Positions 1 through 64,000 of a DNA stretch of 64,000 bases are shown in pieces; position 1 is the stretch's first letter; each line of letters begins with the position of its first letter. The position numbers and the translations under genes are program-made. This DNA comes from Pseudomonas eucalypticola (GTDB taxonomy: Bacteria > Pseudomonadota > Gammaproteobacteria > Pseudomonadales > Pseudomonadaceae), in assembly GCF_013374995.1 (NCBI RefSeq), contig NZ_CP056030.1, positions 3,132,501-3,196,500 of the forward strand, read 5' to 3'. The notes beneath the pieces were generated by a model, which was given only the letters and a program-made list of their open reading frames with translations, ran no database searches and had not been told where the DNA came from.

Positions 1-90
1 CTGGATGGACAGCGCCATGATTGAGTGGCAGAGTCGATGAAACAAATTGGCAGCCATCGCTTTTTTCGATGGATAAGCGGGAGGTAGGGG

Positions 91-1005
91 TTGCGGTTCA
101 CACTTGATCAGTTGCTGACATTTGCCGAGGTGGTGAAAAGCGGCTCGTTTTCCGCCGCGGGGCGCAAGCTGGGCAAGACTCAGTCCACCATCAGCGCGGC
201 CATTGCCAACCTGGAAACGGACCTCAACGTGGCGTTGTTCGAGCGCGGCAGCCGCAGCCCGACGCTGACCGCCAGCGGGCAGAAATTGCTGGTGCAGGCC
301 GAAGCGGTCATCGAGCGCTGCCTGGGCCTGGAGGCGCACGCCGACAGCCTATCCGACAGCATCGAGCCGAGCCTGACGCTAGCCATTGAAACGCCTTACG
401 GCCCGCTGATGCCGGTACTCAAGGCCTTCGAGCAGGCGTTTCCCTACGTTGACCTTGTGGTACGCCACTCCGTGCACGGCGATGTCAGCGAACTGGTGGC
501 CCATCATGATGCGGAACTCGGCGTGGCGTTTTCGCAACCTGGCTACGCAAAGGAATTGGAGTTTCAGCAGATGGGCAAGCTGATCATGTCGCATGTGTGC
601 CATCCCGGTCATCCATTGGCACAGCTGGAACGTGTACGCTTCGATGATCTGCATGTACACCGTCGCCTCGCATTCAGCGCGCACACCAGCAAGCTGCCCA
701 GCAGCGAATACTTGCGTTCCACAAAGGTGTGGCAGGCCGAGAGCTACCTGGCGTTGCTGGAGATGGTGCGTGCGGGGTTGGGATGGGCAACCTTGCCCCG
801 ACAATTGATCCTGCGCGAGCTGGCGGTCGGCGAGCTGGTCGAATTGCAATTGCTGGCCTATCCCCATACTGACTGGCACATTGGGGTGGATCTGCTGTGG
901 GCCCGCCAGCGTCCGCTGGGCAAGGCGGGGCGCTGGTTGAGGGAATGTCTTCAGGCCAGGAAGGTGTTTGAGTTGGACCGCAAGGGGCAGGCGACTACGC
1001 TGTAA
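91..1005 (+). CDS. LysR-family transcriptional regulator
   Basis: The N-terminal 60 residues form a winged helix-turn-helix of the LysR type (FAEVVKSGSFSAAGRKLGKT followed by QSTISAAIANLE). Residues about 90-290 match the periplasmic-binding-like effector domain. The 304-residue length is standard for the family. The start is TTG at 91, supported by a GGGAGG stretch about 8 bases upstream; there is no closer ATG. LysR proteins usually control a divergent neighbour, which here would lie to the left of the window, so the target and the inducer cannot be told. Confidence 0.9.
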   Translation: MRFTLDQLLTFAEVVKSGSFSAAGRKLGKTQSTISAAIANLETDLNVALFERGSRSPTLTASGQKLLVQAEAVIERCLGLEAHADSLSDSIEPSLTLAIETPYGPLMPVLKAFEQAFPYVDLVVRHSVHGDVSELVAHHDAELGVAFSQPGYAKELEFQQMGKLIMSHVCHPGHPLAQLERVRFDDLHVHRRLAFSAHTSKLPSSEYLRSTKVWQAESYLALLEMVRAGLGWATLPRQLILRELAVGELVELQLLAYPHTDWHIGVDLLWARQRPLGKAGRWLRECLQARKVFELDRKGQATTL

Positions 1006-1143
1006 TCCTCTTGGATAACGTCAACAACGTTACTCTGTGCCGGTTTTTTCCGGCAACGCCGCCGGAAATATCGACTGTCAGCGTGTGTGAGCCGTTTGGC
1101 TACGTTGCGCGCTGACAGCCGATGGCAGGTATCACCTGCGGTT

Positions 1144-2133
1144 TCAGACGGCGGCGATGACCACCCGTGGGCGCGAAGACAAGGCGAAGCGTCCGACACC
1201 GACGCTCAAGGCTCCGCCGATCAACAGCATGAGCAAGGTGCCCCAGGCAGCCTTGGACAGGTTCCTGGCCGCCGCGTCAGCGGTTTCGCGGGCTTGCTGC
1301 TCGGCCTGCTGCTTGAGCGCCTGCACCTTGGCAACTGCCTGTTCGTAGGCCTGGGCATAGTTGTCGACGACCTGCTGCGCCTCCTCGTGACTCTTGCCGG
1401 TGCGCGCGGCGACGATATTGACCAGCGCGTCCTTGTCGGCGGCGTTCAGTGCCGGCTCACCGGCCTTCTGGACGCGGTCGAACCACTGCTTCAGTTGGTC
1501 GCCTGCCTGGGCAGGATCAGTGGACGCCTGGGTAGCCGCCTGCTTGGCGTCGTTACCGGCCTGGTCGGTTTTCTGCTCAAGCGTGGAGGGGGCCAGCTCG
1601 GCCTTGCCCGACTGCTTCAAGGTGGTGTCCAGTTGGGCCTTGAGGCTGTCCCAGTCCAGGCTGATGCCGTTCTTGTCCAGTTGCTGCTTGATGCTCTGGC
1701 CCACGCCAGGCGCGGCAGCGGCGACGCCATCGGCGGCCAGCGACAGGCCCTTGCCCGCGATGCTGCCGGCAGTACCTACCAGGCTACCGGCCAGGGACGC
1801 CAACAGCCAGGTGGTCAGCAGGGTGGTGATGGTCCAGCTCAGCAGGCCATGCAGGCCACCGCGGTCTGGCGCGGTACGCCCGGCCACCCAGGCGCCGGCC
1901 GCCACTGAAAGCAGGGTGCTGACAAACAACCACACGCCGGCGCCAGTGCCGAAACCGCGCAGGGGGTTGCCCTGGGCCATCGGGTCGACCGCCCCGGCGC
2001 CGATGGCAGTGCCCAGCACGCTCAGCACCAGGTAAGTGACCAGGGCGATGGCACCACCGGCAAAAACCGAACTCCAGGACACCCGGAACTGAGAGGCCGT
2101 GGTAGCAGCTGTGTCTACATAGGTTGTGCTCAT
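1144..2133 (-). CDS. Polytopic inner-membrane protein of unknown function
   Basis: The 329-residue protein has three to four hydrophobic segments in its first 120 residues (about 23-48, 66-85 and 92-120) and one near the C terminus (about 298-318). Between them lies a long Ala/Gln/Lys-rich, probably coiled-coil, soluble region that carries lipid- or wall-facing features of no family I recognise with certainty. Similar proteins in Pseudomonas are annotated only as membrane proteins. It reads away from the PAS-LuxR gene, and the 240-base gap between them contains two GGTGCA-type palindromes that could serve both genes. Confidence 0.75.
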   Translation of the reverse strand: MSTTYVDTAATTASQFRVSWSSVFAGGAIALVTYLVLSVLGTAIGAGAVDPMAQGNPLRGFGTGAGVWLFVSTLLSVAAGAWVAGRTAPDRGGLHGLLSWTITTLLTTWLLASLAGSLVGTAGSIAGKGLSLAADGVAAAAPGVGQSIKQQLDKNGISLDWDSLKAQLDTTLKQSGKAELAPSTLEQKTDQAGNDAKQAATQASTDPAQAGDQLKQWFDRVQKAGEPALNAADKDALVNIVAARTGKSHEEAQQVVDNYAQAYEQAVAKVQALKQQAEQQARETADAAARNLSKAAWGTLLMLLIGGALSVGVGRFALSSRPRVVIAAV

Positions 2134-2267
2134 GAATCGATCCTCGGGCAGTAAGTGCGTTCGGTCGATGCGCCAGTGGCACCGGCCGGTTGGCGGGCAG
2201 CGTGGCTGCCTTCATCGTCGGTTTCGACGTGAGTACCAGTGTGCCGAGGCCAGGTACGGGGTGTATT

Positions 2268-2304
2268 GGCGCATTTGCACCGGTGCCTCTGGTGCATTCG
2301 CACC
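2268..2304. promoter_or_regulatory. Pair of GGTGCA-NN-TGCACC-like palindromes
   Basis: Two 14-base near-palindromes, GGCGCATTTGCACC (2268-2281) and GGTGCATTCGCACC (2291-2304), lie 23 bases apart, about two helical turns, in front of the PAS-LuxR gene. Each arm pair matches at five of six positions. A third copy with perfect arms follows the gene at 3875. The placement suggests operators bound by the PAS-LuxR protein itself; that is inference. Confidence 0.45.
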
Positions 2305-2374
2305 GACCGCCGTCTACGGGTACTGCACTAAGCTGCGGGTTGTGGGTCCGATGTCCACGCCACAGGAGATGAAG

Positions 2375-3874
2375 ATGAGTGAGGCCGTGCTTGCCAGAGA
2401 AACCAACCGCCGCCAGTTGCAGCAGATCATCTCCGGGCTGTCGGATGGGGTGATGCTGATCGAAACCGACCAGACCATCATCTGGGCCAACGAGGCGGCC
2501 CTGCAGATGCACGGGGTCGAGGCCATCGCCGACCTGGGCGCCAACGGCGATGAGTACCGCGAGCGCTTCGCCTTGCGTTATCGCAATAATCATCCGCTGG
2601 AGGTGGAGCAATACCCGATCGCCAGGGTGGCGGCGGGCGATGTGTTCAGTGATGTGATCGTGGAGGTCGCACCGGCCGACGATCCCGAGCAGCGCAGCCG
2701 TGTGCACCGGGTGCGCAGCATGGTGCTGGAAGACAGCAAGGGCTCGCCGGAGTCGATGGTGTTGATCATCGCCGATGCCACCGAGTGGGCCAGTGCCGAG
2801 CAGCGCTTTGAAAAGACCTTCAACGCCAACCCGGCCCCCGCCGTGATCTGCCGCCTCAGCGACCTGCGCTTCATCAAGGTCAACCAGGGCTTTCTGGAGA
2901 TGACCGGGCATTCGCGCGAGCAGGTGATCGGGCGCTCGGTGTACGAGGTGGATGTGCTGGAGAATGCCGAGCGCAAGGACCTGGCCATCGAGCGCTTGAC
3001 CCAGGGCGCGACCATTCCGCAAATGCAGGCCGAACTGAAGCTGCCGGGCGGCGGGACCAAGCTGGTGATCGTGGCAGGGCAGCCGCTGGACATGAACGAA
3101 GAGGACTGCATGCTGTTCTCGTTCACTGACCTGGAACCCCGGCGCAAGGCCGAAACCGCCTTGCGCCAGAGCGAGGAGCGCTTCGCCAAGGCCTTTCGGC
3201 TCACCCCGGTGCCCACCCTGGTATGCAGCGCCGATCGCCAGCAGGTGGTGGACGTCAACGAAGCCTTTCTTGCCACCCTGGGCTACACCGCTCAGGAGTT
3301 GATCGGCCGCACCGTGGCCGAGTTGGACTTCATCGAGGGCGCAGGGATGGCGGGCACCCTGTTTGATGTGCTGGAGAAGAGCGGTCGTATCGACGGGCTG
3401 GACGTGAAGCTGCGCAAAAAGGGTGATGAGACCCTCGACTGTGTACTGGCGGCCGATACCGTCAGCCTCCAGGACGCAGCGTGCTACCTGCTGGTGCTGA
3501 TGGACATCACTGAGCGCAAGCGGTCGGAGCTGGAGTTGGTGGAAGCCATTGAAACGGTGATGCAGGACGCTTCCTGGTTCAGCCAGACCCTGATCGAAAA
3601 ACTGGCCAATGCCAAAAGCGTCAATGGCCGGCAGCTCCCGTCGGCCTCCTTCACCGACCTTACCGCGCGTGAGCGAGATGTGCTGGGCCTGATCTGCGAG
3701 GGGTTGGCCGACAAGGAAATTGCCGCACGGCTCAACCTGGCCCTCAACACGGTGCGCAACCACGTGGCCACGGTGTATTCCAAGCTCGACGTGCACAGCC
3801 GGAGCGAGGCCATTGTCTGGGCCCGGGAACGTCACCTTTTCGCGGGCCAGGCCAAGGCCAAACGCAAGGAATAG
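2375..3874 (+). CDS. PAS-domain sensor/LuxR-type transcriptional regulator
   Basis: The protein has about 499 residues. Three PAS-like segments fill the first 390 residues; the second and third begin near FEKTFNANPAPAVICRLSDL and FAKAFRLTPVPTLVCSADRQ. A GerE/LuxR helix-turn-helix ends the protein (LTARERDVLGLICEGLADKE, then LNTVRNHVATVYSKLDVHSR). With sensor and DNA-binding domain in one chain it should be a one-component cytoplasmic regulator; ligand or cofactor is unknown. I chose the ATG at 2375 because an AGGAG at 2364-2368 sits six bases before it, although the frame is open further upstream. Three matching palindromes flank it, which points to autoregulation and control of the csbD-like gene downstream. 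Confidence 0.85.
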   Translation: MSEAVLARETNRRQLQQIISGLSDGVMLIETDQTIIWANEAALQMHGVEAIADLGANGDEYRERFALRYRNNHPLEVEQYPIARVAAGDVFSDVIVEVAPADDPEQRSRVHRVRSMVLEDSKGSPESMVLIIADATEWASAEQRFEKTFNANPAPAVICRLSDLRFIKVNQGFLEMTGHSREQVIGRSVYEVDVLENAERKDLAIERLTQGATIPQMQAELKLPGGGTKLVIVAGQPLDMNEEDCMLFSFTDLEPRRKAETALRQSEERFAKAFRLTPVPTLVCSADRQQVVDVNEAFLATLGYTAQELIGRTVAELDFIEGAGMAGTLFDVLEKSGRIDGLDVKLRKKGDETLDCVLAADTVSLQDAACYLLVLMDITERKRSELELVEAIETVMQDASWFSQTLIEKLANAKSVNGRQLPSASFTDLTARERDVLGLICEGLADKEIAARLNLALNTVRNHVATVYSKLDVHSRSEAIVWARERHLFAGQAKAKRKE

Positions 3875-3888
3875 GGTGCAAATGCACC
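3875..3888. promoter_or_regulatory. Perfect GGTGCA-AA-TGCACC palindrome upstream of csbD-like gene
   Basis: The sequence GGTGCAAATGCACC begins one base after the stop codon of the PAS-LuxR gene and 96 bases before the start of the CsbD-like gene. It is the best copy of the motif seen at 2268 and 2291. It may be an operator; the protein that binds it is inferred, not shown. Confidence 0.45.
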
Positions 3889-3983
3889 AGGGGCACTGAT
3901 GCGAAATCACCTGTTAGGGTGGTTCGCGGGTTCGTAATCTGGGGTAAAGCCGGCGCAGTGGTCGGCATCACTCGGAGGTGGCT

Positions 3984-4241
3984 ATGAAAACCGAACAGGT
4001 CAAAGGTGCATTGGAACAGGCGGCAGGCAAAGCCCAGGACATCCTCGGCGACCTGACCGGCAATGAGCGGCTGCAAGTGGAAGGCAAGGCACGGCAGTCG
4101 GCGGGGGAGCTTCAACAGCACTACGGCGACCTGCTGGCCGAGGTGTCGGCCTTCACCCAGCGCCGCCCACGTACCACACTGGCGGTGTTCGCGGGGCTGG
4201 CGTTGCTGGGGGGGTGGCTGTTGGTGCGGGGGCGTGACTGA
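3984..4241 (+). CDS. CsbD-like general stress protein with C-terminal membrane anchor
   Basis: The 85-residue product opens with the CsbD pattern (MKTEQVKGALEQAAGKAQDI, then LTGNERLQVEGKARQSAGEL). It ends in a hydrophobic segment (TTLAVFAGLALLGGWLLV) that should anchor it in the inner membrane. CsbD proteins are stress-induced and of unclear biochemical role. The start is ATG 3984 with GGAGG at 3974-3978. The GTG at 3978 lies inside that ribosome-binding site and is unlikely to be used. A perfect GGTGCA palindrome upstream suggests co-regulation with the PAS-LuxR gene. Confidence 0.8.
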   Translation: MKTEQVKGALEQAAGKAQDILGDLTGNERLQVEGKARQSAGELQQHYGDLLAEVSAFTQRRPRTTLAVFAGLALLGGWLLVRGRD

Positions 4242-4415
4242 CAACCTCATTAACAGCTCTATTGACTGCGACTATCCGGAGGAAATGCGAAGCGACGACC
4301 TGCCAGTACCATGACAAAATCGAGGCGTGCGAGAGCAGCAACGGTGGGCGGCAGCATCGACGTGGGTTAGTAAGTGACTTTTCGAGGGCGTTGTAGCTGT
4401 GGAACCGCTGTGGGG

Positions 4416-4446
4416 AAAAGCGGCGCTCAATCTTTTAAGCGCCGCT
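4416..4446 (-). terminator. Rho-independent terminator for the 4451-5110 unit
   Basis: On the minus strand a 9-bp perfect stem (AGCGGCGCT / AGCGCCGCT) with a 10-base loop is followed by a short T run. It lies five bases past the stop of the proline-rich mini-ORF, which supports that ORF as the last gene of a short operon. Confidence 0.6.
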
Positions 4447-4450
4447 CTTA

Positions 4451-4579
4451 TCAAGCGTTTCGTTCTGATGGTCTTGAAGGAGGGGGAGGCGGCAGATCAC
4501 CGGGACGTGGCACATCGTGCCGAATATTACGCATTGGTGGTGGAGGTGGAGGTGGAGGCGACTTTGGGGGTTGGGTCAT
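4451..4579 (-). CDS. Proline-rich 42-residue mini-ORF
   Basis: This small frame codes for about 42 residues with a run of eight prolines near the N terminus (MTQPPKSPPPPPPPPM) and a second PPPP further on. ATG 4579 follows the stop of the membrane-protein gene by ten bases and has an AGGAAA ribosome-binding site between the two. A terminator follows directly. Translation of the poly-proline run would be expected to need EF-P. Function is unknown. The polyproline could also be an artefact of a GGT/GGA-rich repeat, but the spacing of start, ribosome-binding site and terminator argues for a real gene. Confidence 0.4.
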   Translation of the reverse strand: MTQPPKSPPPPPPPPMRNIRHDVPRPGDLPPPPPSRPSERNA

Positions 4580-4588
4580 GATTTCCTG

Positions 4589-5110
4589 TTAGTGCGAGGC
4601 TATGAAAAAAGGGATGAACGACAGCATAGCAAGGACTGCACAAAGGGCGACGAATTTTGACAACTGATCGATCGCGTTTGTACGCTCGTCATTGTTGGTA
4701 GCGTTGATCGTGGCGCCCCGGACGTAGTAGTCCAGGATTACCGTCTCAAAATATGCGTCCAAACCTTCCACGTCGCTCTGAAAGTGCGGTTTCAGTTCAC
4801 GCTCGCGATGGTCTTCCAATCGTGAAAGGACAGGAAGCACATAGTCGAAATTCCCGCGTATCCAAGCCTTGCGAAAGTACCAGAGCGCCAAAGCGAATGA
4901 AATGAAGGCACAGTCGTAAAAAACCCAGAAAAAAACGTAAGGCCAACCAGTATCTGACACAGGTGCCTTGCTGAGGAGGTACCCAAAGAAGCTCAGCAGT
5001 CCGGCAATCATCGCCAGAGGCATGCTGAGCCGCGACAGCAGTTTTTCCTTCCGATCTATCTCGTGAAAGTAAAGCTTTTCATAAAGCGAGAATCTGGCTT
5101 TGTCGTCCAT
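4589..5110 (-). CDS. Small three-helix membrane protein of unknown function
   Basis: The 173-residue protein has a charged N terminus (MDDKARFSLYEKLYFHEIDR) and two predicted membrane helices at about 30-48 and 58-82. A soluble middle is followed by a third helix at the C terminus (about 152-170). This layout recalls small membrane effectors found beside defence genes, but I do not recognise the family. It is the first gene at the left end of the island and is followed, ten bases on, by a proline-rich mini-ORF and a terminator. Confidence 0.65.
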   Translation of the reverse strand: MDDKARFSLYEKLYFHEIDRKEKLLSRLSMPLAMIAGLLSFFGYLLSKAPVSDTGWPYVFFWVFYDCAFISFALALWYFRKAWIRGNFDYVLPVLSRLEDHRERELKPHFQSDVEGLDAYFETVILDYYVRGATINATNNDERTNAIDQLSKFVALCAVLAMLSFIPFFIASH

Positions 5111-5864
5111 GAAGTCGGTGCGTTCTGTTGGGTAAGGTGGTTGCGGATTCTAATATGGTCTTCGTGTAGCGCGGTATAAAAAAGCAGCGGCCCATCAGGG
5201 GGACAATTGATCACATCATGATGCAGTAGTGAAGCACCGTATCCAGTTCAAACGTCCCTCTGACGAAGCGACCCAGCGGGGTTCCCTTGCCGTAGTCGCC
5301 CGCTAATGAAAATCGCGCACCCGGCCTCTTTGCCTCCATTAACAGTGAGGCCGACGGAATCAGTCGCTCCGAGATGGCCTCGGTGGTTTGAAATGCGTGC
5401 TCGTTGAAAAGGCCATACCGCCTTGGCGGACTTCGGGAAGAGGGGGCATGCGGGCTTTCCCGGCGCCCAAGGCTAGCCACCGGAGATAACGTCCGCTTGA
5501 GCGCCAGGCATGAGGATGCAGCAGGCAGCGCTAACACCGAGTATCTGTAGCGTATCCGCCTGATTTAGCGTTTTTTTTCATAAAGTCATCGGCAACAATG
5601 CTGGCCTTTTGTCTGTACAGCATCAGGGATCCGGGCAGCCAGAGCTGTGCGAAAATTCGAGTAGAGCACATTCGTACTCTTTGGCTACTGATTCAGTCTT
5701 CCTTGTCAGGGTCAGCACGCCCGCTCGAAAAATAGCGGATCCAATGCTTGTATTTCCATATGTAGTGACTTTAGTATTTGTCAGGCACTAGATGTTGGTG
5801 GTGGCGCTTTGTCTTTTGGCGTCTTTCGTGCTTAAAGAATGGTCGATGCCGAAGGTGAGCCGCT
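5111..5864. other. 750-base stretch without a confident gene
   Basis: A 108-codon open frame on the minus strand (5211-5537) lacks a recognisable motif or ribosome-binding site and is not called. The right half is AT-richer. It has possible promoter elements for the CBASS operon around 5749-5776 (TTGTAT, then TTAGTAT about 17 bases later). No repeats or RNA genes were seen. Confidence 0.4.
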
Positions 5865-6878
5865 ATGGACGAACAGCTTGATACACCGGTTTATCACGTC
5901 TTGGCGCTTTCCGGCGGCGGGTACAGGGCTCTATACACCGCGACGATCCTTAAGGAGTTCGAAGAGGTCTTAGGCAGGCCCATTGCCTCGCATTTTGATT
6001 TGATCTGCGGCACATCTGCTGGGGGGCTGCTGGCGCTTGGGCTGGCGAGCGAGATTCCCGCCAGCGAATTGAAGGCCTTGTTCGAACAACAGGGGAAGGA
6101 AATCTTCGCCAGTCGGGACTTGAAACGCAAAGGACTTGGAGTTTGGAAAAAAGCCAAGCATTCCAACGCCGGCCTCAGGTCGGTGCTCGAGCGACGTTTC
6201 GGTACCACCACCGTCGGCGAGTTGAAGCACCGCATACTGATCCCGTCGGTCAACTACACAACAGGCAAAGGCCAGTTTTTTAAAACCCCTCATCATCCGA
6301 CGTTTGAGCGGGACCATCTGATGACATTGGTGGATGTGGCGCTCGCCACCTCTGCCGCTCCCGTCTACTTCCCGTCAGTTCGGAATGAACGGGGCGTATT
6401 TGTAGACGGAGGCCTTGTGGGCAACGCTCCAGGTCTCTTCGGTCTTCACGAGATCAGAACCTTCCTTGCACCCAATCAAAATGCTCGAGTACGGGTCCTC
6501 GCCATCGGCACCATGACGGTAGGAGCAACGGTCAGCGGCGGCAGGGATTTAGACCAGGGGGTCGTGGGGTGGGGGACAACGCTGTTCGACTTAGTCATCT
6601 CCGCCCAAGAGTCTTCCGTGGACTACATGCTCACGCAGTCCCTTCGTGATGATTACTTCAAAATCGACGACCAGGTGACCCCGCAGCAAAGCGGGGATGT
6701 GAAGGGGCTCGATGATGTGTCGGTGGCGTCTACAAATACCCTGAGAGACCGTGGCACAGCCGCAGCACAGAAAGCGTTGGGGGACCGTAGATTCCGCCCA
6801 TTCAGAGATCATCATCCGGCGCGTCCGGTGTTTTATCACGGCCCGAATAAAAACTCGGAGGATCTACCCAATGTTTAA
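5865..6878 (+). CDS. capV: CapV patatin-like phospholipase, CBASS effector
   Basis: The 337-residue patatin-like enzyme has the oxyanion motif SGGGYR at about 16-21. The nucleophile motif GTSAG lies at 49-53 (Ser51) and the catalytic Asp of DGG at 181. In the Vibrio cholerae system, CapV degrades membrane phospholipids when bound by 3'3'-cGAMP, killing the infected cell. It is the first gene of a four-gene type II CBASS operon. Its last eight bases overlap the start of the cyclase gene. ATG 5865 is preceded by AAGGTGAG. All catalytic residues are present, so the effector should be active. Confidence 0.93.
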
Positions 6879-8016
6879 TCTCTCGCCGCTCTTCAACACC
6901 TCCGAAAATGAAAAAAGCCTGCTCCAGGCACTTGAGCTAACGCCTCGCGAAAAGCTTCTGATTTCCTCTGCAAAAGAGGACGTCCGCGTATGCCTGCGAT
7001 CCGGAATTCCACGCGTCTTGCGAGATCAGGGATATCAAGGGGCTGTGCCAAAACCTCGATTCTTTACGCAAGGATCTTGGGCGTACAAAACGCTCAATAG
7101 CCCGGCACATATGCCCCCGCAGCAATCTGATGTGGATGATGGCGCCTACCTTCCAATCAGCTTTCTCAAAGGTACCAAGCGCCCCAGCACAGCCAGCACC
7201 ATATTCTTCGCAGCTGCTGAGGCAGCACTGGCGGAACTGGTCGAAACTAAAAAAAGCGAGGGCTGGAAGCTCGTCACTGACAAACCTACGTGCATCCGTA
7301 TCGAAATTTCCAAGACTGCTCACATCGATATCCCTCTGTACTCAATTCCTGATGATGAGTACGTGACACTCGAGAAAGCCGCCTTTCGATACGGCTATGA
7401 CAGTCTCCTGGATGCCGTCAACGAGAGGAAGGCGGACAGTTGGACATCGCTACCGACCGATGAGGTGTTGCTGGCACACCGGGAAGAAAACTGGGTGATG
7501 TCGGACCCGCGTCCGGTGAAAGACTGGTTTATCGATCAGGTGGACGGTCAGGAGCAATTGCGTCGAGTGGTTCGCTATCTGAAGGCGTTTCGCGATTGGC
7601 AGTGGAAGACAAAGGGACCTTCGTCGATCTTGTTAATGGCGGCCGCAGCTCCGTTGTACGTGAAGACGGATCGTCGGGACGACATGGCACTGCTCGAAGT
7701 GCTGAAGGGCTTGCCGGCTGCGCTCCGAGCTGGCGTCAACAACCCTGTTGACGAGACGGAAAGCCTCACCGGTCGGATGACGGATGATGAGATTGAGGAC
7801 GCTGCGAAAAAGTTTGAAGACTTCGAGCGTCACCTCAATGGCGCGGTCCATGCAAAGGACAGCGTTACTGCCTGTGAATGGATGGTCAAGATGTTTGGCC
7901 CGCGTTTCCCGAATGAGCCAAGCCGGATCAAAACCGTCTCAGTCGCCGCCACAGTTGCAGCCGTACCTGCTCAACCTGCCGCCAGCGAACTGGTCGGTCG
8001 CACAAAGGCGGGCTAA
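6871..8016 (+). CDS. dncV: DncV-type CD-NTase (cyclic dinucleotide synthase) of CBASS
   Basis: The 381-residue nucleotidyltransferase has GSW at 68-70 and the metal-binding pair in [10 protein letters not shown] (Asp87, Asp89). A third Asp is in HIDIPLY (Asp153). The DVDDG form and the following helix match the DncV clade (CD-NTase clade A), whose founder makes 3'3'-cGAMP. The C terminus ends in Lys-Ala-Gly; in type II CBASS a C-terminal glycine of the cyclase is the point joined to targets by Cap2, so this end fits. The start ATG 6871 overlaps the capV stop. The longer upstream frame runs inside capV and is not used. Confidence 0.93.
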
Positions 8017-8021
8017 TACAC

Positions 8022-9647
8022 ATGGGGGCTTCGGTACCCGATCTGGTCGCAGCGTTGGCGACTCGTGGCTTCAGCCACCTCGGGCGAGACGCCGGGAGGT
8101 GGCTGAGCTTCGAAGGACATCTCAATACCTCTGCGGGCCACTTTGCATGTGATCTTTCAGTCGATCCCGATTTCTTTGAGCTACCAATCGTGAAGCTGAA
8201 GGAGATTCCCGCTTCGTTGCGCCCGATAGCACCGCATATTGGCGGTAACGGGGGGATTTGCTACCTGGCAGCGAATACGGTCGTAATTGATATTTTCGAT
8301 CCGCTTGGTCAAACGCTGCGGTGCCTCGAAGAGGCCGAGCACGTGCTCGACCGTGTGCTCAAGAATGAGATGGTTGAAGACCTCGCCGAAGAGTTTCTCG
8401 TTCATTGGTTTAGCCGGTATTGCTACGTTGATGGCGCTGATTTCCAAACAGGCGCAGTACCCGCGTTTTGCCTGATCTCGCGGCAGGGGACACGCATCCC
8501 GGTGGTAACTGACGATCTAGGCAGTGCCAGTAAGAGGCTGGACACCATCGGTGCAGTCACTGATCGCGAGCAGATCCCGGCATTCGTCGTGAATACGACT
8601 GCGATCCCACGCCCACTGCTTGGGCATTGGCCGCCGGATACAGTCGCTGGCCTTCTGAACTGGCAGCGCGCCCTGGATGCACGTTGTGCCAAGAAAATTC
8701 AGCAACGACTGACCGAGGCTTATCAGCAGAGCAAAAAGGACGCGGTCATCTTCATCCAGTCTCCGCAAATGAGCTATGGATTCCACGTCCACTTTGGTGA
8801 CTCTATCTTGCCCGAAGCGAAGCGACGGAATGTTCGCGGAACTGAACTGCTCTACAGCTTTCGCATCACTCGACTTGCCGCGGTGAGAATTGATGCCAGC
8901 TACATCGTTCAACGGAATATCCCTGGCCAAAAGACGTTAGCCGGCAAAAACATCGTGATTGTTGGATGCGGCACGATCGGTGGGTATCTCGCAGATTTGC
9001 TCGTGAAAGCAGGCGCTGGACTTGGAGGAGGCCAGTTGACCCTGGTCGATTTCGACATATTGCTTCCGCAGAATATTGGTCGCCACCGGCTGGGCTTTCC
9101 ATATGCGTTCTTTAGCAAAGCGGATGGTATGAAAATCATGCTGGAAAGCGAATCTCCCGGTGTGCAAGTTCGCGCTTTGAGTGTCGATGTTCGGCACGCG
9201 CACATCGGCTCACCAGACTTACTCATTGATGCGACAGGTGAGGAAGCGCTCGGGCATTGGCTCACGGCCAACTATGTCGCCACGATGCCCATACTGTCGG
9301 TATGGATCGAGGGGCCAGGTACCGCCGTGCGTGCTCTACTGAAGGAGTCACCTGAAAGTGCATGTTACCGGTGCTTGTCCACGTACCAACAACTGGGTGA
9401 ATTCCCGACCGTGAAGGGCGGGGTGCCTTACATCATTGCTGGTCACGGTTGTGAGGGGCTTTATGTACCGTTTCCTTCTACAGTCGCGGTTCAGGCTGCC
9501 GCATTAGGAGCAGATATGGTCGCCGCATGGGTCAACCGTCGAAATCAAGCAATGCTGAAGACCCGCATCATCGATTCAAGCTTTGAGATCGCCACTGCCG
9601 ACTGCAACCCACCGAGGATAGAGGATTGTCCCGCATGCAGTTCATAG
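8022..9647 (+). CDS. cap2: Cap2, E1/E2-like fusion that conjugates the CD-NTase
   Basis: The 541-residue protein has an N-terminal E2-like part with a likely catalytic cysteine in HIGGNGGICYLA (Cys80). A ThiF/E1 adenylation domain follows, beginning GKNIVIVGCGTIGGYLADLL with VDFDILLPQNIGRH after it. A candidate E1 cysteine lies in AGHGCEGLY (about Cys477), and CPAC stands at the extreme C terminus. In known systems Cap2 charges the C-terminal glycine of the cyclase and joins it to target proteins, priming second-messenger synthesis. It starts five bases after the cyclase gene and overlaps cap3 by 13 bases, so the operon is translationally coupled. Confidence 0.92.
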   Translation: MGASVPDLVAALATRGFSHLGRDAGRWLSFEGHLNTSAGHFACDLSVDPDFFELPIVKLKEIPASLRPIAPHIGGNGGICYLAANTVVIDIFDPLGQTLRCLEEAEHVLDRVLKNEMVEDLAEEFLVHWFSRYCYVDGADFQTGAVPAFCLISRQGTRIPVVTDDLGSASKRLDTIGAVTDREQIPAFVVNTTAIPRPLLGHWPPDTVAGLLNWQRALDARCAKKIQQRLTEAYQQSKKDAVIFIQSPQMSYGFHVHFGDSILPEAKRRNVRGTELLYSFRITRLAAVRIDASYIVQRNIPGQKTLAGKNIVIVGCGTIGGYLADLLVKAGAGLGGGQLTLVDFDILLPQNIGRHRLGFPYAFFSKADGMKIMLESESPGVQVRALSVDVRHAHIGSPDLLIDATGEEALGHWLTANYVATMPILSVWIEGPGTAVRALLKESPESACYRCLSTYQQLGEFPTVKGGVPYIIAGHGCEGLYVPFPSTVAVQAAALGADMVAAWVNRRNQAMLKTRIIDSSFEIATADCNPPRIEDCPACSS

Positions 9648-10111
9648 GCGAATGGGCCGCGAACGAGGGGCGTAACCTGATTTATTTTCAGCCTCAAGTT
9701 TTAGAGACGTTCAGCTCCTATGTTCAGGTCAAGTCAAACGACCTGGAGGCTGGTGGGGTTTTGCTGGGATACGTCAGAGGGTCACATCTCGAAATTGTCG
9801 AGGCTACCGCCCCTACCAAATTCGATAAGCGCTTTAGGTATTTGTTCGAACGTATGCGAGATCTGCACGACGCAATAGCGCACAAGCGGTGGGCGCAAAG
9901 TGACGGGACAATACGCTACCTGGGCGAGTGGCATACACACCCTGAGAACAATCCATCACCATCTGGCATCGACCTGCGTGAATGGCATGCATTGGCAACC
10001 AAAAGGAAGGACGGACGGCCCGTGCTAGGCGTGATTGTCGGACGGCATGGCCTATACGTGGAAAACACCCCTCGGCTTGGTGAGCCTGTGAGGTATGAGC
10101 CAATTCTGTGA
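9635..10111 (+). CDS. cap3: Cap3, JAMM/MPN isopeptidase of CBASS
   Basis: The 158-residue protease has the JAMM zinc-site set: a Glu in DLEAGGVLLGY, and HTH followed by a Ser and Asp in GEWHTHPENNPSPSGIDL. Cap3 removes the cyclase from its conjugates and so opposes Cap2. ATG 9635 is chosen because GAGGA lies nine bases before it; the TTG at 9626 abuts that site. The gene ends the capV-dncV-cap2-cap3 operon. Confidence 0.92.
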   Translation: MQFIGEWAANEGRNLIYFQPQVLETFSSYVQVKSNDLEAGGVLLGYVRGSHLEIVEATAPTKFDKRFRYLFERMRDLHDAIAHKRWAQSDGTIRYLGEWHTHPENNPSPSGIDLREWHALATKRKDGRPVLGVIVGRHGLYVENTPRLGEPVRYEPIL

Positions 10112-10302
10112 GCCTGAGAAGTCGATCGTCTGCAAATGAGCGAACCAACTGCGATGACGCCGCTACGCGATGTTGAGCGCGTGCCTGTGCGCACGCGACA
10201 TGACTAACCGTGCTATCACAAATGGGGATGCCAGCATCGAGTGGCGAGTTCATCCACATCCGGGAGCAATTGCGGGCGCATAACCTGATGCGAAACATCC
10301 CT

Positions 10303-11196
10303 TCACGGTATCCGATTAATAGCCCGCGCATAATCGAATTCCGCCTGGGTACCGTCGACCAGGTTGGCCAGGAGACGAGGCCGTCCTTGGTCGCTAGTGG
10401 TTGAGAAGCTCACGACCTCGGAATGCACGCCCATGGTTTCCCAAAGGAGCATGAGTTTTTCGGTTGCGGTCGGATGCGTGATCAGCCCCAGCTTTACTTG
10501 GCCAAGGTACGCTTCAAGACGCTCTTTTAGGGCTTGTCTGGACGGATAACGGTATGGCCCCAAGTCGAAAGGGGCATCACCAATGACCTTGTCCAGACGA
10601 ACCGCAGGTGCTCGGTACAGCTCCTGTATCTCACGGTGTTCCCTTGTCTTGTTCACGAGTTCGAAGCCCTGCTGGACGTAGGCTTTGACCAACCTGGTTT
10701 TGCCTTCCAGCGCCGCTTCTTTGGAGTCGTGGCGCTCGACGATATTGAACACGGGCCGGATCCCCTGGGCCTGCAGCTCCCCGACCTTGAGGGCGATGCC
10801 GTTACGTTTCCGACTCGTGCCACCCAAATGACGAGCCTCGCTGCGCTCAGGGTTCAGCGTTTCACCGACGTAAAAAGGCTCGTTGTTTTCCGGATTGCTG
10901 ATGGTGAAAACAACATGTCGGCCAGGGGAGATTCCCTCCAACGTCTCCATGATCGGAGTGTGAGGTACGCCCGCTAGAACAGACTGCGTTTCGAAGTGAT
11001 AGACGGGAGAGAGGTATCGCGAAGTGGGTGGTACGTTCTGCCGGTACCATTCCTCAGCATGTTCCAACGTCGTAAAAGACTTGAACACTGCGTTCTCTAC
11101 GCCTTGAGTGGCGGGTGCAGCGCCATCTTCCCACACGTTGAATATCCCAGATGGTTTTCCATGCACGACTGCGTAGTAGCGGGTTTTCTTGGCCAT
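10303..11196 (-). CDS. Viroplasmin-like (RNase H1 N-terminal) domain fused to GIY-YIG-like nuclease
   Basis: The first 50 residues (YYAVVHGKPSGIFNVWEDG, then GVENAVFKSFTTLEHAEEWY) match the caulimovirus viroplasmin/RNase H1 hybrid-binding domain. Residues about 94-184 look like a GIY-YIG nuclease: VFTI and FYVGET at the start, Arg/His residues in the middle, and a late Glu in EAALEGKTRLVKAY. About 110 further residues are unassigned. The first domain binds RNA/DNA hybrids or double-stranded RNA in its known families, so a nuclease aimed at hybrid or branched nucleic acid is plausible; that is inference. It stands alone and convergent to the CBASS operon. Confidence 0.7.
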   Translation of the reverse strand: MAKKTRYYAVVHGKPSGIFNVWEDGAAPATQGVENAVFKSFTTLEHAEEWYRQNVPPTSRYLSPVYHFETQSVLAGVPHTPIMETLEGISPGRHVVFTISNPENNEPFYVGETLNPERSEARHLGGTSRKRNGIALKVGELQAQGIRPVFNIVERHDSKEAALEGKTRLVKAYVQQGFELVNKTREHREIQELYRAPAVRLDKVIGDAPFDLGPYRYPSRQALKERLEAYLGQVKLGLITHPTATEKLMLLWETMGVHSEVVSFSTTSDQGRPRLLANLVDGTQAEFDYARAINRIP

Positions 11197-11382
11197 CCAT
11201 ACGTGCCTCGACGGTTACAATTATCGCAGTCTACAGCTCTGGAATGAGGCCTGTGAGGGATGCTGAATGAACGAGCCCCTTGAAAGACAGGACACCGTTT
11301 CCCCCTTAGGATAAGGGGTGGGCAAACGGGTATGTTTATGACTAGCAGCAACAATAAGGGTGGCGGTGAATTGCTTGGCTAG

Positions 11383-11458
11383 GAGCGCCGACGGCGCTGG
11401 AGTCCCGAGCAAAAGGCGAAAGCTTGGAACCCGGGCAAAGCGTCTCGGTGGTCGCTAG
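11383..11458 (+). pseudogene. IS66-family TnpA (orfA) N-terminal remnant
   Basis: Two overlapping frames read RRRRWSPEQKA and then ESLEPGQSVSVVAR, the usual start of the small IS66 TnpA protein, with a short deletion and frame change between them. The remnant stops at the CTAG where the IS5-family element begins. The matching TnpC end of an IS66 element lies on the other side of that element. Confidence 0.55.
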
Positions 11459-12623
11459 GGATGCTCCGATCAACTTGCCGCGCAGCGATGGCAAGCCGTA
11501 ATTCGCCAGGCAATCGGCGCTATTCCCTGAAAATGGCCTAATACAGTGTGCGGCGGAGCGTTTTCCGTCCGGTTCTCTGTGTTAAGCGCGCAACTCACCC
11601 AAACCCATCAGTCGTTTTCGAGCCATCCACAGGTTCGACAGGGCAAATAGCGTGGTCAGCTGGGCCGTGTTTTTCATCAGCCCACGAAAGCGTACTTTTA
11701 CGTAACCAAACTGGCGCTTGATAACCCGAAACGGGTGCTCAACCTTGGCAGGTGTCTGCGCTTTGCAGTACTCGATCTTGCGCTTGGCTTTGTACAACAG
11801 GCTGCGTTTTTTCAGCCTGGAATACGTGCTGCGCCGAGCCGCAATTTGCCAGATCACGTCACGATTTTCGTGCTCTTCACGCTTCTCGACACCGGTGTAA
11901 CCTGCGTCCGCATAGACCGCGTTTTCTTCCCCGTGGAGCAGTTCAGCCACTTGGGTGACATCGGCCACATTGGCAGCGGTGCCATGGACGTGGTGAACCA
12001 GTCCAGACTCAACGTCAGCACCGATGTGGGCCTTCATACCGAAGAAATACTGGTTACCCTTCTTCGTCTGATGCATCTCGGGATCGCGCTCACCGTCTTT
12101 GTTCTTGGTCGAGCTTGGGGCATGAATAATGGTTGCGTCGACGATGGTGCCCTGGCGCAACGACAGGCCTTTTTCCTGTAAATAGCCGTTGATGACCGCG
12201 AGGATTGCAGGCGCCAATTGATGCTTCTCCAGCAAGTGCCGGAAGTTCATGATCGTGGTGTCTTCAGGGATCGGCGCGCTCAGTGTCAGACGCGCGAACT
12301 GACGCATGGGCGTGATTTCGTAGAGCGCTTCTTCCATGGCCGGATCGCTGAGGGAGAACCAGTTCTGCAGCAGGTGAAGGCGCAGCATGGTTTCCAGTGG
12401 GTAAGGTTTTCGACCGCCACCGGCCTTGGGGTAGAACGGCTCGATCAGGCCGAGCAGACCTGCCCAGGGCACGACCTGATCCATCTCGGCAAGGAAGCGC
12501 TCGCGGCGAGTTTGCTTGCGCTTGCCGGCGTACTCGAAGTCGGAAAAGCTCATCTGGCTCATGGGAGGCTCGGATCAGGTGGTCAGGCGATTTTCGCATA
12601 CCCGGGACTTGTTCGGAGAATCC
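11459..12623 (-). mobile_element. IS5-family insertion sequence, 1,165 bp
   Basis: Imperfect terminal inverted repeats, GGATGCTCCGATCAACTTG on the left and GGATTCTCCGAACAAG on the right when inverted, bound a single transposase gene. CTAG stands directly outside both ends (11455-11458 and 12624-12627), as expected for the YTAR target duplicated by IS5. The two sides belong to distant parts of an IS66 element, which suggests a deletion between two IS5 copies rather than one simple insertion. Confidence 0.8.
11582..12562 (-). CDS. IS5-family DDE transposase
   Basis: The 326-residue transposase is full length and uninterrupted. It has the IS5-type N terminus (MSQMSFSDFEYAGKRKQTRR, GGRKPYPLETMLRLHLLQNW). 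The DDE parts are also there: Asp in GTIVDATIIHAPSS, Asp in AVYADAGYTGVEKR, and the C-terminal Y-R-E region around KRKIEYCKAQTPAKVEHPFR. It occupies most of the element and appears intact, so the element may still be mobile. Confidence 0.93.
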   Translation of the reverse strand: MSQMSFSDFEYAGKRKQTRRERFLAEMDQVVPWAGLLGLIEPFYPKAGGGRKPYPLETMLRLHLLQNWFSLSDPAMEEALYEITPMRQFARLTLSAPIPEDTTIMNFRHLLEKHQLAPAILAVINGYLQEKGLSLRQGTIVDATIIHAPSSTKNKDGERDPEMHQTKKGNQYFFGMKAHIGADVESGLVHHVHGTAANVADVTQVAELLHGEENAVYADAGYTGVEKREEHENRDVIWQIAARRSTYSRLKKRSLLYKAKRKIEYCKAQTPAKVEHPFRVIKRQFGYVKVRFRGLMKNTAQLTTLFALSNLWMARKRLMGLGELRA

Positions 12624-13058
12624 CTAGAGCCGGATTTACGACGGCGAATACGGCAGGAAAAAGCCGTGCCGGTGATGTCTGCGCTGCATGCCTGGATGAT
12701 CGCCCAGCGTGACCTAGTGCCCGAAGGTTCGGCTATCAGCAGAGCGCTGGATTACAGCCTGAAACGCTGGGCAGCGCTGTCGCGCTACCTCGACGACGGA
12801 GCCGTACCCATTGACAACAATTGGGCCGAGAATCAAATCCGGCCATGGGCTCTTGGACGTAAGAACTGGCTCTTTGCAGGGTCGCTACGCAGCGGAAAAC
12901 GGGCGGCGGCGATCATGAGTTTGATCCAATCTGCGCGGCTCAACGGGCATGATCCGTATGCTTATTTGAAGGACGTTCTTACACGCCTGCCGACGCAGCG
13001 GGCAAGCGAGATCGAGCAACTGCTGCCGCATCAGTGGGTGGCGGCAGAAACCACGTAA
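12624..13058 (+). pseudogene. IS66-family transposase TnpC, C-terminal fragment
   Basis: The frame reads LEPDLRRRIRQEKAVPVMSA and continues through the conserved IS66 block IDNNWAENQIRPWALGRKNW and FAGSLRSGKRAAAIMSLIQS to a normal C terminus. About 145 of the usual 500 or so residues remain. The break coincides with the right end of the IS5-family element. Upstream ATG codons in this frame lie inside that element and are not native starts. Confidence 0.8.
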
Positions 13059-13113
13059 GCCCTGATGCTTTGGGACTTGCAAGGATCGCGCAATTAACGA
13101 AGTAGTCATAACG

Positions 13114-13731
13114 ATGATTTTGGTAGTTGAAGGAATCAGCGCCAGCGGGAAAACGACTTGGTGCGCTAAGCATGGAGGGCAACATGTCATTCCTGAAAAC
13201 GGCCGTTTTGAAAACGAGCCGGATCGGATAAAAGATCCAGTCGGAGCAGCAACTTTTTGGGCAGAGCGAAACGTGGATCGTTGGCAAAAAGCGTTGGCCA
13301 TGGAAGACATTTCTTCGTGGGCTTTGTGTGACAGTGACCCTCTCAAGCTCCACTACATTTGGAGCCTTTGGCAGATCGGCGAGACGAGCGAACACAACTG
13401 GCGAATAGAGTTGGACGCCACGAGAGAAACAATCGCACAAGGACGTATTGGCTTTGCTGACTGTTACATTGTTGGCCGTATAGATCCTCAGCTCGCGCGA
13501 GAGCGAGCCAAGGCAGACACCACCCGCCGACGGAGTGGATTCGAGCTACACGTGCGTCTCCAACAAGCTCTGCTGACCTGGTACTCAGCTATGGATGAAG
13601 TGCTTCCCGGCAGAGTGCGATTCGGGTTTCCTTCAGAAATGCCAACCTTGAAAAGCCTTGATGGAAGATATGCGGTGGTGGCCTTTGATCAAATGATCGC
13701 ATCGCTCCCACGACCTACTCACATCTCTTAG
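13114..13731 (+). CDS. P-loop kinase-like protein (thymidylate/nucleoside-kinase fold)
   Basis: The 205-residue protein begins with a Walker A motif (VVEGISASGKTTW, residues 4-16). It has an Asp-rich segment in WALCDSDPLKLHYIW and an Arg-rich lid-like stretch (RERAKADTTRRRSG), a layout typical of deoxynucleoside or thymidylate kinases and AAA_28-type ATPases. No substrate can be named. It stands between the IS66 remnant and the Qat operon, 300 bases from qatA on the same strand, so it may be a passenger or an added defence gene. Start ATG 13114 has only a weak ribosome-binding site. Confidence 0.65.
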   Translation: MILVVEGISASGKTTWCAKHGGQHVIPENGRFENEPDRIKDPVGAATFWAERNVDRWQKALAMEDISSWALCDSDPLKLHYIWSLWQIGETSEHNWRIELDATRETIAQGRIGFADCYIVGRIDPQLARERAKADTTRRRSGFELHVRLQQALLTWYSAMDEVLPGRVRFGFPSEMPTLKSLDGRYAVVAFDQMIASLPRPTHIS

Positions 13732-14028
13732 CGAGACGGAGCCTTATATAGCAGTTGGAAGCGGATCGATGTGAGGGCGAAGTAAAGATGTGTTCGCCAT
13801 CCGCTTACCTCTTAGCCAGGGAAGAGGTTTCAGTTCGAGCAACCACACTCCAGTGCACAAAGACGTTCAGTGGGTACCCATCAACTCGCTTTTTCATTGG
13901 AAAACTTTACTGGATGTCGCAAGTGGGTGGCACATAGCTATCTACTTGCCTACAATCCGGGCCTTGCCCTTATCGCGATGGATCCGCGTAGCCGACGGTT
14001 CGATCGCCTCAGAAAATGGATTTAGCTC

Positions 14029-15978
14029 ATGTGGCACGATAACGAAACCACGACGGACTACCTAAATTTTGGGGTAGTCGCAGATGCGTGCGCGAGTCTT
14101 CTAAAACAAAGTGCCGGCGAGCCCATCTCGATCGGCGTGTCAGGTGGCTGGGGCGCGGGTAAATCCTCCTTGGTGAAGATGATTGCCTCACGCCTGGCCG
14201 ACCTGCCTACTGGTGCAGCGACACCGCCTACAGACACTCAATCAGATCCTGCAGACACCACCCAGAACACTCGCTACGTTGTCATCACGTTCAACCCTTG
14301 GCTTTATCAAGATTTTGAGAGCGCTCGCAGTGCGTTACTGCAGATCGTTGGCGATGAGGTGCTCAAACTAGCCAAAGGTGATCAGACACTGTGGAACAAA
14401 GCTGTCGACCTGATGCGCAGGATCAACTTGCTCAAGCTGGTACAGGTCAGTACTGAGGCAGCGCTCACCATCAAGACCGGGCTGCCCATAGGCTCGGTGG
14501 GTAAGGCAGTCGTCAAAGCCATGGGCTGGTTCAAATCTTCAACAGGGGATGCTGGAGAAGACCTGGCGGCTGGCGCAAAAAGTAGCGACGCCGAGGGCAG
14601 TGATGACGAAGGGGCTGCAGATTACTTTGGTCTCAAATCGCTCGGTATCTTGAACCCGGCCAACCCCATGTCTCTTCCGAACGAGATCCAGGCATTCCGC
14701 GATGCGCTGGAGCAATTGCTCGGTGAGCTCGGGGTGACCTTGGTGGTATTTGTCGATGACCTCGACAGGTGCCTGCCTGAAACGGCCATCTCGACGCTAG
14801 AGTCTATCCGCCTTCTGCTGTTCCTCAAGCGTACGGCATTCGTGATCGCTGCTGACAATGACTTCATTCGCGGTGCGGTCAAGAAGCACTTTGAAGGAAC
14901 CGATATCAACGACGACATCGCGACTAACTACTTCGATAAGCTCATTCAAGTACCTCTGCACGTACCTCGTCTTGGCGTGAATGAGGCCAAGGCCTATCTG
15001 GTACTGCTCTTGCTGGAGCGCGAGGCCAGAGCTGGAGCGTTCGCGCAAGACAAGTTTGAGGATGCCAAGCAGCTCATCCCCAAAAGGCTGAGTCAAAGTT
15101 GGCAGGGCGAGACCATCACCTCCCAATTCCTGTTTGAGCTGGTCGATGGTGACCTGAGGCTTCAGGAGCTTATGCAGCTTGCCGAGGGGCTTGCGCCACT
15201 TATGTTCAACTCCACCGCGATCAGTGCCAACCCACGACTGATGAAGCGGTTCCTGAACACCGTGTTTTTGCGTCAGTCACTGGCGGCGCCTCAAGGGATC
15301 AAATTGGATGTCCCTGCGCTAGCCAAATGGCACCTGCTTGAGCGCTGCAACGAAGACCTCGCCAAGACGCTGTCCTCACTGGTGACTTCCGACAATGACG
15401 GCGAGGTATCCATTCTTCTCGAGGCTGAGTCTCTTGCCGCCAGCGGAGCAGGGCTGCCCGAGAACTTTCCGGATGAGTTTTTTGTAAGGGAGTGGCTGCA
15501 GCTAGCCCCTGCGCTGGGAGCTAGGGACTTGCGCCCATTGCTTCACCTCAGTCGCGACTCGGCTACCCGAGACTTCGGTGATGACAACATGACACCTGCT
15601 TCGCGACAGCTCCGGGACATGCTGAAGAAAGCCTCCAGCGGTAACGATCCACTGACCCAGGCCATCCGAGCCTTGGATACCACGCAGGCTGAGCTCGCCA
15701 TGGTGAGGGCTTGGCAGGGCACTGTCACCTCCCGCTCTTGGAAGAATAAGACCGAGATGGTCATGCTAATTGAACCCTGCAAGGTGCACACATCCCTGGG
15801 TAAACGCGCCGCTGTCCTACTGGCCCAAGCGCCAGCGAAATCGGTAGGGCCGGGGATCATTCCCTCTCTCGCCAACCAGTCCTGGGCCACAGATGTTCTC
15901 AAGTCCTGGAAGGAGCATTCGGAAATCGCGGGCAATACGAAGAAAGCAATCGATCTGGCGCTAAGGAATGCAAGCTGA
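14029..15978 (+). CDS. qatA: QatA, KAP-family P-loop NTPase of the Qat defence system
   Basis: The 649-residue KAP NTPase has Walker A at GGWGAGKSS (39-47). ITFNPWLYQDFESARSALL is typical of KAP proteins, and Walker B lies in VVFVDDLDRCLP, followed by the sensor region AFVIAADNDFIRGAVKKHFE. The order of this gene, a gene of unknown fold, a QueC-like gene and a TatD-like gene is that of the QatABCD antiphage system; the mechanism of that system is not settled. The stop overlaps the qatB start (TGATG). No strong ribosome-binding site is visible before ATG 14029. Confidence 0.9.
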   Translation: MWHDNETTTDYLNFGVVADACASLLKQSAGEPISIGVSGGWGAGKSSLVKMIASRLADLPTGAATPPTDTQSDPADTTQNTRYVVITFNPWLYQDFESARSALLQIVGDEVLKLAKGDQTLWNKAVDLMRRINLLKLVQVSTEAALTIKTGLPIGSVGKAVVKAMGWFKSSTGDAGEDLAAGAKSSDAEGSDDEGAADYFGLKSLGILNPANPMSLPNEIQAFRDALEQLLGELGVTLVVFVDDLDRCLPETAISTLESIRLLLFLKRTAFVIAADNDFIRGAVKKHFEGTDINDDIATNYFDKLIQVPLHVPRLGVNEAKAYLVLLLLEREARAGAFAQDKFEDAKQLIPKRLSQSWQGETITSQFLFELVDGDLRLQELMQLAEGLAPLMFNSTAISANPRLMKRFLNTVFLRQSLAAPQGIKLDVPALAKWHLLERCNEDLAKTLSSLVTSDNDGEVSILLEAESLAASGAGLPENFPDEFFVREWLQLAPALGARDLRPLLHLSRDSATRDFGDDNMTPASRQLRDMLKKASSGNDPLTQAIRALDTTQAELAMVRAWQGTVTSRSWKNKTEMVMLIEPCKVHTSLGKRAAVLLAQAPAKSVGPGIIPSLANQSWATDVLKSWKEHSEIAGNTKKAIDLALRNAS

Positions 15979-16817
15979 TGGGTACCTCAACTTCGAGCAG
16001 TGGTGGTAAAGCAGGCTCACCCTTCGATCCAGAGTGGCTGGATCAAGGGGAGGGCGGTGCAGCGGGAGCAGGGCCCGGCGACGGCACACCGGAAACCGAA
16101 GGCAGCGACGACACGCCTGGTGGGCAAGACGATAATGCCGAGACTGGTCAGGAGTGTGATGTAGCGCCTGATCGCCGGTTCATGCCGGCTCGCGCCAAGC
16201 TGGGTAAGTACCTCTCGGGTGGTGGCAGAGACGCGCTCCGTGGTGCCGCCAGCAGCATGATCAATAAGGGGATGGGCGGTTCGGCTCGAGCTGCGCGAAC
16301 AATGCGCGGGGTTGCTCAAGGCGCTGGCCGTTTGGGTGAGTTCCTCGAAGCCGTCCGAGATGGCAGCACCCAGCAAGCGATCGACTGGCTGCAGCGCGTG
16401 CGTGGCCAGAATCTTTCGGCAGAAGACCTGGTGCTGGAACTCATCAAGGAAGTCATGCCTGACACCGGGAGCATCGATGATGAATCGATGCGCAACGCAG
16501 GGTCGGACGCGATGGCCTTGCTGTATCAGAAAGACCCAGACGTCGATGTCTTCATCCTGACCGATGAGCAAATCAATTCGGTCATCGGTTTCACAATCGG
16601 GAACGCTGTGTGCAACCGACTCGATGAGCAACTAGGCCAAACCTACGAAAAACTGAAGTATTCGCCACTTCAGGTGCAAGAGCTTCGAAACGATGTTCAG
16701 GAATGGGTACACGGTGAGGTAGAGCGGATCATGGAAGGATTAGCAGGCCAACAATTGGATTGCCAGACACTGGCGCAAACCGTCCTCCAGAGCGCATTGG
16801 AGGTCTTTGCAGAATGA
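15978..16817 (+). CDS. qatB: QatB, Qat system component
   Basis: The 279-residue protein has a low-complexity Gly/Asp/Glu-rich N terminus (about 1-60) and then a Gly/Ala/Arg-rich stretch. A mostly helical C-terminal half follows (LVLELIKEVMPDTGSIDDES onwards). It has no catalytic motif I can recognise. It is called from its place between qatA and qatC; both junctions overlap (TGATG and ATGA), so the four genes should be translated together. Confidence 0.82.
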   Translation: MGTSTSSSGGKAGSPFDPEWLDQGEGGAAGAGPGDGTPETEGSDDTPGGQDDNAETGQECDVAPDRRFMPARAKLGKYLSGGGRDALRGAASSMINKGMGGSARAARTMRGVAQGAGRLGEFLEAVRDGSTQQAIDWLQRVRGQNLSAEDLVLELIKEVMPDTGSIDDESMRNAGSDAMALLYQKDPDVDVFILTDEQINSVIGFTIGNAVCNRLDEQLGQTYEKLKYSPLQVQELRNDVQEWVHGEVERIMEGLAGQQLDCQTLAQTVLQSALEVFAE

Positions 16818-18079
16818 TCAAGGTAATTTGTGCCAGAGCTGAGCAGCTGCCCGCTGAACTTCAACCGGGCGAACGCGCCTTTTCGTACTTCAAGTCCGCC
16901 CGGCGAGCGGGTGTTGGCACCATCGCCAAGGGCTGGCATGGATCTCTCAAGCGCAAAGGCTTCCGGCCTAGCCCGGCCACTTGGGACTTCGTTCAGTTTT
17001 GCCTGGCGGTGTGCGCAACCGATCTGTGTGGGATGCGCAACACCAGCGCCGATGGTTGGACGCGTACGATTGAGCTCAGCGTCGGCTTGCATGAGCCACT
17101 GCGATGGGAGCCTTACAGAGCCGAGTTGGAACAGCTGCTCAAGGTTTTGACCGGGGATTACTGGACGCTGATCTTCACCGGCGCGGGCATGCCGCCACCT
17201 GAAGGAAGGTTCGTTGCCAAACCTCAGGACTGCGTGTCGTTGCTGTCGGGAGGCCTTGATAGTCTGATCGGCGGTCTCGATCTGGTAGCTCAAGGGCGGC
17301 GGCCATTGTTTGTCTCGCAACTTGCGCATGAGGACTCGCAACGCCAGCGAGATTACGCCCAGCTGCTAGGTGGCGATGGAGCTCACTATCAGTGGAGTCA
17401 CGGCATCAGCTTCAAGGGCCCCAAAGAACCTTCGACGCGTGCCCGATCCTTGGCGTTCTATGCATTCGCGGTGCTGGCGACCTCGCGACTGGCCGACCCT
17501 TGCCCCACGTTGTTCATTCCTGAGAACGGGTTCATCTGCGTGAATCCGCCGCTTGTCCCTGGGCGCGTATCGAGCTTGAGCACTCGCACGACGCACCCAC
17601 TGTTCATAGCCAAGCTCCAGCAGGTGCTGGACGGTATTGGAGTGAATGTGCAGCTGGAATTACCCTATCGGTTCAAGACCAAGGGCGAAATGATGAACGA
17701 CTGCCTTGATCCGGTGCGCCTGCAGCAGCTGGCCTGGCAGACGACCAGCTGTGGGCGTTTCCGCACCTATAACCGCACGCACTGCGGACGCTGCGTACCT
17801 TGTATGATTCGTCGCGCTGCGTTCACAGCATGGACGGGAGGGAATGATGACACCCAGTATGTGTATTCCAGCCTGGTCGGGAGCGACAAGTCCAGCGGAC
17901 CTGATGATCCAATGGCTGTGGCACAGGCTGTCTTGACGACCCGGTCTAAAGGTATCGACAGATTCCTGGGCGCCTCGCTCGCGTTTGCTCCAGTCGATGA
18001 GCGCCCACAGTATCGCTCAGTGCTCACGAATGGCATTCAAGAACTTGAAGCCTTGTTAACTGGAGATGGCGTACTTTGA
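16814..18079 (+). CDS. qatC: QatC, QueC-like PP-loop enzyme of the Qat system
   Basis: The 421-residue protein has a PP-loop, SGGLDS, at 145-150 after CVSLL. A C-terminal zinc-binding set, CGRFRTYNRTHCGRCVPCMI, is as in QueC (7-cyano-7-deazaguanine synthase). QueC forms a nitrile on deazaguanine in an ATP-dependent reaction. In Qat the true substrate is not established and could be a protein or nucleic acid. The start ATG 16814 overlaps the qatB stop, and the upstream part of the open frame is inside qatB. Confidence 0.88.
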   Translation: MIKVICARAEQLPAELQPGERAFSYFKSARRAGVGTIAKGWHGSLKRKGFRPSPATWDFVQFCLAVCATDLCGMRNTSADGWTRTIELSVGLHEPLRWEPYRAELEQLLKVLTGDYWTLIFTGAGMPPPEGRFVAKPQDCVSLLSGGLDSLIGGLDLVAQGRRPLFVSQLAHEDSQRQRDYAQLLGGDGAHYQWSHGISFKGPKEPSTRARSLAFYAFAVLATSRLADPCPTLFIPENGFICVNPPLVPGRVSSLSTRTTHPLFIAKLQQVLDGIGVNVQLELPYRFKTKGEMMNDCLDPVRLQQLAWQTTSCGRFRTYNRTHCGRCVPCMIRRAAFTAWTGGNDDTQYVYSSLVGSDKSSGPDDPMAVAQAVLTTRSKGIDRFLGASLAFAPVDERPQYRSVLTNGIQELEALLTGDGVL

Positions 18080-18819
18080 TGGACTTCCACTGCCACCTCG
18101 ACCTCTACCCCAATGCCCGTGACGTTTATGCGCAGGCACAGGAGAGGAACGAGTTCACGTGGCTTGTCACCACCAGCCCCCGTGCGTTTACCGCGACGTC
18201 CAGAGTGCTGGGTGGAAGCGACAAGGTGCTGATCACTCCCGGACTGCACCCGGAGATCGTTGGCGCCCGTCACGCTGAGCTCGACATGCTGCTTGAGCAG
18301 ATCAGACAGGTGAAGGCAGTGGGCGAGGTCGGCCTGGATGGCTCAAAGCGCTTTCAGGCGAGTTACGACGTACAGCGCAGCGTGTTTATTGCCGTCGTTG
18401 CGCAGTGCGCAGCCCTCGGCGGTCGAGTGCTGAGCATCCATTCGCGTCAGGCCGTTAAGGATGTGCTGGCCGTGTTGCACGATCATCCGGGCTACGGTAC
18501 TGCAGTGCTGCACTGGTTCACTGGAACCACCACGGAGCTCAACGCGGCAATAGCACAGGACTGCTGGTTCAGTATTGGCCCAGCAGCCTTCAACTCGGCA
18601 GCGGGGCAGGCCTTGGCCAAGAAACTCCCACGCGATCGGGTCGTCCCTGAAAGCGATGGGCCATTTGCGCAGGTAGATGGCGCTAGTGTCATGCCGTGGA
18701 GTGCAGGTCATACCGCGCAGATGCTGGGAAAGGTATGGGACGTCACTCCTGCAGACGCCATGCATATTCTGGAGTCGAATTCTCGTCGGCTTCTTGGCCT
18801 GATTCGGGCACAGGGTTGA
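18079..18819 (+). CDS. qatD: QatD, TatD-like metal-dependent hydrolase of the Qat system
   Basis: The 246-residue protein has the TatD metal-site series: FHCHLD at the N terminus (His4, His6), GEVGLD, IHSRQ, LHWFTG and ESDGPF. TatD enzymes are metal-dependent DNases or deacylase-like hydrolases. ATG 18079 overlaps the qatC stop codon (TGATG). It ends the Qat operon. Confidence 0.88.
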   Translation: MDFHCHLDLYPNARDVYAQAQERNEFTWLVTTSPRAFTATSRVLGGSDKVLITPGLHPEIVGARHAELDMLLEQIRQVKAVGEVGLDGSKRFQASYDVQRSVFIAVVAQCAALGGRVLSIHSRQAVKDVLAVLHDHPGYGTAVLHWFTGTTTELNAAIAQDCWFSIGPAAFNSAAGQALAKKLPRDRVVPESDGPFAQVDGASVMPWSAGHTAQMLGKVWDVTPADAMHILESNSRRLLGLIRAQG

Positions 18820-19156
18820 TCCAAGCCATAAAGCCCGTACAGGTTAGCCAGGCGGGCGGTGAATGGAGGATGGATGCATGGAGCAACCGAACCGAGCACA
18901 ACGTTACAACCGAGTGCATGTTGGCGGGCAGGTCTGACCGCCGCGATCACTAATCGGTGCACAATCCATGACACGCCTTCAGACGGCCAGCGCCAGGCAG
19001 CAGGGGGCATGAGAGGCAGAGGGTAGGGTGGATCCCCCGAAAGGGCACCGGCATCAAGCGGTTTCAGGAGACCTGGGAGAAAGTGCTCCAGGTTGAGTTG
19101 AAATCGAAACAGCTTAAGGGCATTGATACATCACCGTTCATCAGTGAGGTACAACA
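18820..19156. other. Gap after Qat, with a possible coding remnant
   Basis: A plus-strand frame from about 18972 to 19210 reads protein-like text near its end (GIKRFQETWEKVLQVELKSK), but it has no start codon or ribosome-binding site. It overlaps the next gene in another frame. It may be the tail of a lost gene. Nothing else was seen here. Confidence 0.25.
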
Positions 19157-19525
19157 ATGCGTGGAAGTTACAGCAGCAGCTCGCCTGCCGGAATCTTGAT
19201 CTGTTTGGCTGTGGTTTTGTGTTTCTGTGCCGTGGTCACGTTGGCCGACCAGGTACATCTGGATATTGCCACGACCGGTGTTGTCTTGGGGAGGCTGGCT
19301 CTAGCCTGGCTCTTTGGATACTGCCTGGGCCGAGGGCTACTAGGCGTGGGCCTCAGCTACAGCTGGCCAGTGTGCCTTGGGCTCTCCTGGATCGCACTCA
19401 TGCCTGCGTTCAGCGTTTGGCTTGGCGAGGATACCTACGCCTGGTTCGAGCCTTTTTGGTCTCAATGTGTAGGTGTGGTAGCAGTAGCGCTTCTCGCGTT
19501 TCGCATTAGATCATTCGTAGCGTAA
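19157..19525 (+). CDS. Small four-helix membrane protein, unknown
   Basis: The 122-residue product is very hydrophobic, with about four membrane segments (roughly 10-30, 40-58, 64-85 and 100-120). GAGG lies about seven bases before ATG 19157. No family was recognised. It follows the Qat operon on the same strand after a 337-base gap and could be an accessory or an unrelated island gene. Confidence 0.4.
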   Translation: MRGSYSSSSPAGILICLAVVLCFCAVVTLADQVHLDIATTGVVLGRLALAWLFGYCLGRGLLGVGLSYSWPVCLGLSWIALMPAFSVWLGEDTYAWFEPFWSQCVGVVAVALLAFRIRSFVA

Positions 19526-19592
19526 GTCGGATCGGGGCGTGACCATGAATACCTCAGACTGAGGTTAGAGGCGCGCCCTCCGATCGATGGCA

Positions 19593-20453
19593 TCATCTAT
19601 TCTGTAGGGCACTCGACAGGTTCGAAAAGTAATAGGCGAACATTTTGACAAACCAATGCTCTTTTATCCTGCTCAACCACCCCTTGCGCCGGTTTTTACT
19701 TGATTCACTCCCATATTTTGCATGATATCGCTGCACTGCCGCCTCCATTTCTTCCACGTACCTTTGAAAATCGTCGGCGGCATACTCCAAAAAGCGTTCG
19801 TCCATCAGGACACCGTCAAAAAAGTTGACCGACACCCCCACCCCCTCGGTTTTGCGAATGGCTGACAAGACCCTTTTTTCCCAAGTGTTCTTTCTACCAA
19901 TACGCGTGCTTATTTCGCTGTAGCCCTTAGCGGTGCCGTCGTTGTGAGCCATTACGTTCCTGATAACAGTCAGATGATCCAGGTCTGTGATGCCTTTGCC
20001 ACCAATGACCTTTTTCAGCATATCGTGGGCCTTTTCAATTGGCCCCATACCCTTGAGCTTTCCCTCAAACCCAGTGAGTTCAAGCATAAACTCCAGGCAT
20101 TGACTCATACGGTGTTCGAACAACCCAAACATCGTAAGAAATGCTGAGCGTCGAGTGAGTTGGGCAATCATAAACTTGTGCGTCAATAACACTTCATCAT
20201 GGTCATAATCGATAGAAGCGCCACATGAGTAGAAAGTCCGTTGCCGCACGTAGCTTTCACCGTACTGATCGTACGCTTCTTCTTCGTGCTTATGCTCCTT
20301 TATCAAATCTTCGGCTTCCTTGAGTGCAAGCGCCACATTTTTTTCTGCCTGCTCTGCGAGCATTCGCATGACAGAGATGGACTCGCTGAGGGCACACATA
20401 TGAACACTGAAAATAAAGTCGAGTTTGGCCAAGTTGCCTCCCTGCAGGCTCAT
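19593..20453 (-). CDS. Putative HEPN-motif protein
   Basis: The protein is mostly helical. Counting from ATG 20453 (286 residues), it has an acidic helical N-terminal third and a helical core (FGLFEHRMSQCLEFMLELTG). The core ends in VIRNVMAHNDG, an R-N-x3-H (Rx4H) motif at about 165-170, the catalytic signature of HEPN ribonucleases. The C terminus is basic with an aromatic tail. The HEPN assignment is inference from the motif and the helical setting. The start is uncertain: the frame is open to 20549, and an ATG at about 20396 is also possible; none has a strong ribosome-binding site. A tiny ORF lies just upstream. Confidence 0.6.
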   Translation of the reverse strand: MSLQGGNLAKLDFIFSVHMCALSESISVMRMLAEQAEKNVALALKEAEDLIKEHKHEEEAYDQYGESYVRQRTFYSCGASIDYDHDEVLLTHKFMIAQLTRRSAFLTMFGLFEHRMSQCLEFMLELTGFEGKLKGMGPIEKAHDMLKKVIGGKGITDLDHLTVIRNVMAHNDGTAKGYSEISTRIGRKNTWEKRVLSAIRKTEGVGVSVNFFDGVLMDERFLEYAADDFQRYVEEMEAAVQRYHAKYGSESSKNRRKGWLSRIKEHWFVKMFAYYFSNLSSALQNR

Positions 20454-20605
20454 TTTGAAGACACACGATTTTCTGGGCAGATCTGCGATCTGCTCAGCGT
20501 ACATAATCCATCCGCGCCTCGATATCCCAGCCTGAGCTGGCGCCCACATAGACGTCTGCGCATCAAATGCACGCCATGGATCTCCGAGGGCAGAGCTCTT
20601 GGCTT

Positions 20606-20773
20606 TCAGCTCTCAGGGGACTGATCAGACCCCCTCATGGCTTCCAACAGCACTTCAAGCGCATCGAGCAAGCGTCGATCTTCACGGGCATCCCCGGTTT
20701 CCGGCCTGTACGTTTGGCAATGCCGCATCAAGGCATCAAAATCGTTGCGGTTGAGGTCAAACTCAATAAACAT
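20606..20773 (-). CDS. 55-residue acidic small protein upstream of the HEPN-motif gene
   Basis: The frame starts MFIEFDLNRNDFDALMRHCQ and ends with a regular helix (DRRLLDALEVLLEAMRG); 168 bases in all. ATG 20773 has a GGTGGG stretch about four bases before it. The composition is protein-like and acidic, and the gene reads in the same direction as the HEPN-motif gene. A small acidic protein beside a HEPN protein could be an antitoxin; that is speculation. Confidence 0.5.
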   Translation of the reverse strand: MFIEFDLNRNDFDALMRHCQTYRPETGDAREDRRLLDALEVLLEAMRGSDQSPES

Positions 20774-21040
20774 CTAAACCCACCATGTGTTCGCCTTTGC
20801 GATCGCCAGTATAAATGAGCAGGCTTCAGGAGAAATACGCGATCAGCACTTTGCCATCGACTTGGCCTGTTGCTTGGAGCGGGCACCGGTTAGTTGATCC
20901 GACACCCACCATTGCTGATCTAGGCGCGGAAATCTGGGGGTACCGTATCAGCTGTCATGCCTATGCGGTGACTGCAGCAGTACGCCCCGAAGATCGACTG
21001 CTCAGACATCGAGCCTTTGCACTGAAACCAGGAGTTAAGC

Positions 21041-21871
21041 TTGGATATCCCAGTTCCATTCAACCTCGTAGTCAAGGCTGCCGATTGGATTTGGCAGCGA
21101 GTCACCAAAGCCTTGCTGTACAAAACCTATGCTGCGTCACATGAAAAATGGGCTATTCGCCACCGGCTAGGAGCGCGGTGGGATCCCTTGGGTAAGCACT
21201 TGGAGTATTCGGTACGCCTTGCACTGCCTACAGATCCGGAGCCAAGGATCTCGCGTTTGGCGCTGCGCGCAACCGGAGAGAGCCTTGCGAAAGTTGACTT
21301 GTATTTCGAGGCGATTGGAGCAGGCATTCGCTATCAGGAGAAAGTATCGGTATGCGATGTGGACACTCGCCCTATCGTCTGGAACCTCACGAATATCCCC
21401 GTCCAGGCATTCGTGGGCGGTAAGGAGTATGGCATTGCATTCTCGGTAGAGGAGATCCAGCTGCGGCAGTGTGTGATCCAGCAATCAACGGGGGCTGAGT
21501 TGCCTGCCCAGAATTCCGTCACGTCCTGCATGACCCAGAGTTGGCTCTTGAGCGATGAGTGGAGACTCCGCTGGGGAAATCGCTGGAATTGTAATGCGAT
21601 CAAATTTGCCAAGAGCGAGATTGCTCTTTATTGGCGATTCAGGTTCGGCCTACCTACGTACCGCGTTTACACACCCTTCGCCTCCTCAAAACGGAAATTC
21701 AGCATGAGCCCTGTATTGCAGGCGCTGGGTCTGTTAATGGGCCTGCCGGCCTTGGTGAGGACGCAATTCTGGCTAGCCATTTGGTCTGGGCTCTGGGTGA
21801 TGGACGAAGATGACAGGCTTTGCTTCCGGTGGCGTGATAGTAGGGTAGAGAGCGAGGCCCAGGACGGTTGA
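21041..21871 (+). CDS. Hypothetical protein, 276 residues
   Basis: The start is TTG 21041, supported by AGGAG about six bases upstream. The protein begins with a hydrophobic/aromatic helix (FNLVVKAADWIWQRVTKALL). A probable beta-rich middle follows, and then a hydrophobic stretch near the C terminus (LQALGLLMGLPALVRTQFWL). I do not recognise the family. It lies on the same strand as the reverse transcriptase but 700 bases away, so a functional link is not shown. Confidence 0.5.
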   Translation: MDIPVPFNLVVKAADWIWQRVTKALLYKTYAASHEKWAIRHRLGARWDPLGKHLEYSVRLALPTDPEPRISRLALRATGESLAKVDLYFEAIGAGIRYQEKVSVCDVDTRPIVWNLTNIPVQAFVGGKEYGIAFSVEEIQLRQCVIQQSTGAELPAQNSVTSCMTQSWLLSDEWRLRWGNRWNCNAIKFAKSEIALYWRFRFGLPTYRVYTPFASSKRKFSMSPVLQALGLLMGLPALVRTQFWLAIWSGLWVMDEDDRLCFRWRDSRVESEAQDG

Positions 21872-22576
21872 CTCTGCGCTTTGAAGCCGCTGTTCGCACA
21901 CAGCAAGGCAATGAGGTTCTTCGGGAAAGTGCTCGCGCTTTACCAGACAATCGTCTGCTGATGCCGATAGAGAACAGGATGGAAAAACTCACTAGAGGTG
22001 GCGCTAGGGTGATCAGGCCTAGTGTTCCTTTGATGGGCCGGATAGCATTTCATCATTGGAGGCTGGAACGCTCTGGGCTGACCTCGCCAACCGCAATGAC
22101 TCGTGCTGAAGTGTTGTGTCAGTGCTCCGCACGCCCGCTCTGGGTGATTTTTGAGGAAGATGGGTAAGATGGATCCCTACAAGCGCGCTCACTATGTCAG
22201 CAGGCTAGCCAGTGAAATTGGCGCAATAGGCCAATCCTTCGAGGCCTTCCGGGGGCTGGTGCTGACATTGGCATTGAATGTGCCGGTCAACACTCAAGGA
22301 ATCAATTCCAGAGGCTTTCCCGTTGCAGGCGTGGTTGATGGAGTGTCCCCAGATGGCTTTCAAGCCGCTGAGTGCAGCAGGGGCAAGATTCGCTGAGCGG
22401 CGTCGTCGAGTAGCCTTCACCAAACTTTCATGGCATATAGCTACCGGGTAATCACCACCGCCGGCATCCATGTGATTGAAACCTGTTGCCATGTGGGGGC
22501 TGAATGCCTTCTGGAAAGACTGAGCCTGCAAAACTGAGGCCCTTCACTCACCAACACCTGATTGCCAGGGAGAGCC
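21872..22576. other. 700-base stretch upstream of the reverse transcriptase, no confident gene
   Basis: Open frames at 21868-22167 (plus) and 22205-22531 (minus) have no motif and poor starts. Several defence-associated reverse transcriptases need a structured RNA encoded upstream, and this gap has room for one, but I could not identify a convincing long stem by eye. The 200 bases before 22577 are the place to look. Confidence 0.3.
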
Positions 22577-24298
22577 ATGCAGCTACAGGACTTGCTTTCA
22601 AGAGGGTATTTCCCGATCCAGCTTCCAGTCGGATTCAGCACCACGCAGTTGGCGGAAAAAATCGAGGAGCTCCAAGCTTCCTGGGATGAGGCCCTGGACG
22701 GAAGAAGGCGCATACTTTCCCAATCTGAACGATTTTCGGTGGCGAGGTCGTCATACAGCAGACGTACCACCTCTATACCCAACCCGGTCAATTTCTATGG
22801 ATTGGCCAAGGACATCTGCCGGTACTGGCCGAAAATCCAAGAGCATTTCGACAAGAGTGAAATCTCTCGAAGCATTCCTGGGACTGGAGGATCGCTGCGG
22901 GCGATTGAGCTGACGAAATTCACTGACCTGTACGAGGAGCGCGTGCGCCGCTCGGCGGGCGCACGGTATGCGCTGGTCACCGATATCTCGAGCTATTTTC
23001 CCACCATCTACACCCATACGATTCCGTGGGCCTTGCATACAAAGGCGCTAGCCAAGATCAACAGGGGCAAATCCGATCAGTTCTTCGGCAACACCCTGGA
23101 TCAGCGCTGCATGGGTACGCAGGATGGGCAGACCATTGGGTTGCCGATTGGCCCGGATACGTCGCACATCATCGCCGAGATGATAGGCGTCGCGATTGAC
23201 GATTCCATTCGAGACGCGCTGGGTGGCTGGCCTAAAGGCTTCCGCTATGTCGATGACTTCACCTTCTTTTTCAACACCAGGGAAGAGGCTGAACGCGCGC
23301 TGGCTGTCATAATCAAGTGCGTCAGCGCATTTGAACTGCAGATCAATGCATCCAAAACGAAGATTGTTGAAGTCCGCGAGCTCGTCCAGGAGTCCTGGAA
23401 ATACACCCTCAAAAAGCTGGTTGTCTCACCGAAGCGCCGTCAGCAAAAAGACGACATCCACCACTATTTTGAGGTGCTGTTCTCGCTGGAGGCACGGTTC
23501 AAGGATGAAAGCTTGGTCAAGTATGGCTTGAAGCAGCTTTCATCCACGATTATCAAAAAATCCAACTGGCCCATCGCCGAAGCCTACCTGCTCAAATGCG
23601 GGTATGGATTTCCCAACACACTTCAAGTGATCACCCAGATCCTAGTGACTTATCATCGCCATCAGTATGAATTGAACCGGGAAGCGCTGGGCGATTTCTG
23701 CAGGAACCTCCTCGGGTCAGCCTCTGCAGCGAACCATCATAGTGAAACGGCCTGGCTACTATGGCTGTGCAAGGAGCTCAGGATTTCCCTAGAGGCGCCA
23801 CTGGTACAGCAAGTGCTCCAGATGGAGAGCTCTGTGTGCTCGCTCATCGCGCTGGATCTAAATCAGTCCGGTTTGGTGGCCGGCGAGCTCAGTCTTGCCG
23901 ATCTCGAGTCGTTGGCAACGGGCCAGGCGCTTGTAGGCAACAATTGGATGCTGGCTTATGAAGGCGGGCGCCGGTGTTGGCTTTCCAACACAAACCTTGA
24001 ATTCATCCAAGGGGAAGAATGCTTCGCAAAGATGCTAGAAGCTGGCGTAGGCTTTTATAACGAAGAGGCTGAGCTCCCGCCTATCTTCCAGCTTAAGCAA
24101 TCAGCGCTCAACGACTTCGATTTCGACTCCGACGCTGCCATCGAAGACGAATTCGACTTCGATGACATGGATGAAGAGTACTTTGACTCCGCTGACCATG
24201 GCGATGAGGACGAGGACGAGCCAGAGACGGCCGCGCGGCCAGCTGGCACCCAAGATCTGTTTGCAGCCGACGACTCCGATCCAAACGAAGTCTGGTAG
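22577..24298 (+). CDS. UG/Abi-type defence-associated reverse transcriptase with acidic C-terminal tail
   Basis: The 573-residue protein has RT motif A in LVTDISSYFPTIY (Asp136), motif B in GLPIGPDTSHIIAE and the catalytic YVDD at 224-227. No maturase or endonuclease domain is present, so it is neither a group II intron nor a standard retron RT. The helical C-terminal half (about 330-540) fits the repeat-like domain of UG/Abi reverse transcriptases. It ends in a strongly acidic tail (DFDFDSDAAIEDEFDFDDMD and on). ATG 22577 follows AGGGAG by four bases. Proteins of this group protect against phage; the exact DRT type cannot be fixed by eye. Confidence 0.85.
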   Translation: MQLQDLLSRGYFPIQLPVGFSTTQLAEKIEELQASWDEALDGRRRILSQSERFSVARSSYSRRTTSIPNPVNFYGLAKDICRYWPKIQEHFDKSEISRSIPGTGGSLRAIELTKFTDLYEERVRRSAGARYALVTDISSYFPTIYTHTIPWALHTKALAKINRGKSDQFFGNTLDQRCMGTQDGQTIGLPIGPDTSHIIAEMIGVAIDDSIRDALGGWPKGFRYVDDFTFFFNTREEAERALAVIIKCVSAFELQINASKTKIVEVRELVQESWKYTLKKLVVSPKRRQQKDDIHHYFEVLFSLEARFKDESLVKYGLKQLSSTIIKKSNWPIAEAYLLKCGYGFPNTLQVITQILVTYHRHQYELNREALGDFCRNLLGSASAANHHSETAWLLWLCKELRISLEAPLVQQVLQMESSVCSLIALDLNQSGLVAGELSLADLESLATGQALVGNNWMLAYEGGRRCWLSNTNLEFIQGEECFAKMLEAGVGFYNEEAELPPIFQLKQSALNDFDFDSDAAIEDEFDFDDMDEEYFDSADHGDEDEDEPETAARPAGTQDLFAADDSDPNEVW

Positions 24299-24529
24299 GC
24301 GGGCGAGTAGGGCGCAGCTGGCGGTGGGTAGGCAGGCTCGTCCAGGCGACGCCCCTGGGCAGCCCTCCGGGCGATTTTAGATGTACAACCGACGGTACCG
24401 ATGGCGCCTTGACCTCAACATCCCACTGCTGGATTTACTGGCGTTACCAGGCCTGGGCTGGCCTAGCATCATGGCAGCCTCGACCTAGCAAACGTCGTGT
24501 GCTTTGAGGGGCTGCGCAGGAGTCGCAGG

Positions 24530-25480
24530 CTACCTGTCGTACTTGGAAGGCAATGGACAGTCGTAATTGACGTCAATCATGTCCAAGTTCTTCAGCTCGA
24601 AATTGGCGTAGCTTGTCCCATTCGATGTACGTACTGTGGGCTGTCCGTACAGGAACACGAATGCGGTCGGTTTAGGCTCCTGAGAGATCTTTGAAAGCCT
24701 GGTTGCCATGAGGTTCTTGAGCCTGTAGCGGTCGATGAGCGCATCCGAGACGAAGCTTGAGGTTGTTAAGCTTTCGGTTCCGCGCATCAAGCATTTCTTG
24801 AACTTGATCCGGTACGCATCGTCTTTTCTGGTGCGGTCAATGTAGGCCCAGCCATAGTAGATGACGGGGTGGTCGGGGAGGTCGTTAAGATCCTGCTCCC
24901 AAATGCATTTGAAAATGCTGTCGTACGCTACGTCCTGGCCAGCGATGTTGAGGCGGCGAAACTCCAGGGTGTTGTCAGATCGATAGCGAATGTACCGACT
25001 CACCACCGAACGGACGGAGTAGATGGGGCCAACGATCCCAGACTCACCCAGCTTGGTGGTGTATGGCCTGGTGCTCTTAGCGCGCTTTTTCGCTACCTGC
25101 ACATCGGCAGCGGGATCCTGGGTGGGCTCGTCGTAGTACGAGTCGGGACGCTCGAGCTTGAAGACGTCAACAATGGATTCATCGACAGTTCTGCGCTCCT
25201 GCCCGTCGGGGCCGTTCGGCTCAACCTTCAGATCGACCGCCTTCCCGTTGACAACCCCGCACGTCTCACTATGGTCGCCGTAGACCTTGAAGTGCGGCAC
25301 CACCCGCATGCTCTGCACGTCCTTGTCCAGATTCGCACAGGTCACCTGCGCTGTGCAGCCCGCGCCCGGACAAACGAAGAGACGTTTGTTGGTGATGACT
25401 CCTGCCCAATACAGGTCATAGGCTCGATCGGGGTCGACAAAATCTCCAGCCTCAAGGCTAAACGCCACATCCAATGCCAT
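24530..25480 (-). CDS. Hypothetical protein with N-terminal Cys/His metal-binding motif
   Basis: Counting from ATG 25480 (316 residues; GGAGG lies about twelve bases upstream), the first 80 residues hold FVCPGAGCTAQVTC, then PHFK and HSETC. This C-x4-C-x5-C...H...H-x3-C layout recalls the zinc-binding front of CoiA-type competence proteins and related nuclease-associated proteins. The remaining 230 residues, with an acidic linker at about 110-140, are unassigned. It converges on the reverse transcriptase gene. The link to CoiA is a pattern resemblance only. Confidence 0.55.
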   Translation of the reverse strand: MALDVAFSLEAGDFVDPDRAYDLYWAGVITNKRLFVCPGAGCTAQVTCANLDKDVQSMRVVPHFKVYGDHSETCGVVNGKAVDLKVEPNGPDGQERRTVDESIVDVFKLERPDSYYDEPTQDPAADVQVAKKRAKSTRPYTTKLGESGIVGPIYSVRSVVSRYIRYRSDNTLEFRRLNIAGQDVAYDSIFKCIWEQDLNDLPDHPVIYYGWAYIDRTRKDDAYRIKFKKCLMRGTESLTTSSFVSDALIDRYRLKNLMATRLSKISQEPKPTAFVFLYGQPTVRTSNGTSYANFELKNLDMIDVNYDCPLPSKYDR

Positions 25481-26091
25481 GTCTCTAGTACAACCTCCTG
25501 TAATCATCATGATGGCGTCCAGCGCCACAGCGAGGAAATCAACGGCTCGATATCCTGATTACCGTCTAGCACGCCCTTGAGGCATCGCGCTGACCGAATC
25601 CTCGCACACAATCCGGAGCATGGCGATCTGCGAGGATGGCAAAATGAAATCGTCGAATTTCTTCCCATTTGCCTGTCGAGCGGCACCGTGAGCGCGAGCT
25701 GGCGCCGGCGCGGTGAACCGGATCAGTAATCGGAACCTGGTGACTGACTCAGCAGTTCGATGGCTAGATTAATGGTGGGCCATCCGGTTCAAGGGGCTAG
25801 ATTTGATGCGATGGCCTCAAAGCGGGCAGGGCATTCCAGGCATACTAAGGAATGCGTAAGTGACGGAGGATGTCAGATCATCTGGGGAGGCGTCTGCGCG
25901 ACCCCATGCACCCATGGCCCATGGCTGTCATCTGCGGCTCCTCGACCCCGCCTGATCCGTGCCAGCGGGCTCACGCCACGGCGTGGTGCGCTGGAGCTTC
26001 CCGTAGTGCCATGTTAGGTTGGTTTTTTGAATGCATGGTCGCCGTTGGATCAATCCGACGCCGATCGACCAGCCGCATAAATGGAGTCGCC
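25481..26091. other. 610-base stretch without a confident gene
   Basis: Plus-strand open frames here have no ribosome-binding site or family motif, and the 230-codon frame running through it is best explained by the antitoxin starting at 26092. No repeats or RNA features were seen. Confidence 0.35.
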
Positions 26092-26562
26092 GTGACGCCA
26101 GACAGACTGCCCGCGCTTCTCACTGACGAAGAGTTTGCGGCCATGATGCGAGACTTCGACACTGCAAGCCACTGGATGCGGGAACAGTTGGCATTGAAGC
26201 GCGGAACCGCAAGCGCTGCAGCTCAGAAGCAACCCAGCGGTGGGGAATCGCAAATGGCAGCAGACGCTCGCCCAGCGATCGACCATAATCACAACTCGAC
26301 GCAGCCACATGCCCGGCATAGCCAAAGCGTTGCGCGCTTTCACATGAGCACTTTGTCCCCTGATCAACACGACCGTTACCTAGAAGTGCTCGAAGCAGCT
26401 ATGCGACTGTATAGCGGCGATCATGATGCGGCGATGCGCTGGATGTCTCACCCAGTCAAAGCGCTTGATGGCAAAGCTCCTGACAGCATGGTCACAACCA
26501 GGCTGGAGGCTGAGACGGTGATTGAGTTCATCAGGCGCTTAGAGCACGGTTTTGTCGCCTGA
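26092..26562 (+). CDS. MbcA/ParS/Xre-type antitoxin (DUF2384 C-terminal domain), orphan
   Basis: The 156-residue product has a helical N terminus and a low-complexity middle. Its C-terminal block, AAMRLYSGDHDAAMRWMSHP then LDGKAPDSMVTTRLEAETVI, matches the DUF2384 toxin-binding domain of RES-Xre type antitoxins. The start is GTG 26092 with GGAG five bases upstream. A RES-domain toxin would be expected next to it but none is present. The 45 codons after it hold a protein-like fragment (GLVLIKGIHQRSDWIGHAIE) with no start, perhaps a relic of the partner. Confidence 0.6.
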   Translation: MTPDRLPALLTDEEFAAMMRDFDTASHWMREQLALKRGTASAAAQKQPSGGESQMAADARPAIDHNHNSTQPHARHSQSVARFHMSTLSPDQHDRYLEVLEAAMRLYSGDHDAAMRWMSHPVKALDGKAPDSMVTTRLEAETVIEFIRRLEHGFVA

Positions 26563-27095
26563 GTGACCTCGAGGCGGGCCCTTTTGCCCGCAATGCTGTC
26601 GTGGCCGAGGGTTTGGTGCTCATCAAAGGTATACACCAACGCTCAGACTGGATCGGTCACGCGATCGAAACGCCGACCGTTCTCGACTACGGAGGAGGGT
26701 AACCGCCAAATTTTCGCAAATGTGGCTCGATGTTCTTCAACTGGCGCCTCTGGATTTTTGGGTTTGGCCACATGCGCACGCTGTTTGTTTAAGGCTCGCC
26801 GCTGTTCGAGCTCTCCAGTATGCTTCTGGGATCTTGATTTCTTAACTGGCGTCCTGGGCTAACGGAGTAGTGAGAGACAATGAGTTTTCAATCGCAAATG
26901 GATTGCCCAGACTCCCAACCGCTCCCAGCCCATTCCCAGCGTGACCTCGCGGCCTCAATGCCAGCCAGGCATCCCCGCGCCTGTCCACCGCTCATGTCCC
27001 GTCATCGCGACGCTCAAGCCGCTCCTTTGATTTTTTGCGTGTTGCATCATGCAAAGCGGACTCACCACTTTTGACTTATCGAGAAGGAAGCATTC
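26563..27095. other. 530-base stretch without a confident gene
   Basis: The first 140 bases hold a startless coding-like fragment ending in GGAGGAGGGTAA. The rest contains no motif-bearing frame. The last 20 bases supply a ribosome-binding site (GAGAAGGAAG) for the MazG-like gene. No RNA features or repeats were noticed. Confidence 0.35.
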
Positions 27096-27533
27096 ATGAG
27101 TAAGCCTTTCAAAGACCGCATTCATGCTATGAATCAGATGTATAAGCTGCCGATCAACAGCGCTCCGACGCTTCTCGCCGATCCTGCGGACAAGCTCAGG
27201 AAGTTCAAGGCCACACTGATGGCTGAAGTCCATGAGATCGATGAAATCGTCGAGAAGATCGAGAAAGGTGAAGCCGAGATCGATATCAAGGTTGCCATAG
27301 CCGACCTGCTGGGTGATGTGATGGTTTACTGCCGGTCTGAGGCCCTGAAGTACGGGTTACCATTGGAGGACGTCCTGGACGTCATCATGGACAGCAACGA
27401 AAGCAAACTGGGAGCAGATGGAAAGCCTATCTACGACGAGAACGGGAAGTTCCTCAAAGGCCCGAATTACTGGAAGCCAGAGCCCAAGATCAAAACCTTG
27501 CTTCTTGGCGCTGGGGACAAAGCGGACGTTTGA
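27096..27533 (+). CDS. MazG-like all-alpha NTP pyrophosphohydrolase
   Basis: The 145-residue protein has the MazG/PRA-PH metal-site pattern: E44-x2-E47 with further acids in LMAEVHEIDEIVEK, and D70-x3-D74 in DLLGDVMVYC. The C-terminal stretch ESKLGADGKPIYDENGK, then GPNYWKPEP, is usual for this dimeric NTP/dNTP pyrophosphatase group. These enzymes hydrolyse nucleoside triphosphates to monophosphates. AGAAGGAAG stands eight bases before ATG 27096. Its stop overlaps the longest frame of the next gene, so it heads a tightly coupled three-gene operon with a GHKL ATPase and a large protein of unknown type. Confidence 0.85.
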   Translation: MSKPFKDRIHAMNQMYKLPINSAPTLLADPADKLRKFKATLMAEVHEIDEIVEKIEKGEAEIDIKVAIADLLGDVMVYCRSEALKYGLPLEDVLDVIMDSNESKLGADGKPIYDENGKFLKGPNYWKPEPKIKTLLLGAGDKADV

Positions 27534-27547
27534 TTGGAGAAACAGGC

Positions 27548-28693
27548 TTGAAACCTATCAACCTTGGCAAGACGCGTACGCTCAAAGACATCGAAGCGGC
27601 CATTCGCAAGATCTGCGACAGCCAGGGTGAGAGGTTTCTCATTCAGGCAGACATGCTCAGTGCGCGGCATGGCGCCATGCATGATGCCGCACGCCTGCAA
27701 CTGATCGTTACCTTGGCCCGGCAGCAGTTGCAGAGCGACTACCTTGATTTCAACCCGCAAGCCGATGCTCAAGCGTTGCTGCACAACCTCGCTAACTGTT
27801 CGCCAGGTATTGCTGCCTTGCGCCTTTCCAAGGGTATCCGGCTCGGCGAGCAGACATTCAATCGCCGAGAGGTCTTTCAGGAGTCGGTCGAACGAATGCA
27901 GGCCATGGACGCCGGCAGGTACGAGGACGTCGTCAACGGCCGAGTCGTCGATCTGATCTGTGTTGCAGGATCGAAGGTTCAGCACCTGCGACCGCTTTTT
28001 AGCGCGGAAGGCAAGGTGAAGCCTGCGTCTGAAATGACCACTGAGATGCGCAGGCTCATTGACTTCGTCAACAAGCAGAGCGGGCGTGCCAGTGTTCCGG
28101 ATTCTCTCCTCGAAAGCTTGGGCCTGCTCTGTTCTGAGCTTGTATCCAACACCCAGGAACACGCGACTTCAGACCATTTGGGCCACCCGTATTTCGCCCA
28201 CGTAGAAGGCGTCATGGTCGGCTGGAAGCGACTTGAGGACGAGATTTTCGCTGAAGACTTTGACGGTAGTGAGGACTTGCGCCGTTACTGGGAGCGAGAG
28301 TCGTCCACCACCGACAACAACAAGACCAGCCTGCGCGCATTGCACATCAGCTTCTTCGACTCAGGCCCCGGATTCGCCTCCAGGTTTAGCGGCAGGGCGG
28401 TGCAAGAGATGTCGCTCCAGGAGGAGCGAGACTACCTGCTCAAATGCCTGCAGCCACGCCAGTCCAGCAAGACTCTGGACGCTGCGGGCATCGGCCTGCC
28501 TGCCATCCTGAACGAGCTTCGCAAGGTAGGCGGATTGATCCGTATCCGTTCCGGGCGACTGTGCATCTACAACCAATTCGAAGAGAACGACCAGCACCGT
28601 CATCCTGACGATTTCAGGGATTGGGACACCACCGATTTGGCGCCCGTTGCAGGCGCTGTTGTCACCATCATGATTCCATTGAGGGGCATGTAA
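27548..28693 (+). CDS. GHKL-type ATPase of unknown role
   Basis: The 381-residue protein has a C-terminal GHKL (Bergerat) fold: the N box ELVSNTQEHA (197-206), the G1 box DSGPG (271-275) and the G2 box AAGIGLPAI (312-320). There is no histidine-kinase phosphoacceptor helix, and the 190 residues before the ATPase are unassigned. Such ATPases without a kinase module often act as switches in defence proteins. The start is uncertain: TTG 27548 has GGAG eight bases before it, while TTG 27530 overlaps the MazG-like stop. Its stop overlaps the next gene (TAATG). Confidence 0.78.
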   Translation: MKPINLGKTRTLKDIEAAIRKICDSQGERFLIQADMLSARHGAMHDAARLQLIVTLARQQLQSDYLDFNPQADAQALLHNLANCSPGIAALRLSKGIRLGEQTFNRREVFQESVERMQAMDAGRYEDVVNGRVVDLICVAGSKVQHLRPLFSAEGKVKPASEMTTEMRRLIDFVNKQSGRASVPDSLLESLGLLCSELVSNTQEHATSDHLGHPYFAHVEGVMVGWKRLEDEIFAEDFDGSEDLRRYWERESSTTDNNKTSLRALHISFFDSGPGFASRFSGRAVQEMSLQEERDYLLKCLQPRQSSKTLDAAGIGLPAILNELRKVGGLIRIRSGRLCIYNQFEENDQHRHPDDFRDWDTTDLAPVAGAVVTIMIPLRGM

Positions 28694-30894
28694 TGGAGCG
28701 TTTCTATCAATGGATGTCCGCTGTCAGCGACCCCAGTGGCAGTCATGAAGCGTTGGTCGTCTGCTACAACGATTCCGAGCTCTCGGTTCAGCATGTCTTC
28801 ACTGACATCGAGGTGGCTCTCAAGGCCCAACGCCATCTACCTGACTGCGTCTACATCCTGGGGACGTCTGATCAGCTATCCGTATTCAGGAGCGGTTGGG
28901 CTGACGACCAAGACCGCCTGGCCAACCTCCTGAAGCGTGGCGAGAAAAACGCGCGTGTATGTGTCCATGAATACGTGTTCCTGGAGTGGAATGGCGCAAG
29001 CTTCAACCCCCATGTGCTGGGCGGCAAAGAGCTTGTCTACCGTCATGATCCTAGCGCTCTCTTGAGGGATGGTTTGAGAACGCTGATCGAAAAGAACAAC
29101 GTGATTCATGCAGCGCCATCCGCGCACTCCTTCAAGCACCCCTCCGGCACACTAAACAACGTGTTCATCCAGACCAGGGAACTGGCGAGTGATGAAGCCG
29201 AGGTGTGTGTGGTCGGGTATGCAATTGCACTCGAGTACGGTGCCAGGCTGCGCCAGGCTGGCAAGGTGTACATCGACACCATGGGCATCTATGCATTCGC
29301 GAAAAATGCGCTCGCTCGCTTGGACAGCAAGGCTGAAGTCATGAGCTTCCACTCCTACGAACGGCTCAAGACCATCTACCCGCCGGAAGGTGAGTATTTC
29401 TGCGTGGTATCAGCCTCTACATCTGGCGGTATGGCTAAGCAGATGGGGGAGCAGGGGTTCACAGAGGAGTGCGTAGCCACGCTGATCGATCGCACAGCGG
29501 ATGGCCGATACGGAGGTGTGCTGGTCGCCCTGGACGACGTTGACTATCCACTGCCAGTCAAGGCTGAGGAAGGCTGCACGCTGATCGAGATCATAGGAGA
29601 GAACTTCTCGGCGAAATCCAAGCCACCCAAGTCGATCACGATATCCTTGAAGCATGACCCGAAGCGGCTGGCCAAATTCCACAAGTACTTCGGTATGGGA
29701 GGAATTGATGGATTCAACAAGTCGAGCAAGCCTCGCAAGCTGTTGACGCTCAATACTGATCTGTTGCTGGCGGACGCTGCCTTCAGAACATGGCTGGCCG
29801 CTGAAATTGACTGGTCGGTCTCCATGGCGACAAACCTGATCGTCTACGCCGACGATGACGGGTCGAAGAAACTTGGCGAGGTGGCCCATGAGATTCTCAG
29901 CGAGAAATGGGGCGCGACCAAGCCAATCCAATGCGTGCCTTATAGCGAGCTTGACCAAGTTGAGTTCAAAACCGTCTCCGGGGTGCTGGTCGCGACAGTA
30001 GTTGCGCGCGATGGCGGCATCCTGAGAGAAATCAGTCGTGATCTGCGGGCCTACATGGATGCGACCGTGCCGCGCAGGTTCCTTGCACCGATCGGGATTC
30101 CACAGAGCGCGAGAGCCTGGACGCTTCTCAAAACTTTCCTGATGAAGAACCCCACGCCCCGGGAGTATGGCTTCTCTAACTGGCTGTGCCTGCCCATCGG
30201 AGATGACGGAAAAGAAAACGCCTGGAGTCGGTTGACCAAGGTTACCTCCGCCGGGCAGGTCGATGACGTCGGCTTCACGCCTGCAGTCTCGGACGAGGTT
30301 CGTCATCAGGCTCTTGATGAGGCCGCTGAGCTGATGGAGGAGCACAAGCACAGCTTCCTGCCAAAACATAATGGCAACGCGCTCGCCCTATCCGATGGTT
30401 TTTTGTTCTTCGACCCCTCAAGTAATGTGGGCAAGGACTGCCAAAACGTACCGCAAAGCACGGTGTTCTTTACGATTGCTGCCGTCCTCCAGTTCGCTCG
30501 GGAGCACGAAAATCATGAGCTTCGCCTGCAACCGACGGGGTATGAATCCGTGGTGTTATCACCGGAGTGCTTCCTCCGGTTTAACGACAACGTCCTGCAG
30601 GCGTCATTCCTCCGGGCGTGTCTCCCTTCAGAGCTTGATTACTCAGCAAGCCCGGAATTGAGCAAGCTGATGAAGGAGCTCATCGCCAAGGTATTCGCCC
30701 GCTGGGAGCGGACTTACGGCGATGCCGCCTTAGAGTTTGCCGCTGCACTGGCTACCGGTACGCTGAAACTCACGCAGGAAGACGCCCGGGCACTGCTCGA
30801 GGAGGCTATCGAAAACCGTAAGGACAAGGCCTCCAGCCTGCTGGGATTGCTCCTGCTGAGCCAACGGGCGCTGTTCCCTGCCTCCGAAGGGTAG
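28693..30894 (+). CDS. 733-residue protein with two phosphoribosyltransferase-like segments
   Basis: No full-length family is recognised. Residues about 150-250 contain strand-loop text (KVYIDTMGIYAF and EYFCVVSASTSGGMAKQM) that resembles a type I phosphoribosyltransferase with a degraded PRPP loop. Residues about 382-455 repeat the pattern (TNLIVYADDDGS and VSGVLVATVVARDGGILREI). The canonical acidic pair of an active PRPP loop is lacking in both, so binding rather than catalysis is more likely. The C-terminal 280 residues are unassigned and end in helices. ATG 28693 overlaps the GHKL gene's stop (TAATG), which fixes it as the third gene of the operon. The PRT assignment is inference. Confidence 0.7.
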   Translation: MERFYQWMSAVSDPSGSHEALVVCYNDSELSVQHVFTDIEVALKAQRHLPDCVYILGTSDQLSVFRSGWADDQDRLANLLKRGEKNARVCVHEYVFLEWNGASFNPHVLGGKELVYRHDPSALLRDGLRTLIEKNNVIHAAPSAHSFKHPSGTLNNVFIQTRELASDEAEVCVVGYAIALEYGARLRQAGKVYIDTMGIYAFAKNALARLDSKAEVMSFHSYERLKTIYPPEGEYFCVVSASTSGGMAKQMGEQGFTEECVATLIDRTADGRYGGVLVALDDVDYPLPVKAEEGCTLIEIIGENFSAKSKPPKSITISLKHDPKRLAKFHKYFGMGGIDGFNKSSKPRKLLTLNTDLLLADAAFRTWLAAEIDWSVSMATNLIVYADDDGSKKLGEVAHEILSEKWGATKPIQCVPYSELDQVEFKTVSGVLVATVVARDGGILREISRDLRAYMDATVPRRFLAPIGIPQSARAWTLLKTFLMKNPTPREYGFSNWLCLPIGDDGKENAWSRLTKVTSAGQVDDVGFTPAVSDEVRHQALDEAAELMEEHKHSFLPKHNGNALALSDGFLFFDPSSNVGKDCQNVPQSTVFFTIAAVLQFAREHENHELRLQPTGYESVVLSPECFLRFNDNVLQASFLRACLPSELDYSASPELSKLMKELIAKVFARWERTYGDAALEFAAALATGTLKLTQEDARALLEEAIENRKDKASSLLGLLLLSQRALFPASEG

Positions 30895-30901
30895 AGCAGA
30901 G

Positions 30902-30966
30902 GCTGTAAACCAATTTTTTATACTGTTAACCGCTGTGGTTTACAGTGCAAAAAGTTGGTTTACAGC
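30902..30966. repeat. Inverted repeat GCTGTAAACCAA / TTGGTTTACAGC with an internal third copy
   Basis: GCTGTAAACCAA (30902-30913) and its exact complement (30955-30966) bracket a third, near-identical TGTGGTTTACAG (30934-30945). It lies just after the three-gene operon and before two terminators. It could be a hairpin, an operator group or a recombinase-arm set. Confidence 0.5.
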
Positions 30967-31008
30967 TATCTGTGTGAGGCGACAGTGACTAGAAGACGCC
31001 GTTGAAAT

Positions 31009-31029
31009 CTAAGGTTTACCTTAGTTTTT
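31009..31029 (+). terminator. Intrinsic terminator, first of a pair
   Basis: The stem CTAAGG / CCTTAG with loop TTTA is followed by TTTTT. It lies 115 bases past the stop of the 733-residue protein's gene. Confidence 0.6.
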
Positions 31030-31058
31030 GCAGACTTCTGAGCGGTTGGGGTGAGAAT

Positions 31059-31079
31059 CTAAGCTCTAGCTTAGTTTTT
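31059..31079 (+). terminator. Intrinsic terminator, second of a pair
   Basis: The stem CTAAGC / GCTTAG with loop TCTA is followed by TTTTT. It lies exactly 50 bases after the first and shares the AATCTAAG...TTAGTTTTTGC frame, so the pair looks like a duplicated unit whose stems have changed by compensating bases. Confidence 0.6.
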
Positions 31080-31165
31080 GCCTAGCTGTGCAAACCGCTG
31101 GCGCTTGTGCGGAAAAGGGCAAAGGCAAGGGCAGGGTGCCTGGAGCGGGCGTGGTCGACTCAATA

Positions 31166-31181
31166 CTGTATATATATACAG
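31166..31181. promoter_or_regulatory. Perfect LexA-type SOS box without a following gene
   Basis: CTGTATATATATACAG is a perfect 16-base palindrome and matches the gamma-proteobacterial LexA box CTGT-N8-ACAG. No sizable open frame follows on either strand; the nearest ATG (31187) gives only 16 codons. It is probably left over from a lost SOS gene or drives an unannotated RNA. Confidence 0.6.
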
Positions 31182-31366
31182 CTTTAATGTCCAATCAGGC
31201 GGCGCAGCAGATGTGTAGTGAGCATGGTCGCAATTGACTTAGTTTATCTGATTGAGACTGAGTTTTTAGCCTGGCACAGGTAGGGTCTCCATGGATACCA
31301 ATGCTGCCCTGTGCGTATTGAGCTTGCCCTTTCATTATAGTGACGCAAGAGCAGGGCAGCGCAGTA

Positions 31367-32160
31367 TCAGCCTCTGTCTCGCGTTCCTAAGTGTTTGACC
31401 GACCGCGCTCGCTCTTGATCATGTGAGTGGTAGTAGGTGTTTTGAGTTGTCGCCAAGTTGGAATGCCTTAGATCGTACTGGAGATCCTTCGCGTTTCTGA
31501 ACGGCGCATCAAAGGTCGCCGAGGTATGACGTAGCCAGTGCGATGATGCTACGCGCAGGCTGTCCATTTCATAAGGCTCACGTCCTTCTGCACGCATTCT
31601 GACGAGCGCTTGGTCAAAAACGGTTTGGAGGAGGGCGCGCACCTGTCGATCCGAGAGGCCTGCGCGACCGCTCAGCGTTTTCAGAAGCGGAGTTTTCTCC
31701 TGATAAGTAGGCAATGGACTCAGTCCAATGAAGGTACGGTACCTTGTGAGATACTTCGTTACATACTCATCACGCACTGCGATTTTTCCGGACTGTTGCC
31801 CTTACCCACAACATAGAACCACCAGTTTTCATCAGCATCCAGACGAAAATCTCCCATGGTGGGCTGCCAATTGGTACGCCCAACGATATCCGATATGCGC
31901 AAATACATGCTGAACATCGTAACGAGCACGAATAGGGTGCGCTCATGTTTCCTAGGATCAGCAGCGGCCATGGATTCTGCAGTGTCAATCACATAATCCC
32001 ATTGCAAAGGGGTCAACGCCCGAGAAGTGCTGGATTCTAGCTGAGATGAACTATACTGCCCCTTTTTAGAAACCTTGCGGAACGGATTCGAAGTAGCGAT
32101 TTCTTCTTCCACTAGATATTCATAAAAGCCGCATAGGTATAAATACGCTTCGTCACTCCA
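31367..32160 (-). pseudogene. Tyrosine integrase remnant, frameshifted and 5'-truncated
   Basis: Two frames together read as one phage-type integrase. The upstream part holds YLVEEEIATSNPFRKVSKKG, the catalytic Arg region MYLRISDIVGR and FYVVGKGNSPEK. The downstream part continues IAVRDEYVTKYLTRY to the HWLRHTSATF box and the final Tyr (TTQNTYYHSHDQ). One A missing from an A run at 31783-31787 (T run on the plus strand) would explain the frame change. Homology to coding text stops at 32160, where the GTGTCC repeat region begins, so the N-terminal domain is lost. It is not expected to be active. Confidence 0.75.
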
Positions 32161-32916
32161 ATGTCCATTTCGCCCCCGAAAGTGTCCACATTACAAGCTT
32201 ATTCATACGAAAGTGTCCGCATTATTGTCGTGCAAGTCGATTTCGGAAAGTGTCCGCATTGACCGCAAATTACACCAAAGGCAGCAAAAACAGGGATCCC
32301 GCCTGGTGGTTGCTCAGGGCGGGCTTTGGAAAGTGTCCGCATTATCGTCGCGTTCGCAGAAAAACGGCTCGGAGAGTCGTTCGTGGTTGAGCTGTGCGAA
32401 AGCTTTACTGCTAAGCGGTTTCCAGAGACCTCAATTCCAATATCGAGATCGTGGAAACCGTTGTGAGGCCCGGAGCGCTTGGCTTGGAGCGATTTGTCTG
32501 CTTGGTGCTGCTGGGCTTCGGGGGCGGTTCAGGGTATGTGTATTTCAGGTGAGAACTGTGGCTCGTTGAGCGTTGAATATGGAAAGTGTCCTGATTATGG
32601 GGTTCGCTGTGTGCGCAGGAAGGTGTCCGCATTAGGCGCAAACCACCCTGCAGGCGTTAGATTTACTGGCTTACAGGGGTGGTTTTGGAAATCCCGCAGA
32701 TTACTCGAGTGTCCAGATAGCGTAGAAAACCGGAGCAACGGTTCAAACGATCGTTTTTTGAAGATACCTAATGAATTCAAGGGTTTGCGGAAGGCGCTCA
32801 GAGGCAAAAGTGTCCGCATTTCTGAGGTTTGCTGGAGTTCAGAAGCATCCCAGAAAGGCTGGAGGCCTTGTGGGCTGGGGGGTTTGGGGTTTTCAGGGGT
32901 AGGAGTGTCCGTGATT
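32160..32916 (+). repeat. Nine-copy degenerate direct repeat, core GAAAGTGTCCGCATTA
   Basis: Copies in the same orientation lie at about 32178, 32209, 32245, 32328, 32581, 32618, 32706, 32805 and 32902, with a further partial at 32160. The best reads GGAAAGTGTCCGCATTATCG. Spacings are irregular (31 to about 250 bases), so this is not a CRISPR array. Between copies no gene is seen. Repeated short sites like these occur at the ends of transposons with TnsB/TniA/IstA-type transposases; none is in the window. The 33.0 kb end of this stretch abuts the yidD region. Confidence 0.6.
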
Positions 32917-33091
32917 CGCGACGGTTACAGTGCTTAAAGTATCCAGGCGGCAGAGCAGACCCATAATCACATTTACCAGCCACACCCCAATACTCAATTT
33001 AACATAATATACATTATGCGTAGTTCCGTATACGAACCCCAGCCCCAACCGTCGCACCTCGCAAAAGCCATCCTCGAAGCCAACCCCCATC

Positions 33092-33298
33092 TCAAGGATA
33101 ATCAATCCCCCCATGCGGAACCCGGCACCGATGAATCCGCTTCAATGCCATCGTCCATCCACGCACCGCACCATGCTTCTCAATCGCCAACACCGCATAC
33201 CGCGAACAGCTCGGTTCAAACCTGCACGCGTTTCTCAACCGTGCGGGCGCCACTCGCTGGTAGGCACGAATGGCGGACACCGACAGCCAAGTGATCAT
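33092..33298 (-). CDS. yidD: YidD-family membrane protein insertion efficiency factor
   Basis: The 68-residue product carries the YidD signature SAIRAYQRVAPARLRNACRF then EPSCSRYAVLAIEKHG, and ends in CRVPHGGIDYP. YidD proteins bind the inner face of the cytoplasmic membrane and assist insertion by YidC. ATG 33298 overlaps the stop of the DUF4177 gene (ATGA). YidD usually sits between rnpA and yidC, so this is a separate paralogue or a moved copy. Confidence 0.85.
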   Translation of the reverse strand: MITWLSVSAIRAYQRVAPARLRNACRFEPSCSRYAVLAIEKHGAVRGWTMALKRIHRCRVPHGGIDYP

Positions 33299-33537
33299 GA
33301 CGGCCGGCGGAAGGAAATTACGTAGTAATTGGCGTTGGAGTCTTTCTTGCCCGCCAGCGCGTCGAAGCATCCGGCCTTGACCGAGACGCCAATGGTGTCC
33401 ACCCGGTGAAACTCCCAGCCTTGGGCGGCGTGTTCATTGACCACGTTCTGCAGGTAGACGGCGGCTTCATTACCTCGGTGCTTGCTGGCCTGAACTTCGA
33501 TGTTGGGCGGTACCTGGACCATTTTATAGACGTACAT
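33295..33537 (-). CDS. DUF4177-domain small protein
   Basis: The 80-residue product, MYVYKMVQVPPNIEVQASKH then LQNVVNEHAAQGWEFHRVDT and YYVISFRRPS, matches DUF4177: a mixed alpha/beta fold with the conserved AAQGWE motif. Function is unknown. ATG 33537 is preceded by AAAGGAGT at a good distance. It is the first gene of a two-gene unit with yidD. Confidence 0.85.
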   Translation of the reverse strand: MYVYKMVQVPPNIEVQASKHRGNEAAVYLQNVVNEHAAQGWEFHRVDTIGVSVKAGCFDALAGKKDSNANYYVISFRRPS

Positions 33538-33972
33538 GGTGACTCCTTTCCAAGGGTAAGCTGCCTAGCCGGACAGTTAGGTGCCCGGAGCGTATCAGCC
33601 ACCGACTGGATCCTGGCCTTGCTTGGCCGGTATACGGTGCGATTACTCTTTTATGGCCTGGCCCTGAGTAGCCGATGGTTTGCGCCGTTTTCTTTCATCA
33701 CTGCGCTAAAACGAGGTCATACATCATGCGCTTACGTGAAATCTGAGCGCGTGAGCAAGCCTGAGCCTCCCGCTTTTCAAGCAGAAGCGTCTCCACATGA
33801 TGGCGCGCGCCAGGCGCTGCGGTAGAATAGGCGCCCTGCTTTAGGCATTTTTCATACCGAATATTTATAACTCAACTAAAGAACTATTTAGTTGAGTTAT
33901 TTATTCTGCGTTCGGCCATTCGCGGAAATGTGACCCTCCTCCGTGTGCTGATAATAATCGTCGTCGATGTAG
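33538..33972. other. Gap between DUF4177 gene and IS3-family element
   Basis: It holds the leftward promoter region of the DUF4177-yidD pair and a promoter-like TAGAAT before GGCGCCC at about 33825. A long perfect hairpin (33867-33900) is listed separately. A 139-codon plus-strand frame here is antisense to the DUF4177 gene and is not called. Confidence 0.4.
33867..33900. terminator. Perfect 14-bp AT-rich hairpin
   Basis: ATAACTCAACTAAA (33867-33880), loop GAACTA, then the exact complement (33887-33900). It is AT-rich and lacks a clean T run on either side. It may be a bidirectional terminator for a gene now cut off by the IS3-family insertion, or a cruciform-forming site. Confidence 0.4.
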
Positions 33973-34031
33973 TGGTCTAATGAAACCGGACACCCATTTA
34001 GGCGAGAATGCTCGCCACAGAGAGGTGTCTG

Positions 34032-35194
<1,163 letters not shown>

Positions 35195-35246
35195 CCACTA
35201 CATCGATGACCCGCCAGAGACGACGGCTACCGTGCTACCCCAATCC

Positions 35247-36460
35247 TCAAATGGGCGCTATCCGCGGCTCAACCTCAATCCCCGCAGCGCGTTGACGCTC
35301 AACCGCCATCGCCAGCAGCCACACCATAAAGCCAACAACCGAAGCCGCGACGCCGATGTAACTTATGCAACCTAGCCCATACCCCCCGTGATCGCCATGC
35401 CCCCGGCCCACGGCCCCAGTGCATTGGCAATATTGAAAGCAGCGTGGTTAGAGGTGGCGGCCAATGTCTGCGCCCGCCCCGCTACCTCGATCAGCCGCGT
35501 CTGCAACGCCACGGACAACGCACTCAGCGTACCGACGCCGATCACGCTCGAGCACAGGCTCCACAGGGCATGCATTGCGCACGGGAACACCAGTAGGATC
35601 ACGCAGGACCATAGAAGGATCACGCCCGTGGCCTTGAAGCCCAGCCGGTCCACTAACCAGCCGCCCGCCACCGCACCGATGACCGAGCCCAGGCCAAAGG
35701 CCGCCGATACCCAAGGCATCCAGCTTTCAGCCACCCCTGTGATGCTGACCAACACCGGGGCCAAGTAGGTATAAACGCAGAACATGCCAGCGTAGCCAAT
35801 GGCACCGATCAGCAATGCCAGCCACACCTGGGGTGTGTTGAAGGCCTTGACCTCTCGCCTGGGGTCAATGATTTCTTCCGCGGGGTCTTGGGGTAAGGTG
35901 CGCCCCACCAACGCTGCGGTCATGAGTGCGAGGCTGCCCACCAGTACGAAGGCGATACGCCAGGTGAAGTGCTGGCCTAACCCGGTGGCCACGGGGCTGC
36001 CCACCAGGATCGCGAGGGAAAAGCCCAGCAGCACTTTCGACACTGCTGCCCCACGTTGCGCCGGTGGGCTGATGGCGGCGGCCGCGAGCATGGCTACGCC
36101 AAAATAGGCACCATGGGGCAAGCCGGCGCAGAATCGCGCCACCAGCAGGCTGCCATAACTCGGTGCCAGGGCGCTGGCAAGGTTGGCGCCAGCGTAGAAC
36201 AGCGCCAGGGCCACCAGCAGGGTTTTGCGCTTCAACCGTGCCGCGGTAAAGGCCAGCACCGGCGCGCCGATCAGCACCCCCAGGGCGTACAGGCTGATGA
36301 GATGCCCTGCCTGCGTGGTGCTGATGGCCAGGCTGCGGCTGATGTCCAGTAGCAGGCCCATGCTGGAGAATTCGCTGACGCCGATCGCGAATGCCCCCAG
36401 CGACAGGGCAAAGATAATGAGCGTGCGCTGACGTTGGGTCAGCCCTTTGGCAAGGTCCAT
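35247..36460 (-). pseudogene. MFS transporter, C terminus frameshifted
   Basis: The first 362 residues form eleven membrane helices of an AraJ/PbuE-like drug/purine efflux MFS protein (FALSLGAFAIGVSEFSSMGL; a basic ARLKRKTLL loop). The frame ends at 35372. One extra G in the G6 run (plus-strand C run 35382-35387) would let it read on into GCISYIGVAASVVGFMVWLL, the missing twelfth helix, to a stop at 35247. It is the last gene of the leftward catabolic unit. Either a true pseudogene or a base-calling error; the chosen start is ATG 36460. Confidence 0.75.
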
Positions 36461-36538
36461 GGGACAAGGCTCGCAAACAGGCGCGCGCACTGACGCCTGC
36501 GGCGAGCCGCACGCGTCAGTGGCGCAAAGTGGATAGGG

Positions 36539-37300
36539 TCAGATGGAGATACCGCCGTCCACCACCAGGATCTGCCCGGTGGTCATGGCGGCACCGAAGC
36601 CCAGGTAAAGGATCATTTCGGCGACGTCAGCCGGCGTGGCCCAGCGCTTGAGCGGGGTGGCCGCCTCGGAGGTGGCGCGGTGTTGTTCGGTCCACTGTAT
36701 GGACCAACTGCTGTCGACCGCGCCGGGGGCAACGCCGTTGACCCGCACCTCGGGCGCCAGCCCACGCGCCAGGTTCTTGGTTAGGTTGATGGCCGCCGCC
36801 TTCGAGGCGCTGTAGCAGATACTGCTACTGACCGCGCCGAAGCCGGCGATGGAAACGGTGTTGACGATGGCGCCCCGGCTTTCCTTCAGTGCGCTCGCCG
36901 CGGCCTTCGAGCAACGGAACACGCTCATCAGGTTGACGTTGAGCAGCGTTGCCCACAGCTCTTCGCTGATACCGTCGAGGTCGCCAACGGGCACCGGTTT
37001 GCTCAGGCCTGGGGTGCCGGCGTTGTTCACCAGCAGATCAATGCCGCCGAGGTCGGCAATGGCCTGTTCGACCATGGCGTGGGCGGTTGCGGCGTCGGAC
37101 AAGTCGCCGGGTGCGGCAATGACGCGGCCGCCGTATTGGGCCAGGCTCTCCAGGGCCTGCTGGGCGCGGGGATCACCGGGTAGAAAATTGATGGCCACGT
37201 CGGCGCCGGCTTCAGCGAGCATGCGCGCGGTTTCCAGGCCAATGCCAGAGGCGCCGCCGGTGATCAATGCGCGACGGTTCTTGAGTTCAAAGCGGATCAT
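36539..37300 (-). CDS. SDR-family oxidoreductase
   Basis: The 253-residue classical short-chain dehydrogenase/reductase has the cofactor motif ITGGASGIGLE (about 14-24), NNAGTPG, the catalytic Ser in VSIAGFG and YSASKAAAINLTK. It ends ILVVDGGISI, as usual. It should oxidise an alcohol or reduce a carbonyl with NAD(P). It lies between the binding-protein genes and the MFS gene in one leftward unit and probably handles an intermediate of that pathway. Confidence 0.88.
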   Translation of the reverse strand: MIRFELKNRRALITGGASGIGLETARMLAEAGADVAINFLPGDPRAQQALESLAQYGGRVIAAPGDLSDAATAHAMVEQAIADLGGIDLLVNNAGTPGLSKPVPVGDLDGISEELWATLLNVNLMSVFRCSKAAASALKESRGAIVNTVSIAGFGAVSSSICYSASKAAAINLTKNLARGLAPEVRVNGVAPGAVDSSWSIQWTEQHRATSEAATPLKRWATPADVAEMILYLGFGAAMTTGQILVVDGGISI

Positions 37301-37407
37301 GAAAGGTGTCCTGTCAAAGGGTGGGTCGGGTCAGGCCCTGCACGAACGACATCCCAGCTGGGCCATGCTGCGTTGAAAAAAGACACGGGATGCATGTCTT
37401 GCAGACC

Positions 37408-38238
37408 TTAGAAATCGACGCCGGCAACCTTCAGGCTCGGGGGTTGCGTGGGGCTGATGTATTGCTTGTAGAGTTCGCCGAAACGGCCCGAGGACACCTC
37501 GTTCCACACGAACAGCTTCGCCCAGCCCAGCATCTGCTGGTCGTCGCGGCGCACGGCGATGGACACCAGGTCCGGCGGGAACGGCGCCTCGCCGGCCAAT
37601 TCGAAGGTGGGGAACTGCCCGCTCTTGATGAGCGCCGAGGCCACGGCGGTGGCCTGCAGCACGGCATCGACCTTGCCTTGCTGCAGGGCCAGGAAGGCTT
37701 CGGTGTCGCTGGCGTAAGCGGTGTACTGGGTTTTGCCGTCGTTCCAGGCGGCAATGTCGCGCTTGAGCAACTGTTCGGTGGACGTACCGGTCACACCGCC
37801 CAGGGTGTGCCCCTTGAGGTCGGCGTAGTGCTTGATGCCACTGCCCGCCCGGGTGATGACGGCGGTGGTGTAGTTCATGTAAGGCTGGGTGAAAGCCACC
37901 GATAGCCCGCGCGCCACGGTACTGGTGGTGGACGCTACCAGCACATCGATACGGTTGGACACCAGCGCCGGGATGCGGTCGGCCGAAGGGGTCTCGACGA
38001 TTTCGGCGGTGGCACCCAGGGCCTTGGCCATGTCCTTGCAATAAGCCACGTCGAAGCCGTCGGGCTGGTTGTCGGCGGTGCGGTAGCCTGAAGGCGGTGA
38101 ATCGAGCATCACGCCGCAGCGCAGTTTCTTCGCCTGCACCACGCGGTCCAGGGCGGAATCGGCGTGAGCCTGGGCGGCGAACGCCGCGGCCATGGCCAGG
38201 GTCAAGGGCAACAGGGTTTTCAGGGTGATGGTCTGCAT
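37408..38238 (-). CDS. ABC transporter substrate-binding protein (family 3), copy 1
   Basis: The 276-residue precursor has a Sec signal peptide ending in AFAAQAHA. A periplasmic binding domain of the polar amino-acid type follows, opening LRCGVMLDSPPSGYRTADNQ. ATG 38238 follows GGAG by seven bases. It is closely similar to the next gene upstream (38282-39091), with long identical stretches, so the two arose by tandem duplication and probably share one permease and ATPase while differing in ligand. Confidence 0.9.
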   Translation of the reverse strand: MQTITLKTLLPLTLAMAAAFAAQAHADSALDRVVQAKKLRCGVMLDSPPSGYRTADNQPDGFDVAYCKDMAKALGATAEIVETPSADRIPALVSNRIDVLVASTTSTVARGLSVAFTQPYMNYTTAVITRAGSGIKHYADLKGHTLGGVTGTSTEQLLKRDIAAWNDGKTQYTAYASDTEAFLALQQGKVDAVLQATAVASALIKSGQFPTFELAGEAPFPPDLVSIAVRRDDQQMLGWAKLFVWNEVSSGRFGELYKQYISPTQPPSLKVAGVDF

Positions 38239-38281
38239 GGCACGCTCCGTTGATGGGTTTGAAAGCACAGGGTTGGGCAGA

Positions 38282-39091
38282 TCAGTAGTCCACGCCGCCG
38301 ACGCTCAGCGACGGCGCGTCACCGGGGGCGAAGTACTGGTTGTAAAGGGCCTTGTAGCGACCGGAAGCCACCTGGTTCCACACGAACAGGTGTGTCCAGT
38401 TAAGGAACTCCGCATCCCCGCGTTTCACCGCAATGGCCAGCAGGTCCGGGGGCATGGGGGCCATGCCGGCCAGTTGCAGATGGGGGAATTGGCCACTTTT
38501 GATCAGCAGCGTGGACACCGGTACCGACAGCAGGATGGCGTCGACCTTGCCCTGCTCCAGCGCCACGTAGGAGTCGTTGTCGTTGGCGTAGCCCACATAG
38601 CGGGTGGCGGGCGCCTGCCAGCTGGCCATGGCGTTTTTCAGGAATTGCTCGGTGGTGGTGCCGGTCACGCCACCCAGGGCGTGGCCCTTGAGATCATTCC
38701 AGCCCTCGATGCCAGCGCCCTCGCGAGTCAGCACGGCGATGGGCACGCTCAGGTAAGGTTGGCTGAACGCCACTGCCAGCCCGCGTGCCGCCGAGTTGGT
38801 GGTGGACGCCACCAGTACGTCGATCCGGTTGGACACCAGCGCCGGAATGCGGTCCGGCGACGGCGTCTCGACGATCTCGGCAGTGGCGCCCAGGGCCTTG
38901 GCCATGTCGTTGCAATAAGCCACGTCATAGCCATCGGGCTGATTGTCGGCGGTGCGGTAGCCCGAAGGCGGCGAGTCGAGCATCACCCCGCAACGCAGCA
39001 CCTTGCTTTGCACCACTGAATCCAGCGTGGAGGCCGCCCAGCCCTGCCCCGCCGCCAGGGCCAGGGCCATTGCCAATATGGTTTTATACAT
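38282..39091 (-). CDS. ABC transporter substrate-binding protein (family 3), copy 2
   Basis: The 269-residue precursor has a signal peptide (MYKTILAMALALAAGQGWA). The mature sequence shares LRCGVMLDSPPSGYRTADNQ and ALGATAEIVETPSPDRIPAL with copy 1. The ligand-pocket regions (about residues 95-190) differ most between the copies. It lies just after the ATPase gene of the importer. Confidence 0.9.
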   Translation of the reverse strand: MYKTILAMALALAAGQGWAASTLDSVVQSKVLRCGVMLDSPPSGYRTADNQPDGYDVAYCNDMAKALGATAEIVETPSPDRIPALVSNRIDVLVASTTNSAARGLAVAFSQPYLSVPIAVLTREGAGIEGWNDLKGHALGGVTGTTTEQFLKNAMASWQAPATRYVGYANDNDSYVALEQGKVDAILLSVPVSTLLIKSGQFPHLQLAGMAPMPPDLLAIAVKRGDAEFLNWTHLFVWNQVASGRYKALYNQYFAPGDAPSLSVGGVDY

Positions 39092-39123
39092 GGTCGAACC
39101 CTCTCCAGTGAAAAGCCGAATGG

Positions 39124-39849
39124 TCAGCAGTGTTCGCGGCGCAGAAACTTCTGCGTGTGCTCGCTTTGCGGCGTGCCCAATACCTGTGCCACGGTGCCGA
39201 TCTCGGCCACGTTGCCCTGGTGCAGGAACGCCACACGGTCGCTGGAATTGCGCGCGAAGGTGATGTCATGGGTCACCACCACCATGGTCATGCCTTCCTG
39301 GCGCAGCAAACGCATGGTATCCAGCACCTCGCCCACCAACTCCGGGTCCAGCGCCGAGGTCACCTCGTCGAACAGCATGTAGGTGGGTTTCATGGCCAAC
39401 GCGCGGGCAATCGCCAGGCGCTGTTGCTGGCCTCCGGACAGGCGCGAGGGCAATAGCTCGGCCTTTTCCGCCAGGCCTACATGGGCCAGGTGGTGCAAGG
39501 CGATCTCGCGTGCCTCGCGACGGCTTTTGCCCTGTACCAGGCGCGGCGCCAGTGCCACGTTTTCCCAGGCTTTGAGGTGCGGGAAGGCGTTGAACTGCTG
39601 GAAGACGATGCCCAGGCGTTGGCGCAGGGTGTTCAGGTCGGTGGACCGGGCGTGCACCTGGATGCCGTCGACCTTGATGCTGCCGCCCTGTATCGGCTCC
39701 AGGCCGTTGATGCACTGCAGTAAGGTGGACTTGCCCGAGCCGCTGGCGCCCAGCAGGCACAGCAGCTCGCCTTTGTTCACGTCCAGGTCGATGCCCTTGA
39801 GAATCTCGATGTTGCCGAATTGCTTGCGAACGCCACGGATCTCGATCAC
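39124..39849 (-). CDS. Polar amino-acid ABC transporter ATP-binding protein
   Basis: The 241-residue ATPase has Walker A LLGASGSGKSTLLQ, the signature LSGGQQQRLAIARALAMKP and Walker B MLFDEVTSALDPELV, as in the HisP/GlnQ group. GTG 39849 has GGAGG eight bases before it and overlaps the permease stop. The longer frame upstream runs inside the permease gene and is not used. Confidence 0.92.
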   Translation of the reverse strand: MIEIRGVRKQFGNIEILKGIDLDVNKGELLCLLGASGSGKSTLLQCINGLEPIQGGSIKVDGIQVHARSTDLNTLRQRLGIVFQQFNAFPHLKAWENVALAPRLVQGKSRREAREIALHHLAHVGLAEKAELLPSRLSGGQQQRLAIARALAMKPTYMLFDEVTSALDPELVGEVLDTMRLLRQEGMTMVVVTHDITFARNSSDRVAFLHQGNVAEIGTVAQVLGTPQSEHTQKFLRREHC

Positions 39850-40502
39850 AGCGCCATCCTCCTTTCCAGGCGCGCGCTGTAGCGCGACACCGGGTAACAG
39901 ATCACGAAATAGAAGAGCCCCACGCCCAGCAGCAGCCACAAGGCTTCATGGGTACGGGTAATGAGGATTTGCGTGGACTTCATGTACTCCACGTAGCCCA
40001 CCACGCTGACCAGCGCGCTGTCCTTGGCCAGCCCCAGCAACAACCCCACCCAGGCGGCGAAGCTGGTGCGCAGGGCCAGCGGCGCGCTGATGTGACAGAA
40101 CTCCTGCAGCCAGCCGATGCCCAGCGACCGTGCAGCGCGCCGGTAAGTGGGTGGCACCGCGGCTAGGCCGCCGCGCACCACTTCGCTGGTGACCACGGCC
40201 ATGGACGAGCTAAGCACCACCACCGACAGCCAGAACGCGTTCACGCCCAGTCCCGACAACGCCAGGAAGCTGTTGGCCAGAATCAGCTGGATGATCATCG
40301 GCACGCTGCGCACCACGTCCACGTAGGGCGCGGTCAGCCACCGCAGCCACACCGAGCCGAAACGCATCCAGCCCAGGACAATGCCCGCCAGGGTGCCGAA
40401 CAGGCCAGCCACCAGGGTCACCCACAAGGTGTGACCGGCGCCCTGCAACAAGAACCACAGGTCATGCCAATGCAATGACGGGTCTGCGAATGTGAATTGC
40501 AT
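39846..40502 (-). CDS. Polar amino-acid ABC transporter permease
   Basis: The 218-residue permease has about five membrane helices and the EAA-type loop (GLAAVPPTYRRAARSLGIGW). ATG 40502 is three bases from the stop of the other permease gene and follows GAGGA. It is half of a HisM/HisQ-like pair. Confidence 0.9.
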   Translation of the reverse strand: MQFTFADPSLHWHDLWFLLQGAGHTLWVTLVAGLFGTLAGIVLGWMRFGSVWLRWLTAPYVDVVRSVPMIIQLILANSFLALSGLGVNAFWLSVVVLSSSMAVVTSEVVRGGLAAVPPTYRRAARSLGIGWLQEFCHISAPLALRTSFAAWVGLLLGLAKDSALVSVVGYVEYMKSTQILITRTHEALWLLLGVGLFYFVICYPVSRYSARLERRMAL

Positions 40503-40504
40503 GT

Positions 40505-41167
40505 TCAGGTCCTCAGCCAGCGCCAGAACACAACGCGCGCGCCGAACTCGATGAGCTTGGCAATCACGTAGTAGATCAGGGCGGTTATCAGGAAAAACTC
40601 GAAGCTGCGGAAGCTCACCGACTGCGCGGTCTGCGCCGCGCCGCTGAGTTCGTGCAACCCCACCAGCATTCCCAGCGAGGTGTTGAGCATGGCCCACACC
40701 GCCTGGGTCACGTAGCCGGGGAACACCACGCGAAACAGCTGCGGGAACATCACGTGCAGGTAGCTTTGCCGGGCGTTGAGCCCCAGTGAGCGTGCCGCCG
40801 CCATCTGCTGGCGGGCGATGGCGCCCAGGCCGCCACGGAAGATTTCCGCCAGGTAGCCGGCGTTATTGAAGGTCAGCGCGATCAACACCGCCCAGTAGCT
40901 GCTGATCTGAATGCCCAGCGAACCAAGGCCGAAGTACATCATGTAGATCTGGAACACGGTGGGGGTGTTGCGCGCCAGTTCCACCCAGGCCGTGGCCAGG
41001 CGGTAGGCGCGCCCCGCACCAAGCCTGCGCGCCACCGCCAATGGCAGGCCCAGCAACGTGCCCAACAGCATCGACAGCGCTGCCAGTTGTACTGTGAGCC
41101 AGGCACCGGCCAGCAGTTCGGGGATCGCATCCCAGACCAGGGACCAATAGAAGGTATAACCAAACAT
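40505..41167 (-). CDS. Polar amino-acid ABC transporter permease
   Basis: The 220-residue permease has the loop GLGAIARQQMAAARSLGLNA and helices typical of the HisM/GlnP group. ATG 41167 was chosen over the upstream frame because the protein then begins at the first helix (MFGYTFYWSLVWDAIPELLA). A perfect palindrome TGCGTGCACGCA lies 46 bases upstream, in the gap after the LLM gene. Confidence 0.9.
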   Translation of the reverse strand: MFGYTFYWSLVWDAIPELLAGAWLTVQLAALSMLLGTLLGLPLAVARRLGAGRAYRLATAWVELARNTPTVFQIYMMYFGLGSLGIQISSYWAVLIALTFNNAGYLAEIFRGGLGAIARQQMAAARSLGLNARQSYLHVMFPQLFRVVFPGYVTQAVWAMLNTSLGMLVGLHELSGAAQTAQSVSFRSFEFFLITALIYYVIAKLIEFGARVVFWRWLRT

Positions 41168-41212
41168 GGCATGCCACTCTGATACGTCCGACCCTTGCGG
41201 GCCATTCAGGCA

Positions 41213-41224
41213 TGCGTGCACGCA
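41213..41224. promoter_or_regulatory. Palindrome TGCGTGCACGCA between LLM and permease genes
   Basis: This 12-base perfect palindrome is the only clear symmetric element in the 136-base gap. It could be a weak operator, an RNA hairpin that sets relative expression within the operon, or chance in GC-rich DNA. Confidence 0.2.
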
Positions 41225-41303
41225 CACCCATCAAGCGGCAGTCGAGAAAAAGGGGGCAAGGCAAGAGCCGCCCACGCTGTGTCGCGCGGTACGGGTATAA
41301 CCA

Positions 41304-42368
41304 TCAGCGTTTGCCGATGTTTTCCAACGGGCCCAGCTCACGTTCGACCAGTGGCAGGACTTCAGTGGTGAACCGTTCCAGGGAGCGACGCGCGCGGCCC
41401 AACGGCATGCAGCCAAACTGGAAGTTGCACGCGAAGTGTGAAGGGTCGAGGCGCTGGATGTTGTCGATCATCTTCGCGGCCACCTGCTCCACACTGCCGC
41501 AAACGATGTTTTCGGCGTATTGCTCAATGCTCTGCTCGCCGTCCACCGCCTGGTCACGAATGAAGTTGCCGTCCATGGGCAAGGTGTTGTGACGCAAATG
41601 GTGGGCCAACCTACCGACGTAGCGTGCGCGCTCACCGGCTTCGAGGGCTTCGCTGCGACTGTCGGTCACGTGCACGTACTGCATGATCGACAGAGGTTTG
41701 CTCTTGGGCGCTACACCCACCTTTTCCCAGTTGGCGTTCAGCCCGTCCACCATTGTGTACAGCACCGGCGAGCCCAGGGTGCTGGCAGCCAGGAACGGTA
41801 CCGCGTCGGTGTGCTTGAAGCGTTCCAGCAACGCTGGCCCCGTGGAGGTGTAGTACACCGGTGGCAGTGGCTTCTGGATGGGGCTGACCGAGAACGTGGT
41901 GCGCGGCACCTGAATGTGCTTGCCGTGGAACTCGACGACACCCTGAGTCAGGGCCTGCTCGATGACTTCCCAGTACTCCAGGAAGATCTCCACCTTGTCG
42001 TTGATGTCGACGCCGAAGCGTTCGAATTCGAAGGCCTGGTAGCCGGTGCCCAGGCCGATGACCGCGCGGCCCTGGGACTGCACGTCCAGCAGGGCAATTT
42101 CCTGCGCCACGCGCAACGGGTTGTACAGCGGCAGGACCAGCACGCCGGCGCCCAGCTTGATTTTCGACGTCCAGCCCGCTGCGTAGCTGGCCATCATCAA
42201 GGGCGAAGGTGACGAGGAGTAGTTGCAGAAATGGTGCTCGGCGAACCAGGCGATGTCGAAATTGGCCTGCTCGGCCGCCTGCACCATTTCGCGGGTATCG
42301 GCCATCACGCCAGCGGCTCCCTGTGGGTGGTCGCGCAAGGTCATCAGGCTAAAAATGCCAAACTTCAT
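41304..42368 (-). CDS. LLM-class flavin-dependent monooxygenase
   Basis: The 354-residue protein belongs to the bacterial luciferase-like family: MKFGIFSLMTLRDHPQGAAG, FDIAWFAEHHFCNY, GAGVLVLPLYNPLRVAQEIA and GRAVIGLGTGYQAFEFERFG. These enzymes use reduced FMN from a partner reductase to oxidise an organic substrate. The partner is coded just upstream (42433-42948). With ABC importers on both sides it should act on the imported compound, whose nature the sequence does not show. Confidence 0.88.
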   Translation of the reverse strand: MKFGIFSLMTLRDHPQGAAGVMADTREMVQAAEQANFDIAWFAEHHFCNYSSSPSPLMMASYAAGWTSKIKLGAGVLVLPLYNPLRVAQEIALLDVQSQGRAVIGLGTGYQAFEFERFGVDINDKVEIFLEYWEVIEQALTQGVVEFHGKHIQVPRTTFSVSPIQKPLPPVYYTSTGPALLERFKHTDAVPFLAASTLGSPVLYTMVDGLNANWEKVGVAPKSKPLSIMQYVHVTDSRSEALEAGERARYVGRLAHHLRHNTLPMDGNFIRDQAVDGEQSIEQYAENIVCGSVEQVAAKMIDNIQRLDPSHFACNFQFGCMPLGRARRSLERFTTEVLPLVERELGPLENIGKR

Positions 42369-42432
42369 GGGTACGTGCTCCTAAGGTGTGGCCCGGCGGT
42401 GCCGGGACGAAGGCCGGTGGTCGCCGGCGGTA

Positions 42433-42948
42433 TCAAAACGATGCGGCCAGCGGCGCGGTACCCGCATAGCTGCCGTTCTGGTAGATCAGTGGGGCGATCG
42501 CCTCAGCGAAATGCACCTGGGTGACCCGGCCGATCACGATCAGGTGGGTCCCGTAGGCGATGCTGTTGTCCAACTCGCAGAACAGGTTGGCCTGGGCATC
42601 GGCCAGGTAGGGCACGCCGCCCTCGCCCAACTCCCAATGGCCTTGGCTGAAGCGCTCGCTGCCCTTCAAGCGGCCGCCGAAGTTGCTGGAAATGTCGTGT
42701 TGCCCGGTGGTGAGCAGGTTCACGCAGAAGCGCCGCGAACCGTTGAGGGCGGGCAACATCGACGACGCGCTGTTGATGCAGACAATGATTGAAGCCGGTT
42801 CAGCGCACAGCGAGGTCACCGCCGTGGCAGTCAGGCCGAACCACTGCTGCTGGTCGGCGCAGGTGACCACGCTGACCGTGGCGGCCAGGCGGCGCATGGC
42901 CTGCTTGAAGTTGTCCGGCAATGCCGGGGATGCGGCGGGAAGGATCAT
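42433..42948 (-). CDS. Flavin reductase, partner of the LLM monooxygenase
   Basis: The 171-residue protein has the flavin-reductase-like FMN-binding pattern (FKQAMRRLAATVSVVTCADQ, GLTATAVTSLCAEPASIIVC, RFCVNLLTTGQHDIS and the late His in GTHLIVIGRV). It supplies reduced flavin to the monooxygenase. ATG 42948 was chosen; the frame is open to 42978. It is the first gene of the leftward unit, and its upstream region carries two copies of the GATTGTTGA palindrome. Confidence 0.88.
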   Translation of the reverse strand: MILPAASPALPDNFKQAMRRLAATVSVVTCADQQQWFGLTATAVTSLCAEPASIIVCINSASSMLPALNGSRRFCVNLLTTGQHDISSNFGGRLKGSERFSQGHWELGEGGVPYLADAQANLFCELDNSIAYGTHLIVIGRVTQVHFAEAIAPLIYQNGSYAGTAPLAASF

Positions 42949-42991
42949 GGCGAAAAACCCGTGGTGGCCTGAAGACATTTTTAAAATTGCA

Positions 42992-43037
42992 GATTGTCAA
43001 CAATCGGTCAAGCAGTGATCGAAAATTGTTGATGATC
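42992..43037. promoter_or_regulatory. Two GntR-type operator candidates in the divergent promoter region
   Basis: GATTGTCAACAATC (42992-43005; reads GATTGTTGACAATC on the minus strand) and AATTGTTGATGATC (43024-43037) stand 32 bases apart, centre to centre. They lie between the divergent flavin reductase and GntR genes. The first is a palindrome with arms GATTGT/ACAATC. A third copy precedes the second importer operon at 44114. Confidence 0.55.
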
Positions 43038-43094
43038 TGCAGCCGGCCAGGCGCCGTGATAGACTCCTCGCATCCCCTACAGCGAGCCAGGTCT

Positions 43095-43799
43095 ATGGTG
43101 TCCAGCACGAAAAAGGCGGCGACGATCCTCGCCCCGATGAGCAACATGGAAAGTGCCGAATACGCTGCAGCGCAGATTCGCGCAGCGATCATCAACGGCG
43201 AGTTCAAGCCGGGCGAGCGCCTGATCGAAAAGCAGCTCACCGACCAACTGAACATCTCCCGTCACCCGGTGCGCGAGGCGTTGCGCCTGTTGAGCCGCGA
43301 GGGGTTGGTGGAGATCCGCGTGAACCGCGGTGCCATCGTCGCCGAGCTCAACGTCGACATGATCCTGGAGGTTTACGGCTTGCGCTCGGCGTTGGGCAAG
43401 CTGGCGCTGAAGACGTTGCTCAGCCGTGAAGGGCAGCTCACCCCCGCTACCCTCAAGGGCTTGGAGAGCATGGCCAGCAAGGCCCTGAAGCTCGCGCGTC
43501 AGGCTGACCAGGCGGCCAGCGTGGCCAATGACCTGGATTTTCAGCAGGCCATTGTCGATGCCAGCGGGTTGGAGCGCTGTGAGCGCTACTTCGCCGAACT
43601 CACGGCCGAGGTGCGGCGGTTCAACAACCTGTCGCGCATTGCCTACACCGATCGTGAGGGTGACGCCATCAACTACGTGCTGGCGCTGTATGAGGCGATC
43701 AAGGCCGGCGACCTGGCGCGTGCCGAGCACATCTGGCAGGCCAAGTTCGACCGGGCGGTGGAGCGCTACCTGGCGCACGTCGGCGCCACCAGCGCCTGA
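43095..43799 (+). CDS. GntR/FadR-family transcriptional regulator (FCD domain)
   Basis: The 234-residue protein has a winged helix-turn-helix (AAAQIRAAIINGEFKPGERL, LNISRHPVREALRLLSREGL). An all-helical FCD effector domain follows (NVDMILEVYGLRSALGKLAL and on). ATG 43095 was chosen since the DNA-binding domain begins about 20 residues in; the frame is open further upstream over the operator region. It is divergent from the flavin reductase operon and upstream of the second importer operon, and is the obvious local regulator of both. Confidence 0.88.
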   Translation: MVSSTKKAATILAPMSNMESAEYAAAQIRAAIINGEFKPGERLIEKQLTDQLNISRHPVREALRLLSREGLVEIRVNRGAIVAELNVDMILEVYGLRSALGKLALKTLLSREGQLTPATLKGLESMASKALKLARQADQAASVANDLDFQQAIVDASGLERCERYFAELTAEVRRFNNLSRIAYTDREGDAINYVLALYEAIKAGDLARAEHIWQAKFDRAVERYLAHVGATSA

Positions 43800-44188
43800 C
43801 CTTGCGGTGCCGTGGCCGGACCGCAGCGGCGACGGTAAACGCAAAAAATCTGGATTTATTTTTCGCACCCTATCGGTGCAATCACACCGTGGCACCCCTC
43901 ATGCCTGCCCCGCCCAGGCGCACACATGGCGGGGTTTCCGCCTCCCTGCCCCTCCCTTTGCCGCTCGGTGAATACCTTCCCGAGCCTATTCAATTCAATC
44001 GCTTAGCGAAGTTTTTCGCCAGTCACTGCATTGCTCGAACGGCCGCATGTCCGTCAGTGACATACCACTGTTGGCGCGCCGAGGCGCAAAAGGCTGCCCA
44101 TTGACACCCTTAGGATTGTTGATAATCATCAAAAACAGATGCCGTCCCGAACCCCGGTCCGGCCCATGATCGATGCCTGGAGTCAACC
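43800..44188 (+). promoter_or_regulatory. 390-base control region of the second importer operon, with operator at 44114-44127
   Basis: GATTGTTGATAATC (44114-44127) lies 62 bases before the binding-protein gene and matches the two sites at 42992 and 43024. A small GCACC/GGTGC hairpin near 43866-43880 is not followed by a T run. No gene is seen here. Confidence 0.5.
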
Positions 44189-44995
44189 ATGCTCAAGCGA
44201 TTTGCCGTTGCGATCCTCAGTGTGCTGTGTGTGGTGGGAGCCGCGCTGCCGGTCCAGGCAAGGCCCCTGGATGAAATTCTCAAAAGCGGCGTGCTGCGGG
44301 TCGGCGTACTGCCCAATTCACCCCCACAGTCGGCGCTGGGCAGCGACAACGAGCTGGAGGGCTTCGACATCGACGTGGCCAGGAAATTGGCCGAAAGCCT
44401 GGGGGTCAAGCCCGAATTCGTGATGACCGAGATTGCCCAGCGCGTGCCCTTTCTGATCAGCGACCGCATCGACGTCTGCCTGGGCGGCCTGACCCGTACG
44501 GTGGAACGCGCCAAACTGATCGGTTACACCGTGCCGCTACACACCGAGTCCATGGGCGTGCTGACCACCGACAAGGTCCACGTCGACAACTGGAAGCAAC
44601 TCAACGACGCCAAATACACCCTGGTGCTGATCCGCGGCGTGTGGACCGCGGACTTCCTCAAGCAGAACCTGCCCAACGCCAAGATCCTCTACGTCGACAC
44701 CATGGCCGACACCATCCGCTCCATCGCCCAGGGGCGCGCCGATGCCCTGGTGGAAAACATCGAGTTCTACGTGCCCTTCACCAAGAACTACCCCGACACC
44801 CACTGGGTGACCATGCCCGAGGCGCTGAACACCAGCTACGACGGCATCGGCGTGGCGCAGAACAACACCGCCCTGCGCGATCTGCTCAACGTGGCGCTGT
44901 ACAACCTGCACACCAGCGGCTTCATCAACAAGACCTGGGAGCAGTGGTTCAAGGCCCCGATGCTGGTGAAAGTCGACCCCACCCCGTACTTCTGA
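44189..44995 (+). CDS. ABC transporter substrate-binding protein (family 3)
   Basis: The 268-residue precursor has a signal peptide (MLKRFAVAILSVLCVVGAAL then PVQA). The binding domain opens GVLRVGVLPNSPPQSALGSD and contains the family block FDIDVARKLAESLGVKPEFV. ATG 44189 has GGAGTC before it. It heads the second importer operon. It is only distantly like the two binding proteins of the first operon, so it likely takes a related but different ligand. Confidence 0.9.
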   Translation: MLKRFAVAILSVLCVVGAALPVQARPLDEILKSGVLRVGVLPNSPPQSALGSDNELEGFDIDVARKLAESLGVKPEFVMTEIAQRVPFLISDRIDVCLGGLTRTVERAKLIGYTVPLHTESMGVLTTDKVHVDNWKQLNDAKYTLVLIRGVWTADFLKQNLPNAKILYVDTMADTIRSIAQGRADALVENIEFYVPFTKNYPDTHWVTMPEALNTSYDGIGVAQNNTALRDLLNVALYNLHTSGFINKTWEQWFKAPMLVKVDPTPYF

Positions 44996-45025
44996 CCGCC
45001 CTGCCCTGCGCCCGGGAGGCTGCCC

Positions 45026-45700
45026 ATGCATTACTCGCTGCAGTTCGGTGAAATACTCCGGCACTGGCCGGACCTGCTGACAGGTGCCCTTACCACCTTG
45101 CTGGTGGCCTTCGTGGCGTTCTGGACAGGCGTGTCGATCGGCCTGGGCGGCGCCCTCGCCCAGCGCCACGGCCGGCCATGGCTGCGCCGCACGGTACGCG
45201 CCTACGTGGTGTTCTTCACCAATACGCCGTCGCTGATCCAGCTGTTCGTGCTGTTCTACGGGCTGCCGGACGTAGGCATCGTGCTGTCGCCGATGCAGGC
45301 GGTGCTAATCGGCTTGTCGTTGAACGCCGGTGCGTACCTCACCGATATTTTCCGCGGCGGTCTGGCTTCCGTGCGTCAAGCGGAACTGGAAGCGGCCGCC
45401 ACCTTGAACATGAACGCCTGGCAGCGCTTTCGCTACGTCACCCTGCCGCACCTTGCACAGACGCTGTACCCCATGCTGTCGAACTTCTTCATCTGGATCG
45501 TGCTGGGTAGCTCGATCGGAGGCCTGTTCGGCGTGGATGAGCTAGCGGGCAAGGCCATCGAGATCAGCTCCACCACGCTGCGCAGTATCGAGGCGTTCAG
45601 CGTGGCCGCGGCTCTGTACGTGGTGTTGACGTTCATCGCCAGCCTGTTCCTGTACGCCGTGGGCTACTGCTGCCTGCGCGTTCGCGCGAGGTTTATCTGA
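45026..45700 (+). CDS. Polar amino-acid ABC transporter permease
   Basis: The 224-residue permease has the motif LASVRQAELEAAATLNMNAW and about five helices. GGGAGG stands before ATG 45026. Its stop overlaps the start of the next permease gene (TGATG). Confidence 0.9.
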   Translation: MHYSLQFGEILRHWPDLLTGALTTLLVAFVAFWTGVSIGLGGALAQRHGRPWLRRTVRAYVVFFTNTPSLIQLFVLFYGLPDVGIVLSPMQAVLIGLSLNAGAYLTDIFRGGLASVRQAELEAAATLNMNAWQRFRYVTLPHLAQTLYPMLSNFFIWIVLGSSIGGLFGVDELAGKAIEISSTTLRSIEAFSVAAALYVVLTFIASLFLYAVGYCCLRVRARFI

Positions 45701-46437
45701 TGCTGCCGCTATCGGTCCAACTCCAGCAACTGTTCAGTGGTTTTACCTTCACGTTCCTCCTCCAGGCGGCCTGCAGCACCCTGGCCCTGGCCGTGGCCGG
45801 TTGCAGCTGCGGCCTGGTCATGGGCCTGCTGGTGGCGTGCCTGCGCCGCAGCAGCGCGCTCTACCTGCTGCCGCTGCGGGTGTTGCTGGTGGTGTTCGTC
45901 GAATTGATGCGCCGCATCCCGTTCCTGGTGACCCTGTTCCTGACCCTGTTCGTGCTGCAGGCGCTGGGCACCAACCTGTCGTTCTTCAGCATTGCACTGA
46001 TTGCCGTGTGCTTGATCGCCACCGCGTACCTGGCGGAAATTTTCCGCGCAGGGTTCGACTCGGTGCCCCAGGCGCAGATAGAAGCTGCGCAGACGCTGAA
46101 CTTCAGCCACCGGCAGATTCTGTTCACCGTGATGCTGCCGCAAGCCTGGAAAGTGGTGCTGCCACCGGCCTTCAGTTTCATGGTGTCGTTCATCAAGGAC
46201 ACCGCCCTGGCCTCGCAACTGGGGGTAGTGGAGCTGACCTTCGCCAGCAAGATCCTGATCACCCGCGGCTACTCGGCGTTCCTGATCTACGGCCTGATAC
46301 TGCTGGTGTATTTCGCTCTGTCGTGGCCGCTGAGTCTGCTGGGCGCCTGGCTGGAACAGCGTACCCAGCGCGCTTTCAACCCCCCGGCCCAGGCGCCCGT
46401 CGCCTTGGCCAGCCAACCGCTGCTGCACCGGAGGTAA
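45700..46437 (+). CDS. Polar amino-acid ABC transporter permease
   Basis: The 245-residue permease has the loop FDSVPQAQIEAAQTLNFSHR and the helix VELMRRIPFLVTLFLTLFVL. It is translationally coupled to the preceding permease, forming a heterodimeric pair, and is three bases from the ATPase gene. Confidence 0.9.
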   Translation: MLPLSVQLQQLFSGFTFTFLLQAACSTLALAVAGCSCGLVMGLLVACLRRSSALYLLPLRVLLVVFVELMRRIPFLVTLFLTLFVLQALGTNLSFFSIALIAVCLIATAYLAEIFRAGFDSVPQAQIEAAQTLNFSHRQILFTVMLPQAWKVVLPPAFSFMVSFIKDTALASQLGVVELTFASKILITRGYSAFLIYGLILLVYFALSWPLSLLGAWLEQRTQRAFNPPAQAPVALASQPLLHRR

Positions 46438-46440
46438 GCC

Positions 46441-47178
46441 ATGCCGCACCTGGATATCAGTAACCTGTGCTGTTCCTACGACACGCAACCCGTGCTCGAT
46501 AGCCTCAGCCTGAGCCTGGAAAAAGGCCAGGTGGTGAGCCTGATCGGCGGCTCGGGCTCGGGCAAGAGCACCCTGCTGCGGGTGATCATGGGCCTCACCC
46601 GGCCCACCGCTGGCAGCATTCGCATTGGCGAGCAGGCCGTGGACTACGGCTCGGCGGCCAGCGTACGCGCCGCCCGCGAGAAGCTCGCCATCGTCTTCCA
46701 GCAGTACAACCTGTTCAACAACATGAGCGTGCTGCGCAACGTGATGGTCACCCCGACCCGCGTGCAAAAACGGGACGAAGCCCTGGTGCGCACCGAGGCC
46801 ATGGCGTTGTTGGCCAAGGTGGGCCTTAAGGACAAGGCCGACGCCTACCCCGCGCAACTGTCCGGCGGCCAGCAACAGCGGGTGGCGATTAGCCGCGCCC
46901 TGGCGCTGCGCCCGCAGATGCTGTTGCTGGACGAGGTGACCTCGGCGCTTGATCCGGAGCTGGTTGGCGAAGTGCTGGACAGCGTGCGCCAACTGGCCCG
47001 CGACGGCATGACCATGCTGCTGGTATCCCACGAAATGCGCTTCGTGCGCGAAGTATCCGATCAGGTCGCAATGATGGACAAGGGCCGGATCGTTGAAATA
47101 GCCCCGCCCGAACAACTATTTACGGCTCCCCAACACCCCCGCACCCAGGCCTTCATGCAGAAAGTGGCCTGGCACTGA
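46441..47178 (+). CDS. Polar amino-acid ABC transporter ATP-binding protein
   Basis: The 245-residue ATPase has Walker A LIGGSGSGKSTLLR, signature LSGGQQQRVAISRALALRP and Walker B LLLDEVTSALDPELV. CGGAGG lies seven bases before ATG 46441. It powers the second importer. Confidence 0.93.
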   Translation: MPHLDISNLCCSYDTQPVLDSLSLSLEKGQVVSLIGGSGSGKSTLLRVIMGLTRPTAGSIRIGEQAVDYGSAASVRAAREKLAIVFQQYNLFNNMSVLRNVMVTPTRVQKRDEALVRTEAMALLAKVGLKDKADAYPAQLSGGQQQRVAISRALALRPQMLLLDEVTSALDPELVGEVLDSVRQLARDGMTMLLVSHEMRFVREVSDQVAMMDKGRIVEIAPPEQLFTAPQHPRTQAFMQKVAWH

Positions 47179-47201
47179 TCACCCACTCAGAGGAAGTACT
47201 C

Positions 47202-47624
47202 ATGGCCACCATCGTAAAACTGAAATCCGGCAGCATCCTGGAAGAAAAGGAAAGCTTTTCGCGCGCTGTGTGCGTCGACAACTGGATCTTCATGTCGCTG
47301 ACCTCGGGTCGTGACTACAAGACCCGGGTAATGCCCGATACCGCTTTGGGCCAGGCCGAGAATGCCTTGCGCAATGTGGAAGGTGCCCTGCGGGCGCTAG
47401 GCTCGGAACTGGGCGACGTCGTGCGCTCGCGTCTGTTCATCCCCCATCAGGCCGATGTGCCGGGGGTCATGGCGTTCATTGGCGAACGCTTTCGCGGTAT
47501 CGACCACGCCCATTGCGTCAGCTGCGGGCCATTGGGTGGTCCGGAGTATTTGTTCGAGATCGAAGTCACCGCCTATAAGGGTGCAGCCAAGGGAGAACAG
47601 CAACGCTTGACCATTAGCCTGTAA
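47202..47624 (+). CDS. RidA-family protein (Rid-like)
   Basis: The 140-residue protein has the YjgF/RidA fold pattern (FSRAVCVDNWIFMSLTSGRD, QAENALRNVEGALRALGSEL, VVRSRLFIPHQADVPGVMAF and a final EIEVTAYKG). RidA proteins hydrolyse reactive enamine/imine intermediates of amino-acid breakdown. The active-site Arg of true RidA is not clearly placed, so this may be a sister subgroup. GAGGAAG precedes ATG 47202. Its place after an amino-acid importer fits catabolism of an amino compound. Confidence 0.85.
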   Translation: MATIVKLKSGSILEEKESFSRAVCVDNWIFMSLTSGRDYKTRVMPDTALGQAENALRNVEGALRALGSELGDVVRSRLFIPHQADVPGVMAFIGERFRGIDHAHCVSCGPLGGPEYLFEIEVTAYKGAAKGEQQRLTISL

Positions 47625-47811
47625 ATAGCTGCCTGGGCAGCCGAGCCAGGCTGACGGCCCGTCCAGGCCACGCGGCCCGGAGTACAGATGTACTCCACCT
47701 CGTGCCAGTGAGCCCCAGGCCTTTGAAAAAGTGTTTTTCTGTGGCGGCGATGACGGTCGCCCCACCTGTCCCTATAGTGGCCCGGCCTTCACGAGACTGG
47801 ACGCTCACGCC

Positions 47812-48699
47812 ATGCATTGCCCGCCTGCCCGCCTCACCATGCCGTTTTCCAACGTGCTGCATCTTTCCGTCGTTGATAAGTTCGCGGCGACGGCTGCCGC
47901 TGGCTTCACCGAGATCGCCCTGCAGCCGCAGGAGATCATTCGCCTGCACCGCCAAGGCGTGACTGTCGCTGACCTCATCGCCATGGCTGCTGATCATGGC
48001 GTGCGCATCAACCGACTCGATCCGCTCTGCACCTGGAACCCTGATTGGCAGCCGGGCAACATGGGAAGCGCGTTCGTCGACGACCACCGGGTCAGTGCCG
48101 CGGCGTTCTTTCGCCTGGCCGAGCAGTTGGGATGCGAATACATGAGCCTGAACGCGACGTTCAGGGCGGGTGCCTATCCGCATGGGCAGTTGGTGGAGTA
48201 CTTCGCCGATATCTGTTCGCGGGCCCGCGAGCATGGGCTGTTCTGCGACCTGGAGCCCATCCCGATGTGGGGGGTGCGGTCGCTGGAACAGGGGTGGGAA
48301 GTCGTGCGCGACGCGGACCAGCGCAATGATGGGCTGGTGGTGGACACCTTGCACTTCGTGCGCAGCCAGTCGAGCCTGGACACCCTCAGCCTGATTCCGG
48401 GCGACCTCATTCACTGCGTGCAGATCTGTGACGGCGCCCTGCCCCTGCCCCCCGGCAGGACGCTGGAGCAGGATTGTTTCGAGCGCCAGTGGCCCGGCAC
48501 CGGGCAGTTCCCGCTGCACGACATCATCGCGGCCTTGCATCGCCATGGGGGGTTGAATCATCAGGTGGGGCCGGAGGTGTTCTCGGCCGCCAACAGCGAA
48601 CTGGACGCGCACCAGGTGGCGGCGCTGTGCCGGTCGAGCCTGGCGCATTACCCCCTGGTCGGCCATTCGGTGCCAACGCGGCAGCCCGTGGCTATTTGA
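47812..48699 (+). CDS. Xylose-isomerase-like TIM-barrel protein (sugar phosphate isomerase/epimerase)
   Basis: The 295-residue protein is of the AP_endonuc_2/xylose-isomerase-like family. Metal-site acids appear in LEPIPMWGVRSLEQ, LVVDTLHFVRSQ, HCVQICDGALPLPP and the late VGPEVFS. Start ATG 47812 has no strong ribosome-binding site. It ends the rightward unit and overlaps the convergent GlxA-like gene by eight bases. The substrate is unknown. Confidence 0.8.
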   Translation: MHCPPARLTMPFSNVLHLSVVDKFAATAAAGFTEIALQPQEIIRLHRQGVTVADLIAMAADHGVRINRLDPLCTWNPDWQPGNMGSAFVDDHRVSAAAFFRLAEQLGCEYMSLNATFRAGAYPHGQLVEYFADICSRAREHGLFCDLEPIPMWGVRSLEQGWEVVRDADQRNDGLVVDTLHFVRSQSSLDTLSLIPGDLIHCVQICDGALPLPPGRTLEQDCFERQWPGTGQFPLHDIIAALHRHGGLNHQVGPEVFSAANSELDAHQVAALCRSSLAHYPLVGHSVPTRQPVAI

Positions 48700-49702
48700 C
48701 CAGCCGGGTTTCCCGGGACGGGCGGTACCCGAAGTAACTGCTGTAACAGCGGCTGAAGTGGCTGGGCGACACGAACCCGCAGGCCACCAGCACCTCCACC
48801 ATCGACAGCTCGGTGTGCTGTAGCAACCGCCGTGCCTCGATGATGCGCACTTCCAGGTAATAGCGCTGGGCCGTGGTGCCCAGTTGCTCTTTGAACAGGC
48901 GCTCGATGTGCCGCCGCGAGCGCCCGGCATAGGCGGCCAGTTGGGCCAGTTCCAGGGGCTCTTCCAGGTTGCTGTCCATCAGGTCGATGACTTCGCGCAG
49001 CGCCGGGCTGACGGACACCTTGGGCGATGGCGTGAGGCGCCGGTAGCGCGATTCGCCGAACGCCAGAATGTCCTCGATGCCTTCGATCAACGCCTTGTCA
49101 TGCAGGCCCTTGACCCACTCCAGCATCATCTGCAATGCCCCGGCGGGACTTGAGGCGGTGAGGCGGTCACGGTCCAGCACCCAGGCTTCACTGGTGACAT
49201 GGGCGGCCTTGGCGGTCTCCGCCAGGGCGGGCCGATGCTCGGGGTGCACCACGCAGCGGTAACCATCCAGCAGGCCAGCACTGCCCAGAAACCAGGCGCC
49301 GTTCCACAGGCCGGCCAGGGTTCGCCCTGCCTGGGCCGCCGCGTTCAGGAAGGTGGCCAGCGCCGGCGTGTTCTTGAGCCCGGTACGGTGGCCACCGCAC
49401 ACCACCAACAGGTCGAAGTCAGCGGCGCGTGTCAGTTCCAGGCAGGTATCGGGGCGAATGACCAACCCCAGGTCGCTGACCACTTCGCCGCTGTACAAGC
49501 CCAGAGTCGTCGTGGTGAACAGCCCGGGGCGCAGCAGGTTGGCGGTGACCAGCGTGTCCAGCGCCTGGGTGAAGGCCGGCAGCGAAAAATGCTCCAGCAG
49601 GATGAACCCTACCCGCGCCTGGCGGGGCTGTGGCTGTGGGGTGGCGGCAGTCGAGGAGGCGCCGATGGTGAGGGCAACGGGGGTGATACGGTGCGAAATC
49701 AC
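48692..49702 (-). CDS. GlxA-type AraC-family transcriptional regulator
   Basis: The 336-residue protein has an N-terminal DJ-1/PfpI-like amidase domain (ARVGFILLEHFSLPAFTQAL, LLVVCGGHRTGLKN). A C-terminal AraC helix-turn-helix pair follows (ELAQLAAYAGRSRRHIERLF, HTELSMVEVLVACGFVSPSH). This class controls catabolism of quaternary amines, arginine and related nitrogen compounds in Pseudomonas, consistent with the neighbouring importers. The usual nucleophile Cys is near VCGG, but activity is not known for these regulators. Confidence 0.9.
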   Translation of the reverse strand: MISHRITPVALTIGASSTAATPQPQPRQARVGFILLEHFSLPAFTQALDTLVTANLLRPGLFTTTTLGLYSGEVVSDLGLVIRPDTCLELTRAADFDLLVVCGGHRTGLKNTPALATFLNAAAQAGRTLAGLWNGAWFLGSAGLLDGYRCVVHPEHRPALAETAKAAHVTSEAWVLDRDRLTASSPAGALQMMLEWVKGLHDKALIEGIEDILAFGESRYRRLTPSPKVSVSPALREVIDLMDSNLEEPLELAQLAAYAGRSRRHIERLFKEQLGTTAQRYYLEVRIIEARRLLQHTELSMVEVLVACGFVSPSHFSRCYSSYFGYRPSRETRLVK

Positions 49703-49807
49703 AGGGTTCTCTTATGGTTCTGGATCGACAGCGTGGCGCGCTCTGCGGCTGCCACAGGCTGAAAAGCTCGCCAGCAACACGCATTCTACCGGCAAACCCC
49801 GCAGGCC

Positions 49808-50332
49808 TCAGGGCTGGCGGCGAAAGAACAGCGTGACCTGCCCCACTTCCACGCCCAGCTTGCTCATGCGGGTGCGGTTGATCAGGGTATCGTCATCCAT
49901 CTGGTACATCCAGTCATCCATGTCCATCACCCAATGCTTGCCATCCACCGGCAGGTCCAGGCGGTAGCGCCACTGCAAGGCATTGCCGGCCACTTCGCCC
50001 CGGGCCTCGCCCACGACATCGCCTGCGCGCCCACGCCACCGGCCTGGGCCGTCCGGCTCCAGTGTCCACAAGCGCCTCTGGCGCGTGCCGTCGCTGTAAA
50101 GAAAGCGCTCATCGAGGATCAGGCGATCACCCTCGCGGTGGCTTTGGATGTCAACGTGGAAACGCTTGGTGACCTCCCCGGAGCGCTTCTGGAACATACC
50201 CCACGCCTGCACGGGTTTGGAGAAGAAGGCCACCAGGTCCAGCGTCGGGCGCTCGCTGGCATAATGGTGCACGCTGACAGTCGTGCAACCGGCCAGCATC
50301 AGGCAGGCAGTCAGGCCAAGAAGATAACGCAT
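49808..50332 (-). CDS. DUF3833 lipoprotein
   Basis: The 174-residue protein has a lipoprotein signal (MRYLLGLTACLMLAGCTTVS; lipobox LAGC). The DUF3833 body follows (LDLVAFFSKPVQAWGMFQKR, DDWMYQMDDDTLINRTRMSK, VTLFFRRQP). It should be anchored in the outer membrane. Function is unknown; the fold is lipocalin-like. Confidence 0.88.
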   Translation of the reverse strand: MRYLLGLTACLMLAGCTTVSVHHYASERPTLDLVAFFSKPVQAWGMFQKRSGEVTKRFHVDIQSHREGDRLILDERFLYSDGTRQRRLWTLEPDGPGRWRGRAGDVVGEARGEVAGNALQWRYRLDLPVDGKHWVMDMDDWMYQMDDDTLINRTRMSKLGVEVGQVTLFFRRQP

Positions 50333-50414
50333 GGGACCTCCCGTTTACCGGGTAAGTGTAGTTAACCACCATGATAAGGTAACGCCGATTCCTGAACCGC
50401 CCCATGGAGCTGCA

Positions 50415-50876
50415 ATGAGTCTGGAAACCGTCAAAACCTTCCTGGCAGCCAATGCCCCCGACCTGTCGGTCATCGAGCTGCCGGAAAGCACCGCTACCGT
50501 GGCCCTGGCCGCTGCGGCCCATCAGGTCGAGCCCGGGCAGATCGCCAAGTCGTTGTCGCTGCGGGTCAACGGCCAGGTCATCCTGATCGTGACCCGCGGC
50601 GACGCGCGCTTGGACAACAAGAAGTTCAAGGACCGCTTCGGCGTGAAAGCCAAGATGCTGGAAGCCGCTGAGGTGCAGGCCCATACCAGCCACCCGGTGG
50701 GCGGCGTGTGCCCATTCGGGTTGCCGGAGGATGTGGCGGTGTACTGCGACGTGTCATTGCAGGCCTTCGATGAAGTGTTGCCCGCTGGCGGCGCCACCAA
50801 CGCCGCCGTGCGCCTGTGCCCGCAGCGCATGGCGGAATTGGTCAACGCCCAATGGGTCGACGTGGCCCAGGGCTGA
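50415..50876 (+). CDS. YbaK/EbsC-family aminoacyl-tRNA deacylase
   Basis: The 153-residue protein has the YbaK/ProX pattern: VALAAAAHQVEPGQIAKSLS, the Lys in DNKKFKDRFG, and HPVGGVCPFGL. The family hydrolyses mis-charged aminoacyl-tRNAs in trans. ATG 50415 is used; a weak GGAGC lies nine bases upstream. It converges on the aldolase gene. Confidence 0.88.
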   Translation: MSLETVKTFLAANAPDLSVIELPESTATVALAAAAHQVEPGQIAKSLSLRVNGQVILIVTRGDARLDNKKFKDRFGVKAKMLEAAEVQAHTSHPVGGVCPFGLPEDVAVYCDVSLQAFDEVLPAGGATNAAVRLCPQRMAELVNAQWVDVAQG

Positions 50877-50883
50877 CGCTGCG

Positions 50884-51903
50884 CTACTGCTCCATGGACG
50901 GGTGGTAGTGCCCCTGCGCTGCCGCGCCGTTGCACCGCGCGCGCTGCACCAGGGCGCGTTGGGCGGCCTCGACCTGGTTATCATCGCCAGCCCACAGGTG
51001 CAGCGCGTCGTCCTGCAACGCCCGCCCGTAAGAGAAGGTCAATGGCCAGGGCAGTGGCGCGCCCTGGTGCATGGCATTGAGGTGTGCCGTGGCCAAGGTG
51101 GACGACTGCCCGCCCGACAGGAAGGCGATGCCGGCGACCGCCGCCGGAACCTTGCGCCGAAAACAGTCGACCGTGGCCTGGGCCACGGCTTCCAGGGGGG
51201 CCGTCACGGCACTGTCCTGGCCAGGCAACACCATGTTGGGCTTGAGGATCATCCCTTCCAGCAGAATGCGGTGCTGGTGCAATTGTTCGAACACGTGCTG
51301 GAGCACTTCACTGGTCACGGCTTGGCAGCGGGCCAGGCTGTGGTCACCGTCCATGAGAATCTCGGGCTCGACAATGGGGACTATCCCCGCTTCCTGGCAC
51401 AAGGCTGCATAGCGGGCCAGGGCCTGGGCATTGGCGTGGATCGCAAAACCGCTGGGCAGTTGCTCGGTGATAGTGAGCACTGCGCGCCATTTGGCAAAAC
51501 GCGCGCCCTGCGCTGCATAAGCCTTCAGGCGCTCGCGCAGGCCGTCCAGGCCTTCGGTGATACGCTCGCCCGGAAAGGCCGCCAACGGTTGGGCGCCCGC
51601 ATCGACCTTGATGCCCACTACAATTCCGGCGTCTCTCAACACCTCGGGGAACGCCACCCCGCCGGCCGTGTGCTGGTAAAGGGTTTCTTCAAACAGGATC
51701 GCCCCGCTGATGTGCGCCGCCAGGCCGGGCGTCGTTACCAACAGTTCGCGGTAGCGGCGGCGGTTTTCCTCGGTCGGGTCGATGCCCACCTGGGCGAACC
51801 GGCGGTTGCAGGTGCCCAGGCTCTCGTCCATCGCCAGGATGCCCTTGCCAGGCGCCATCAGGGCTTGCGCGGTGTCGATCAGGGTGTCTGCATTCAGGGG
51901 CAT
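50884..51903 (-). CDS. Class I fructose-bisphosphate aldolase
   Basis: The 339-residue enzyme is of the class I (Schiff-base) aldolase type: APGKGILAMDESLGTCNRRF, GIKVDAGAQPLA, VEPEILMDGDHS, the active-site Lys in MILKPNMVLPG, and FLSGGQSSTLATAHLNAMHQ. It cleaves fructose 1,6-bisphosphate in the cytoplasm without metal. ATG 51903 follows GGAGG by five bases. Most pseudomonads also have a class II enzyme elsewhere. Confidence 0.93.
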   Translation of the reverse strand: MPLNADTLIDTAQALMAPGKGILAMDESLGTCNRRFAQVGIDPTEENRRRYRELLVTTPGLAAHISGAILFEETLYQHTAGGVAFPEVLRDAGIVVGIKVDAGAQPLAAFPGERITEGLDGLRERLKAYAAQGARFAKWRAVLTITEQLPSGFAIHANAQALARYAALCQEAGIVPIVEPEILMDGDHSLARCQAVTSEVLQHVFEQLHQHRILLEGMILKPNMVLPGQDSAVTAPLEAVAQATVDCFRRKVPAAVAGIAFLSGGQSSTLATAHLNAMHQGAPLPWPLTFSYGRALQDDALHLWAGDDNQVEAAQRALVQRARCNGAAAQGHYHPSMEQ

Positions 51904-52042
51904 GGTGGCCTCCACGTTGACGGGTCAGCCACCAAGGATAGGCGTGATCAGGCCACTTTGCGCGATGGGCCGGCCAGGCCAAGCCCTTCTCCCGCGGAAA
52001 TGGGAGATTGGACTGTTCGGTCTAGTCAAAGCCTGTAACGCT

Positions 52043-52372
52043 TTACTTCTGCGCCAACCGATAGTGAATGCAGCCGTCATAAAAGGTCTCGCGTACCACC
52101 GCCGGCTTGGCTTTGGAGGCGCTGTCATAGGTTTGTTCGGTGATGCCCAGCGCCATCATGCGCATCCAGCCTTTGCTGAACTTGTAGGTCTGGATCTTCT
52201 GCCGTGCGGCGTACAGCGAAACCCCGCTCAACTTCAGCTCCTGGGCCTTTGCAGCGGTACCGGCGCCCCAACTGCACATGTAGCGGTCAGCGGCGCGAAT
52301 TTCCCTGGCCTCGGTGCAGGTCGCCGCCCCGGTCAGCACCACCGCCGACAACGCGATCATCATGTTTCGCAT
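52043..52372 (-). CDS. Small secreted protein, unknown
   Basis: The 109-residue precursor has a signal peptide (MRNMMIALSAVVLTGAATCT then EA). A conserved-looking body follows (ADRYMCSWGAGTAAKAQELK, YKFSKGWMRMMALGITEQTY) with cysteines that could form a disulfide. It is probably periplasmic. No family function is known to me. Confidence 0.75.
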   Translation of the reverse strand: MRNMMIALSAVVLTGAATCTEAREIRAADRYMCSWGAGTAAKAQELKLSGVSLYAARQKIQTYKFSKGWMRMMALGITEQTYDSASKAKPAVVRETFYDGCIHYRLAQK

Positions 52373-52476
52373 TCAAACCTCACCCCAAGCTCCTGAAAGT
52401 AGGGTGATTTTGGCGTGAGGAAATGATTCCGGGGGCCAGTATTGCGCCAGCGTTGATCAGGTTGGCGGGTGCGAGA

Positions 52477-53094
52477 TCACGGCGCCTTCTTGATCGCTGG
52501 CAGGTTCCAGCCATAGCGCAGGGACAACATGCGCAACGTGGTGCACAGGCCGATGCCCAGCCAGGCACTGACATGCACGGGCAGCCACTGCAGTTCACCC
52601 GTCAGTTGCACCAACGCCCCCACCAGGGCCGCCGAGGCGTAGATGTCCTTGCTGAGAATGACCGGCACTCGCCCCAGCAGGATGTCGCGCAGTACGCCGC
52701 CCCCTACCGCGCTGACCACGCCCAACAGCACGGCCAGTTCGACATCCGGCACCAGGCTGTAGACTTTGTGCACACCGAAGGCGGCGAAGAAACCCAACCC
52801 GATGGCGTCGAAGAACAGCGTCGGCTGAGCCAGGCGCAGCAACCGCGCCTGGAAGAAACCGGCCAGTGCCACCGCCAGGCCAACCGTGCCCAGGTAGGCC
52901 AGGTTCACCAGCCCCGCCGGCGGCAGCGCGCCAATGCACAGGTCGCGGATAAGCCCGCCGCCACAGGCGGTGACGAAAGCGATCACCACGACGCCGAACA
53001 GGTCCAGCCGCTTGTCGATGGCGGCCAGGGCACCGCTGAGGGCAAAGACGAAGGTTCCCAGCAGATCGATGTACCAGAACGCTTCAAACCCCAT
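52477..53094 (-). CDS. UPF0126/TRIC-like trimeric cation channel protein
   Basis: The 205-residue protein has seven predicted helices in two inverted repeats, each with the Gly-rich TRIC motif (ACGGGLIRDLCIGALPP and AVGGGVLRDILLGRVPV). Prokaryotic TRIC proteins conduct monovalent cations. ATG 53094 follows AGGAATT. It begins two bases after the end of the preceding lipoprotein gene on the same strand. Confidence 0.9.
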   Translation of the reverse strand: MGFEAFWYIDLLGTFVFALSGALAAIDKRLDLFGVVVIAFVTACGGGLIRDLCIGALPPAGLVNLAYLGTVGLAVALAGFFQARLLRLAQPTLFFDAIGLGFFAAFGVHKVYSLVPDVELAVLLGVVSAVGGGVLRDILLGRVPVILSKDIYASAALVGALVQLTGELQWLPVHVSAWLGIGLCTTLRMLSLRYGWNLPAIKKAP

Positions 53095-53096
53095 GG

Positions 53097-54128
53097 TCAA
53101 TTCCTGTTGGCGGCGAATGCCGGCCATGGTGCCAGAAACCCTGTGCGCCTGGCCCGCGCATGTTTATCAAGCGGTTGCACAGTGTTCACGGTGCCCAGTT
53201 GCGTTTGCAGCCCATCGGCCAGTTGATTGACACCGGCCATCACGCCGCCCTCAGGGTCGTTGAGTACTTTGAGCCAGGCCTGGTCGAAGGCGGCGCCCAA
53301 GTCGTGACGCAGCTGGGCCTCCGTGTCTGGCCGTTCGCCCGCGTGGGCGATGGCGCGAATACCGGCCATGCCCAGGGAAATCAGCGGCCCGGCGATCTTG
53401 CCGGCCACCGCCGCGGCCACGCTGCCGGCCCCGCGGGTGCTCATCTGTGCCTGCAGCTTGCTGTTCGTTGCCTTTGCCACCTCCCCCAGGCCCTGGGGCG
53501 AGGCCTCGGCACCGGCACGCAGGCGTTGCAGCAACGCCGCATAAGCTCGCACCTGGGTGGGCGGCTGGGTATGGGTCAACTCATGGAGGGAGGCATTGGC
53601 CGGGGGCAGCAACACCACGGCCGCCAGATGCTGTGCGTACTGCGCCTCGGGCAAGCGGTATTGCTCACCAATGGCGGCCACCTGGCCGCTGAGCAACTGC
53701 ACATAGAAGTCGGTGGCTTGCACGGCGATGGCGTTGGGCTCGATTTCCACCGCCACGGGCGCCAGTACACGGTCGTGGTACTGCTTCTGCAAATAAGCTT
53801 CCAGGCGCCTGCCGGGTTGCCCGGGGTCATGGCCGCTGCTGAGGGTGTACCAGCTGACGCGCATCGACAACCATTCCTGCGTCCAGTAGCTGTTGAACCA
53901 CGGAATGAAGACCTCTTCGGTCTGCTGGTACACCCGGGTGCGCCAGTGATCCAGGGAACCACGGGCGTAGACCCGGGCCTGCTCCCGGGCATCATCGGAG
54001 GCTACTAGCAACGCCAGGTCGACCTGCTGCCAGGTGGCAGGGCTGACGGGAGCTTGCGCCAGCGTACCGCGCCCGGTGCAGGCGTTCAGCAGGACAAGCA
54101 AGGCCAGCACCAGTGCGCGCAGGATCAT
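53097..54128 (-). CDS. Hypothetical lipoprotein
   Basis: The 343-residue precursor has a lipobox (MILRALVLALLVLLNACTGR). Its long, mostly helical body includes a Gly/Ala-rich hydrophobic stretch at about 245-275 (GSVAAAVAGKIAGPLISLGM). No enzyme motif is seen. It is probably co-transcribed with the downstream TRIC-like gene. Confidence 0.75.
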   Translation of the reverse strand: MILRALVLALLVLLNACTGRGTLAQAPVSPATWQQVDLALLVASDDAREQARVYARGSLDHWRTRVYQQTEEVFIPWFNSYWTQEWLSMRVSWYTLSSGHDPGQPGRRLEAYLQKQYHDRVLAPVAVEIEPNAIAVQATDFYVQLLSGQVAAIGEQYRLPEAQYAQHLAAVVLLPPANASLHELTHTQPPTQVRAYAALLQRLRAGAEASPQGLGEVAKATNSKLQAQMSTRGAGSVAAAVAGKIAGPLISLGMAGIRAIAHAGERPDTEAQLRHDLGAAFDQAWLKVLNDPEGGVMAGVNQLADGLQTQLGTVNTVQPLDKHARARRTGFLAPWPAFAANRN

Positions 54129-54287
54129 GGCCGCGGCTCCGTAGGGGCATGGTTACGGGGATTGTCCTGAGTATAGGACCTGTGTCGGTGCCCGGCGGGG
54201 CTTGCCGTGATGGCCGTTACCAACGTGATACGTCATCTTCCGTACAGGATGTTATGGTTCAGGTAAATGCCTGCCTGACCGTACGCG

Positions 54288-54881
54288 ATGAATCCTTCCC
54301 GCACCCTGTTTGCTCGCCTGTTCACTGTGTCGCTCGGTGCGATCGTGCTCGCCCATGGCCTGACGTACCTGTGGATCCTGCATTACCGTATCCCGCCACC
54401 GCCGCGCTTGGGTATTACCGACCAGACCCTGGACCCGGCCCAGGCGCTGGAAGCCAGCTCCCACTACGTACTGGTCTGGCCCAAGGCGATGCTGGCGTTC
54501 CAGGGGTTGGCGCTGGTCGGTATCGCCTGGTACGTCAGCCGCTCGCTCACCCGGCCATTGAAGCGCTTCAGCCGCGCCGCCGAGCGCCTGGGCCATGACC
54601 TGGACAGCGCGCCTCTGGAGGAAACCGGGGGTATCGAGGCACGCCAGGTCGCCAAGCGGCTGAACCATATGCAGCAGGCCATCCGCGACCAGGTTGACAT
54701 GCGCCGACGCATGCTCGGCGCGGTCTCCCATGACCTGCGCACGCCGCTGTCGCGGCTCAAGCTGCGCTTGATGCTGCTGGACGACCCCGCCCTGGTGGCG
54801 GATATGTCCAACGACATAGAGGCTATCGTCCGAGTCCTCGATGCCACGCAGCACTACCTGCATGACAAGCCGCCAGGCTGA
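54288..54881 (+). CDS. Sensor histidine kinase lacking its ATPase domain
   Basis: The 197-residue protein has two membrane helices (about 10-30 and 62-85), a periplasmic loop and a HAMP region. A phosphoacceptor box follows, GAVSHDLRTPLSRLKLRLML, with His near 148. It stops about 45 residues after the His box (YLHDKPPG). The N, G1 and G2 boxes of the kinase ATPase are absent from this and the neighbouring frames. No response regulator gene is adjacent. It may be a decayed gene or a dimerisation/regulatory fragment. Confidence 0.75.
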   Translation: MNPSRTLFARLFTVSLGAIVLAHGLTYLWILHYRIPPPPRLGITDQTLDPAQALEASSHYVLVWPKAMLAFQGLALVGIAWYVSRSLTRPLKRFSRAAERLGHDLDSAPLEETGGIEARQVAKRLNHMQQAIRDQVDMRRRMLGAVSHDLRTPLSRLKLRLMLLDDPALVADMSNDIEAIVRVLDATQHYLHDKPPG

Positions 54882-54894
54882 GCGCGGGCCCCAC

Positions 54895-55857
54895 TCACCC
54901 AGCGACAGGGAAGTGAGCGCTCAGGAACTTGATCAGGTATCGGTTCACGCTTTCCGGCTGCTCGCTCTGCAGCCAATGCCCGCACCGGGCCAGGACGTGC
55001 TGTTCCAGGCGAGGTACGCGGCGAGGCATGCGCGCCAGGGTATGGGCCTCGAGTCTGCCGACCGGGTCGAGGTCGCCGATGAGGAACAGCGCCGGTTGCT
55101 CCACATTGGCATCCGCCAGGCATTCAGTTCGCTGCCACGTGCGCTCGAAGTTGCGGTACCAGTTGAGGGCCGGACCGAAACCGCGCCCGGCGAACGTCTG
55201 CACATAGACCTGGAAGTCCTCGGGGCTGCACCAGGGAGGCAATCGGTCAGGGCTGTTGACGCCCTCGAACAGCGTGGCGCTGGCCGGCTTGTCGCTGAGG
55301 ATCAGGTCATCGTTGTCGCCACCTTGCATGAACAGACGCAGGGTGCGGGCGATGTCGGCGTCCAGCTCAGCCTCCGCCACCCCAGGTGCCTGAAAGTACA
55401 GCATGTAGTTGAAGCGGTCCTTGAAGTGCTGGCGCAGGCTCTCTATAGCTGGCTGTCGCGGCCGGCCGGCAAAGGGCACTGACAGCGCCGCCACCGCCCT
55501 GACCCGCTGCGGCTCCAGCAGCGCCAGGTGCCAGGCCACCGGCGCGCCCCAGTCATGGCCGGCCACGCACACCTGATGGTGGCCCAGCGCATCCATTGCC
55601 CCTTGAATGTCCGCGCACAGGGTCAGCAGGTCGTAGGCCTCCACGGCCTGGGGCGCAGAACTGGCGCCATAGCCGCGCATTTCCGGCAGCCACACCTGAT
55701 ACCCCGCCGCCACCAGCGGCGCCACCTGGTGACGCCAGGAGTACCAGCATTCGGGAAAGCCGTGCAGCAACCACACGGGCAAGCCTTGAGCGGGTCCGGC
55801 GCTGTGCACGCTGAGGGTGATGCCGTTGACCGTCAGGTCATGCTGTCGGGTATCCAT
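54895..55857 (-). CDS. Alpha/beta hydrolase, epoxide-hydrolase-like
   Basis: The 320-residue hydrolase has the HGFP oxyanion motif in LLHGFPECWYSWRHQ, the nucleophile Asp in VAGHDWGAPVAWHLAL and the late His in LARCGHWLQSEQPESV. The H-G-x-P and G-x-D-x-G form points to epoxide hydrolases or fluoroacetate dehalogenase-like enzymes. ATG 55857 is chosen. It is followed, on its 5' side, by a 147-bp palindromic element. Confidence 0.88.
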   Translation of the reverse strand: MDTRQHDLTVNGITLSVHSAGPAQGLPVWLLHGFPECWYSWRHQVAPLVAAGYQVWLPEMRGYGASSAPQAVEAYDLLTLCADIQGAMDALGHHQVCVAGHDWGAPVAWHLALLEPQRVRAVAALSVPFAGRPRQPAIESLRQHFKDRFNYMLYFQAPGVAEAELDADIARTLRLFMQGGDNDDLILSDKPASATLFEGVNSPDRLPPWCSPEDFQVYVQTFAGRGFGPALNWYRNFERTWQRTECLADANVEQPALFLIGDLDPVGRLEAHTLARMPRRVPRLEQHVLARCGHWLQSEQPESVNRYLIKFLSAHFPVAG

Positions 55858-55888
55858 CGTCCTGTTCCTTGAGCGTGTACGGCTTACC

Positions 55889-56035
55889 CTAGGGTCTGTA
55901 TGAAATGTATTCCAGCGAAGGCCAGGCAAGGCGAAAACAGGCGAGGAAGCGGAGTTTACGTGTTGTAAATGAGCATTCCGAGCCTGTTTTCAACGCAGCA
56001 TGGCCGAGTTGGGATGCATTTCGTACAGAGCCTAG
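55889..56035. repeat. 147-bp palindromic element (MITE-like)
   Basis: The element begins CTAGGGTCTGTATGAAATG and ends CATTTCGTACAGAGCCTAG. The two halves are imperfect complements along most of their length, so the RNA or single strand would fold into one long hairpin with a short AT-rich centre. No gene is inside. Such non-coding palindromes are common between Pseudomonas genes and are likely moved by a transposase acting in trans. Confidence 0.7.
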
Positions 56036-56060
56036 CAAATGTCCGGCACCTGGCTAACCA

Positions 56061-56971
56061 TCATTGATCCGCTCGATGGGCGCGCTGCTGTCGGCGGAAT
56101 TGCCCTGGTGGCAGCCCCTGAGTCTGGCGAAAGCGCCGGGAAAAATAGGCCTCGTCGGCAAATCCGCAGCGCTGGGCGATGTGGCTGATGGCTTCGTCGC
56201 TGTTGAGCAGGTACGTGCGCGCCAGGCGCATGCGCCGGTCCAGCACCAGTTCGCTAAAGGTGCTGCCTTGCGCAACAGGTGCGTCAGGTAGTTGGGCGAC
56301 AGGAACGCGGCGGCGGCAGCGTCTTTGAGGGTGAGGCCGGGGTCGGCGATGTGGGCGCGGATGTGCGCGGTCACCCGCGCCAGGGCGTCGCGGCGCCCGC
56401 GGTGGGTGGCGCGTTCGCTGGCCAGCTGTTGCAAGGGTTCAGAGAACTGCCGGCTGACCAGGCCGATCAGCTCCAGCAAGCCGGCGCGCAGCAAGGTGCT
56501 GGTGCCGAAAGCACGGGTGCGGTCCAGTTCCCGCATGCGCTCCAGCAGTGCCTGCACGCTAGCGAAGGCGGCGTCATCGAGAATGAAGTCCAGGTGCTCC
56601 TGGAACTGGAACGGCGCCAGTTCGGGGGCCTGATCCAGCGCCACGTCCTCCAGGTCCAGCGGGTCGCACGGCAAATGCGGCAACAGAAAGCCCTGGGCGA
56701 AATTGATCAGCATGAAGTTGCCGTGTTCAGGGTGTGGGATCAGGTGCAGTCGGTGCGGCAGGATAAAACTCAGCGCGTTGCGCGGGAACGGCCGGACGGC
56801 GCCGCCGATATGCTGCACGGTGTCGCCACCCAGGTTGACCTGGATCTGGAAATACTCGTGGCGGTGCGGAGCGGTCAGCGCCTCGCGCTCGTGTTTGTCG
56901 CGGATATAGAAATCGTCGCGGTTGCTGCGCTGCTGCATGCCATAGGTGGGCACGCGGGACAGGGACGACAT
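56061..56971 (-). pseudogene. AraC-family regulator with a frameshift in the DNA-binding domain
   Basis: The first frame gives a cupin-like N-terminal domain (APHRHEYFQIQVNLGGDTVQ) and the first AraC helix-turn-helix (LTLKDAAAAAFLSPNYLTHL), then degenerates after LLRKA. Restoring one missing C at about 56264-56266 lets it read on as VLDRRMRLARTYLLNSDEAI and SHIAQRCGFADEAYFSRRFR to a stop at 56061. Read without repair, the protein lacks the second helix-turn-helix and would be inactive. Start ATG 56971 is likely; the frame is open to 57052. Confidence 0.78.
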
Positions 56972-57099
56972 GGCAGGCAACCTCACACGGGCAGTGGACG
57001 CCGTCAGTCTAAAGCGATCGGCGCCCAAGGTGTAGCAGCCACTGTGGTGCATCCCCCCTGAAGTTGCGCGGTGGTGACGTTGTCAGCGGCTGCAACCGG

Positions 57100-57792
57100 T
57101 CAGTGGCCGATACGCAACTCGAATTGACCGATGCCATCGATGCCCGCGCTGACGCGGTCACCTGGCTGCAGGGCGCCAACGCCCGCCGGGGTGCCGGTGA
57201 AAATCAGGTCGCCGGGTTGCAGGGCTACCGAGCGCGACAGGTAGCTGATGACGTCAGGCACGGCCCAGATCTGGTCCGCCAGGTCACCCTGTTGCCGGGC
57301 CTGGTCGTTGACCTTCAGCCAGATCGCGCCGCTGGCCGGATGGCCCAGTTGGCTGGCGGGGATCAGCGCGGTGCAAGGCGCCGACTCGTCGAAACCCTTG
57401 GCCCAGTCCCATGGCCGGCCCTGCTTCTTGGCCTGGGCCTGCAGGTCGCGGCGGGTCAGGTCCAGGGCTACGCCATAGCCCCACACGTGGGCCAATGCCT
57501 CGCCCGGCTCGATGTTCACGCCGCCCTCGCCAATGGCCACTACCAGTTCCACTTCGTGGTGCAGGTCTTCGGTCAAGGGCGGGTAGGCGATCACGCCGTC
57601 GGCGGGCACCACGGCATCGGCTGGCTTGCAGAAGAAAAACGGTGGCTCGCGGTCGGGGTCATGGCCCATTTCCCGGGCGTGTTCGGAATAGTTGCGGCCC
57701 ACGCAGAACACCCGGCGAATCGGGAAGCGGCGGCTGTCGCCGGCGATCGCAACGCTGGCGACGGGTGGCTGGGCAATGATGTAGTCGGTCAT
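57100..57792 (-). CDS. Fumarylacetoacetate hydrolase-family protein
   Basis: The 230-residue protein has the FAH C-terminal-like fold motifs FCVGRNYSEHAREMG, FFFCKPADAVVP, the metal acids in HHEVELVVAIGEGG, and DLIFTGTPAGVGALQPGD. Members are acylpyruvases, oxaloacetate decarboxylases or hydratases; the exact reaction cannot be told. ATG 57792 follows GGAG by six bases. The gene lies next to the frameshifted AraC gene. Confidence 0.9.
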   Translation of the reverse strand: MTDYIIAQPPVASVAIAGDSRRFPIRRVFCVGRNYSEHAREMGHDPDREPPFFFCKPADAVVPADGVIAYPPLTEDLHHEVELVVAIGEGGVNIEPGEALAHVWGYGVALDLTRRDLQAQAKKQGRPWDWAKGFDESAPCTALIPASQLGHPASGAIWLKVNDQARQQGDLADQIWAVPDVISYLSRSVALQPGDLIFTGTPAGVGALQPGDRVSAGIDGIGQFELRIGH

Positions 57793-57933
57793 GCGGGGCT
57801 CCATGGGTTCAGGTTCCGGCAGGCAGTGTGCGCGCGGACCAGGCCGCTTGGCTTGGACAGCGCGGGCGCATTTCTGGACAGGTCAACGCAATGGCGCATA
57901 CTCCAGTGACAAGCGTCGCGTACAGGAGCCTCC

Positions 57934-58344
57934 ATGACCGAGTACCCCGACAATGTCGTTCCCCTGCGCCGTGGCCGGGTCTTCGCCGACGATGGCCGCG
58001 ACCCGACTCCCCTGGATGATGGCTTTCGCCAACTGGCGCAGCAGACGTTCGCCGGCACCGACGTGGATTGCAGCGCTCTGGGCAACCGCGGGCAGTACGC
58101 CCAGGCGCTGGAATACGTGGTGCGGCACATCCTGGAAGGGCCATTGCCGGGCGAAACCCTGTTGGCCTTCGTAAAGAAGGCCGTGCATCTGCCGGGCGAC
58201 GCGGTCATGCAACTGCAAGGTTGCGCCCAGGCGCTGCGGGACCTGGGCAACGGCGTGCCTGGCGCTGCCGAGCAGGTGGCACGAGCCCGGCGCCGGCTGT
58301 GCAGCCACCTGCATCCGGCGGGGCCCGAGGACCTGCCCGGGTAA
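57934..58344 (+). CDS. Conserved hypothetical protein, 136 residues
   Basis: ATG 57934 has CAGGAG five bases before it. The product is soluble and mostly helical (DDGFRQLAQQTFAGTDVDCS, QALEYVVRHILEGPLPGETL) with a basic C terminus. I do not recognise a family. It converges on the KfrA-like gene, ending six bases from it. Confidence 0.65.
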   Translation: MTEYPDNVVPLRRGRVFADDGRDPTPLDDGFRQLAQQTFAGTDVDCSALGNRGQYAQALEYVVRHILEGPLPGETLLAFVKKAVHLPGDAVMQLQGCAQALRDLGNGVPGAAEQVARARRRLCSHLHPAGPEDLPG

Positions 58345-58350
58345 GGCGGG

Positions 58351-59340
58351 TTACTCGGCGCTGGCGGCCGCGCGGTCGGCCCGCCACTGCGCCAGGGTAG
58401 CGTTGGCCTGCTGCAGCTGCTGTTCCAGCCGGGCTTCACGCAACACGTGCTGCTGGGCGGCCTTTACCTGCGCGGCCTGTTCCTGGCGGAACACCTCGAT
58501 CTGTTGCTCCAGGGCCTGGCGAATGCCCACCGCCTGCGCCAGCTGGGTAGCCAGGCCAGTGGTTTCCGCCACCTTGTCAGCCAGCGCCTGGGCGGCGGCG
58601 GTCTGATCCTTGCGGGCCTGCCGCGCTTCCACCAGCATGCGCTCGTTGTCGCGGCTCAGGCGCATCAACTCGTCCTGCTTGACGATCAGGCCTTGCTGCA
58701 ACTGGCGCACTTCCACTTGCGCCTGCTGCACCTGGGCTTCGTGGCGACGCTGGTCCTGCTCGCGTTGCTCCTTCACCGCCTGGCGATAATGCTCGAGCGC
58801 ATCCCGAGCGTGCTGGTGTTTCTCCTCCAGTGAGCGGATGTGCTCGTCCTTTTCGCCCAGGCGGATCTGCAGGTCACTGCATTCCTGGGTCAGCCGCGCG
58901 TTGCGGGTATGTTCGGTTTGCAAGGAAGTGCGGCAAACCGTCAATTGCTCCGATTCGCTGGCCAGTGCCTCGGCCTGTATCTCGAACTGCTGCTGCAGCG
59001 CAGCATGGGCTTTGACGGCGGTATCCAGTTCAGCCTGCAACGCGGCTTTTTGCAGGTCGAAGCGCGCCTGTGCCTGCTGCACGTATTCGTCACCCTCCTC
59101 CTTCAACCGCTCGGCCAAGCGGCCTACCAATTCACCGAGCTCCTGGGTGAGGTGCTCGCGCGGGGCCAGGCGGCGCTGGTCCGTATCCTCCAGCTCCTTG
59201 AGGTAACGATGGATGGTGGTCTTGGAGCCAGTGTTGCCCATTGCCACGCGCACTGCATCGATAGTGGGGTTTTCCCCTCGGGCCAGCAGCGCTTCGCGCG
59301 CCTTTTGCACCACTGCCTTGTTGATCCCGCCGCGTGCCAT
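58351..59340 (-). CDS. KfrA-type DNA-binding coiled-coil protein
   Basis: The 329-residue protein has a KfrA-like N-terminal helix-turn-helix (INKAVVQKAREALLARGENP, VRVAMGNTGSKTTIHRYLKE). A long Gln/Glu/Ala-rich coiled coil covers the rest. KfrA proteins are plasmid transcription and partition accessory factors; chromosomal forms like this are common in Pseudomonas. ATG 59340 follows GGAG by six bases. It reads in the same direction as the tyrosine recombinase, with a GNAT gene between on the other strand. Confidence 0.85.
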   Translation of the reverse strand: MARGGINKAVVQKAREALLARGENPTIDAVRVAMGNTGSKTTIHRYLKELEDTDQRRLAPREHLTQELGELVGRLAERLKEEGDEYVQQAQARFDLQKAALQAELDTAVKAHAALQQQFEIQAEALASESEQLTVCRTSLQTEHTRNARLTQECSDLQIRLGEKDEHIRSLEEKHQHARDALEHYRQAVKEQREQDQRRHEAQVQQAQVEVRQLQQGLIVKQDELMRLSRDNERMLVEARQARKDQTAAAQALADKVAETTGLATQLAQAVGIRQALEQQIEVFRQEQAAQVKAAQQHVLREARLEQQLQQANATLAQWRADRAAASAE

Positions 59341-59453
59341 GTGTGCTCCTGTCGGTGTACTGCATTACGTATTCTGTATGGGCGGCGAATATATCACGGC
59401 GACCCGCTGGCAAGGCAGGTAGAATGCAGGTTTCAGCCAGGTCAGCGCCCTGT

Positions 59454-59966
59454 ATGACAACCCCGGTTTTACTCCGCGAAGTGCCTGCCCACGCCATCTC
59501 GTCTGCCTGTGAGTACGTGATGACGGCACGCGCGCACCTTTTTCCCATACTCGATGCCACCGTGATGCCCGCAGACCTGGCGAACTTTGCCCAGGTCTAT
59601 GGGCCAGGCAGCCAAGGGCGGTTCCTGCTGGCCACGCAGGCGGACGAGATCATCGGCGCCATAGGCTACCTGCCCTACGACCACCGCTTCGCCCAGCTGG
59701 ATTACCGCGGGTTGAAAACCGTGGAGGTCGTGCGCCTGTACGTCAGCCCAGGTCACCGCGGCCAGGGGTTGGCCCGGCGGCTGTATGAAGCGTTGAAGGC
59801 ACTGGCCCAGGCTGACCAGGTGCAGGTGTTGTACTTGCATACGCATCCGTTTCTGCCGGGCGCCATCGAGTTCTGGCACAAGCAGGGGTTTGTCACCGTG
59901 GATACCGAGGATGATCCGGTGTGGCGCACCACGCATATGCATCTGCGGATGGCGGGTGTCCGCTGA
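59454..59966 (+). CDS. GNAT-family N-acetyltransferase
   Basis: The 170-residue acetyltransferase has the acetyl-CoA loop VVRLYVSPGHRGQGLARRLY and the late motif GAIEFWHKQGFV. The substrate is unknown. Two starts are possible: ATG 59424 and ATG 59454; I chose the second because the family usually begins shortly before the first strand. The frame overlaps no other gene. Confidence 0.85.
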   Translation: MTTPVLLREVPAHAISSACEYVMTARAHLFPILDATVMPADLANFAQVYGPGSQGRFLLATQADEIIGAIGYLPYDHRFAQLDYRGLKTVEVVRLYVSPGHRGQGLARRLYEALKALAQADQVQVLYLHTHPFLPGAIEFWHKQGFVTVDTEDDPVWRTTHMHLRMAGVR

Positions 59967-60000
59967 CGGTGTGGTGGTCGTGACGCGGCCAGGTCCGCTG

Positions 60001-60921
60001 CTACAGCGCCGGCAAGCGGAAGTCGGCTTGGGCGTCGACGTAGCGCAGCGCTGATTTGCTGTCTTTCCAACCCACGTAGGTCATCAGCGACTTCTGGTCC
60101 CAGCCGCTCTGGCTGGCCCAGTTGGCAAAGCCGCGACGCAGCGAGTGGCTGCTGTAGGCGTCACCGTCCAGCCCGGCGCCTTGCAGTGCATCGCGCAGCA
60201 GGTGCATGACGCTGTAAGGGTGCAGCGGGTTCTCGCCTAGGCGCCCCCAGCGGTCGATACCACGAAAAACGGGCCCGTGGGCGATGCCGGCGGTTTCCAG
60301 CCAGTCGCAATAAGCGTCCACCGGGCACAAGCGCTCCAGCGCCGGAGCTGAATAGGTAGCCCCACGGTTGTCGCGGTCGGCCTTGCTCCACGGCAGGAAG
60401 ATACGCATACCCTCCCCCCGCCGCGCCTGGATGAACTGCACGTCCAGGCGGGTCAGTTCGTCACTGCGAAACGCCCGCCAGAAGCCCATCAGGATCAAGG
60501 CCTTGTCGCGACTACAGCGCAGCACCCGCTTGGCATCACCTGCGGCGCGAGCCTCCTGCAATTGCCCGTCGAGCCAGCGCACACACCGCTCCAGCGCCAG
60601 CAGTTGCAAGGGCTCGGCTTGTTTCTCCTGTTGCGGGTGCACGGCGCGGATGCCCTTCATCACCTGCTTGACCTGCGGGCTCTTGGTTGGGTCCGGGAAG
60701 CCTTGGCTGGCGTGCCATTGGGCCAGCGCCGCCAGGCGCAAGCGCAGGGTATTGAGTGACAGTTTGCCGGCGAACGCCGCCAGGTAACGGGCGATCGCGT
60801 CGCTGGTGGCCGGCAGGAAGCCACCCCAGGTGACTTCATAATGCTCCACCGCGGATTGATAGCTGCGCCGGGTGTTCTCCCGGGTGCCAGCGGCGATGTA
60901 GCGGTCTACGTCGGAAACCAT
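60001..60921 (-). CDS. Tyrosine site-specific recombinase
   Basis: The 306-residue recombinase has a SAM-like N-terminal domain (TRRSYQSAVEHYEVTWGGFL). The catalytic set is Arg in FWRAFRSDELTRLD, His-x2-Arg in HSLRRGFANWA, Trp in YVGWKDSKSALRYVD and its Tyr. All catalytic residues appear present. ATG 60921 is preferred; the frame is open to 61044. It resembles the chromosomal recombinases that sit beside KfrA-like genes in Pseudomonas. A dif-like inverted repeat lies 175 bases upstream. Confidence 0.88.
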   Translation of the reverse strand: MVSDVDRYIAAGTRENTRRSYQSAVEHYEVTWGGFLPATSDAIARYLAAFAGKLSLNTLRLRLAALAQWHASQGFPDPTKSPQVKQVMKGIRAVHPQQEKQAEPLQLLALERCVRWLDGQLQEARAAGDAKRVLRCSRDKALILMGFWRAFRSDELTRLDVQFIQARRGEGMRIFLPWSKADRDNRGATYSAPALERLCPVDAYCDWLETAGIAHGPVFRGIDRWGRLGENPLHPYSVMHLLRDALQGAGLDGDAYSSHSLRRGFANWASQSGWDQKSLMTYVGWKDSKSALRYVDAQADFRLPAL

Positions 60922-61093
60922 GGGTAGCAGGGCCTGAGCGCGAGTGGAAAACAGGCGCAGTATAAAACGCACTGCTGCGTGTGGACGAGGTGCAACTGGC
61001 GACTGTTGCGAAGTCAGCCGCCCGGCGCCAGACCGGCCAATCACGGGTTTTCGTACTGTTCAGCACGGATTTTCGTCAGGCAAAACGCCTGAC

Positions 61094-61118
61094 ATTTGAT
61101 AATCCTATATTATCAAAT
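61094..61118. other. Dif-like inverted repeat upstream of the recombinase gene
   Basis: ATTTGATAA, a 7-base spacer (TCCTATA), then TTATCAAAT. Nine-base perfect arms with a 6-8 base centre and inner ATAA/TTAT steps have the form of a tyrosine-recombinase core site. It is in AT-rich DNA close to the recombinase gene. An operator for the KfrA-like protein is the main alternative. Confidence 0.45.
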
Positions 61119-61228
61119 ATGTAAAACAACTCATAAAACCCAAGGCAATAACAATTTCTAGTATGTATTTACAGTATACGTAATACAGTACGAAATCGTC
61201 ACGCGGATAGCTGTCGGCCACCTAAAGC

Positions 61229-61905
61229 GGTCCAGGCAACGGCACAGACTTAATTGGCCCGAAACAGATGTGGGACTGGGGGGGGCGCCGAGCCCTTGCC
61301 CGGGAAGCGCCGCGCGGGCGGCGCGCGGTCTCAACGGCGCAGAAGAACCCCAAGCCATGCGCCTGGTAGCCCTGATACGGTCTCAAGCCGGAAAAACAAG
61401 GCGGAGAAGGCAATGGCACAGACATAACTGGCCCGAAACAGATGTGGGATGGGGGGGGCGCCGAGCCCTTGCCCGGGAAGCGCCGCGCGGGCGGCGCTCG
61501 ATCTCAGGGGCGCTACAACACCATCAACTAGCGCTTGGTGGCCATGATGAGATCTCCAGCGGGGCTCTAAAAGCCAGTCATGAAACCGCATCATGGCCTC
61601 TAAGTGCATGGCTTGGGGTTCTTCTGCGCCGTTGAGACCGCGCGCCGCCCGCGCGGCGCTTCCCGGGCAAGGGCTCGGCGCCCCCCCCAGTCCCACATCT
61701 GTTTCGGGCCAGTTATGTCTGTGCCGTTGCCTGGACCGCTCTGCTGGTTCGCCTTGGCATTGGGTGAGGGCCGCCAGGTCCATGGCTTGGGTTTCTCCAG
61801 CGCCCTTGAGACCGTGCGCCGCCCGCGCACGCTTCTCGAGCAAGGGCTCGGCGCCCCCCCGTCCCACATCTGTTTCGGGCCAGTTATGCCGGTGGGATTG
61901 CCTAG
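61229..61905. repeat. Four-copy GC-rich repeat array, two head-to-head tandem pairs
   Basis: Copies begin near 61229 and 61405 on the plus strand and are inverted near 61605-61737 and 61780-61905. Each has the core CTGGCCCGAAACAGATGTGG (with small changes), a G run, GCGCCGAGCCCTTGCCCGGG and a GC-rich palindrome. The tandem period is about 171-174 bases on both sides. Several open frames cross it in all directions, but they are by-products of the repeat. No coding function is suggested. Confidence 0.75.
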
Positions 61906-61945
61906 GCCGCCCGGCTCGATCAGTAGCAGCTCGGCCGGATGTGAA

Positions 61946-63298
61946 TCAGGCCACGGTATCCCACAGCAATTTGAGGTTCAGCGCGACGATCACCGTCGCC
62001 ACCAACCACGCCAGCCCCTTGATGACCGGGCCGATGGCCAGTTCGCCCATACGCTCACGGTTGGACACGAACGCCACCAGCGGAATGACCGCGAACGGTA
62101 GCTGCATCGACAGCACCACCTGGCTGAACACCAGCAATTGCGCGGTGCCCTGCTCGCCGTACAGGCTGGTCACGACCACCACTGGGACGATGGCGACGCC
62201 TCGAGTCAACAGGCGGCGGGCCCAGTCAGGGATACGCAGATCAAGGAAGCCTTCCATGATGATCTGCCCGGCCAGGGTGGCCGTAACGGTGGAGTTGATG
62301 CCCGAGGCCAGCAGCGCCACGCCGAGCAGCACCGAGGCAATGCCCACGCCCAGCAAGGGTGACAGCAGGTGGTAGGCCTGCTCGATTTCCACCACGTCGG
62401 TGTGGCCGTTGCTGTGAAATACCGCGGCAGCCGTGATCATGATCGCTGCATTGACGAACAGCGCCAGGGTCAGGGCGATGGTACTGTCGGCCACTGCCCA
62501 GCGCAGGCCACTCTTACGCCCTTCAGGGGTGCGGGGGTAGGCCCGGGTCTGCACGATGGAGGAATGCAGGTACAGGTTGTGGGGCATCACGGTGGCGCCA
62601 ACGATGCCGATGGCGATGTAGAGCATCGCCGGGTGGGTAACGATGCTGGCCTGGGGGATGAAGCCGGCGAACACCTCGCGCCATTGCGGCTGGGCCAGGA
62701 CCAATTGCGCGGCGAAGCAGGCGAAAATCAAGGTCAGCAGGGCAATGACGAAGGCTTCCAGCGCCCGGAAGCCGCGATTCATCAACAACAGGATGAGGAA
62801 CACGTCCAGCGCGCACAGAATGGCGCCCCAGAGCATGGGAATGCCGAACAGCAGCTTGAGGGCAATGGCGGTGCCAATCACCTCGGCCAGGTCGCAGGCA
62901 ATGATGGCCGCTTCGCACGCCAGCCACAGGGCAACGCACACCGGCCGCGGGTAATGCTCGCGACACGCCTGGGCCAGGTCCAGGCCGGTGGCGATGCCCA
63001 GGCGAGCGGCCAGCGCCTGCAACAGCACGGCCATCAGGTTCGAGAGCAAGATCACTGACAGCAGCGTGTAGCCGAATTGCGACCCGCCAGCGATGTCGGT
63101 AGCCCAATTGCCGGGGTCCATGTACCCCACCGCCACCATGTAACCAGGACCGGCGAACGCCAGCAGGCGGCGCAGCCAATGGCCATTCGCGGGCACGGCG
63201 ACGCTGCCGTTCATCGCCCCCAGACTGGGGCGGGCGGCATGGGGCAACGAGCGCCGATGGCGGGCCGAGTAATCGGCCTGATGGTTATCAGTGTTCAA
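61946..63298 (-). CDS. mntH: Nramp-family divalent metal (manganese) transporter
   Basis: The 450-residue transporter has about eleven helices and the Nramp metal motifs [19 protein letters not shown] (first helix) and [11 protein letters not shown] (sixth helix). It imports Mn2+ or Fe2+ by proton symport. The open frame begins at TTG 63298; ATG 63214 ([16 protein letters not shown]), with a G-rich stretch before it, is an alternative start. No clear regulator site was identified in the upstream gap. Confidence 0.92.
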
Positions 63299-63501
63299 GG
63301 TCGCGCTTCGCTTTACTGAATCGGAAATAACCGGCGAAACAAAGCGCCTATTACCAGAACGTAGCGGCTTTGCGAAAATTTACTCGCCCAATGAATTATT
63401 TCCGACCACGGGGCGCGCGGAACATCACCGATAACGGATCAGTGGTCGCGAAAGCCTCTGGATCCAGGGGCGCGCGCCGTTACCCTGCGTCGAGCGTAGC
63501 A

Positions 63502-64000
63502 CTACGGCAGTTGCAACCTGAGGCCATCACGGATCGCCTGCACCTCGGCAACATGGGCCTCATAACCCTGCGCCGACCCCGCGTACGACAGCGAATACGC
63601 CGCGCCCGTCGTGCTGGCCGCCACCAGTGTCTGGGTCATCACATGGCCACCGTTGAGGCTGATCTTGCACGTGGTTTCCACCGCGGCGATGTCCCCCAGC
63701 CTGGCGTCATGGACCTTGGTGCACACACTCTGGTAACCGCCATGGCTGAAATTCACCTGCAGCGCCTTGCGCATTTCCAGCACCACGCCACCCAGGTTTA
63801 CCTGGTGATCGGCGGCCAAGGCCGTACGGGTCAGTTCCACCACCATCTGCGGGTCGCCGTTGGCGTCGTTGAAGGCCGCGCGCTGGCGGTGCACCGCGGC
63901 GTTGGCGGTGTCGGGCAAGCTCTCGACTTCCCAGCCCGCAGGCCAGGTGATGATGATTTCATCAGCCAGGGCCAAGGGCGCGGCCAGTAGCAGGCCAAGG
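63502..64000 (-). CDS. DUF4946-like secreted protein, 5' end beyond the window
   Basis: About 165 residues are visible. A signal-peptide end (LGLLLAAPLALADE) is followed by IIITWPAGWEVESLPDTANA, GVVLEMRKALQVNFSHGGYQ, paired cysteines (SVCTKVHDARLG and ETTCKISLNGG) and LSYAGSAQGYEAHVAEVQAI. The start codon lies to the right of position 64000. It is probably periplasmic and of unknown function. Confidence 0.75.
   Translation of the reverse strand, partial: LGLLLAAPLALADEIIITWPAGWEVESLPDTANAAVHRQRAAFNDANGDPQMVVELTRTALAADHQVNLGGVVLEMRKALQVNFSHGGYQSVCTKVHDARLGDIAAVETTCKISLNGGHVMTQTLVAASTTGAAYSLSYAGSAQGYEAHVAEVQAIRDGLRLQLP

Follow-up and report, generated by a model that had tools for sequence, protein, structure and literature searches.

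What do three close-packed genes at the edge of a defence island do, and which of them belong together? In the window (the whole stretch of DNA that was analysed, 64,000 nucleotides, from a genome of 6.4 Mb in two contigs), a sequence-only reading had placed three such genes, and we confirmed their coordinates, all on the + strand: a MazG-like nucleotide pyrophosphohydrolase of 145 aa (27096..27533), a GHKL ATPase, here called A (27548..28693), and a 733-aa protein, here called B (28693..30894), whose ATG start at 28693 overlaps the stop of A. The nearest named relatives of B among the matches listed are from Pseudomonas, at 95% identity. The reading frame of A can open at TTG 27530, giving 387 aa, or at TTG 27548, 14 bases past the MazG stop, giving 381 aa. 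Since most relatives among the matches listed are 378–384 aa long (81/120, with 17/120 at 385–390 aa), TTG 27548 appears the likelier start. The two ATP-site residues first reported as Asn201 and Asp271 are present, but they are numbered N207 and D277 on the 387-aa frame. Comparison of the window with locus L002 gave dN/dS values of 0.03 for MazG, 0.09 for A and 0.08 for B, and all three genes thus look to be under purifying selection.

Downstream of B, at 31009..31079 on the + strand, lie two near-identical terminator-like stem-loops with T-runs (hairpins 31009–31024 and 31059–31074). The hairpins had been taken as double terminators closing the operon; they are there, but a terminator scan returned 6 terminator-like sites versus 3.9 ± 2.0 in shuffled sequence, a count within chance.

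A and B match a catalogued candidate defence system

The gene set had been thought to correspond to no named system. In fact, the adjacent A and B genes match the two PADLOC models PDC-M65A (E 5.2e-28) and PDC-M65B (E 2.2e-54), and the pair is already catalogued as the candidate defence system PDC-M65. Both core proteins fit its two models side by side here as well, whereas the clade of the window carries an additional MazG, which matched no PADLOC model. Searches of Pfam and NCBIfam at E≤1 matched neither A nor B. A literature search outside bioRxiv found no paper that mentions PDC-M65 by name and none giving a function or structure for it, and in the same search we recognised none describing a system of a GHKL protein with a double phosphoribosyltransferase (PRT) protein. 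The predicted systems of DefensePredictor share MazG and a histidine-kinase-like ATPase (HATPase) with the operon, both being named as domains in its Fig. 6F, among systems that are predicted and were not validated there (PMC13092281); this likeness is by text only, from the part of the source available, and the two domains possibly belong to separate systems. What is ordinary about the locus is thus the earlier listing of the pair as a candidate; its interest is that the parts suggest an unusual and testable mechanism. For PDC-M65, the analysis supplies an assignment of domains, specific residues and a two-gene core open to testing.

A and B form a two-gene core associated with defence islands

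We read 60 loci with a match to the family and dropped five duplicates (L068, L070, L085, L086, L087), which left 55; L092 gave no match, and near-copies were kept (L005/L006/L022, L023/L064, L075/L076, L080/L082). A adjoins B in 52 of the 55 loci, and B is incomplete in the remaining three. Among 398 genomes of the genus (that of the window included), 23 are matched by the B model, and the 18 matched by the A model are all among these; in three of the five B-only genomes (L088, L090, L093), A is seen next to B when a broader A profile is used. B occurs in 7/398 genomes spread over the phylum (again with the window's own) and in 5/385 genomes from the class of genome G394. Pairwise distances of A and B correlate across 54 loci (Spearman 0.81, a value reached by 0/300 permutations). 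MazG lies directly upstream of A in 16/52 loci and in 0/6 A-bearing loci added later. The co-occurrence proposed for the three genes therefore holds for A and B but breaks down for MazG, which is confined to one clade; what had been described as a closed three-gene unit is a two-gene core, with MazG outside it.

Is this core part of a defence repertoire? The flanks of 29 loci held matches to 150 PADLOC families among 127 ORFs (E≤1e-20), with Gabija, type I and type II restriction-modification (R-M) and PD-T7-5 among them, whereas 126 ORFs from 20 control regions matched a single family (mad3, in 5 ORFs) at the same threshold. For the flanks, ORFs of at least 150 aa were eligible, at most three upstream and two downstream of each locus; 51 loci gave 234 such ORFs, and the search covered, in locus order, 127 of them from 29 loci. 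The control, an unpaired set, comprised 126 out of 132 ORFs in other parts of the contigs of family-carrying genomes. Both samples are counted in PADLOC families, which are redundant, and the figures are to be read as a contrast rather than a gene count. Individual loci agree: Qat directly follows B on the Pseudomonas aeruginosa plasmid pBJ86, AVAST lies near the copy on pHG1, the type I R-M gene HsdR precedes A in locus L069 and TIR genes lie near the NZLR1 copy. The enrichment in defence islands that had been suggested as a check is thus borne out, and the association of the A+B core with such islands is strong. The core could nonetheless be a mobile regulator of nucleotide stress or metabolism that hitch-hikes in islands and has no antiphage role. 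Two loci among transport and metabolic genes (L064, L066) and the MazG and ThyX partners described below speak for that account, but the density of defence genes in the flanks relative to the control regions speaks against it, and we think it unlikely.

In the window, the genes to the left of the operon include CBASS, Qat and a Drt4/6-like reverse transcriptase (RT). Of nine ORFs to the right, seven have no PADLOC match, one matches mad3 and weaker ATPase models and one an oxidoreductase model; by Pfam, the ORFs on this side include MFS, SDR and solute-binding proteins. The mad3 match (39124–39939) probably represents a generic transporter ATPase, since it adjoins solute-binding protein genes. 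The operon, which was said to sit between known antiphage systems, therefore marks, within the range scanned, the right-hand boundary of the island, with defence genes on its left and mostly ordinary ORFs on its right.

A is a GHKL protein with a conserved ATP site

A consists of an N-terminal region of ~135 aa, modelled as mixed alpha/beta, followed by a SpoIIAB/histidine-kinase-like ATPase domain. The residues of the N, G1 and G2 boxes that mark GHKL proteins are present: N207, D277, G279 and G281 occur in 175/175 sequences, E203 in 173/175, H211 in 172/175, G320 in 173/175 and G322 in 174/175. A is thus a GHKL protein, as the sequence-only reading had it, and no kinase module was recognised in it. 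In sensor histidine kinases a DHp (phospho-acceptor) domain precedes the ATPase domain; at this place A has the mixed alpha/beta region, and Pfam at E≤1 gave no match. The E..N..H pattern of its N box is shared with SpoIIAB, and SpoIIAB also comes first among the structural neighbours of the predicted fold, which is near histidine-kinase ATPase domains. SpoIIAB/RsbW anti-sigma kinases have the GHKL domain in common with A, but they pair with a STAS protein, whereas the partner of A is a double PRT protein.

SpoIIAB is a sequestering protein, and A and B might by analogy be a toxin–antitoxin pair in which a toxic B is neutralised by A through ATP-dependent sequestration. This would suit two tightly linked genes and the place of SpoIIAB at the top of the structural list; however, proteins of ~380 and 733 aa are of unusual size for type II toxin–antitoxin systems, a toxin domain was recognised in neither A nor B, and we regard the idea as improbable, even if the toxin–antitoxin locus VapKSC employs a SpoIIAB-like kinase, VapK, which is a relative of CapK (PMC13373217). 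CapK itself, of CapK–CapS, is described in the available part of the same source as a SpoIIAB-like kinase serving immune operons, and it is, like A, a GHKL ATPase/kinase beside immune genes. By that description, CapK carries an HTH-STAS architecture before its GHKL domain, and CapK-type immune kinases have a STAS-wHTH partner gene; the N-terminal region of A is of unassigned fold, and A and B match no Pfam family at the threshold used above.

B has two predicted PRTase folds that have lost the PRPP acidic pair

Structure prediction of B (pLDDT 87.3, pTM 0.64), which had been proposed as a check on this protein, gives two tandem phosphoribosyltransferase (PRTase) folds: an orotate phosphoribosyltransferase (OPRT)-like unit, PRT1, at residues 120–296 (29050..29580, + strand, as are the segments below) and PRT2 at residues 324–505 (29662..30207). 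A mostly helical C-terminal domain follows (residues 510–733, 30220..30891), for which no relative was found outside the B family. Sequence-profile alignment to PRTases is weak and falls in the same register as the model. Thus, the two degraded PRT-like segments perceived from the sequence correspond to two predicted type I folds.

In type I phosphoribosyltransferases, an acidic pair forms part of the 13-residue PRPP motif. In B, the PRPP-loop remnant of PRT1, SASTSGG (S240–G246, 29410..29430), has S-A in its place, and 0/169 relatives carry an acid at 240/241. The PRT2 remnant, VLVATVVARDGG (29983..30018), has no acid at 434–437 in the window; the pair is found in 2/169 relatives (LDDV in L071, IDDV in L112) and a single acid in four more (L088, L090, L091, L093). 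One B row (L018) was taken from a reading frame that is shifted in its N-terminal part, and its columns at the start of PRT1 are unreliable. The orotate phosphoribosyltransferase PyrE is among the closest folds for both units, but it retains the acidic PRPP pair and the PPi-loop sequence, whereas B does not. With the PRPP acids lost from PRT1 and almost always from PRT2, PRTase catalysis by B is unlikely.

The main rival to a receptor role holds that B is a catalytic effector, its PRT folds having acquired a new activity through D195, S240 and R452 that is switched on by A. These three residues are invariant (169/169), and the two outlying relatives retain the acidic pair in PRT2, but the pair is gone from PRT1 in 169/169 and from PRT2 in 167/169 sequences, and we consider this account doubtful. 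Precedents for PRTases in a defence setting exist, since PRTase effectors are named, in the parts of the sources available, for type III retrons (PMC12548924) and for a DprA+PRTase system (PMC9122126). B differs from these effectors in having two PRT folds per chain, in the loss of its PRPP acids and in its GHKL partner; the operon contains no RT/ncRNA or DprA, and MazG is the sole Pfam family above cut-off in its three genes.

A and B as a possible nucleotide switch

How might a GHKL protein and two PRTase folds without their acidic pair work together? We suggest that the core is a defence-island unit working as a phage-triggered nucleotide switch, an explanation that, taken whole, is possible and that we put forward tentatively. 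Instead of catalysing transfer, the two PRTase folds of B would serve as binding sites for a ligand, either a nucleotide or a phosphoribosyl compound, and A, the predicted ATPase, would retain B or let it go depending on ATP. Infection would shift the nucleotide pool, on which B would alter its complex with A, and the conserved C-terminal domain of B, set free, might then stop the phage or the cell. If this were true, catalysis-dead PRTase folds would serve in bacterial immunity as nucleotide receptors, with a GHKL ATPase as their gate.

A variant of this scheme gives A the activity of its structural neighbours. The loop of PRT1, [VI]-S-A-S-T-S-G, sits at a strand–helix turn and includes S240, found in 169/169 sequences; in STAS antagonists the DSSG loop is the phospho-acceptor. 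A could accordingly be a SpoIIAB-type protein kinase and B its substrate, with S240 as phospho-acceptor and the PRT fold in place of STAS. Whether A phosphorylates B would depend on the state of the nucleotide pool as sensed by the dead PRT pocket, and MazG or ThyX would be plug-in modules that edit this pool. We give this kinase version a small chance. Were it correct, it would amount to a new partner-switch immune module with a phosphoribosyltransferase fold for the STAS domain.

MazG or ThyX upstream of the core

The assignment of the first gene as MazG is supported: it matches PF03819 at the cut-off (E 1.9e-4, 22.1 bits, cut-off 22 bits) and 3nl9, a putative NTP pyrophosphohydrolase (E 1.3e-6), and its acidic metal-binding residues E44, E47, D70 and D74 are kept in 121/121 sequences (the window and its best 120 matches). 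The MazG family counts at least 2961 proteins and that of B at least 115 (E≤0.001), so most MazG relatives presumably lie away from the A+B operon; relatives below 60% identity include 102 phage records, and no second member of the family was found in the genome of the window.

In a tree of B (54 rows), 14 MazG rows and L007 form one branch (99/97); the other two of the 16 MazG loci, L003 and L019, have B in pieces or cut and are off the tree. The upstream slots of L023 and L083 span only 279 and 129 bases. Another branch (100/100), apart from the first, is formed by three rows in which ThyX (Pfam Thy1) lies upstream of A, on plasmids of Rhizobium brockwellii, Agrobacterium tumefaciens and Rhizobium sp. 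NZLR1. Since MazG and ThyX precede A in separate branches, one slot appears to be occupied by two unrelated deoxynucleotide-pool enzymes in separate clades, which strengthens the nucleotide theme of the sequence-only reading.

In the nucleotide-switch scheme, the MazG of the window's clade would hydrolyse (d)NTPs, either tuning the pool read by B or sharpening its depletion, and ThyX would take the MazG slot as pool editor in the three Rhizobiaceae plasmids. MazG and ThyX would then point to interchangeable nucleotide-pool enzymes as modules of one system. Alternatively, MazG is itself the effector, A and B sensing infection and releasing it to hydrolyse dNTPs, as in dNTP-depleting defences. 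Its position directly upstream of A where it occurs, its conserved catalytic acids and its low dN/dS are in keeping with this proposal; however, most A+B loci lack MazG, which is restricted to a single branch and cannot be the common effector, and the proposal has little likelihood in our view. A Rhizobium leguminosarum plasmid carries A and a truncated B with no ThyX upstream. A second record from this species carries a B fragment (H22).

Relatives of A and B in other genomes

In the Cupriavidus necator pHG1 relative of A (the GHKL ATPase) and B (the 733-residue protein with two predicted phosphoribosyltransferase folds, PRT1 and PRT2), B retains the acidic PRPP pair of catalytic residues in PRT2, as IDDV. 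This A/B pair possibly represents a catalytic ancestor state. It branches deep, and AVAST type 1 adjoins it. On plasmid p3 of Rhizobium sp. NZLR1, the gene order is thyX-A-B; 243 bases further along, the opposite strand carries a dGTPase-like HD gene, and TIR and ThiF/multiubiquitin genes lie in the surroundings. A near relative of the window operon is found in Pseudomonas sp. KNUC1026 (91% identity in B); there, A and B are each broken into pieces, and this copy of the operon has apparently decayed.

Genes and repeats flanking the operon

Left of the operon lies an antiviral-type, Drt4/6-like reverse transcriptase gene (22562-24298, + strand; PADLOC Drt4 1e-220, Drt6 1e-180), which scores under the NCBIfam Drt4 cut-off (217.6 vs 450 bits). 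Facing it, a 332-residue gene (24530-25528, - strand) gave weak matches only, to PD-T4-2_A (PADLOC, E 0.019) and DMTF1_N (Pfam, E 5e-7).

To the right, two ORFs (31367-32112, - strand) carry HWLRHT and, later, an HSN.ATT..YYH stretch; judging these motifs by eye, we take the ORFs to resemble a broken tyrosine recombinase. Pfam and PADLOC scans of them gave no match at the thresholds used. Directly 3' of B, a long inverted repeat, GCTGTAAACCAA...TTGGTTTACAGC, spans 30899-30966. It is absent from the sites reported by the terminator scan and is perhaps a recombinase site. An additional GGTTTACAG copy accompanies it.
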